DNA of 32,142 nt. Origin: Flavobacteriales bacterium. Lineage in GTDB: Bacteria > Bacteroidota > Bacteroidia > Flavobacteriales_D > Sanyastnellaceae. Positions 1-32,142 of the stretch are shown here, one piece after another; positions within the stretch are counted from its first letter, which is position 1; every line of letters begins with the position of its first letter. Made by a program: the position numbers and the translations under genes. The notes below the pieces were generated by a model. The model was not told the DNA's origin. It was given only the letters and a program-made list of their open reading frames with translations, and ran no database searches. Location: contig PKDZ01000083.1 in the NCBI GenBank assembly GCA_002862785.1, forward strand, positions 1-32,142, given 5' to 3'.

Positions 1-77
1 GGTCCCGTAGCTCAACTGGATAGAGCATCTGCCTTCTAAGCAGACGGTTTCGGGTTCGAGTCCCGACGGGACTGCCA
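1..77 (+). tRNA. tRNA-Arg (anticodon TCT)
   Basis: The sequence folds into a full cloverleaf. The acceptor arm is GGTCCCG against CGGGACT, with one terminal G-T pair. The D arm GCTC/GAGC encloses AACTGGATA. The anticodon stem TCTGC/GCAGA holds the loop CTTCTAA, so the anticodon is TCT and it reads AGA/AGG. The T arm TCGGG/CCCGA holds TTCGAGT. The discriminator base is G74 and a CCA end is encoded at 75-77. The window opens exactly on base 1 of the tRNA, so its promoter and left neighbour are not visible. Confidence 0.97.
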
Positions 78-194
78 TTGTTCTGGGCTCATCTCGCCCT
101 TCTCTGCAGCCCCCTACCCTCGTGAACGCGAGGCATAGCAGCCTCTTCAAGCATTCAACAGCCCAAGTCAACAGCCCTTCTTCAAGCGGCAAGG

Positions 195-824
195 TTGAAT
201 TTGTGTAATGCGCTCAAGTTAGGCCTCTGCCCCTCGAAATCACCCTTGCTGCCACGTTTGCTGCCACTTTTTGGTGACCGCATCGCTGAAAGTCTCGGCG
301 GTGCATTCTCAGCCTTGGCACCCCCACCTTATCAGGATTTGACCGGAGTGGAATGGGGTGCTATCGTCGAAGGAGCGGTGCACTTCGTGTCCGACTCATC
401 TGGAGGTCTGTACAATACTGCTTCGATTTTTGACTCAAGGGGACTCTGTCCTTCAGATTGGCATGTGGCCACTGACCAAGACTGGCTCGAGGTTGAAGTT
501 GCTTTGGGCGTGAGTGTCGCCGAATCTGTTGCATGTGGTGCTCGGGAATCGATTGCAGATGAACTCAAAGCCTCACCTCCCTGGTTGCCTAGCTGGCAAG
601 GAACTGACGACTATGGGTTCGTCTTGATGCCAGACGGGCGCAGGACCAACACCTTTGGCACATTGCTGGAGCAAGGGACCGACGCCTACTATTGGATGGG
701 TGATACAGAAGGAGCAACTATGCACACGTACCGAAGACTGATGTCCAACTCCGAGGCCATTATTCGCGACAACAATGGAGGTAGCCCAAGGGCTGGATTC
801 TCTGTGTTATGCGCTGAGGACTGA
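195..824 (+). CDS. Truncated FISUMP-domain protein (probable gene fragment)
   Basis: From about residue 49 the 209-residue product matches the FISUMP (Fibrobacter succinogenes major paralogous) domain: LTGVEW, GLYNTASIFDSRGLCPSDWHV, TDQDW, DDYGFVLMPDGRR and a C-terminal AGFSVLCAED, corresponding to the usual GLYNW..RGLCPSGWHVPT...GF..LPGGYR...SVRCL pattern. These domains occur in secreted or lipid-anchored Bacteroidota proteins of unknown function. The usual N-terminal part, with signal peptide, Cys-Trp-Phe-Ala-Glu-Asn-Leu box and repeats, is missing. The only upstream start is a TTG at 195 that gives a non-signal-like N-terminus, and I found no signal or CWFAENL box in the 120 bases between the tRNA and this start. 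It looks like a 5'-truncated copy and may not be expressed. Base composition is visibly more AT-rich than the neighbouring genes. An intact relative lies at 15693-16490. The domain call is firm; the start and functional status are not. Confidence 0.5.
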   Translation: MNLCNALKLGLCPSKSPLLPRLLPLFGDRIAESLGGAFSALAPPPYQDLTGVEWGAIVEGAVHFVSDSSGGLYNTASIFDSRGLCPSDWHVATDQDWLEVEVALGVSVAESVACGARESIADELKASPPWLPSWQGTDDYGFVLMPDGRRTNTFGTLLEQGTDAYYWMGDTEGATMHTYRRLMSNSEAIIRDNNGGSPRAGFSVLCAED

Positions 825-938
825 TTCATGGCGGCGCTGCTCGGTCAGGAGGCAGGTTAAGGAATTGGCAAGATGAGTGGACGGAGTTGACCGATGTTCT
901 GGCTTGTGGGATATTTCCTACACAAATCAACCCTTACC

Positions 939-1712
939 ATGATTCGATTCACCCTTTCCCTTTTTGCCTTGGGCTTGGCCTGCATGAGCAGCGCCCAGCT
1001 TCCGTTCCGGTACATCACCGTTTCCGAAGTGGAGATCAACAACGCTCCGGGCACCATGGACCTCATCGACACCTACAAGGCCTACCTGCTCGATCAGCAC
1101 CCGGAGCACGGCACGGACTGGAACTTCTACACGAGCAACGAGGGCAACGGATACTTTGTGTTCAGCTATGCGGACATGGCCGCCATGGAAGCGGCCCGGG
1201 ACGCTCAGGCCCAAGCCGACCCCGCCTTCTGGCAAGGCATGATGGCCGACGCCGAGCGCGCCGACAAATTCATGAATGCCGATCGCCTGTGGGATTGGAC
1301 CAGCGCCGAGCTCTACGAGCTGAAGCCGGAGTCCAGCATGCTGCCCACGGACTTGAGCGAGCTGGCCGACAAGCCGTTTCGCCGCAACGTGGGATGGCAC
1401 ATGAACGCGCCCGCCGACCAGGTCATGGCCGTCTGGAACCAAATGCTCGCCCTCGACAAAGCCATGGGCAACGACCACATCTTCTTCTGCCTCGAGGCAA
1501 TTTTCGCTGAAGACTCCCAATCCTTCTTCATCTCTGTGGCCGACACCGATGCGGCCGCCTATCAGGCGCACCTCGCCGAGCGCGACGCCAAGCGGGAAGC
1601 CAATGCCGAGTACCAAGCGCTGGTGACCCAATTCGAAAGCATGGTCCGGACCACCGAGGACGTGTACCTGAACTTCCATCTCGAGCAGAGCCTCAACCGG
1701 GCCGCCAACTGA
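939..1712 (+). CDS. Secreted hypothetical protein with two related halves
   Basis: I do not recognise a named family. The start chosen is ATG 939 because it begins a clear signal peptide (MIRFTLSLFALGLACMSSAQ, probable signal peptidase I cut after SSA). An in-frame ATG at 894 would add 15 residues ahead of it. The mature part, about 238 residues, seems to consist of two related segments, roughly residues 22-130 and 138-250. Each has a short strand, a helix around a WN or TWN region, a strand ending in an F-x-F-like core (GYFVFSYAD; SFFISVADTD) and an acidic helix. This recalls tandem antibiotic-biosynthesis-monooxygenase-like (dimeric alpha/beta-barrel) domains, but that is inference from pattern only. 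It is monocistronic and is followed by a strong terminator at 1738-1762. A periplasmic or exported location is likely. Confidence 0.8.
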   Translation: MIRFTLSLFALGLACMSSAQLPFRYITVSEVEINNAPGTMDLIDTYKAYLLDQHPEHGTDWNFYTSNEGNGYFVFSYADMAAMEAARDAQAQADPAFWQGMMADAERADKFMNADRLWDWTSAELYELKPESSMLPTDLSELADKPFRRNVGWHMNAPADQVMAVWNQMLALDKAMGNDHIFFCLEAIFAEDSQSFFISVADTDAAAYQAHLAERDAKREANAEYQALVTQFESMVRTTEDVYLNFHLEQSLNRAAN

Positions 1713-1737
1713 TTTCAGGACAGCATCCTGTTGTGAG

Positions 1738-1762
1738 AAAAAGGGGCTTCGGCCCCTTTTTT
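1738..1762 (+). terminator. Bidirectional intrinsic terminator
   Basis: Stem GGGGC (1743-1747), TTCG tetraloop, GCCCC (1752-1756), flanked by five As on the left and six Ts on the right. It can work in both directions, ending the secreted-protein gene on the plus strand (stop 1712) and the convergent HAD gene on the minus strand (stop at 1824). Confidence 0.9.
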
Positions 1763-1823
1763 CATGCCCTGGCGCGGCGTCTACTCCGGCCAGGCGGCGG
1801 AGGGGGCGCCAGAGAGGGCGGTG

Positions 1824-2513
1824 TCATTCCGCAGACTCGAGGGACGGATTCCGAAGCAGATCCGACAGGTCCGTCATCGAGTGGAAGGTCTCGTACTTCA
1901 CCTCCTCCTTCTGAGGGAGCTCCCGAGGGTACTCCGAGTCGAGCATGAGGATGCGATCGCATCCGAGGAGGTGGGCTGGTAGGGCATCTTGAGCCGTGGC
2001 GCCCACAAAGATGCGTCGGCCGTTGGCCCTTGGCTCCAGCCGTCCCAACAGCACGGCGAGCATTTCGTCTTTGGTTTGAGGGCCATCCCCCGTGACAATG
2101 GAGTCAAAGAGGGACGTCGCATCCCACTCCAGTCGGCTCATGAGCGAAACGAGGGACATCGCGTCGAGGTCGGTGACCAATCCAATTTGACAACCGGATG
2201 TCCGCAATCCTCCGATGAGCTCGACGGCCCGCGGAGAGGCAAAGAGAGAGGAGCTGAATGACACGAAGCGCCGCACGACGTTTTCGTACATCTGGCCCAA
2301 TTGATCCAGTCGCTTCTGCTCCGGCAACGGCATCCCGAGCTCATCGCGGTAGATGGCCCGCACTCCCTCCGCATAGGTCTTTCCCACCGCCCGGAAGGAC
2401 ATGTCTTCATCGAGGGCAATGTCGAATGTCCGGAAAGCGGCAGAGACCCCTTCCCGGAAGGCGCCGCTCAGGTTGGGCACCAATGCATTCAAATCGAACA
2501 GGATGACTGACAT
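1824..2513 (-). CDS. HAD-superfamily protein with altered catalytic motifs
   Basis: 229 residues with the layout of a HAD-like hydrolase: an N-terminal core strand, a helical cap at about 15-90, then the Rossmann core. Motif I is ILFDLNALV, so the nucleophile-position Asp7 is present but the second Asp, the usual general acid, is Asn9. Motif II is IGLVTD with Thr114. Motif III is Lys148 (QTKDE). Motif IV reads VGATAQD, where the canonical first acid of GDxxxD is Ala162 and only Asp166 remains. Two residues needed for Mg2+-dependent phosphatase chemistry are thus changed, which suggests a weak or non-catalytic HAD, or a different chemistry. ATG 2513 is preferred because it sits directly before the core strand; a longer reading from 2570 adds a non-conserved leader. 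Transcribed alone, towards the terminator at 1738-1762. No substrate can be assigned. Confidence 0.8.
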   Translation of the reverse strand: MSVILFDLNALVPNLSGAFREGVSAAFRTFDIALDEDMSFRAVGKTYAEGVRAIYRDELGMPLPEQKRLDQLGQMYENVVRRFVSFSSSLFASPRAVELIGGLRTSGCQIGLVTDLDAMSLVSLMSRLEWDATSLFDSIVTGDGPQTKDEMLAVLLGRLEPRANGRRIFVGATAQDALPAHLLGCDRILMLDSEYPRELPQKEEVKYETFHSMTDLSDLLRNPSLESAE

Positions 2514-2756
2514 CGCGATGGGCCAGAACTCAGTTCTCAGCCAACACCAATCTGCCTCGATTGTCCCCAAGTTGACGTAGTCATAGGTTTAAGATTATAT
2601 CATCTGAACTTGCCGTTTCTGTTGTGGATTCTAGCTCCCGTTGACATAAGACACATCGCGGGCTCACTCATGCCCGCAATGGAGCCATTTGCACCTCATA
2701 TCCGCCCTGAAGTCCATCCCCGAACGCTCACAAATCGAGTGCATCGAGATTCTCGC

Positions 2757-2763
2757 TATCTTA
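2757..2763 (+). promoter_or_regulatory. Candidate -7 element of the trp operon promoter
   Basis: TATCTTA (followed by G) resembles the Bacteroidota -7 box TAnnTTTG and lies 14 bases before the trpL start. Transcription would then begin only about 7-9 bases before the leader peptide. I see no convincing -33 TTTG at the expected distance, so this is tentative. Confidence 0.35.
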
Positions 2764-2777
2764 GAGTTGTGCGTTGC

Positions 2778-2813
2778 ATGAACAACATCCAGTGGTGGTG
2801 GCCTTCTCGATAG
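2778..2813 (+). CDS. trpL: trp operon leader peptide (MNNIQWWWPSR)
   Basis: An 11-codon reading frame, ATG to TAG, encodes MNNIQWWWPSR, with three consecutive TGG codons at 2793-2801. It ends 79 bases before trpE and overlaps the first attenuator arm: the Pro-Ser codons CCTTCT form region 1, and the G of the TAG stop is the first base of region 2. By analogy with the enterobacterial trpL it is a sensor, not a functional protein. When tRNA-Trp is uncharged the ribosome stalls at the Trp codons and covers region 1. An in-frame upstream start exists, giving a 67-residue reading, but nothing in that extension looks protein-like. Three tandem Trp codons directly before a terminator and trpE are very unlikely by chance. 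Confidence 0.92.
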   Translation: MNNIQWWWPSR

Positions 2814-2886
2814 GGAGGTGTTCTTGTGTACCGAAGATTTTCATTCATCACACACAGTCCGCCCCCTCTCACCGAGGGGGTTTTTT
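2802..2886 (+). promoter_or_regulatory. trp attenuator: alternative hairpins 1:2, 2:3, 3:4
   Basis: Four arms can be placed by eye. Region 1, CCTTCT (2802-2807), pairs with region 2, GGGAGG (2813-2818), over a 5-base loop (six pairs, two G-U). Region 2 can instead pair with region 3, CCTCTC (2865-2870; six pairs, one G-U), and an inner TGTGT (2825-2829)/ACACA (about 2850-2856) stem can extend this antiterminator. Region 3 is also the 5' arm of the terminator. A stall at the Trp codons masks region 1, frees region 2, forms 2:3 and lets transcription continue. Normal translation allows 1:2 and then the terminator. There is no T-box sequence, and no TRAP-type (G/U)AG repeat array is apparent. 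Confidence 0.85.
2862..2886 (+). terminator. Attenuator terminator before trpE
   Basis: Perfect 7-bp stem CCCCCTC (2862-2868) / GAGGGGG (2874-2880), loop TCACC, then six Ts (2881-2886). The T-tract ends six bases before the trpE ATG at 2893, so this intrinsic terminator can only control the operon downstream. Confidence 0.93.
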
Positions 2887-2892
2887 GTTTCC

Positions 2893-4242
2893 ATGACCTA
2901 TACACTCCATCACCATCGCCAGCTGTGCGACTCCCTCACTCCCGTGCAGGCTTACCTCCTGCTGCGGGACGAAGGGGCCGCGTCCACGCTGTTTGAAAGC
3001 ACCGACTACCACAGCCGGGAGGATGCCCACAGTGTTGTGGCCATCCGGCCCCTCGAAACCCTGTCTTTGTCCCGGTCCGACATGATGGACGTGGACTACG
3101 CGGAAGCCATCCAGTCCTTTCTGAAGGGCATCGAATGCGAAGGGGCCTCCACCCACAGTTCCTTCCTCGGGGTTTACGGAACCACCGACTTCGAGGCTGT
3201 CCGAGCCATGGATGCCGACAGCCGTCCGCATCCAGGCGGAGACCCCGATGACGTGCTGGTCCAATACTCCCTCTACCGGTTTGTGATGATGTTCGATCAC
3301 TTCAAGCAGGTTCTGGACTTCTGGGAGTTTTGTCCGCAGGGGGAAGACTCCCAGTTGCCCTACCTGCTGAAGCGCCTGGCCTCTCCGGCGCCCGCGCCGG
3401 CTCGCTTCATGAAGTCCGGCTCCGTGGAATCGACCCTGACCCGGAATGAATTCGAGGACATGGTGCGAGCGGGCATCCGCCAATGCCGGGAAGGCGAGGT
3501 GTTTCAAGTGGTCTATTCCCGGCACTTCCAACAAGGCTTCACCGGGGATGACTTTCAAGTCTACCGAGCACTCCGGAGCATCAACCCCAGCCCCTTCCTC
3601 TACTACCTCGACGATGGGGACCGTCGGCTCTTCGGCTCCAGCCCCGAGGCCCAATTGCTCGTCCGGGATGGCGTGGCCGAGGTCCACCCCATTGCTGGGA
3701 CGGTCAAGCGGACCGAGAACGCCGAGGAAAACGACATCGCCATCGCCGAACTCCGCGGCAGCGAGAAGGAAAATGCCGAGCACACCATGCTTCTGGACCT
3801 CGCGCGTAATGACTTGAACCGGAGCGGACACCCCAGCCACGTGAGCCGCTTCAAGGAAGTCCAGCTCTTCAGCCATGTCATCCACCTGGTGAGCCATGTC
3901 CAGGCCCGACTTCGGGACGGCGTGCATGCCGCGCGGGTGTTCGCGGACACCTTTCCTGCCGGGACCCTCAGCGGGGCGCCCAAGCTGCGCGCCATCGAGC
4001 TGATTGCCGAACACGAACCCCACTCTCGAGGCCTGTACGGCGGCGCTGTGGGGTGCTATGGCCTCAATGGCGATTGCATCCACGCCATCGTTATCCGCTC
4101 GTTTGTCTCCCGGGGCGGCTCCCTTCACTACCAAGCCGGTGCGGGCGTCGTCATGGACAGCATCCCGGAAGCCGAGGCCGAAGAAGTGGAACGGAAGCTC
4201 CACGCCTTGGCCAAGGCCATGGACCTCGCAGAAACCCTTTGA
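2893..4242 (+). CDS. trpE: Anthranilate synthase component I
   Basis: The 449-residue product makes anthranilate from chorismate, using ammonia supplied by TrpG; it is the first committed step to tryptophan. The N-terminal domain carries the LFESTD box, counterpart of the LLES element involved in Trp feedback binding in the family. The chorismate-binding domain holds PIAGTVKR (about residue 266), ELRGSEKENAEH, DLARNDL, PAGTLSGAPK (about 355), GLYGGAVGCYG and QAGAGVVMDSIPEAE. The start is ATG 2893: the frame is open 5' to a GTG at 2818, but that extension would encode the attenuator hairpin itself. trpG follows after 10 bases. Expression should be governed by the leader peptide and terminator immediately upstream. 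There is little room for a ribosome-binding site between the terminator and the start. Confidence 0.97.
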   Translation: MTYTLHHHRQLCDSLTPVQAYLLLRDEGAASTLFESTDYHSREDAHSVVAIRPLETLSLSRSDMMDVDYAEAIQSFLKGIECEGASTHSSFLGVYGTTDFEAVRAMDADSRPHPGGDPDDVLVQYSLYRFVMMFDHFKQVLDFWEFCPQGEDSQLPYLLKRLASPAPAPARFMKSGSVESTLTRNEFEDMVRAGIRQCREGEVFQVVYSRHFQQGFTGDDFQVYRALRSINPSPFLYYLDDGDRRLFGSSPEAQLLVRDGVAEVHPIAGTVKRTENAEENDIAIAELRGSEKENAEHTMLLDLARNDLNRSGHPSHVSRFKEVQLFSHVIHLVSHVQARLRDGVHAARVFADTFPAGTLSGAPKLRAIELIAEHEPHSRGLYGGAVGCYGLNGDCIHAIVIRSFVSRGGSLHYQAGAGVVMDSIPEAEAEEVERKLHALAKAMDLAETL

Positions 4243-4252
4243 CTCCTCGATC

Positions 4253-4837
4253 ATGAATACGGAACATGCGGTGCTCATCATCGACAACTTCGATTCCTTC
4301 ACCCACAACCTCGCGGCTCTGGTGGAAGAGGCCAGTCCTTCCCCCTGCCAGGTCATGCGTGCGGCTGAGGGCCGTCGCCACATCGAGGAACCCTGGCAAG
4401 CCGTGATCTTCGGTCCAGGGCCCTCCGTTCCGGATGCCCATCCGGACCTTCTGGCCTGCCTTCGGGCCCTGCCCACCACAACCCCTGCCCTCGGCGTCTG
4501 TCTGGGAATGCAGGCGTTCGCCGAGGTCCACGGAGGCCGGCTGGGCCTGTTGGACACCCCTCGGCACGGCAAACTGCGCGAGATGACCGCGGTGCGCCCT
4601 TCCCGGACGTTTGAATGGCCAGAATGCCCCTTTCCTGTGGGGAGCTACCACAGCTGGGTCGTCCAGCAGGTGCCGCCCGGGTGGAACCCCATTGCCACCG
4701 ATGCCGAAGACCTCGTCATGGCCATGGAACACAGCGAGCACCCCTGGGCTGGCGTTCAATTCCATCCAGAGAGTGTCATGACCCCCACGGGACTCGACCT
4801 GATGAAGCACTTCTTGAACACCGCACACCATGGCTGA
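4253..4837 (+). CDS. trpG: Anthranilate synthase component II, glutamine amidotransferase
   Basis: 194-residue class I glutamine amidotransferase that releases ammonia from glutamine for TrpE. Visible landmarks are the N-terminal IIDNFDSFTHNL, the oxyanion strand FGPGPS, the nucleophile elbow GVCLGMQ with Cys83, and the His171/Glu173 pair in QFHPES, so the catalytic triad is complete. The length fits a stand-alone TrpG/PabA. It starts 10 bases after trpE and its last 8 bases overlap trpD, implying coupled translation. There is no separate pabA in the window, so a dual role in folate synthesis cannot be excluded. Confidence 0.96.
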   Translation: MNTEHAVLIIDNFDSFTHNLAALVEEASPSPCQVMRAAEGRRHIEEPWQAVIFGPGPSVPDAHPDLLACLRALPTTTPALGVCLGMQAFAEVHGGRLGLLDTPRHGKLREMTAVRPSRTFEWPECPFPVGSYHSWVVQQVPPGWNPIATDAEDLVMAMEHSEHPWAGVQFHPESVMTPTGLDLMKHFLNTAHHG

Positions 4838-5819
4838 TTTGAATCGACTGCACGACATGCGGAGCCTCGATCGGTCGGAGGCGTATGGCATCATGAACGA
4901 CATGATTTCGGGCGCCCTGTCCGAAGTCCACCTGTCGGCCACGTTGGCCTCGCTCAACCATCGGGAACTCCAACTCGACGAGATCCTCGGTTTTCGGGAC
5001 GCCATGCTCGAACACTGCGCCCGCATCGACCTCGGTGGGGCCGCCTGCATGGACTTCTGCGGCACCGGTGGAGATGGCAAGGACACCTTCAACATCAGCA
5101 CGACGACGGCCATTCTGCTCGGTGCCATGGGGATTCCGGTGGTCAAGCACGGCAACTATGGGGTCAGCAGCAGCTGTGGATCCAGCAATGTCCTGGAGGC
5201 CATTGGCTATCGCTTTCCGACCACGCCCGACGAGGTCGTGGCCCGCTTCGAACGCCATGGCACCGTCTTCCTTCACGCCCCGTTCTTCCACCCGGCCATG
5301 CGCAACGTCGGCCCGGTGCGCAAGGCCCTCGGGGTTCGGACCCTCTTCAACATCATGGGGCCCCTGAGCAATCCCGCCCGGCCCACTCACCAGCTGACCG
5401 GGACCTTTGATCTCCGGACCCAACGGCTGTATGCCTGGGCCCTCGAACAGATCGGGGTGGAGGCCGCCGTCGTGCACAGCCTGGATGGTCACGACGAAAT
5501 TTCCCTGACCTCCGACGTGAGGGTGTTCTCCACCCGGAACCACTTCCACCTGCTGTCGTGCGGTGATTTCGGCGCCGAAGGCGTCCAGCCCAGCGACATC
5601 CAAGGGGCGGACAGCCTGGAAGGCAACGGCGCCCTGCTCCAGGACATCCTCGGTGGCCGCGGCACCGCTGCCCAACGCCGGGTGGTCGCCGCCAATGCCG
5701 CCTTGGCACTGGTGGTGTGGAATCCGGACCACACCCTCGCTGCCGCCTACCAGCAGGCCCTCGACATGCTCGACTCCGGCCGTGCCGCCCTTCACCTCCA
5801 GACCCTTCTCGCACCATGA
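4830..5819 (+). CDS. trpD: Anthranilate phosphoribosyltransferase
   Basis: 329 residues; transfers the phosphoribosyl group of PRPP to anthranilate. The family signatures are the PRPP-binding glycine-rich loop CGTGGDGKDTFNISTT, then KHGNYGVSSSCGSSNVLEA and NVGPVRKALGVRTLFNIMGPLSNP. The ATG at 4830 lies inside the end of trpG (8-base overlap), and the stop overlaps the trpC start as ATGA. The length is normal for a monofunctional TrpD and there is no fusion to TrpG. All visible binding motifs are intact. Confidence 0.96.
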   Translation: MADLNRLHDMRSLDRSEAYGIMNDMISGALSEVHLSATLASLNHRELQLDEILGFRDAMLEHCARIDLGGAACMDFCGTGGDGKDTFNISTTTAILLGAMGIPVVKHGNYGVSSSCGSSNVLEAIGYRFPTTPDEVVARFERHGTVFLHAPFFHPAMRNVGPVRKALGVRTLFNIMGPLSNPARPTHQLTGTFDLRTQRLYAWALEQIGVEAAVVHSLDGHDEISLTSDVRVFSTRNHFHLLSCGDFGAEGVQPSDIQGADSLEGNGALLQDILGGRGTAAQRRVVAANAALALVVWNPDHTLAAAYQQALDMLDSGRAALHLQTLLAP

Positions 5820-6619
5820 ATGCCATTCTCAACGCCATCACCGATGGTCTTCGTCGCGAACTCCCTGAAAAGGAGGAGCGCATCCCCCTTCCCCAGCTCA
5901 GGACATCGCCCCACTATGACGTGCCGTGCTTGTCCCTGGTCGACTACCTCCAGCGCGAGGGAAAGAATGGCATCATCGCCGAATTCAAGCGAGCCTCTCC
6001 CTCTCGGGGAAAGTATCGGCTCGATGCTGGACTTCCCGAAACGACCCGCGGGTACATGCAGGCCGGGTGCAGCGGCTTGAGCATCCTGACCGAGCCGCAT
6101 CACTTCAACGGCTCCCTCGACGATTTGAGGCTCGCCCGAAGCCTGCACCTGTGCCCCATCCTCCGCAAGGACTTCATGCTGAGCCCTTATCAAATCCACG
6201 AAGCCCGAGCGGCTGGAGCCGATGTGGTGTTGCTCATCGCCGCTCTGCTGGATGCCGATTCGGTTCGGGACATGGTCGCCGTCGCCCACGATTTGGGCAT
6301 GCAGGTGCTGTTCGAGTGCCACGACGAGCGAGACCTCGACCTCTGGATTCCCGAGGTGGACCTGATCGGGGTCAATGCCCGCAACCTGAGCACCCTGGAC
6401 ATGGACCACGACCGGTTCGAACGGATGGCGCCGCGCCTGCCCCGGGAGTCCGTCTGGGTCGCCGAAAGCGGCCTGCGTGGCGCCGAGGACATTGCGGCCG
6501 CGCGGGCCCTCGGCTACTCCGGATTCCTGATCGGCGACGCCTTCCTGCGCTCCAGTTTGCCCCACGTCGCCTGCGCCACCATCGCAAGGGACCTGGACGC
6601 CCTTTCCTCTTCCTCATGA
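5816..6619 (+). CDS. trpC: Indole-3-glycerol-phosphate synthase
   Basis: 267-residue (beta/alpha)8 enzyme that cyclises and decarboxylates CdRP to indole-3-glycerol phosphate. Typical motifs are IIAEFKRASPSRG with the catalytic Lys, SILTEPHHFNGSLDDL, the second Lys region LRKDFMLSPYQIHEARAAGA, LIGVNARNLSTLD and the phosphate-binding VAESGLRGAED. ATG 5816 overlaps the trpD stop by four bases and the trpC stop overlaps trpF the same way. It is monofunctional; TrpF is encoded separately, unlike the TrpC-TrpF fusion of enterobacteria. Confidence 0.96.
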   Translation: MNAILNAITDGLRRELPEKEERIPLPQLRTSPHYDVPCLSLVDYLQREGKNGIIAEFKRASPSRGKYRLDAGLPETTRGYMQAGCSGLSILTEPHHFNGSLDDLRLARSLHLCPILRKDFMLSPYQIHEARAAGADVVLLIAALLDADSVRDMVAVAHDLGMQVLFECHDERDLDLWIPEVDLIGVNARNLSTLDMDHDRFERMAPRLPRESVWVAESGLRGAEDIAAARALGYSGFLIGDAFLRSSLPHVACATIARDLDALSSSS

Positions 6620-7251
6620 CCTCCCTGCGCATCAAAGTCTGTGGCATGACAGACGTCGACAACCTGCTGGACGTGCTGGACCTCGGTGTGGAGGCCATCG
6701 GGGTCATCTCCTGTCCCAGCTCACCCCGAAACGTGAAGGTGGACCGCGTCCGGACCTTGTTGGATGCCGCCCAATCGGCCGCGCCCCATGCCGAGCGCCA
6801 CTGGGTGGTCCGCGATGTCCCGGTGAGCACCCTCGATGCTGCGCTCGCCTCCGGACTGAACTGCACCCACGTCCAGCTGCACGGTCCCTATTCGGAGGAG
6901 GCTGCGCAGACGGTGACCGGCCATCAGCGCCACGCCGTCCAGGTGCACCCCGTCGACAGCCCCCACTGCCCCCCCTTGCTTCCGGGATGTCAGCGGCTTC
7001 TTCTGGACACTCCCAGCCCGGCCGGCGGGGGCACCGGTGAAGCGTTTGACTGGACCCTGTTTCAGGATTGGACCGCCCCCTCCGTCGAGGTGGTGCTGGC
7101 CGGCGGACTGACGCCCGACCATGCCCGGGACGGCCTCTCCAGCCTGCCCAGCTGGATTGGCTGGCTTGACCTCAACAGCGGGGTGGAATCTCGCCCCGGC
7201 ATCAAGGACCCCCACAAGGTCCGCGCCTTCATCGACTCGCTTTCATCATGA
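6616..7251 (+). CDS. trpF: Phosphoribosylanthranilate isomerase
   Basis: 211-residue TIM-barrel enzyme catalysing the Amadori rearrangement of phosphoribosylanthranilate to CdRP. It shows the N-terminal KVCGMT with catalytic-position Cys9, VQLHG, the general-acid-position Asp131 in RLLLDT, LAGGLTP and the phosphate-binding LDLNSGVES near the C-terminus. The common F-x-x-x-SPR loop appears here as CPSSPR. It overlaps trpC and trpB by ATGA junctions. Sequence conservation is lower than in the rest of the operon, as is usual for TrpF, but the key residues are present. Confidence 0.94.
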   Translation: MTSLRIKVCGMTDVDNLLDVLDLGVEAIGVISCPSSPRNVKVDRVRTLLDAAQSAAPHAERHWVVRDVPVSTLDAALASGLNCTHVQLHGPYSEEAAQTVTGHQRHAVQVHPVDSPHCPPLLPGCQRLLLDTPSPAGGGTGEAFDWTLFQDWTAPSVEVVLAGGLTPDHARDGLSSLPSWIGWLDLNSGVESRPGIKDPHKVRAFIDSLSS

Positions 7252-8429
7252 CCTTACACCCCCTCATCCAGAACGGCTACTACGGCCAATTCGGCGGCCA
7301 GTTCATCCCCGAGATGCTGCGGCGCAACTTCGTCGACCTCGAACAGGCCTTTGACGAGGCCTGGCAGGACCCGACGTTCCAGTCCGAATACCGGGCCCTG
7401 CTGCGCGACTTCGTCGGCCGCCCCACGCCCTTGCAGCGGGCCGACCGGTGGAGCGAACGCTGTGGCGTGCAAGTGCTGTTCAAACGGGAAGACCTCGCCC
7501 ACACCGGCGCCCACAAAATCAACAACGCCATCGGCCAGGTTCTGCTGGCCCGGCGCATGGGCAAACGCCACATCATCGCCGAGACGGGCGCGGGCCAACA
7601 CGGCGTGGCCACCGCCACCGCCTGCGCTTGGGCGGGCATGCCCTGCACAGTCTTCATGGGGGCTGAGGACATGGAACGGCAAAAGCCCAATGTGGACCGG
7701 ATGCGTCTGCTGGGCGCCGAGGTCCGCGCGGCCCGAACCGGATCTCAGACCCTCAAGGATGCCACCAATGAGGCCATGCGCTACTGGATCGCCCACCCCC
7801 AGGACACCCACTATGTCATCGGCTCGGCCGTGGGGCCCCACCCCTACCCGATGATGGTCGCTGAATTTCACGGCATCATCGGGGAAGAGACCCGCACCGC
7901 CTGTCGGGAAGCGAACCTGACTCCCACCCACCTTGTGGCCTGCCTGGGAGGCGGATCCAATGCCCTCGGCCTGTTCCTTCCCTACCTCGAAGAGGAGGTG
8001 GAATTGGTCGGCATCGAAGCCGGGGGTCAGGGTGTCGACAGTGGACGGACAGCGGCGACCTTGGAGAAAGGCAGTCCCGGCATCCTGCACGGAGCCAAAA
8101 CCATGATTCTCCAGGATTCCGAAGGGCAAATCGAGGAGGCCCACAGCATCAGCGCCGGCCTGGACTATCCCGGAATCGGTCCGCTGCATGCCCACCTCGC
8201 CTCGACGGGGCGCTTGCGCACCTCCGCCGTCAACGACGAAGACGCGCTTCAGGCCGGCCTGTTGTGCACGCGCACGGAAGGCATCCTCCCGGCCCTCGAA
8301 ACCGCCCATGCGCTGGCCTGGACGCTCCGCGCCGACTGGACCGGCGATGAAGTGGTCATCCTCAACCTGAGCGGCCGAGGAGACAAGGATCTGATGAGTT
8401 ACACCCACACCTCCCATCCCCATGATTGA
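7248..8429 (+). CDS. trpB: Tryptophan synthase beta chain
   Basis: 393-residue PLP enzyme condensing indole with serine to give tryptophan; it works as an alpha2-beta2 complex with TrpA. PLP attaches at Lys90 within REDLAHTGAHKINNAIGQ; the glycine-rich phosphate loop GGGSNALG and the IGSAVGPHPYPMMV segment are intact. The N-terminal YYGQFGGQFIPEML is typical of the TrpB1 class that pairs with TrpA. Start ATG 7248 overlaps the trpF stop; the last 8 bases overlap trpA. Confidence 0.97.
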   Translation: MTLHPLIQNGYYGQFGGQFIPEMLRRNFVDLEQAFDEAWQDPTFQSEYRALLRDFVGRPTPLQRADRWSERCGVQVLFKREDLAHTGAHKINNAIGQVLLARRMGKRHIIAETGAGQHGVATATACAWAGMPCTVFMGAEDMERQKPNVDRMRLLGAEVRAARTGSQTLKDATNEAMRYWIAHPQDTHYVIGSAVGPHPYPMMVAEFHGIIGEETRTACREANLTPTHLVACLGGGSNALGLFLPYLEEEVELVGIEAGGQGVDSGRTAATLEKGSPGILHGAKTMILQDSEGQIEEAHSISAGLDYPGIGPLHAHLASTGRLRTSAVNDEDALQAGLLCTRTEGILPALETAHALAWTLRADWTGDEVVILNLSGRGDKDLMSYTHTSHPHD

Positions 8430-9219
8430 CGTCCAACCGTTCCGGGCCTCAGACAATGGGGTCCACTTGTCGATTTTCTTGACGGCGGGGTATCCCGACC
8501 TCGAGACCTGCGGGGCCGTCCTTGACATCCTGGCCACCCACCCCGCCGTGGCCTTTGTCGAACTGGGCATGCCGTTCAGTGACCCCCTCGCCGACGGCCC
8601 GACCATCCAACGGGCTTCGGAGGTGGCCCTCGCCCAAGGGACCACGCTCGACGATGTATTCGCCTTGGCCAGCCGCTTCCGCTCCGCCTGCGCCAAACCG
8701 CTCATGCTCATGGGGTATTGCAACCCGGTGTATCGGCGGGGCGTGGAGACCTTTGCTGCAGAGGCCCAATCCGCTGGTGCGACGGGGTTGATTTTGCCCG
8801 ATCTGCCCTATGAATCGCACCACCGCGATTTCAAGCCTGGCCTCGAAGCTGCCGGACTCTCCATGGCCTTTCTCGTCAGCCCGACGAGCACGCCGGATTC
8901 GGTGTCGGAAGCCTTCGACACCAGCTCAGCCTTTGTGTATGGCGTCGCCAATGTCGGATTGACCGGGGATGCCCAGTCCATGGACCGCAACGCCTTCTTT
9001 TCCGAGCTGCAGCACCACCGGGAGCAGTGCCCCTTGGTGGCCGGCTTCGGCTTGTCCACTCCTGCCGATGTGGCGAGCCTGGCCGGATTGGCCGACGGAG
9101 CCATCATCGGCTCGGCCTTCCTTCGGGCCATTGCCCATGCAGAGGGCGACCCGGCACATCCCGATGCCACCGTCCAACGCGCGCTCGATTTCCTTGCCCC
9201 TTTCCTCCCCCCATCCTGA
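8422..9219 (+). CDS. trpA: Tryptophan synthase alpha chain
   Basis: 265-residue TIM barrel that cleaves indole-3-glycerol phosphate and passes indole to TrpB. The catalytic pair is visible as Glu47 (VELGMPFSDP) and Asp58 (LADGPTIQ), equivalent to Glu49 and Asp60 of the Salmonella enzyme. Other marks are FLTAGYPDLE, LILPDLPYE and the phosphate-site loops VGLTGD and AGFGLSTPADV. It starts inside the end of trpB and is followed after only 3 bases by the DAHP synthase gene, so the latter belongs to the same transcript. Confidence 0.97.
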   Translation: MIDVQPFRASDNGVHLSIFLTAGYPDLETCGAVLDILATHPAVAFVELGMPFSDPLADGPTIQRASEVALAQGTTLDDVFALASRFRSACAKPLMLMGYCNPVYRRGVETFAAEAQSAGATGLILPDLPYESHHRDFKPGLEAAGLSMAFLVSPTSTPDSVSEAFDTSSAFVYGVANVGLTGDAQSMDRNAFFSELQHHREQCPLVAGFGLSTPADVASLAGLADGAIIGSAFLRAIAHAEGDPAHPDATVQRALDFLAPFLPPS

Positions 9220-9222
9220 CCC

Positions 9223-10236
9223 ATGATTGTCCAACTCCACCACCCCACACCGCCCAACATCCTCAAGGAGGCCGAGGCCTTCCTGCTCGCACTCGATTTG
9301 AAGTGCCGGACGGTCATCACGCCGGACTCCACGCTGTTTGTCGTCTACGCCGGCCAACTTCCCGACCCGCGCCGCATCCGACAATGTCCAGGCGTCAAAG
9401 ACGTCCACCACATTTCAGACAACTTCAAACTGGTCAGCAGCCAATGGAAACAGGGGCGGTCCACCGTTCATGTCGGTGAGGTCCCCTTCGGTCCGGATGA
9501 CTTCCACATGATCATGGGCCCCTGCAGCGTCGAGAACGAGGACCAGCTCGAAGCCGTCGCGCAGTTCCTCGTGTCCCAGGGGGTGCGCATGATCCGAGGT
9601 GGGGTGTTCAAACCGCGGAGCAGCCCGTATTCCTTTCGAGGGTTGGGGCTGGAAGGGCTGGACCTGTTTCGCAACGTGGCCAATCGACATGGCCTTGGCA
9701 TCGTCACCGAGGTCATGGAAGTGGCCCAGATCGACGCCATGGCCCCCAAAGTCGACGTCTTTCAAATCGGCGCGCGCAACATGCAGAACTTCAACCTCTT
9801 GGAAGCCGTGGGGAAATCGGGCCGGCCGGTGCTGTTGAAGCGCAGCATGTCGGGCACGATCGAAGAGTTTCTCCAATGCGCCGAGTACATCTACAACGTG
9901 GGCAATGAGCGCATCCTGCTTTGCGAACGGGGCATCCGGACCTTCGAAGGGGCCTACCGCAACACCTTCGACGTCAACGCCATCTCCTACCTGCGGTCGC
10001 GGTCTCACCTGCCGGTCTTGGCCGACCCCTCTCACGGCGTGGGACTGCGCCGGCACGTGGTGGACATCGGACTGGGAGCCGTTGCAGCCGGTGCGGATGG
10101 CCTCCTCGTCGAAATCCACCCCCGGCCCGATGCCGCGGTGAGCGACCGGGACCAGACGCTGTATTTCGATCAGGCCGCCACACTCATCGAAGGCAGCCGC
10201 CAATTCAGGGCGCTGCGGTCCACCATGGCCTTGTGA
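9223..10236 (+). CDS. aroF: DAHP synthase, type I-beta with N-terminal regulatory domain
   Basis: 337 residues; condenses phosphoenolpyruvate and erythrose 4-phosphate, the entry step of the shikimate pathway. The catalytic barrel (about 85-330) has MIMGPCSVEN, GGVFKPRSSPYSF, LLKRSMSGTIEEF, CERGIRTFEG and LADPSHGVGLR. About 75 N-terminal residues form a small alpha/beta ferredoxin-like domain as in the Thermotoga-type enzyme, where it closes over the active site upon aromatic amino acid binding. As last gene of the trp operon it should be under the Trp attenuator, and it is distinct from the chorismate-mutase-fused isozyme at 12425-13453. Its stop codon directly abuts the stop of the convergent gene (TGATCA), leaving no spacer for a terminator. 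The symbol is used in the generic sense. Confidence 0.93.
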   Translation: MIVQLHHPTPPNILKEAEAFLLALDLKCRTVITPDSTLFVVYAGQLPDPRRIRQCPGVKDVHHISDNFKLVSSQWKQGRSTVHVGEVPFGPDDFHMIMGPCSVENEDQLEAVAQFLVSQGVRMIRGGVFKPRSSPYSFRGLGLEGLDLFRNVANRHGLGIVTEVMEVAQIDAMAPKVDVFQIGARNMQNFNLLEAVGKSGRPVLLKRSMSGTIEEFLQCAEYIYNVGNERILLCERGIRTFEGAYRNTFDVNAISYLRSRSHLPVLADPSHGVGLRRHVVDIGLGAVAAGADGLLVEIHPRPDAAVSDRDQTLYFDQAATLIEGSRQFRALRSTMAL

Positions 10237-11406
10237 TCAGAAAGCCTCGCCGATGAAGAAGTAGACGCCCCTGCCCTCGCGGGTGTAGGCGACGTCCAGG
10301 CGCGTGTAGATGTCCTTCTCGGGGAAGATGAGGAAGCGGAGGCCGGCCCCACCCGTGGGCAGGAATTGCCGCCAGGAGAACGGGTGGTCGTCGCCGTAGA
10401 CCTGGCCGGCGGCGAGGAAGGCGCTGGCGCCGATGCGCATGGAGAAGGAGAACGGCAGGATGCGGTACTCGACTTGGGCGGCGAGCAGGTTCTGGTCGCG
10501 GTAGCGGCCGAGGTAGTAGCCGCGCATGAGGCTTTCTCCCCCCATGAGACTGAGCATGTTGAACGGAGCGTCGCCCGAGGTGAACTGCCCGTAGAGCTGG
10601 GCGGCGAGGACGGTATTCTCCTTGACCGGCCTGTAAATCCGGTTGTCCACGATGTACGAGGTGAAGCTGAATTCGCTGTCCTGACCGGCCCCGTAGCGGA
10701 GGAAGGCCCACTCGCTGTAGAGGCCCTCGCGGGGGTTCATCGCATTGTGGATGTCGTTGTGGAGCACGCCGAGCCCCAGGCCCAGGTTGCGCGACCCATT
10801 GGTCCCGGCGGCCGGCGGCATGAAGTCTGGGGCGGAGTCGACATAGTCGATGCGGTTCAGCCCCTGATAGTCGAGCTCGAGGCCGACGTAGAGCGACGGC
10901 AGCGTTTCCCGCAGGATGCGCTCCCGCAGCAGGATGTACTCGCCGTCGATGACGCTCTGGACCTCCGACGGGGCGTCGCGGCCGATGCCGTAGTAGAACA
11001 GCGGGAAGCTCTGGTAGCGCGCCCGGCCATAGATGAACCACTCGTTCTGGTCGGTGTAGACCGCGTGGTCGAGCCAGAGGCCGTATTGCTCCTCAAGCGT
11101 CACAAAGGTGAAGGCCTTGAGCTCGCTGAGGCGGTTGCTCAAATCGCGGTTGGCCGAGTAGACGTAGAGGCTGGACACCCCGATCTCCCAACTCGTCTCG
11201 GGAGCGTAGGCGATGGTGGGGTAATTGATGAGCTTCGGTGCGGCGGGGTCTTGACCATCGCCGAGCATGCTCTCCAGGTAGCGCCGGATGAAATTCTTGC
11301 GCTCGCCGTCTTCTTGCGCGGTGGCGGCATGGCCGGCCACAAAGACGAGGGTCAAGACCACAGCGAGGCGGGCCAAGTGCGAAAAGAAGGGCAATAGGCG
11401 GCTCAT
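10237..11406 (-). CDS. Omp85/BamA-superfamily outer-membrane barrel without POTRA domains
   Basis: 389 residues beginning with a signal peptide (MSRLLPFFSHLARLAVVLTL, cut near ATAQ). The rest is alternating aromatic/glycine beta-strand sequence typical of the bacterial surface antigen (D15) barrel, with YPTIAYAPETSWEIG, GLGLGVLHNDIHNAMNP, LSLMGGESLMRGYYLGRYRDQ and the ending GEGRG-like strand EGRGVYFFIGEAF (terminal aromatic). There is too little sequence before the barrel for POTRA repeats, so this is a barrel-only member, not the essential BamA; cargo or pore function is unknown. The ATG at 11406 is chosen for the signal peptide and because it overlaps the upstream stop as TGATG. Last gene of a three-gene minus-strand operon. 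Confidence 0.85.
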   Translation of the reverse strand: MSRLLPFFSHLARLAVVLTLVFVAGHAATAQEDGERKNFIRRYLESMLGDGQDPAAPKLINYPTIAYAPETSWEIGVSSLYVYSANRDLSNRLSELKAFTFVTLEEQYGLWLDHAVYTDQNEWFIYGRARYQSFPLFYYGIGRDAPSEVQSVIDGEYILLRERILRETLPSLYVGLELDYQGLNRIDYVDSAPDFMPPAAGTNGSRNLGLGLGVLHNDIHNAMNPREGLYSEWAFLRYGAGQDSEFSFTSYIVDNRIYRPVKENTVLAAQLYGQFTSGDAPFNMLSLMGGESLMRGYYLGRYRDQNLLAAQVEYRILPFSFSMRIGASAFLAAGQVYGDDHPFSWRQFLPTGGAGLRFLIFPEKDIYTRLDVAYTREGRGVYFFIGEAF

Positions 11407-11915
11407 CAGGACGGAGACTGTCGGGTGTTGCCGAACCAGGGATGGTCCGGATGGTCCGAGCGGCGGACCGCCGTCCCGGTTTGGAGCCAGTGGGCAATGC
11501 CCCCGGTGACCGCTTCGAGGTAGGCCTTCAACAGCGGCTTGACTTTCCATTGGAAGGCCACCCACCGCAACCAGCGAGGCATCCGATGCAACAGGTCAGG
11601 ATGGACCGTGATGGAGAGGGACGATTGAGTGGGTCCTAGGGATTCGATGTGCCATTCGACGCGGCTGCGGGACCGACCCTGCGGGCGTCCAATCAGCAGG
11701 GTGTATCCCTCGCCTTCACGCCAGTCGGTAAAATGGCGGTCAAAGGTCAGACCATTGAGGTAGACGATGCGGTCCTTCGCCCCGGGCCCCATCGGACCGT
11801 CGTGGGTGTGAACCTCCACATACGGGTGGGCCACTGCGAGGTGTCCTTCCGCCGTCACTCCCTCCCACAGTTTGGCGGCAGGGACCTGGATGATTTCGGT
11901 GGAATTGACCTTCAT
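11406..11915 (-). CDS. SRPBCC (START-like) family protein
   Basis: 169 residues with the helix-grip pattern of SRPBCC/polyketide-cyclase-like proteins: an opening strand and helix, VNSTEIIQVPAAKLWEGVT, then YVEVHTHDGPMGPGAKDRIVY, a run of amphipathic strands ending SSLSITVHPD, and the long C-terminal helix (WVAFQWKVKPLLKAYLEAV). Such folds bind lipids or other hydrophobic ligands; no ligand can be named. The start overlaps the stop of the hotdog gene (TGATG) and its own stop overlaps the Omp85 start, so the three are translationally coupled. There is no signal peptide, so it is probably cytoplasmic. Confidence 0.8.
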   Translation of the reverse strand: MKVNSTEIIQVPAAKLWEGVTAEGHLAVAHPYVEVHTHDGPMGPGAKDRIVYLNGLTFDRHFTDWREGEGYTLLIGRPQGRSRSRVEWHIESLGPTQSSLSITVHPDLLHRMPRWLRWVAFQWKVKPLLKAYLEAVTGGIAHWLQTGTAVRRSDHPDHPWFGNTRQSPS

Positions 11916-12367
11916 CAGCGATACCCGAAATCAGATTCAAGCGGCTTACCACTGGGCATGAAGGTGCCCCGTCCTGTGGCCAACAGGTGGCCATCGGCAT
12001 CCAGCAGTTCCGCCTCGGCGACCAGCATCCGTCGGCCGCGGTGAAGGACCTGACCGCGGCACACCATGCGCCCCCCGGTCACGGGGCGGGTGAAGTTGAG
12101 GTTCATCGACACCGTCAGCAGGTAGCTGTCTTCCACATGGGCCTGCGCAGCGAAATAGGCCGCATCGTCAATGAGCTTGAAGTAGACACTGCCGTGGGCC
12201 GCCCTCATAGCGTGAAACTGATGTGCATCCACCTCGAGGGAAATCGACGCGGCCTTGCCCGTGAATTCCGCCCGGGTCGACGGATACATCGCCCGGTTGA
12301 TGGGACACCCCAAATACATCCGCTCGAGTTTGCGGCAGTGCTCCTCGGAGATGGGAAGCGGGAACAT
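11915..12367 (-). CDS. Hotdog-fold thioesterase (PaaI-like)
   Basis: 150 residues of single hotdog fold. The segment FHAMRAAHGSVYFKLIDDAAYFAAQ corresponds to the HGG-x-x-x-x-L-D-x-A helix of PaaI-type thioesterases, followed by the strands YLLTVSMNLNFTRPVTGG and RMLVAEAELLDADGHLLATGRGTF. These enzymes hydrolyse acyl-CoA or aryl-CoA thioesters; the substrate is not predictable. ATG 12367 is preferred over a GTG at 12400, which lies only a few bases beyond the upstream terminator. GACCTTG at 12373-12379, five bases before the ATG, resembles the TAnnTTG-N5-ATG starts seen elsewhere in the window. It heads the operon with the SRPBCC and Omp85 genes. Confidence 0.83.
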   Translation of the reverse strand: MFPLPISEEHCRKLERMYLGCPINRAMYPSTRAEFTGKAASISLEVDAHQFHAMRAAHGSVYFKLIDDAAYFAAQAHVEDSYLLTVSMNLNFTRPVTGGRMVCRGQVLHRGRRMLVAEAELLDADGHLLATGRGTFMPSGKPLESDFGYR

Positions 12368-12404
12368 GCATTCAAGGTCCGACCATGGAGGCGGTTGCAC
12401 AAGG

Positions 12405-12424
12405 GAAAAAGCGGCCTTTGGCCG
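12405..12424 (-). terminator. Intrinsic terminator of the phe operon
   Basis: Read on the minus strand: stem CGGCC, loop AAA, stem GGCCG, then C and five Ts. It begins directly after the TAA stop of the DAHP synthase/chorismate mutase gene and separates that operon from the thioesterase operon on the same strand. Confidence 0.85.
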
Positions 12425-13453
12425 TTACTTCTTCATGATGTCCTTCTGGATGCGGATGGACGCCTGGTGGACGGCGCGGTAGACGTCGGCCAGGAAGCCC
12501 TCGTGGATGCCCTGCTCCCGCCCCTTCGCGAGATTCTTCTCGAGGACGTCGCGCCACCGCTTGTTCTGCAGGATGGTCATGCCGCGCTGGTGCTTCTCCT
12601 CACCAATCCGCGCGCTGATGCCCATGCGGCGGGCGAAGAGCTCGATGATGGCGTCATCCACCATGTTGATCTCCTGGCGTAGGGAATCGAGGGCGTCATA
12701 GTCGGCCCCCTCCTCCCGGATTACCAGCCCGTCCAGGAGGGCATGGAGGGCGTCCGGCGTGAGCTGTTGAGCAGCGTCCGTCCAGGCGACATCCGGGTCC
12801 GGGTGCGTCTCGATCATGAGCCCATCGAAGGCGAGGTCCATCGCCATCTGGGCAACGTCGGCGAGAATGTCGCGGCGGCCGCAGATGTGACTGGGGTCGT
12901 TGATGAGCGGGATCTCCGGGTGGGCATTGCGGAAGTCAATGGGAATCTGCCACAGCGGGGCGTTGCGGTAGTGGTTCTGTCCGTAGACCGCGAAGCCGCG
13001 GTGGATGGCCATCAAGTTCTTGATTCCACTCCGAGCCAGCCGCTCGACGGCGCCAGACCACAGAGCGAGGTCCGGGTTCATCGGGTTTTTGACGGCCACC
13101 GGGATGTCGGTGCCCGCGAGGCAGTCCGCGAGGCGCTGGACCTGAAAGGGGTTGGACGAGGTGCGCGCACCGATCCACAGCATGTCGATTCCCGCTTTGA
13201 GTGCCTCCACCACGTGCACCTCATCGGCCACCTCGATGCAGGTCTTGAGCCCGTAGGTCTCCTTGACTTCCTTCAACCAAGGCAAACCGGTTCGGCCGAC
13301 GCCCTCGAAGGAGCCGGGCAGGGTGCGGGGCTTCCAGATGCCCGCGCGGAAATAGTCCACCTTCCGGCCGGACAGGCCTTTGGCGGTGGCGAGGACTTGC
13401 TCTCGGGACTCGGCGCTGCAGGGGCCGGCGATGAGGAGGGTGTCGTCTTTCAT
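12425..13453 (-). CDS. Bifunctional DAHP synthase / chorismate mutase (C-terminal mutase)
   Basis: 342 residues. The N-terminal type I-beta DAHP synthase barrel (about 1-240) shows LLIAGPCSAES, FRAGIWKPRTLPGSFEG, WIGARTSSNPF, VAVKNPMNPD, LINDPSHICG and MIETHPDPDVAW. The C-terminal segment (about 250-342) is an AroQ-type chorismate mutase: DALDSLRQEINMVDDAIIELFARR then a helix with EEKHQRG. The mutase-last order matches the fusion known from Porphyromonas gingivalis, where the two domains regulate each other; Bacillus-type fusions carry the mutase first. It therefore supplies both shikimate entry and chorismate to prephenate. There is no ferredoxin-like regulatory domain. It is the last gene of the pheA operon (ATGA overlap with the aminotransferase gene), with a terminator immediately after. 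Confidence 0.94.
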   Translation of the reverse strand: MKDDTLLIAGPCSAESREQVLATAKGLSGRKVDYFRAGIWKPRTLPGSFEGVGRTGLPWLKEVKETYGLKTCIEVADEVHVVEALKAGIDMLWIGARTSSNPFQVQRLADCLAGTDIPVAVKNPMNPDLALWSGAVERLARSGIKNLMAIHRGFAVYGQNHYRNAPLWQIPIDFRNAHPEIPLINDPSHICGRRDILADVAQMAMDLAFDGLMIETHPDPDVAWTDAAQQLTPDALHALLDGLVIREEGADYDALDSLRQEINMVDDAIIELFARRMGISARIGEEKHQRGMTILQNKRWRDVLEKNLAKGREQGIHEGFLADVYRAVHQASIRIQKDIMKK

Positions 13454-14637
13454 GACGGGGACAATGCTACGGATTCAATGCGTTGGTGCGCCTCCCGAAT
13501 GCGGTCGAGGGGCGTGCACAGGGACAGGCGGAGGTGCAGGTCGCCCTGGCGGCCGAAAACCTGGCCAGGCGTGAGGAAGATGTGCGCCCGGTCGAGCAGG
13601 GCGTCGGAGAGGGTGTCGCCCGTCCATCCTTCGGGCACGCGGGCCCAAAGGAACATGCCGACTTGGCCGGGACGGACGGTGCAGCCGAGGGCCTCGAGGA
13701 GGGCGCGGCCGGCCGCTTGGCGAGCGGTGTACTCGACGTTGGCCTCGTCGATGCCGTGGCTGTGCGTGAGCGCCTCGACCGCGGCATCCTGGAGCGGGCG
13801 CCACATGCCCGAGGCGAACTGGCTGGCGATGCGGAACATCGGTGCGACGGCCTGCGGGGTGCCCACGGCGAACCCGATCCGTGCGCCCGCCATGCGGTGG
13901 CCCTTGCTGAGCGAATGCAGCTCCACCGCGCCTTCAGCGCCGGGGAGCGATAGCAGGCTGAACGGTCGGCCCGGATTGAGGATGCGCGCGTAGGGGTTGT
14001 CGTGAACGACGAGGACGCCCCGCGCTTTCGCCCAAGCGACGACGGCCGTGAGGCGGTCAGGATTCGGCGCCTCGCCGGTGGGCATGTGGGGATAGTTGAG
14101 CCACAGGAGGCGAATGGGGCGGCCCTGTGCTTCCGCCTCGGCGGCGAGGGCCTCGAGCGCGGCGGGCTCGGGGTGGTGGCCGTTGGCCTCGGTCAGGGCG
14201 TACGGCACCGGGTGGCCGCCGGCGAGGCGGGTGGCCGAGGTGTAAGTCGGGTAGCCGGGGTCGGGCACGAGGGCCGCATTGCCCGGATCAAGGTGGGCGA
14301 GCGAGAGGAAGCCACAAGCCTCCTTGCTGCCGAGCAGTGGGACGATGCCCTCCACCGGCACCTCCACGCCAAAATCGCGGCGCAGGTGGTCAGCCATGGC
14401 CGCGGTCAACTCGGGAATGCCGCGGTAGGGTTGGTAACGGAAGCCCCCCTCCTCTCCTGCCCCGCGGCGCACGGCGTCGATGACGCCGTCGGCGGGTGTC
14501 AGGTCGGGACTGCCCACGCCGAGGTTGATGATGTCCTGCCCCTCGGCCATGCGCCGGCGGATCTCCGCCAGCTTGCCCGCGAAGTAGTACGCCGTCAGAC
14601 CAGCGGCCCGTTCCGATATGTGGACGTCGTGGTTCAT
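13450..14637 (-). CDS. Class I/II PLP-dependent aminotransferase (aromatic/prephenate pathway)
   Basis: 395 residues of fold-type I aminotransferase: INLGVGSPDLTP, the substrate loop GFRYQPYRGIPEL, DPGYPTY, NYPHMPTGE, VVHDNPYA (Asp213) and the PLP lysine Lys245 in HSLSKGHRMAG followed by ARIGFAVG. In the usual N-P-T-G box the PLP-contacting Asn is replaced by Met (HMPTG). Lying between pheA and the DAHP synthase/mutase, it most likely transaminates phenylpyruvate, 4-hydroxyphenylpyruvate or prephenate, but the substrate is inferred from context only. ATG 14637 overlaps the pheA stop (ATGA). The frame stays open far upstream through pheA, but that extension has no homology signal. Confidence 0.9.
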   Translation of the reverse strand: MNHDVHISERAAGLTAYYFAGKLAEIRRRMAEGQDIINLGVGSPDLTPADGVIDAVRRGAGEEGGFRYQPYRGIPELTAAMADHLRRDFGVEVPVEGIVPLLGSKEACGFLSLAHLDPGNAALVPDPGYPTYTSATRLAGGHPVPYALTEANGHHPEPAALEALAAEAEAQGRPIRLLWLNYPHMPTGEAPNPDRLTAVVAWAKARGVLVVHDNPYARILNPGRPFSLLSLPGAEGAVELHSLSKGHRMAGARIGFAVGTPQAVAPMFRIASQFASGMWRPLQDAAVEALTHSHGIDEANVEYTARQAAGRALLEALGCTVRPGQVGMFLWARVPEGWTGDTLSDALLDRAHIFLTPGQVFGRQGDLHLRLSLCTPLDRIREAHQRIESVALSPS

Positions 14638-15464
14638 GTGTCGCAGGTTCGATCCCGGCCATAGAGGCCGAGGGTAACGAGCCGGTCGGCATGCCCGCGC
14701 AGGGCCGCAATGCCAGCGTGGAGGCGTTCGGTCTCCGGCGCCTCGAGGTCCATCACGAACTCGTATTCGTACGGCCGGCCGGGGATGACCATGGACTCCA
14801 CCTTGGACAGGGAAATGCCGTGGTCCATGAGGCAGGACAGCGCTCCGTTCAAGCTCCCCCGCTTGTGCGGCAGGATGAGCGTGATGGTCGCCAGGTCGCC
14901 CGCTTCGGGCAGGGCTTCGTGACGGTGGGGCGTCAGGACCATGAAGCGCGTGAGGTTGGATGGGTCGTCTGCAATGTCCTCGGCGAGGCACTCCAGTCCG
15001 TATAGCTCCATCGCCCGCATGCTGGCGACGCATCCGATGCGGTCCCAGCGGTGCTCGGCGATCTGTCGGGCGACGAGGGCCGTGTCGGTGTCGTTGACCA
15101 GCCGGATGCCGGGATGGCCCCGGAAATACCCTCGGCACTGGTTGAGCGCCATGTAGTGAGAGCGCACCTCCTCGAGGTCGTCGAGGCGCACGCCGGGCAG
15201 GACGCCCAGGTTCTGCTTCACGGGCATGCGCACTTCCCCGATGATCGAGATGTCGCGCTCGGCCAGCAGCCGGAAGTTGGGCAGAATGGAGCCCGACAGG
15301 GTGTTCTCCACCGCCATCACGGCCCGGTCAAAGGCCCCTTCTTCCAAGCCGCGGACCAGCTCCGGGAAATCGTGGGCCGGACAGGGCTCCACCTCCTCTC
15401 CGAACCACCGCAGGGCGGCCTCCTCATGGAATGCCCCCCGGACACCCTGAATTCCAACTTTCAT
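14634..15464 (-). CDS. pheA: Prephenate dehydratase
   Basis: 276 residues; converts prephenate to phenylpyruvate for phenylalanine. The dehydratase domain (1-175) has GIQGVRGAFHEEAA, AVENTLSGSI and the catalytic TRF triad (172-174, SNLTRFMVL). A C-terminal ACT domain (about 185-270) has the GSLNGALSCLMDHGISLSKVES pattern and PGRPYEYEFVMD, the Phe-binding allosteric unit. There is no chorismate mutase domain; the mutase is in the third gene. ATG 15464 is used because it begins the conserved MKVGIQG; the frame is open 16 codons upstream into the attenuator. A Phe leader peptide and terminator immediately precede it. Confidence 0.95.
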   Translation of the reverse strand: MKVGIQGVRGAFHEEAALRWFGEEVEPCPAHDFPELVRGLEEGAFDRAVMAVENTLSGSILPNFRLLAERDISIIGEVRMPVKQNLGVLPGVRLDDLEEVRSHYMALNQCRGYFRGHPGIRLVNDTDTALVARQIAEHRWDRIGCVASMRAMELYGLECLAEDIADDPSNLTRFMVLTPHRHEALPEAGDLATITLILPHKRGSLNGALSCLMDHGISLSKVESMVIPGRPYEYEFVMDLEAPETERLHAGIAALRGHADRLVTLGLYGRDRTCDT

Positions 15465-15475
15465 TGCCTTCGCAC

Positions 15476-15501
15476 AAAAAAAAGGCCCGTCGTGGACGGG
15501 C
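15476..15501 (-). terminator. Attenuator terminator before pheA
   Basis: Read on the minus strand: stem GCCCGTC (15501-15495), loop CAC, stem GACGGGC (15491-15485), one C, then eight Ts (15483-15476). The T-tract ends 11 bases before the pheA ATG. There is no gene on this strand between the leader peptide and this hairpin, so it is a conditional terminator of the operon. Confidence 0.92.
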
Positions 15502-15572
15502 TCATCAATCAATATGGTGTTGCCTGTCCCGGGTCAGCCGTGATCAAAATAAAAGAAAGCAAATACCCGGCA
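15494..15572 (-). promoter_or_regulatory. phe attenuator: competing antiterminator
   Basis: On the minus strand the arm GGACAGGC (15529-15522) can pair with GCCCGTCC (15501-15494): seven of eight pairs over a 20-base loop. The second arm includes the whole 5' arm of the terminator, so the two structures exclude each other. A pre-emptor hairpin is possible from CCGGGT (15570-15565, inside the leader peptide codons) with ACCCGG (15534-15529), which abuts the antiterminator arm. A ribosome waiting at the Phe codons would cover the CCGGGT arm and free the antiterminator. The first two pairings are clear; the pre-emptor is less certain. Confidence 0.78.
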
Positions 15573-15578
15573 GCGCAT
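15534..15578 (-). CDS. pheL: phe operon leader peptide (MRCRVFAFFYFDHG)
   Basis: A 14-codon frame from ATG 15578 to TGA encodes MRCRVFAFFYFDHG, with four Phe codons (positions 6, 8, 9, 11) and one Tyr codon between them. It ends 69 bases before pheA and about 30 bases before the conditional terminator. It parallels the enterobacterial PheL, a Phe-rich sensor peptide; the Tyr codon could add sensitivity to tyrosine. TATCTTC, four bases before the ATG, is a plausible -7 element, which would make the transcript almost leaderless. The peptide itself need not have a function. Confidence 0.9.
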   Translation of the reverse strand: MRCRVFAFFYFDHG

Positions 15579-15582
15579 ACTG

Positions 15583-15589
15583 GAAGATA
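15583..15589 (-). promoter_or_regulatory. Candidate -7 element of the phe operon promoter
   Basis: TATCTTC on the minus strand, four bases before the pheL ATG and downstream of the preceding gene's terminator. It is similar to the Bacteroidota TAnnTTTG box. No clear -33 partner is visible. Confidence 0.4.
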
Positions 15590-15632
15590 CGTCGCAATTC
15601 GCGAAGTCCCGGTGCGCCGGGTTGCCCCAATG

Positions 15633-15659
15633 AAAAAGCCGGCCCTTGCGGACCGGCTT
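15633..15659 (-). terminator. Intrinsic terminator of the FISUMP lipoprotein gene
   Basis: Minus-strand stem of ten pairs, AAGCCGGTCC against GGGCCGGCTT (one G-T), closed by a GCAA tetraloop and followed by further Ts. It lies 34 bases after the stop at 15693 and insulates the phe operon from that gene. Confidence 0.9.
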
Positions 15660-15692
15660 CCTCATGACACGATTTGGATCGCCGACTTCGTA

Positions 15693-16490
15693 TCAGTCCT
15701 GCAAACAGCGGATGCTGTGGCCAGAAACGGGCCAGTAAGATTGGCGCGCCATTTGATCGTTGTCATAGGCCATGGTGCGCAGCTGCATCGCGGAGTAATC
15801 ATTGTTCCACGTGCTGCTTGAAAAGTGTCCGAAGTTGTTGACGTTGTAAAAGTTGCCGTCCGGCCAACAAATTCCGGCGGGCTTGGCATTGAATCCATAG
15901 AGGTCGCTTCCATTGCCATTGGCATTCCAGCCAGACGTCGACTTCAACACATCGCCCATCACGTCGCCATGCCCTTCTCCGACGAGGTAAGCCTCGAGCA
16001 GCATCCAGTCCAACTCCGTGGGAACATGCCAACCGGCTGGGCAGATGCCTCCGTGCTCCTCATCGACTGTCGCGTAGCCATTGTAGAGGAAACCGCGGGT
16101 ATCGGAATAAGACGAACTGTTGCTGTAGGCCGCGCGTGCGGGCTCGAGCAAGTTTGGAAAAGAGGCGCCGAGTTCCAGAGGAATCTCGGTGCTGTCTTGG
16201 AAAACCGTGGTGCGAAGATTTTCGGCGAACCAGCACTGTGAACCGATCGCCACCACGACATAATCGTATCCATCCATGGACACGGTATCCACGCATTCTG
16301 CGGTTTGAATTCCCCCGCCTTCCCCGCTGCCACCGGTGGTGTCGTAGGTGCAACTGCCGTCGTCCGTGGTGGCGTCAGCGTCGTAGTTGAGCGCGGTGGG
16401 GTCGGTACAACCCGGTTCATCGCGGTTGCAAGCGGTGACCATCAGGCATGCGCAGAGCATGGCCGTGGCTTGGGTCAAGTTGATGTGCAT
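15693..16490 (-). CDS. FISUMP-domain lipoprotein
   Basis: 265 residues starting at ATG 16490; a GTG two codons upstream is less likely. A lipoprotein signal peptide ends in the lipobox VTAC with Cys21. Next comes one GCTDPTALNYDADATTDDGSC calcium-binding-like repeat (about 28-48), a Gly/Ser linker, then a full FISUMP domain: GSQCWFAENLRTTVF, YSNSSSYSDTRGFLYNGYA, GGICPAGWHVPTELDW, KSTSGWNANGNGSDLYGF, then a C-terminal YWPVSGHSIRCLQD. Such proteins are exported and probably surface-exposed; their function is unknown. It gives the intact reference for the truncated copy at 195-824. Monocistronic, with its own promoter-like box (16496-16502) and terminator. Confidence 0.9.
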   Translation of the reverse strand: MHINLTQATAMLCACLMVTACNRDEPGCTDPTALNYDADATTDDGSCTYDTTGGSGEGGGIQTAECVDTVSMDGYDYVVVAIGSQCWFAENLRTTVFQDSTEIPLELGASFPNLLEPARAAYSNSSSYSDTRGFLYNGYATVDEEHGGICPAGWHVPTELDWMLLEAYLVGEGHGDVMGDVLKSTSGWNANGNGSDLYGFNAKPAGICWPDGNFYNVNNFGHFSSSTWNNDYSAMQLRTMAYDNDQMARQSYWPVSGHSIRCLQD

Positions 16491-16495
16491 GGCCA

Positions 16496-16502
16496 CAAGG
16501 TA
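16496..16502 (-). promoter_or_regulatory. TAnnTTG box before the FISUMP lipoprotein gene
   Basis: TACCTTG on the minus strand, exactly five bases (TGGCC) before the ATG at 16490. It fits the Bacteroidota -7 element with the start codon at or next to the expected transcription start. Confidence 0.5.
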
Positions 16503-16601
16503 GGATTAATCTTACACACTCAGACTCATCCTCTTACATTCTGAACACGCAAACTGTTGGAAATCACAAGACACCTTGGCAAACCAGGACACCCCTCCGC
16601 G

Positions 16602-16608
16602 TAGCTTG
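16602..16608 (+). promoter_or_regulatory. TAnnTTG box before the NTF2-like lipoprotein gene
   Basis: TAGCTTG, then ACCGC, then ATG 16614: spacing of five. A possible -33 partner is TTGG at 16576-16579, 22 bases upstream. Divergent from the box at 16496-16502 in a shared 123-base intergenic region. Confidence 0.5.
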
Positions 16609-16613
16609 ACCGC

Positions 16614-17105
16614 ATGAGACTCCTTTGCTTCGCCTGCCTCGCTGCCACCCTCATCGTGGCCTGTACCCCCGCTCCCGTTTCAGAATCTCCTGTTTGCGCC
16701 AACGGCTTCGCGCCGACCGGCAAGCCCGTGACCATGGGCAGCGAATCTTCCGTGGAGCTCGTGAAGGCCATCGATGTCGAATGGGCCAAGCTCGACCTGG
16801 AGGCCATGCGCCGGTTCTACTCGGACACCTGCCGCTACGAATGGAATGACGGGGACCAGTTCCAAGGATTCGATGCCTTCGCCGCCAAGCTGGCCAAGGA
16901 TACCCTCGACTACTCTTGGACAATGAGCTGGGCCTTCGCCGTAGACGATGACCAAGACGAGCCCGGGGATTGGGTCCATGCCGGATTCGACGAAGTCGGC
17001 ACCCTGAACGGAGACACCGTGGAGACCGCCTTCATCGAAGAGTGGTACTTCGTCCTCGAGGGACAGGTCCATTACTACTCCAACTCGAAGCGCCTGCTTC
17101 CCTGA
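16614..17105 (+). CDS. Lipoprotein with SnoaL/NTF2-like domain
   Basis: 163 residues. The signal peptide ends in IVAC, so Cys17 should be lipidated. From about residue 45 the pattern is that of an NTF2/SnoaL-like fold: an opening helix (SSVELVKAIDVEWAKLDLEA), then the strand-turn FYSDTCRYEWNDGDQFQGFDAFAAKL, and closing strands including ETAFIEEWYFVLEGQVHYYSNSKR. This cone-shaped fold can be an enzyme or a ligand binder; no catalytic set is evident. Transcribed alone, divergent from the FISUMP lipoprotein and convergent with the helicase gene, whose stop is 27 bases away. Confidence 0.82.
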   Translation: MRLLCFACLAATLIVACTPAPVSESPVCANGFAPTGKPVTMGSESSVELVKAIDVEWAKLDLEAMRRFYSDTCRYEWNDGDQFQGFDAFAAKLAKDTLDYSWTMSWAFAVDDDQDEPGDWVHAGFDEVGTLNGDTVETAFIEEWYFVLEGQVHYYSNSKRLLP

Positions 17106-17132
17106 CGCCGGTCAAGGAGCATCGCCACGCGT

Positions 17133-17504
17133 TCACCAGCGCTTCTTGTAGCCGCCCTTGTTGGGGCCGCCCGGGCCCTTGTTGAAGCCACCGGGCTTGC
17201 CCTTCTTGTAGCCTCCCTTCTTGGCGCCCCCGCTGTAGCTCTTGCGGTAGCCTCCGCTGCCCTCGCGCGGCGTCCATTCGCCATCACCGGATGGGGAGGC
17301 AAACCCATCGTCGTCCCAGACGGGCTTCTTCTTGTAGCCGCCGGGCTTGCTCTTCTGGTAGCCGCCCTTCTTGTAGCCGTCTTTGCTGTAGCCGTCCTTC
17401 TTGTAGCCCCCCTTTTTGAACGGCTTCTTGAAACCGCCGGCGGAGTTGCCCCCCTTGAAGTTCTGGCCGTCCTTCTTGAACCCCTTCTTCCCCTTTGGAC
17501 CACG
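17133..17504 (-). repeat. Degenerate Lys/Gly/Tyr-coding tandem repeats in the helicase tail
   Basis: The 3' end of the helicase gene is built from imperfect short repeats encoding KGGYKK, KDGYKK and KPGGYKK blocks, interrupted by one acidic stretch (VWDDDGFASPSGDGEW). The repetition is visible in the DNA as recurring CTTCTTGTAGCCGCC-like units, so length variation by slippage or recombination is plausible. Confidence 0.8.
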
Positions 17505-18824
17505 GTCATTGAGGTCGGCGCGGTGACCCAGGTTGAGGCGTCCCAGCTCTCGGGCAACAAGGCGGGCGATCATGTCCTCCTTGCTCAACGGACTGAGCAG
17601 CAAGTCAATCTGGTCGACGAGTTCCTGCGGCGGTGCAGCGCCCTCCGCCTCGGCCATCAGGCCCATAGCCCAGCTGCGAAGGCGGGTCTCCACCACGGCG
17701 TCGGCCATCGGAACATCGACGCGGGCGAATTCCACGCCAAGCCCCTTCTCAAGGTTGTGGATTTTGTATTTCTCCTTGAACCCAATCAGAGACATCGAAA
17801 TGCCCTTCTTTCCAGCGCGAGCAGTACGTCCTGAGCGGTGCGTGTAGTACGCCTGGTCGTTGGGCAAGGCGAAGTGGAAGACGTGGGACAGGTCGTTGAC
17901 ATCGATGCCGCGGGCCGCCACATCCGTGGCGATGAGGACCTGCAGATCGCGTTGTTTGAATCGCTTCATCACGCGATCCCGGGCGGCCTGACTGAGGTCG
18001 CCATGAATTGCATCAGCGCGGTAGCCAGCCTTCACGAGGTCCTCGGCCAGCCTTTGTGTGTCCATCTTCGTCCGACAGAACACCACGCCATACAGCTCGG
18101 GGTCGAGGTCGAGGAAGCGGGTCAAGGCCTCGGCCTTGTCCTTCGGATGGACCACGGCATATTGGTGCTGGATGTTCGTGTTGACGACGGTCTTCGGGTC
18201 GATGCGGACCTCGAACGGATCGGTCATGTAGTCCTTGACCATCCGACGGATTTCCTTGGGCATCGTGGCCGAGAAGAGCCAGGTCTGCTTCTCCTCCGGC
18301 GTGAACCCGAGGATGGTGTCGAGCTCCTCCTTGAAGCCCATGTTCAGCATCTCGTCGGCCTCATCCAGCACGACATAGCGCACCTGCTCGAGGTGAATCG
18401 CCTTGCGCTTCACGAGGTCGATGAGGCGGCCTGGTGTCGCGATGACCACATGCCGGGTCTTCTTGAGCGCCTTGATCTGCATCGCGATGTTGGCGCCACC
18501 GTAGACCGCGAGCGTTCGGATGCTTTTCTGCTTCTTGGAGAACAGCGCGAGTTGCTCGGCGATTTGCTGACCGAGCTCACGGGTTGGCGCGAGAACGATG
18601 GCCTGAGTGAAGTCGGCCTCCGGGTCAAGCAGGTCAAGCAGCGGCAACCCGAAGGCGGCCGTCTTGCCGGTGCCGGTCTGGGCGAGGCCGATGAAGTCCG
18701 CGTGCCCACCGAGCAGGTGCGGAATGGCCTTCTCCTGAATTTCAGTGGGCGTCTCGAAGCCAAGGGAAGTGATGGCGTCGAGGAGGGGGGCCGAAAGGCC
18801 GAGGTCGGAAAAGGTGGACAACAC
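17133..18824 (-). CDS. DEAD-box RNA helicase with basic KGGYKK-rich tail
   Basis: 563 residues. The Q motif (FSDLGLSAPLLDAITSLGF, PTEIQ) is followed by AQTGTGKT (48-55), PTRELGQQ (80-87), TPGR, DEAD (154-157), SAT (185-187), ATDVAARGID and HRSGRTAR (329-336): a complete ATP-dependent RNA helicase core. A linker to about residue 440 resembles the region beyond the core in DeaD/CsdA-type proteins. The last ~120 residues are very rich in Lys, Gly and Tyr, with many KKGGYKKD/GYKKG units, probably an unstructured RNA-binding tail. The start is a GTG at 18824, immediately before the Q motif; no suitable ATG precedes it. Likely roles are ribosome assembly or RNA decay, by family. Confidence 0.95.
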   Translation of the reverse strand: MLSTFSDLGLSAPLLDAITSLGFETPTEIQEKAIPHLLGGHADFIGLAQTGTGKTAAFGLPLLDLLDPEADFTQAIVLAPTRELGQQIAEQLALFSKKQKSIRTLAVYGGANIAMQIKALKKTRHVVIATPGRLIDLVKRKAIHLEQVRYVVLDEADEMLNMGFKEELDTILGFTPEEKQTWLFSATMPKEIRRMVKDYMTDPFEVRIDPKTVVNTNIQHQYAVVHPKDKAEALTRFLDLDPELYGVVFCRTKMDTQRLAEDLVKAGYRADAIHGDLSQAARDRVMKRFKQRDLQVLIATDVAARGIDVNDLSHVFHFALPNDQAYYTHRSGRTARAGKKGISMSLIGFKEKYKIHNLEKGLGVEFARVDVPMADAVVETRLRSWAMGLMAEAEGAAPPQELVDQIDLLLSPLSKEDMIARLVARELGRLNLGHRADLNDRGPKGKKGFKKDGQNFKGGNSAGGFKKPFKKGGYKKDGYSKDGYKKGGYQKSKPGGYKKKPVWDDDGFASPSGDGEWTPREGSGGYRKSYSGGAKKGGYKKGKPGGFNKGPGGPNKGGYKKRW

Positions 18825-18890
18825 GCTGGAATTGGGCGCGAAGGTCCGACCCGAAACGGGGATTCCACCCCTTCATCCGGAAAGTTGCCC

Positions 18891-19346
18891 TCAGATGTCC
18901 GGCGACAGGGAAGCGCCGCGCGTGGAAATCGTGAGATAATCCCGATGCAGCACGTCCCCTTCCAGGGCGCCGAGGCCCTCGTTCCATTCCAGCGTCACCG
19001 TGCCCGCCGTCAAAAACAGCGTCACGCTTTGGCTCGTCGGATTGTAGACGTAGCGGATGGATTCGGCCTCCACGATCTCGCGGAACACGGGTTCCTCGGT
19101 GTCGAAGCCCACAGCCTCGGGCGCGGGCAGGTCAATGTGCACGCGGTTGCCGTCGAGCCAGGTGGCCCGACCATAAAAGGCGGTGCTGTGGTCATCAGAG
19201 TCCAGGCAGGACTCGACCGCGTCGAGCCACTCGAAACCGAGCTCGCGCACGGTGCCGGCCAACGGATCGGGGAAGAGGGCTTCCTGGGTGCAGCTGGTCA
19301 GGGCCAAGGCGGCCAGGAAGAAGAAAGCGAAGGGTGCAGTGCGCAT
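18891..19346 (-). CDS. Hypothetical lipoprotein
   Basis: 151 residues; no family recognised. The signal peptide MRTAPFAFFFLAALALTSC has the lipobox LTSC with Cys19 as lipidation site. The mature part is acidic and strand-rich (ATWLDGNRVHIDLPAPEAVGFDTEE, QSVTLFLTAGTVTLEWNEGLG), consistent with a small periplasm- or surface-facing beta domain. It lies 66 bases upstream of the helicase start on the same strand and could share its transcript. Upstream, TATAAT is found 23 bases before the ATG (minus strand), a possible promoter element. The divergent gene at 19435 is 88 bases away. Confidence 0.75.
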   Translation of the reverse strand: MRTAPFAFFFLAALALTSCTQEALFPDPLAGTVRELGFEWLDAVESCLDSDDHSTAFYGRATWLDGNRVHIDLPAPEAVGFDTEEPVFREIVEAESIRYVYNPTSQSVTLFLTAGTVTLEWNEGLGALEGDVLHRDYLTISTRGASLSPDI

Positions 19347-19422
19347 CGTGAGATCGGTTTTTCTGGGACATTATACTCCCCTTCCCCGCCCAGGGTTACA
19401 CTCCCGGAACCCGCGGTCTGCC

Positions 19423-19429
19423 TACCTTG
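19423..19429 (+). promoter_or_regulatory. TAnnTTG box before the phosphatase gene
   Basis: TACCTTG, five bases (ACCCC), then ATG 19435. Same arrangement as at 16496, 16602, 21789 and 27906. Confidence 0.5.
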
Positions 19430-19434
19430 ACCCC

Positions 19435-21783
19435 ATGCGCTTCGCCCTGCTCGTTTCCAGTGTTTTCCTCTTCTCCACCGCGTGGAGCCAAGCCTTCGTC
19501 GTCCGGCCCTTCCTGCAGAACGCCGAACCGACCTCCATCCGCATCGTCTGGGAAGCGGGAGGACTGGGCACCTGCAGCGTGGAGTGGGGACCGGACGAGG
19601 CCCTCGGCACCACCGTCAATTCTGGCGGCGTCTCCTCCCCAGGCGGGGCCATGCACGACGTCCTGATCGACGGGCTCCTCCCCGACACCCCCTACTTCTA
19701 TTCCGTCACCGCCGGCGGCGAGACCACCGAGGCAACGCGCTTCCGGACGCCGCCGCCCACCGACTCTGAAGCGGACTTCACGTTTGTCGCCATGAGCGAC
19801 ATGCAGAAAAGCGGCAATGACCCCGACATCTTCGACGAGATCATCCACCAGGGCGTCCTCGACTACTTCGGCGGGGTCACCTCCGACGAGATCGCCCTCG
19901 TGCTCATCCCAGGAGACCTCGTGGTCAATGGCAACAGCTACGGTCAGTGGGCCAATGACTTCTTCACCCCGTCCCACGACCTGTTCTCCCACGTTCCCGT
20001 TTACCCGGTGCTGGGCAACCACGAAAACAACTCCTCCTACTACTTTCAGTATTTCCACCTTCCCGAGAACGGCACGCCCGGCTACGAGGAGCATTGGTGG
20101 TACAAGGACTACGGGAACGTCCGCTTCATGGGCCTGAACTCCAACGGTCCCTACGACGGGCCGGAGCAACTGGCCTGGCTCGAAGGGGTGCTCAATTCGA
20201 CCTGCGGCATGGAGGACATCGACTTCGTGTTTGCCCAGCTCCACCATCCTCACAAGAGCGAGCTGTGGACCCCAGGGGAAAGCGACTTCACCGGGCAGGT
20301 GGTCGCGCAGCTGGAGGCCTTCACGGAACAATGCGGGAAGCCGAGCGTCCACTTCTTCGGCCACACCCACGGCTACTCGCGCGGCCAGTCGCTGGACCAC
20401 AAGCACCTGTGGATCAACGTGGCCACCGCCGGGGGCGCCATCGACTACTGGGGCGAATGGCCGCAATTCGACTACGACGAGTTCGAAATCACCACCGACG
20501 ATTGGGGCTTTGTGACGGTCGACGTGGAGGCCGGCGACCAGCCGCAATTCACTGTCAAGCGCCTGAGCCGGGGGGACAACGCCGTGGACCTCGACAATGT
20601 GGTCACCGACTCTCTCGTCATCACCAAGGCCGAAGTCCCGGTCCAACCGCCCCTCGCCGTCGCCCCGGTGGGCGAGACGCTGCCACCGGAGTGTGTGGTG
20701 CTCGCCGCCGAACCCTTCGCCGGAGGCAGCGCAGACGCCCTGCACGGGGCCAGCCAGTGGCAGGTGGCCACTGACATCAATGGGTTCTCTGCCCCCATCG
20801 CCGACGTTTGGGAGCGGCACCGCAACGTGTACTTCGACGAGGACACGCAGGCCGGCGAATCACTCGTCACCGAGGCCATGCCGGGCCTGCCCGAAAACAG
20901 CGACCTCTGGTGGCGCGCGCGCTACCGGGACCGAGAGCTGAACTGGAGCGACTGGACCGCTCCGACCCCCTTCTCCACCTCTGAATCGCTGCTCGGCGAC
21001 AACCTGCTGGTCAATCCCGAAGCCGAGGATGGCCTCAACGGTTGGACGGTGACCGAGGGCATCGCCGAATCCCTGACCGCTGGCGAATGCAACGGGGTGA
21101 ATCCGCACACCGGCTCCCGCTATTTCGCCGTCGGCGGACTGTGCACCGAAAGCGACCTCGCCCGAATGCACCAAGACGTGGAGGTGTCGGGGGAGGCCGA
21201 CTCCATCGACGCCGGCTCCGTCCTGGCGCGGGCGACTGCCTGGATGAGCGATTGGAGCGGCTCGGACATCCCCGCCATGCGGCTGCTCTTCCTCGATGAC
21301 GCTTCAGAAGGAATTGGGGAGACCGGCTGGTTCGAGATGCCGGTGGCCACCTGGACCGAAGTGGAGATCCAAGCGCCCGTGCCGCCGCTCACCCGCTTCA
21401 TCCGGGTCGAACTGCAGGGCACGCGGGTGGCCGGGCAGGACAACGACAGCTACTTCGACGCCCTTTCCCTCCGCCTCGGCAGCGAGGCCGACTGCGGCGG
21501 ATTGCCGTTGGCTGACCAGCGGGCCCCGTTGCCCGACGCTGCCCCTCTCGACGTCTATCCCAACCCGTCTGCCAGATCCGTCACCGTCGGCTGGCCCCAG
21601 GACTTCCATGCCCACGCGCTGCGGGTGGTCGACTCCCTGGGACAGAAGGTGGACGTGCTCAGCGAGCCCTCCGAATCCGGTTGGCGACTGACGTTGCAGG
21701 GACCCGCCTTAGGAACGCTGTACCTGGTGGCCGTGGACCGCACCGGACGGGTGGCGCGCGCGACGTGGCTCGTGGCGGAGTGA
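19435..21783 (+). CDS. Secreted purple-acid-phosphatase-like metallophosphoesterase with T9SS sorting domain
   Basis: 782 residues. A signal peptide (1-19, ending AWSQ) is followed by an Fn3-like domain (about 22-106: RPFLQNAEPTSIRIVWEAGG ... LPDTPYFYSVTAGG) as in purple acid phosphatases. The calcineurin-like catalytic domain has metal-binding-type residues Asp122 (SDMQ), Asp161 (PGDLV), Asn185-His186 (GNHEN), His260 (QLHHPH) and His300/His302 (FGHTHGYSRG). A linker and a jelly-roll-like segment (about 525-690) precede a C-terminal type-A T9SS sorting domain (about 700-782: PLDVYPNPSARSVTVGW ... GTLYLVAVDRTGRV). It is probably delivered outside the cell to release phosphate from organic esters; the substrate is not certain. 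A much longer upstream reading exists but lacks a signal peptide. Confidence 0.9.
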   Translation: MRFALLVSSVFLFSTAWSQAFVVRPFLQNAEPTSIRIVWEAGGLGTCSVEWGPDEALGTTVNSGGVSSPGGAMHDVLIDGLLPDTPYFYSVTAGGETTEATRFRTPPPTDSEADFTFVAMSDMQKSGNDPDIFDEIIHQGVLDYFGGVTSDEIALVLIPGDLVVNGNSYGQWANDFFTPSHDLFSHVPVYPVLGNHENNSSYYFQYFHLPENGTPGYEEHWWYKDYGNVRFMGLNSNGPYDGPEQLAWLEGVLNSTCGMEDIDFVFAQLHHPHKSELWTPGESDFTGQVVAQLEAFTEQCGKPSVHFFGHTHGYSRGQSLDHKHLWINVATAGGAIDYWGEWPQFDYDEFEITTDDWGFVTVDVEAGDQPQFTVKRLSRGDNAVDLDNVVTDSLVITKAEVPVQPPLAVAPVGETLPPECVVLAAEPFAGGSADALHGASQWQVATDINGFSAPIADVWERHRNVYFDEDTQAGESLVTEAMPGLPENSDLWWRARYRDRELNWSDWTAPTPFSTSESLLGDNLLVNPEAEDGLNGWTVTEGIAESLTAGECNGVNPHTGSRYFAVGGLCTESDLARMHQDVEVSGEADSIDAGSVLARATAWMSDWSGSDIPAMRLLFLDDASEGIGETGWFEMPVATWTEVEIQAPVPPLTRFIRVELQGTRVAGQDNDSYFDALSLRLGSEADCGGLPLADQRAPLPDAAPLDVYPNPSARSVTVGWPQDFHAHALRVVDSLGQKVDVLSEPSESGWRLTLQGPALGTLYLVAVDRTGRVARATWLVAE

Positions 21784-21788
21784 CCCCC

Positions 21789-21795
21789 TAACTTG
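21789..21795 (+). promoter_or_regulatory. TAnnTTG box within a small hairpin before the DUF1028 gene
   Basis: TAACTTG, five bases (GGGGC), then ATG 21801. The box sits between CCCCC (21784-21788) and GGGGG (21795-21799), which could form a 5-bp hairpin in the 17-base gap after the phosphatase gene. There is no T-tract, so it is not a classical terminator. Confidence 0.45.
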
Positions 21796-21800
21796 GGGGC

Positions 21801-22826
21801 ATGCGTCACTTCACCTCCCTCCTGCTCGGCCTGCTCCTGTGCGTCTGCGGCACTGCCGTGGCCCAAGACACGTTCAGCATCGTCGCCGTCGACCTCACCA
21901 CCGGCCAAGTCGGCAGTGCAGGCGCGACGTGCCTCGACGACAACCAGATCGCCGGCGGAGCCGTCATCATCAGCGATGTGATCCCTGACGTCGGCGCCAT
22001 CCACACGCAGAGCTACTGGATCCCCGCCAACCAGAACGCGGCCCATGAGCAGGTGGTCGACAACGGGCTGTCGCCGGAAGAACTCATGGCGTGGCTGGAG
22101 GAGAACGACGCTGAAAACAACGCCGCCGTGCGCCAATACGGCATGGCCGACCTTGTCTCCGGGATGGCCCGGGCGGCCGCCTTTACGGGCGACAACTGCT
22201 TCGACGTCAAGGACCACATCGTCGGGGAGAACTACGCCATCCAAGGCAACATCCTCCTCGGCGAGGAAATCCTCACACAAATGGAGGCTGGGTTCCTCGA
22301 GACGTCCGGCACCTTGGCCGAGAAGCTCATGGCGGCCTTGCAGGGGGCCAATGTGGCCGGGGCCGACACGCGCTGCCTCGAAGAGGGCGTGAGCAGCCGC
22401 AGCGCCTTCCTGCGGGTGGCCTACCCCGGGGACGATCCGGACGCCCTCACGCTGGACCTCGTGGTGTCACTCACGCCCTTCGGGGTCGAGCCCATCGATG
22501 TGCTGCAGGAGGAATTCAATGCGTGGAACAGCACCAGCGGACTGACCGAACAAAATGGAGACGCCCCCCTTCTCATCACCCGCCAGGGCGGCGGCCAGGT
22601 TGCCCTGAAGTGGAGCGGGCCCACCCCAACCGAACTCATCGCGTTTGACGCGTTGGGCGCTCGGGTCGGATCGGTCACGCTGAGCGGTCCTTGGACCACC
22701 TGGCAACTGCCAACCGATGGCACGCTGTTCCTGCGCCTTGTCGATTCTGCCGGCAACATGATGTCCACGATGCAATACAGTGGGCGCAGTCCCGCTCCCA
22801 ACACGCAGGGCTCAGACCAGGAGTGA
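21801..22826 (+). CDS. Secreted DUF1028-family protein
   Basis: 341 residues. Signal peptide MRHFTSLLLGLLLCVCGTAV, cut near AVAQ. Residues about 23-235 match DUF1028, an Ntn-hydrolase-like family of unknown activity: DTFSIVAVDLTTGQVGSAGAT, then NNAAVRQYGMADL, YAIQGNILLGEEILTQM and AFLRVAYPGDDPDALTLDLVV. The remaining ~90 residues (LLITRQGGGQVALKWSG ... GTLFLRLVDSAGN) look like a degenerate version of the T9SS C-terminal beta-sandwich, without the usual YPNP box, so T9SS export is only possible. The gene starts 17 bases after the phosphatase stop and has its own promoter-like box, so it may be transcribed both with that gene and alone. Confidence 0.82.
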   Translation: MRHFTSLLLGLLLCVCGTAVAQDTFSIVAVDLTTGQVGSAGATCLDDNQIAGGAVIISDVIPDVGAIHTQSYWIPANQNAAHEQVVDNGLSPEELMAWLEENDAENNAAVRQYGMADLVSGMARAAAFTGDNCFDVKDHIVGENYAIQGNILLGEEILTQMEAGFLETSGTLAEKLMAALQGANVAGADTRCLEEGVSSRSAFLRVAYPGDDPDALTLDLVVSLTPFGVEPIDVLQEEFNAWNSTSGLTEQNGDAPLLITRQGGGQVALKWSGPTPTELIAFDALGARVGSVTLSGPWTTWQLPTDGTLFLRLVDSAGNMMSTMQYSGRSPAPNTQGSDQE

Positions 22827-23058
22827 TTCCGGCGTGGACGTTGCGCCTCAGCGTACCACCAGCGACACGAACCGCTGAGCTGCGCTGTCCCCTCCTCCGC
22901 AGGGTCCATTCGGTTTCATCTTGGCATTTGATCTTGGCTGACTTTGACTCCTTTATATCTGATAAATACTACTATTAGACGTATCTTATTAGGATGGAGT
23001 CGACAGTCTGCACCATTCACCTAGTCAGCGTGTTACCTTCTCCGTAGCGTAGTACACC
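22827..23058 (+). other. AT-rich intergenic region with candidate promoter elements
   Basis: 232 bases without a supportable gene. The part 22921-22995 is strikingly AT-rich for this window. It contains TTTG (22943-22946), TATCTTA (22982-22988) and, closer to the next gene, TACCTTC (23034-23040), 18 bases before ATG 23059. One or more of these probably drive the large protease gene; which one cannot be decided by eye. Confidence 0.4.
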
Positions 23059-26000
23059 ATGCCCAAATTCAACCTCCTCGCGGCTGTCCTCCTCGGAATG
23101 CCCTTCGGACTGATGGCCCAGTCCTCCTCTCTCACCGGAACCGAGAGCGCCATCAGCATCCCCCAACGGACCTGTGCGTCCCACGAGAAGCACGTCCAAC
23201 TGATGGGCCTTCCGAAATATGCCGGAATGCAGCAGCGCATTGAAGACCACACCACATTGTGGAACAGCATGACGGAGGCAGAGCGGGCCGCCGCTGCGCC
23301 GGCCGTGATCACCATCCCGGTGGTGTTCCACGTCCTGTACGCAAACAGCACCCAAAACATCTCAGACGCCCAGATCCAATCTCAGCTAGACATTCTCAAC
23401 GAAGACTTCCGCCGAACCAACAGCGATCAGGACAACGTCTGGGAATCCGTGGCCGCCGACACGGAGATTGAATTCTGTTTGGCCTCCTTTGATCCCGATG
23501 GAGCGCCCACCAACGGCATTCTTCGGGTTCCGACGTCCGTTAGCAGCTTTGGCTCCAACGATGCGATGAAGTTTTCTTCTCAAGGCGGGTCCGATGCATG
23601 GCCCGCTTCCGACTACCTCAACTACTGGGTGTGCAACCTGAGCGGAGGGCTCCTCGGCTACGCGCAATTCCCGGGCGGTTCAGCTGCCACCGATGGTGTG
23701 GTGTGCGGGTACCAGTATACAGGAAACATCGGCACCGCCAGTGCTCCGTTCGACCTTGGCCGAACCGGAACCCATGAGGTAGGCCACTGGCTCAACCTCC
23801 GCCACATTTGGGGGGATGGCCCATGTGGTGCGGACGATTTCGTCTCCGACACTCCCGAATCCGACGGGGCCAACTACGGCTGCGCTCTCGGCCACACAAG
23901 CTGTGGCACCACCGACATGGTCCAGAACTACATGGACTATTCAGATGACGCCTGCATGAACGTGTTCACCGAAGGCCAGAAGCAACGGATGCGCGCCCTG
24001 TTCGCCACCGGAGGCGCCCGCGCCAGCATCCTCGACTCCGAAGGCTGTTCCCCGCCCTGCGAGGTATCCTGCGGGTGCATGGACGACTCCGCGTGCAACT
24101 TCGACCCCAATGCACTCAACGATGACGGCACCTGTGACTTTAGCTGTTACGGTTGTACCGACCCCACGGCGTGCAATTACGATGCGGATGCCACCATCGA
24201 CGACAACAGCTGTGTCGCCCCTAACCCAACCTTTGGCTGCGACTGCAGCGTGGATGGCAATCAGTCTGCCTCAATCAGTGCAGGGGAATCCGGGGGCGCA
24301 TTGGAATTGGAAGCCATCGGCAACCCCAGCCCATCAACGATGGACGTATCCGTCGCATTCAACAGTCTCAATAGCGGGAACAGTTATCCGGCCGACATGG
24401 CCATGACCATCACCGACCCCAATGGAAATTGCATCGCCTTTGGCGGCTGGAACAGTTCGCCAAGCGGCTGTCAAAGCATTGGAAACTACACGGCTGTATG
24501 GCCCAGCTCCTGGCAAACATCCAGCAACGGAACCTACACGGCAACGGTGGACTTGAGCAACGCTGGACTTTCGGGTTCTGGCACATGGAGCTTTACACTG
24601 TACAATGGATACACCAGCTCCGGCGAAGTATCCTATGACGTCACATGGACGTTGAACGACGTCTGTCCTGTCCCTAGTGATGTGGCCGGCTGCACCGATC
24701 CAAATGCTTGCAACTACAACCCAAACGCAATCACAGACGACGGCTCCTGTGCCGAATTGGATGCGTGTGGCATCTGTGGAGGCCCTGGTGCCATCTATGA
24801 CTGTGGATGCAGTGACATCCCCACTGCGGACTGCGACTGCAATGGCAACCAGCTGGACGCGCTCGGCGTCTGCGGTGGTGACTGCGCTGCCGATTTGGAC
24901 CAAGATGGGGTGTGCGACGATGTTGACCCCTGCGTAGGTCAGGTGGACGCCCTCGGTGTCTGCAATGGCGACTGCGCCTCCGATGTGGATGGTGACGGCA
25001 TCTGCGACACGCCAGACTTCGTGCCCACGACGCCCTGCGTGGACGGGTTTGCCGGCATCTACCCCTGCGACCAGGTTGATTTCATGAGCCAACTCGGACC
25101 CAACCAGGTCGGCGGCGGCGAGATGAACGACATCTGGGGCTGGACCGACCCGCTCGACGGCAAGGAGTACGCCCTGCTCGGACGCACGACCGGCACGGCC
25201 TTCATCGACGTCACCGACCCCAACAACCCGGTGTACCTCGGGGATCTTCCCACCCACACGGTCTCGTCCCTATGGCGCGACATCAAAGTCTACGCTGACC
25301 ACGCCTTCATTGTATCCGAAGCCTCCGGGCACGGCATGCAGGTGTTTGACCTGACCACCCTCCGCAACGTACCCAACCCGCCCGTCACCTTCTCCGAGGA
25401 TGCGCATTATGATGGGTTTGGAAACTGCCACAACATCGCCATCAACCAGCAGTCTGGCCGCGCATACCCCATTGGGGCCAATACCTTCTCCGGCGGATTG
25501 AACATCATCGACATCAGCAATCCGATGAACCCGACACTCATCGGCAGCTTCGCCGAGGACGGGTATAGCCACGACGTGCAGGTCGTCAACTACATCGGGC
25601 CGGACGCCCAGTACGGTGGCAAGGAGATCGCCTTCTGCTTCAACGAGAACACCGTCACGATCGTCGACGTCACCAACGCCGGTGACCCGGTGCTGCTCAG
25701 CGCCACGGGCTATGCCACCTCGGCCTATACCCACCAGGGCTGGCTAACGGAGGACCACAAATACCTGCTGGTCGGCGACGAACTCGACGAGGGCTCCGTC
25801 AACACGCGGACCTACATTTTCGACGTGCAGGACCTGAACGACGTGAGCCTCATCGGCACGCACGTGGGTGCGACGGAAGCCACTGACCACAACATGTATG
25901 TCAACGACGGGCTTGTGTACCAATCGAACTACCGGGCCGGCCTCGAGATCCTCGACCTCGACAACGTCGGACAGGGCCAGCTCGAGCGGGTGGCCTACTT

Positions 26001-27165
26001 CGACGTGTATCCGTCGAGCAATTCCGCCCAGATGAATGGAACTTGGAGCAACTACCCCTACTTCGCCTCCGGCAACGTGATCGTGAGCCACATCGAGGAG
26101 GGCCTCTTCGTCCTCCGGCCCAACATCACGCCGCCCTGCCTGGAGGATTGCGGCTGCACGGACGCCACGGCCTGCAACTTCAACCCAGCCGCGCTCAACG
26201 ACGACGGCAGTTGTGACTTCAGTTGCTACGGATGCACGGATCCCGGCGCTTGCAACTATGACGACACTGCCACCATAGATGACGGCTCGTGTGTCGCACC
26301 CGACCCCCAGTTCGGATGCGAATGCTCGATCACCGGCGCCCAGACAGTCTCGTTGGCAGGCGGCGAAAGCAGCGCTCCGGTCGTCGTCGACGCGATTGCC
26401 AATCCGGCAGCCAGCTCAATCGACATCACGTTGACCTTCACCGGACAGGGCAGTAGCTGGCCGGCCGACATGGCCATGTCGATCACCGATGGAAACGGAA
26501 GCTGCGTGGCGTTCGGCGGATACAACGACTCCCCTGCCAGCTGCGCCAGTCTCGGTGGCTACCAAACCATCTGGCCCTCCGATTGGGCCGGCACTGGAAA
26601 TGGCACCTTTACGGCTACCGTGAACTTGAGCGATGCCGGTCTCACAGGCAATGGCAACTGGAGCGTCTCTCTCTACAACGGCTGGACTTCGGCTTCGGCG
26701 GTCACCTACCAAGTGAACTGGACCATCTCCGACGTCTGCCCGAATTCCGGAGTCCCCGACGTGCCAGGCTGCACCGATGCCGCGGCCTGCAACTTCAATC
26801 CCGCGGCCAACGTCGACGATGGCACCTGCCTCTACCACGACGCCCTCGGCGTCTGCGGCGGAGACTGCACGGCCGACTTGGATGGCGACGGAGTCTGCGA
26901 CGTCGACGAGATCCCGGGTTGCACCGATCCAGAGGCGACGAACTACAACCCCGACGCCACGGACGATGACGGCTCGTGCGAGTTCCCGGTGGATTGTCCG
27001 GGCGACTTCGACGGAAACGGCGTCATTGCCGTGAACGATGTGCTGGTCGCCCTCGGCGAATTTGGCTGCTCGGGTGTCTGTGTGGCTGACCTCGATGGAG
27101 ATGGCATCGTGGGCGTCACCGACATTCTGAACATGCTATCTGGATTCGGACAGCCCTGCCTGTGA
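23059..27165 (+). CDS. Giant secreted M43 metalloprotease / choice-of-anchor-B chimera
   Basis: 1368 residues. Signal peptide 1-21 (ending LMAQ). Peptidase M43 (pappalysin-like) domain about 75-325, with the zinc motif [11 protein letters not shown] (239-249) and Met-turn MDYS. Next come GCTD-type repeats at 339-359 and 365-385, a beta-sandwich recalling the proprotein-convertase P domain (about 395-540), a repeat at 544-564, and short LGVCGGDC/DxDxDG calcium-type motifs (595-650). A large LVIVD/choice-of-anchor-B region follows (about 660-1022: [36 protein letters not shown]). Then two GCTD repeats (1032-1078), a second P-like sandwich (about 1092-1233), two more GCTD repeats (1237-1307) and a C-terminal pair of EF-hand/dockerin-like loops (1313-1368). 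There is no T9SS domain. Domain calls are firm for M43, the repeats and anchor-B; P-like is tentative. Confidence 0.9.
24061..26740 (+). repeat. Internal duplication: GCTD repeats plus P-like sandwich on both sides of the anchor-B region
   Basis: The block at about 24061-24670 (two GCTD repeats, then the sandwich with [21 protein letters not shown] and [20 protein letters not shown]) is repeated at about 26140-26740 ([41 protein letters not shown]). Codons differ widely between the copies, so the duplication is old or the copies came in separately. The coordinates span both copies and the intervening region. Confidence 0.8.
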
Positions 27166-27177
27166 GCGCCCGGGGCT

Positions 27178-27900
27178 TTACATGATCCCGATTCCACCGA
27201 GGAGCAGAATCACGAGCAGGACAATCGCCAAGTAGAGGGCAATCGGCGCCAGAAATCCGAACGATACGAACCGCGATGCCCTCGACAGGCGGTAGCGCGG
27301 GTACCGGTCCGGGTGCTCGAGAGAAAGCCGATAGGCCCTCCGGGACAGGATGTATCCGATGATGCTGGCCAGGACGCCCAAGGCGATGGGGACGCCGTTG
27401 ACCGGCATCTCGAGATGGGTCACGGCAGCTTCTCCGATCAGGCCGAAGGCCCACCCGAGGGACAGGATGAAGCCAGGCACGGATTCGGGATGCCGACCCT
27501 CCACCGCTTCGGGGAGCTCTTCAGAGGATAGCAGCTCGACCCGCGTCTCATGGTCGATGCCCTTGGGAAGCCGCGGCTCCATGAACGTCACCCGCTCGGC
27601 TTCTGGACGGGACGGGGCCGCCAGTCCGGTGCGCTCCACAGCCTTCATCACCTCCATGACCGCCTCGGTCTCCAAGAAGGTGACTCCATTGGGTTCCGGC
27701 TGCCGTTGAGAGGCGGCTGTGGCCTCAGCGGGCATGGCGCCCCGATTTCTCTGGGGAGCGGGCTTGGCCTCGCGGTGATGCTGGACGTGGAAGCCTTTGG
27801 AATACCGGCGCGATTGGATGCGGGACTCGCCAAGGCGCTGTTCGGTGGCACACCCGAAGAGCAGGACCGCAGAAAGCAAGAAGAGGAGACGCTGATACAT
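27178..27900 (-). CDS. Lipoprotein with C-terminal membrane segments
   Basis: 240 residues; family not identified. The N-terminus MYQRLLFLLSAVLLFGC carries the lipobox LFGC (Cys17). It is followed by a basic motif ESRIQSRRYSKGFHVQHH, of a type often seen near the start of Flavobacteriales lipoproteins, and a hydrophilic linker to about residue 135. Three hydrophobic stretches follow at about 142-160 (FILSLGWAFGLIGEAAV), 169-187 (IALGVLASIIGYILSRR) and 211-239 (very hydrophobic, ending GGIGIM). Combining a lipid anchor with C-terminal helices points to the inner membrane. It is convergent with the protease gene, 12 bases between stops. A TAGTTTG box lies five bases before the ATG. Confidence 0.75.
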   Translation of the reverse strand: MYQRLLFLLSAVLLFGCATEQRLGESRIQSRRYSKGFHVQHHREAKPAPQRNRGAMPAEATAASQRQPEPNGVTFLETEAVMEVMKAVERTGLAAPSRPEAERVTFMEPRLPKGIDHETRVELLSSEELPEAVEGRHPESVPGFILSLGWAFGLIGEAAVTHLEMPVNGVPIALGVLASIIGYILSRRAYRLSLEHPDRYPRYRLSRASRFVSFGFLAPIALYLAIVLLVILLLGGIGIM

Positions 27901-27905
27901 GAGTC

Positions 27906-27912
27906 CAAACTA
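27906..27912 (-). promoter_or_regulatory. TAnnTTTG box before the lipoprotein gene
   Basis: TAGTTTG on the minus strand, five bases (GACTC) before ATG 27900; the best match in the window to the Bacteroidota -7 consensus. It lies just beyond the stop of the sorting-domain remnant. Confidence 0.55.
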
Positions 27913-27932
27913 AAGCCAAAGGCGCGGAAGCG

Positions 27933-28078
27933 TCACTTGATGAGCTGGACCTGGCCCTGATAGACGCGTTCGGCGTTGCATTGGCCCTGCGCCTCAAGGC
28001 GCCAAGTGAACAGCTCGTTCATGTTGCTCCGCCCCGCATTGTCGGGACTGCCATTCCACCACCAACCTCTGCAACTGA
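27933..28078 (-). pseudogene. Orphan 3' remnant of a T9SS type-B (gliding-motility) sorting domain
   Basis: On the minus strand, directly after the carboxypeptidase stop and in a different frame, 48 codons read with no start codon of their own at the expected place. They contain WWWNGSPDNAGRSN, MNELFTWRLEAQGQCN and the ending RVYQGQVQLIK, then TGA at 27933-27935. This matches the end of the gliding-motility-associated C-terminal domain (W-D/N-G, then F/Y-x-W-x-L-x-A, then Y-x-G-x-V-x-L-I). The rest of the domain and its passenger are gone; the space upstream is occupied by an apparently complete M14 peptidase that ends naturally. It is best read as a relic of a deleted or replaced gene. Confidence 0.65.
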
Positions 28079-30667
28079 TCACATCGACGGGCCGAGGAAG
28101 ACGGCGTTTTCGAAGAAGCGGTGACCGGACTTCCAGAAGGCCCGGAAAAGCGGGTTGTCCACCAAATAGACGACGCTGCCCCGACCCATGTTTTGGACCC
28201 CAGCGACGAGCGAACCCGCTTGCGCCGGGATGGCCATCTCACCGGCGTGGCCGCTGAAGGGCCGTCCATGGTCGCCGGGAAGCAACACCGCCACATTGCC
28301 GTCCTCGAGGGCCGCGTACCGCCGGCCAGACGTGCGGAGGGTCATGTACTCCGTGCTGTATCCATCCGCGAGGGGGTGGCTGTCGTCCACTGCCGCCCGA
28401 AAGATGGCCCCGGGCAAATCATAGCGGAGTCGGTCCCGACCACGGTCGATAAAGGGCAATGGGTCGAGCCCCTGGGCAGCCCGGTCGTGGGCATTGCGCT
28501 CGTCGGCCGCCTCCTGGACGGCCTCTTCGGCGGCTTCGATCTCGGCCCGCTCTCCGTCGGCATAGCGTTCGAGTCCCCAGCCATCCTGGCCGGCAAACGC
28601 ACTGCATGCCCCCCCGACGGCCACCAGTTGACCGCCGCTGCGGACCCAGTCCGCCAGCGCGCTCCGCTCGTCGTCGCCCATGCGGTACCAACCGCTGGGG
28701 AGAATCACCACATCCAGGTTGTCCAGGTCGAGCTCGTCCATGGCGCCCACCCGGTTGAGCGGATAGTCCAGCTTGGTCTCGAAGTGATGCCAGATCTCTC
28801 CGGCGCTCAGGGAGCTCACGCCCGGGCCCACAATGGTGGCGACCCGCGGCGCCTGGATGGCGTCATAATGGCTGCTGCCGAAGTCATACCCGCTGGTCAC
28901 CCGGCCCGAGGTCACAGCCAAGGCCCGCGTGCCAGCTGCCTGCGATGCCCGCGCAAGGGCTCCCGCCATGTCGGCCACCCCTTCGTTGTTGCGACGGGTG
29001 ATCACGAAATCGCCGGCGGCAAAGACCTGTCCTTCGACGGTAAATCCGGTGTCAGCCCGGCGCACGGTCACCCCATCCTTCAGGAGGGAGGCCAGGCCGC
29101 GGATGGCATCGGCGCCGTTGCCCGGCAATACCCACGCGTACGCCTGCTCGGGCCCGGTCGCCCGTTGCGCCCGTGCAGGCTTGACCCATTCCCCGGCCAC
29201 AGAGAGGGCGCTGGTGAGGGCCAAGGCGTCCAGACCCAAGGCATGGGGCAGCGCCCAGGCCGTAATGTCATAGGTCATGCTGTCCGAAAGCACGGGGTCC
29301 GGATCCATCAGCACCTGCAGGATGCCGCCATGGGGCTGGCGGGCATCGATGAGGAGATCACCTTGGCGGACGGTGCGCTTGCCGGTGCGCCCAGTGGCGT
29401 AATCATAGGCGCGGACACCAGAGGCCGCGGGGGCCGTCCCGTAATCGATGCCATTGGCGTCGAGGAGCCGCCGCAGCTCGGCCATCTTGGCCGCATCCTG
29501 TCGCGCCGGGAACACGTAGCCACGGTACGCGCCGAACGGCGCCTCGATGTTGCGCTGGTGGTAGTCGGCAAATTCCTCCACCAGTTCTCCGGCACGGCGG
29601 ACGCTCTCCTCGACCGTGCTCAGACCGGACTCGTGGTGGTTTTGAATGCGGTAGGCCAAGGTGAGCGTGTCGCCGAGGCTGGTCAACGCAGCGCGGCCGG
29701 CGCGGCCACTGCCCCCCTGCTCGTAGGTCATGCCGATGGCCCCGTTGTAGAGCGGCCAGGTGTCCCCATAGGCGGGGTAGAACAGGTCAAACACCTCGCG
29801 GGTGAAGTACAACGCGCCCCGAGCGTCAAACCACCGGGCGTTGTTGGCGCCGATGTGCTCCTGGCACTTCCGCTGCCATGGGCTGATGATCTTGTGAAAG
29901 GGCTCCGCAGCCGGGGCGAAGTAGTAGGGCGAATTGATGCCCTGCTCGTGGAAGTCGACGTGGACCTGCGGCATCCAGTGGCGGTAGGCCGTCACCCGGC
30001 CCTGGGTCTCCACTTGGGTCTGCCACGCCCAGTCGCGGTTCATGTCAAACATGAAGTGGTTGCTGCGTCCGCCAGGCCAGGGCTCGTCGTGCTCCACGGT
30101 GCTCAGGTCGGCATCTGGCGTCAGGCCCGACGTCCGGTCTTGGAAGGCCACATAGCGATCCCGCCCATCCGGGTTGACGCACGGGTCGATGAGGACCACG
30201 GCCTGATCGAGCCAAGCGGCCACATCGCGGCCGCCGGCATCCTCTCCGGACACCAAGGCGTGCATGGTGCGCAGGGCAGCCTCCGTGCACACGGCTTCAT
30301 TGCCATGGACGTTGTAGCTCAAGTAGACAAAGGCAACGCCGGGGTCATCGGCGGGCAGCCCCTTCCCCTCCGTACGGGCAAGGTTGGCCTGACGCAGGGA
30401 CTCGAGCCGGGCGTGGTTGGCCTTGGAGGTGACGATGAGCAGACCGAGGTCCCGGTACTCCGAGGTCCGGCCATACGGCATCCAGACGGCGCGGTCCGAG
30501 CCGTCGGCCAGCGACTGGGCATAGTCGACCACCTTGTGGTGTCGGGTGAACCGGTCGCCCAGTTCATAGCCGAGGAACTCCGCCGGAGTCTCGATCTGGG
30601 ATTGAACGGGAAGCGAAAACAAGGCCGTGGCAGCCAGCCAGAGGGCAGCGGAAAGGGAGGGTCTCAT
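28079..30667 (-). CDS. Secreted M14-family zinc carboxypeptidase
   Basis: 862 residues. Signal peptide 1-24 (ending PVQSQ). The M14 catalytic domain (about 50-370) holds zinc ligands His121 and Glu124 in NVHGNEAVCTEA and His240 in VDFHEQG, a substrate-binding-type Arg in DMNRDW and NPDGRDRY, and the proposed catalytic Glu316 in IGMTYEQGG. A ~490-residue C-terminal extension includes a glutamine-amidotransferase-like segment (LDNLDVVILPSGWYRMGDDE, LADWVRSGGQLVAVGG) and ends FRAFWKSGHRFFENAVFLG, as in long Bacteroidota M14 proteins. Probably acts in the periplasm or outside the cell on peptides. The gene starts 16 bases after the endonuclease stop, and I see no promoter-like box, so the two are likely cotranscribed. 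No sorting domain is attached. Confidence 0.92.
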   Translation of the reverse strand: MRPSLSAALWLAATALFSLPVQSQIETPAEFLGYELGDRFTRHHKVVDYAQSLADGSDRAVWMPYGRTSEYRDLGLLIVTSKANHARLESLRQANLARTEGKGLPADDPGVAFVYLSYNVHGNEAVCTEAALRTMHALVSGEDAGGRDVAAWLDQAVVLIDPCVNPDGRDRYVAFQDRTSGLTPDADLSTVEHDEPWPGGRSNHFMFDMNRDWAWQTQVETQGRVTAYRHWMPQVHVDFHEQGINSPYYFAPAAEPFHKIISPWQRKCQEHIGANNARWFDARGALYFTREVFDLFYPAYGDTWPLYNGAIGMTYEQGGSGRAGRAALTSLGDTLTLAYRIQNHHESGLSTVEESVRRAGELVEEFADYHQRNIEAPFGAYRGYVFPARQDAAKMAELRRLLDANGIDYGTAPAASGVRAYDYATGRTGKRTVRQGDLLIDARQPHGGILQVLMDPDPVLSDSMTYDITAWALPHALGLDALALTSALSVAGEWVKPARAQRATGPEQAYAWVLPGNGADAIRGLASLLKDGVTVRRADTGFTVEGQVFAAGDFVITRRNNEGVADMAGALARASQAAGTRALAVTSGRVTSGYDFGSSHYDAIQAPRVATIVGPGVSSLSAGEIWHHFETKLDYPLNRVGAMDELDLDNLDVVILPSGWYRMGDDERSALADWVRSGGQLVAVGGACSAFAGQDGWGLERYADGERAEIEAAEEAVQEAADERNAHDRAAQGLDPLPFIDRGRDRLRYDLPGAIFRAAVDDSHPLADGYSTEYMTLRTSGRRYAALEDGNVAVLLPGDHGRPFSGHAGEMAIPAQAGSLVAGVQNMGRGSVVYLVDNPLFRAFWKSGHRFFENAVFLGPSM

Positions 30668-30683
30668 GGAAGCGTTAATGGGC

Positions 30684-31991
30684 TCAGTTGACGCAGGGCG
30701 TACCGAACACCGCCAAGATAGCGAGCATGTCGACCGCCGTCACGAGGCCGTCCCCATTGATGTCGGCGACACAATTGGACAGACAGCCAAAATCACTGAG
30801 CAAAAACAGCACGTCGCTCACCGCCACCAAGCCGTCCCCATCGAAGTCCTCCGGACAGTCATCGACGATGAACTCCCCGGTGCATCCGTAGTTCGGGGCG
30901 TCACACTCCGTGTAGACGTCGTTGAAGGTGGTCGCGTCTCCGTCGTCGCACGGGTCCCCTTCAAAAATGCAGCTGCCGTCATTCTCCGTGGCGGCGGGGT
31001 CGTAGTTGCAAGCCGACCCGGAGGTGCACCCCGGCACCGTGACCGGAGTGCCCTCGCACCCGTACCCCGGAAGGCTGCAGTCCGTGTAGACGTCATCGAA
31101 CGTCATCGCGTTCCCGTCATCGCAGGCATCGCCCACAAAGACACAGCTTCCGTCATCCTCGTTGGCGGCAGGATCGAAGTTGCACGCCGTGGCGGCCATG
31201 CATCCCGGCACGATGGCCGGCGGCTCCCAGAACCACGCATCATAGACCCATTCGGGATGGTCGACATACGGATTGCGGTTGCCCTGCGCCACCGCGGTCC
31301 GGTCGTTGCGCACCACCTCGGGCGGGTCCACAGGATCGTCCAGATGCCATTGGTAGAGCAGGTCCGGGTCGCCGACATCGGCAAGGACGCCCGCCTGCGT
31401 GGGGTACATGGTGTAGAAGTAGAAGACTGAGCGCGCCACATCCCCCTTCTTCTCTTCACGGGGCTCCCAGAGGTTGCCGGACCCCTCGCTGAAGTCATCG
31501 GCATTGGTGGGCATGGACCCCGTGCTCAGGTACTCCCCGGACGAGGTCACCCCATACCATTGCGCACTGCCGTCGGCCACCTCACCATAAGGGTCGTTGC
31601 TCCGCGCCGAGTTCGCCGAGCCATGGCACGGTCGAATCGACCAGATGTCGGACTTCATGGGGCTGACTCCCCCGTAGAAGGATTGCGGAACAAGGTGCTC
31701 AGCGTTGATTGGATTGGGGTAGGTCACGAAACCGCTGGCCTGCTGGAAACCGGTGTAAATGCACTCGATCTGACCGCCATCGGCGTCCACGTACCCATAC
31801 ATCTGGCTCCGGGCGCCATTGTACCCCAAATCGTCAAACAGGCCATCGTACCAATTGGCCTTGATCCACGTCCGAAGGCTCCCCAGCGTCAAGTCGCCCG
31901 GGTCGTCCGGTTGGGCGAGCAGGGCCATGGGCAGAGCCCCAAGCAGGACCACCAAGATCAACCGGCGGGAAAGGGTCAACGGAAAACGCAC
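30684..31991 (-). CDS. Secreted endonuclease I with GCTD repeats and EF-hand/dockerin-like tail
   Basis: 435 residues. Signal peptide ends ALLAQ (1-27). The endonuclease I domain (about 35-255) shows INAEHLVPQSF with His99, SDIWSIRPCHGSANSARSNDPYG and a C-terminal RNPYVDHPEWV, typical of extracellular non-specific nucleases that use a beta-beta-alpha metal site. It is followed by two copies of a unit made of a GCxxxxACN(F/Y)DPAAxxxDGSC repeat plus a GDxCDDGxAxTF(D/N)DVYTxC segment. A C-terminal pair of calcium-loop motifs (DFDGDGLVAVSDVLFLLSDFG; DINGDGLVTAVDMLAILAVFG) is related to the end of the large protease. The start is a GTG at 31991, placed immediately before the signal peptide. Likely role: degradation of external DNA or RNA for nutrients. 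Confidence 0.9.
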   Translation of the reverse strand: MRFPLTLSRRLILVVLLGALPMALLAQPDDPGDLTLGSLRTWIKANWYDGLFDDLGYNGARSQMYGYVDADGGQIECIYTGFQQASGFVTYPNPINAEHLVPQSFYGGVSPMKSDIWSIRPCHGSANSARSNDPYGEVADGSAQWYGVTSSGEYLSTGSMPTNADDFSEGSGNLWEPREEKKGDVARSVFYFYTMYPTQAGVLADVGDPDLLYQWHLDDPVDPPEVVRNDRTAVAQGNRNPYVDHPEWVYDAWFWEPPAIVPGCMAATACNFDPAANEDDGSCVFVGDACDDGNAMTFDDVYTDCSLPGYGCEGTPVTVPGCTSGSACNYDPAATENDGSCIFEGDPCDDGDATTFNDVYTECDAPNYGCTGEFIVDDCPEDFDGDGLVAVSDVLFLLSDFGCLSNCVADINGDGLVTAVDMLAILAVFGTPCVN

Positions 31992-31999
31992 GCGAACTT

Positions 32000-32006
32000 C
32001 AAGATA
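32000..32006 (-). promoter_or_regulatory. TAnnTTG box before the endonuclease gene
   Basis: TATCTTG on the minus strand, eight bases before the GTG start at 31991 and just after the stop of the upstream partial gene. Likely -7 element of the endonuclease-carboxypeptidase transcript. Confidence 0.45.
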
Positions 32007-32012
32007 ACCCCT

Positions 32013-32142
32013 TCAGCGCTGCCACCGCGCATCATGGACAAAAGCCGTGTCGTTCAGGGCGGACAGGAAGGCAAGCAGCTGCGACCGCTCCTCGTCAGAG
32101 AGGGTGAACGGAGCCAGAAGGGAATCCTGGTGGGCATGGCCC
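32013..32142 (-). CDS. 3' end of a probable di-haem cytochrome c peroxidase/MauG-family gene (partial)
   Basis: Only the last 42 codons are inside the window. They read APFTLSDEERSQLLAFLSAL followed by NDTAFVHDARWQR and a stop. The pattern L-T/S-D-x-E-x-x-x-L-x-A-F-L-x-x-L-N/T-D-x-x-F is the usual C-terminus of bacterial di-haem cytochrome c peroxidase/MauG-like proteins. The haem-binding CxxCH motifs, which would settle the call, lie beyond the window edge. Confidence 0.6.
   Translation of the reverse strand, partial: GHAHQDSLLAPFTLSDEERSQLLAFLSALNDTAFVHDARWQR

Follow-up and report, generated by a model that had tools for sequence, protein, structure and literature searches.

The principle of trp/phe-type attenuation is textbook knowledge. 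Most of the work on leader-peptide attenuation has been done in Proteobacteria. In E. coli pheL-pheA, a Phe-rich leader, alternative hairpins and a terminator precede pheA; the E. coli PheA protein is itself a chorismate mutase fusion (cf. PRK10622), and the DAHP synthases of E. coli are subject to isozyme repression. Rfam has amino-acid leader families named for Phe and Trp leaders. An abstract by Vitreschak et al. from 2004 reportedly mentions attenuators in Bacteroidetes/Chlorobi, and attenuators of the kind described here may already have been noted there. A pheA 5' element has also been reported before: the available part of a study on F. psychrophilum describes clues of attenuation before amino-acid operons and a conserved element 5' of pheA in this species and other Flavobacteriaceae (PMC9723704). 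According to the same part of that study, Bacteroidota start translation without Shine-Dalgarno sequences, the main promoter box of F. psychrophilum is TAnnTTTG at -12 to -5, and leaderless mRNAs amount to 5.5% in this species (PMC9723704). Small ORFs reminiscent of leader peptides are mentioned for B. thetaiotaomicron in the excerpted text of PMC7366714, and the excerpted text of PMC3641672 describes two leader ORFs of Salmonella mgtCBR that answer different signals, ATP and proline.

Here we analyze a 32,142-nucleotide stretch of a Flavobacteriales genome (the window) in which a short Phe-rich ORF precedes pheA. Anatomy, a folding model and comparison with relatives support the attenuator reading, and we are highly confident that the pheA operon is controlled by ribosome-mediated transcription attenuation of the trp/phe type. 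The features of the locus are as follows.

15580..15589, minus strand: promoter-like TATCTTCCAG, 11 nt from its first T to the leader ATG; putative promoter by likeness to the F. psychrophilum box
15534..15578, minus strand: leader peptide ORF MRCRVFAFFYFDHG plus stop, read directly; counterparts in loci L016-L018
15565..15570, minus strand: region 1, CCGGGT, leader codons 3-5, 5' side of the 1:2 protector stem
15522..15534, minus strand: region 2, made up of ACCCGG (partner of region 1) and the overlapping antiterminator GGACAGGC (partner of 15501-15494)
15485..15501, minus strand: regions 3:4, intrinsic terminator GCCCGTC-CAC-GACGGGC, 7 bp stem, loop of 3
15476..15483, minus strand: T8 tract of the terminator, after one C
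14634..15461, minus strand: pheA, prephenate dehydratase (best E 6.3e-47, below NCBIfam curated cut-offs)
13450..14634, minus strand: PLP aminotransferase (LL-DAP aminotransferase-like), start provisional, below curated cut-offs
12425..13453, minus strand: DAHP synthase/chorismate mutase fusion, below curated cut-offs

The three enzyme genes were named by best family match. On the minus strand the MRCRVFAFFYFDHG ORF is followed by region 2, the terminator (15501-15476) and the pheA ATG at 15461, which places an intrinsic terminator between the leader ORF and the first structural gene; 14 nt separate the end of the T8 tract from this ATG. The first-pass annotation had proposed a 14-codon Phe-rich ORF, a strong terminator with eight T and an antiterminator arm matching the 5' arm of the terminator at seven of eight bases, and all three can be read directly from the minus strand. 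The ORF (15578-15534, stop codon at 15536-15534) has four Phe codons (6, 8, 9 and 11) and one Tyr codon (10), the hairpin spans 15501-15485 with T at 15483-15476, and GGACAGGC (15529-15522) is complementary at 7/8 positions to GCCCGTCC (from 15501), which comprises the terminator 5' arm and the first loop base. Beyond that earlier description, a 1:2 stem is possible between CCGGGT (15570-15565, within the leader ORF) and ACCCGG (15534-15529). The first base of ACCCGG is the final base of the leader stop codon; in the window, then, the stop codon adjoins region 2 and a protector stem is available.

The ORF, the possible stems, the gene order, the codon bias and the spread of the layout are observed; where transcription starts, that ribosomes stall, that transcription terminates and that Phe is the signal are what we infer from them. 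In the resulting model, transcription would begin at the leader ATG or a little before it, with a ribosome behind the polymerase. With ample Phe-tRNA the ribosome would reach the stop codon, against region 2, and cover most of region 2; the 3:4 terminator would then form and transcription would end before pheA. With scarce Phe-tRNA the ribosome would pause within codons 6-11, where it hides region 1 but not region 2, and 2:3 would form before region 4 is made, allowing transcription of the pheA-aminotransferase-DAHP synthase/chorismate mutase operon. If there were no translation, 1:2 would protect the terminator.

Folding predicts this textbook attenuator switch for the window sequence. RNA up to and under the ribosome was masked, on the assumption that the footprint extends 15 nt, counted from the P-site codon's first base, and the stalled-state folds exclude 1:2 by construction; values for the complete leader are the highest pair probability of each helix. 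Without a ribosome, 1:2 and 3:4 are both at 1.00. For a ribosome stalled at Phe6, Phe8, Phe9, Tyr10 and Phe11, 2:3 is predicted at 0.66, 0.91, 0.97, 0.98 and 0.92, respectively, and for a ribosome at the stop codon 3:4 is at 1.00. In RNA that still lacks the 3' arm, 2:3 is partly present even without a ribosome or with one at the stop codon (0.79 each), and the terminator 5' arm is sequestered at 0.86 in the stalled state versus 0.45 at the stop (p 0.083). The predicted contrast is therefore graded.

Comparative data were obtained through a PheA alignment of 14 sequences, which led to 100 confirmed loci. We retained the best 80 of them, spread over Bacteroidota, Chlorobiota and a single Ignavibacteriota record; the window brings the total to 81. 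The sample leans to PheA proteins like that of the window, since the loci were found through two short peptide patterns. A leader-terminator unit was defined as an ORF of 10-34 codons with at least four Phe+Tyr and 20% of residues, whose stop lies at most 115 nt from a terminator, so that units were selected by aromatic content. At least one ATG leader unit was found in 60 of the 81 loci (window and best 80 of 100; 86 units in total), and a leader with terminator in 63 of the 81 when three GTG-start leaders are included. By our own sorting, the remaining loci comprise seven where pheA lies directly behind another gene, two cut by the contig end and nine without a leader unit (L019, L020, L021, L052, L053, L082, L083, L084 and L092).

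A terminator lies near pheA in 65 of the 81 loci (window and best 80 of 100). At these 65 loci the best short ATG ORF before the terminator contains on average 3.80 Phe versus 0.83 in shuffles (4.6-fold) and 3.08 Tyr versus 0.45 (6.8-fold); the residues other than Phe and Tyr rise 1.2- to 3.0-fold, an increase that a greater abundance of ORFs than in shuffles would produce. At least four Phe were found at 39/65 loci (4.8% of shuffles) and at least four Tyr at 25/65 (1.2% of shuffles), the next residue being Gly (8/65), and 57/65 real loci have at least four Phe+Tyr versus 13.4% of shuffles. When a single locus was taken per 65%-identity cluster, four or more Phe were present in 16/25 and four or more Tyr in 7/25, with any other residue in at most 2/25. 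No other leader residue comes close to Phe and Tyr in enrichment among the relatives. Phe codons are thus more frequent than expected, as the first-pass annotation had anticipated, but the leaders of this phylum carry Phe and Tyr, not Phe only. Leader sequences vary freely between lineages; the open frame rich in aromatic codons stays.

Within the genus, a PheA match was present in 7 of 17 genomes, own included. Phe leaders were found in the window, L016, L017 and L018, and the other three loci (L019, L020 and L021) have no Phe-rich leader; a three-frame reading of L020 and L021 gave no credible leader. The leader predicted for relatives is therefore present in L016-L018 and at most of the 81 loci but not throughout the genus. 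The closest leaders are MRCRVFAFFYFDHG (window), MLYPGFGFFYFDHC (L016) and MLYPGFGFFYYDPC (L017). All three encode Phe at codons 6, 8 and 9, and codon 6 shows a synonymous TTT/TTC change; at codon 11 the window and L016 have Phe and L017 has Tyr, and codons 2-5, 7, 13 and 14 vary. Conserved Phe codons among variable other positions, the pattern proposed as a check on the leader, are thus seen in the two closest relatives. The L019 leader, MLLISSRYYLKPMIPRG, contains two Tyr and lacks Phe; its ATG lies 124 nt upstream of pheA. Among order-level loci beyond the genus, seven of eight (L008-L014) have an aromatic leader and terminator, and L015, the eighth, runs into the end of its contig.

The predicted switch was also assessed across the units, leaving out the three GTG-start leaders. 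At equilibrium the window has the largest switch of the 86 units (0.89, with 0/40 shuffles as high), and L016 and L017 reach 0.26 and 0.01 despite nearly identical sequence, which marks the measure as fragile. Only 9/86 units reached 0.3 or more (0.6% of shuffles) and most stayed near zero, since at equilibrium the greater stability of the terminators prevails. After this weak result we turned to a second measure, which considers the RNA before its 3' arm exists and is closer to the co-transcriptional choice. By this measure, 5'-arm sequestration in the stalled state exceeded that at the stop by at least 0.3 in 74/86 units versus 19.8% of shuffles, and the difference had p<=0.05 in 53/86; with one locus per PheA cluster the corresponding counts were 30/33 and 22/33. 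In 55/86 units the complementarity between the segment after the aromatic codons and the terminator 5' arm had p<=0.05, namely in 24/34 single units and, at the tandem loci described below, 9/26 first and 22/26 second units; L018 fails both antiterminator tests (0.745; 0.883). Region 2 was here taken from the end of the aromatic codons, with dinucleotide shuffles. It had first been taken from the stop codon, with mononucleotide shuffles, and was redefined because long leaders carry region 2 inside the ORF; by the earlier definition p<=0.05 was reached for 2:3 in 27/87 units and for 1:2 in 31/87, the 87th unit being L019, set by hand. For the window a mutually exclusive antiterminator freed by stalling is predicted and is marginal there: next to the sequestration p of 0.083, the antiterminator pairing has p 0.085 with dinucleotide and 0.04 with mononucleotide shuffles, and the 1:2 pairing p 0.155 with mononucleotide shuffles.

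What the attenuator senses was considered in light of the aromatic metabolism of the host. Phenylalanine hydroxylase is present in the window's own genome (G000; locus L096), and no match was found there (98.5% complete) for tyrA, hisG, ilvD or homoserine dehydrogenase when leaders of other amino-acid operons were sought. Of the 15 genomes with a PheA match (own included), 14 were considered; tyrA was found in four of these and the hydroxylase in 11. Given the hydroxylase and the lack of a tyrA match, Phe probably supplies Tyr too in the host, which fits a leader dominated by Phe. The host is probably auxotrophic for several amino acids, despite its Trp and Phe operons. For the L019 genome (G009, 82% complete) neither tyrA nor phenylalanine hydroxylase was found. 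A version of the attenuator that senses not only Phe but the aromatic supply of Phe plus Tyr would agree with the Tyr enrichment across the phylum, which is about as strong as that of Phe, with the two Tyr of the L019 leader, and with the operon's DAHP synthase, which feeds both Phe and Tyr. Yet the window leader has four Phe to one Tyr, and without a tyrA match in the genome Tyr would follow Phe anyway, and we regard joint sensing as unlikely for this locus, if the most credible of the alternatives.

Far less probable is an ordinary intergenic terminator that ends leftover transcription and is accompanied by a meaningless chance ORF. Taken alone, the window leaves some room for it: an ATG ORF with at least four Phe in the right place arose in 201/5000 dinucleotide shuffles (5/5000 when at least 28% Phe was also required), the pairing p values lie near 0.08, the overall fold has a z-score of -1.41 with 19/200 shuffles equally stable, and terminator-like hairpins, four in 5 kb versus 3.3 in shuffles, are not rare here. 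L020 and L021, without a leader, point the same way. The single window case is thus only moderately improbable, suggestive and not conclusive. The earlier argument that a Trp-rich and a Phe-rich leader together are very unlikely to arise by chance is right in that both leaders are real, but its probability claim is weak for the window alone. Against a chance ORF, the upstream gene, which encodes a FISUMP-domain protein, already has its own terminator-like hairpin (about 15659-15636), the T8 terminator ends 14 nt before pheA, and the layout is common to 63/81 loci with Phe and Tyr enriched above all other residues. The chance ORF was set aside on the shuffle comparison and the per-cluster Phe/Tyr enrichment; it is the comparative data from relatives, not the window alone, that make the attenuator secure.

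A metabolite- or tRNA-binding leader (riboswitch or T-box) controlling the terminator in place of a translated leader is the least credible account and was set aside: the F. psychrophilum pheA 5' structured element, without an Rfam match and probably an original cis element in the available part of that report (PMC9723704), would suit it, but across the whole window only a tRNA (1-74) reached the Rfam gathering score, with no match to the Phe and Trp leader families, T-box or riboswitches, and an aptamer would be expected to keep its bases, whereas here it is the aromatic-codon frame that stays. Plasmid-borne copies were also set aside, a blastn search of 15440-15620 against a plasmid collection only having given no match.

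The window itself has one attenuator unit. Two complete Phe/Tyr leader-terminator units before pheA were found at 26/81 loci (window and best 80 of 100), that is, 26 of the 63 bearing a leader and terminator.

Tandem loci: L022-L027, L029-L035, L043, L046, L049, L057, L063, L066-L068, L073-L075, L077, L088

They fall into 10/29 PheA clusters, in records named Bacteroidales, Flavobacteriales, Pontibacter, Saprospiraceae and Chlorobiota, and on the PheA tree the tandem label needs eight changes, at least five of them forced by well-supported branches. The second leader ATG lies 15-40 nt behind the terminator 1 stem in 25/26 loci and the chosen ATG is inside the stem in one. Within 45 nt upstream of the leader, the TAnnTTTG box occurs at 17/34 single loci (1.0 expected from shuffles); at the tandem loci it precedes the first leader in 8/26 (0.9 expected) and the second in 0/26 (0.7 expected). 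Since the box precedes first and single leaders and no second leader, tandem loci likely have one promoter and two checkpoints, with the box undetected in most first leaders. If serial attenuators act in this way, two similar probabilities would multiply to give the read-through, and the response would be steeper. In a close group of loci (L027, L029, L031 and L036), L036 has the first unit only, which suggests a recent loss of the second attenuator. A literature search, conducted mostly outside subscription journals, recognised no description of tandem Phe/Tyr leaders in Bacteroidota or of their spread.

The window also contains the Trp-rich leader with which the Phe leader had been paired in the first-pass annotation.

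2769..2813, plus strand: Trp leader (M)RCMNNIQWWWPSR plus stop, probable GTG start; ATG alternative at 2778
2861..2886, plus strand: trp attenuator terminator before trpE (ATG 2893)

The gene at 2893 is trpE-like (best E 8.1e-104, below the curated cut-off). This partner leader is borne out by the window and every other full-length trpE-like locus examined: 7/7 (window, L114-L119) have a leader with two to three adjacent Trp codons and a terminator, these seven being part of 26 matches of which the rest are shorter and more distant. There are two DAHP synthases in the window, one at 9223-10236 on the plus strand after the trp genes and the mutase fusion at 12425-13453 on the minus strand in the phe operon; each sits in an operon with its own leader.

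The Trp and Phe leaders share an upstream element. TATCTTNNAG occurs three times in the window, before the Trp leader (2757-2766, plus), before the Phe leader (15589-15580, minus) and 15 nt before a GTG (32006-31997, minus), and three copies were reached in 0/100 shuffles. Counted from its first T, the element stands 11 nt before the start of the Phe leaders of the window, L016 and L017 and 12 nt before that of the Trp leaders of the window (GTG), L114 and L115; at L019 the ATG follows after 13 nt, and the motif is missing from L018. A sigma-70-type promoter was sought at the locus and none was found. If the F. psychrophilum spacing holds, transcription would start at the leader start codon within a base, and both leader peptides would probably be near-leaderless. 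A leaderless leader would be unusual, given that leaderless mRNAs are put at 5.5% in the available part of the F. psychrophilum study (PMC9723704). Taking these results together, we tentatively propose, at somewhat less than even confidence, that Phe/Tyr attenuation before pheA is old and widespread in Bacteroidota/Chlorobiota, that many lineages (26/81 loci; 10/29 clusters) carry two attenuators in series behind one promoter, and that the window and its close relatives have a single leader that is leaderless to within about one base, like the Trp leader.

The Phe leader resembles the Trp-type leaders of the window and relatives in its short ORF, adjacent cognate codons and T-tract terminator, with TATCTTNNAG shared in the window; it differs from the window's Trp leader in having Phe in place of Trp, and the trp operon has the separate DAHP synthase (9223-10236, plus). 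With two DAHP synthases in operons under Trp and Phe leaders, respectively, attenuation could do the job of E. coli-style isozyme repression. Like E. coli pheL-pheA, the locus combines a Phe-rich leader, alternative hairpins and a terminator before pheA; unlike it, the leaders of this phylum mix Phe and Tyr and the window leader has no Rfam match, and the mutase is fused to DAHP synthase rather than to PheA. A further difference from E. coli is initiation without Shine-Dalgarno sequences in Bacteroidota, as given in the available part of PMC9723704, and attenuation logic would extend across another phylum, one that initiates translation in this way. The F. psychrophilum pheA 5' element concerns the same phylum and the same gene; in its available part that report contains no Phe/Tyr codon analysis, tandem arrangement or reach beyond Flavobacteriaceae (PMC9723704). 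The less expected parts of the present system are the serial double attenuators, the Phe and Tyr content and the probable near-leaderless start. In having two leader ORFs in series before one operon, the relatives, though not the single-unit window, are like Salmonella mgtCBR as described in the excerpted text of PMC3641672; unlike mgtCBR, both units carry codons of the same kind, Phe and Tyr.
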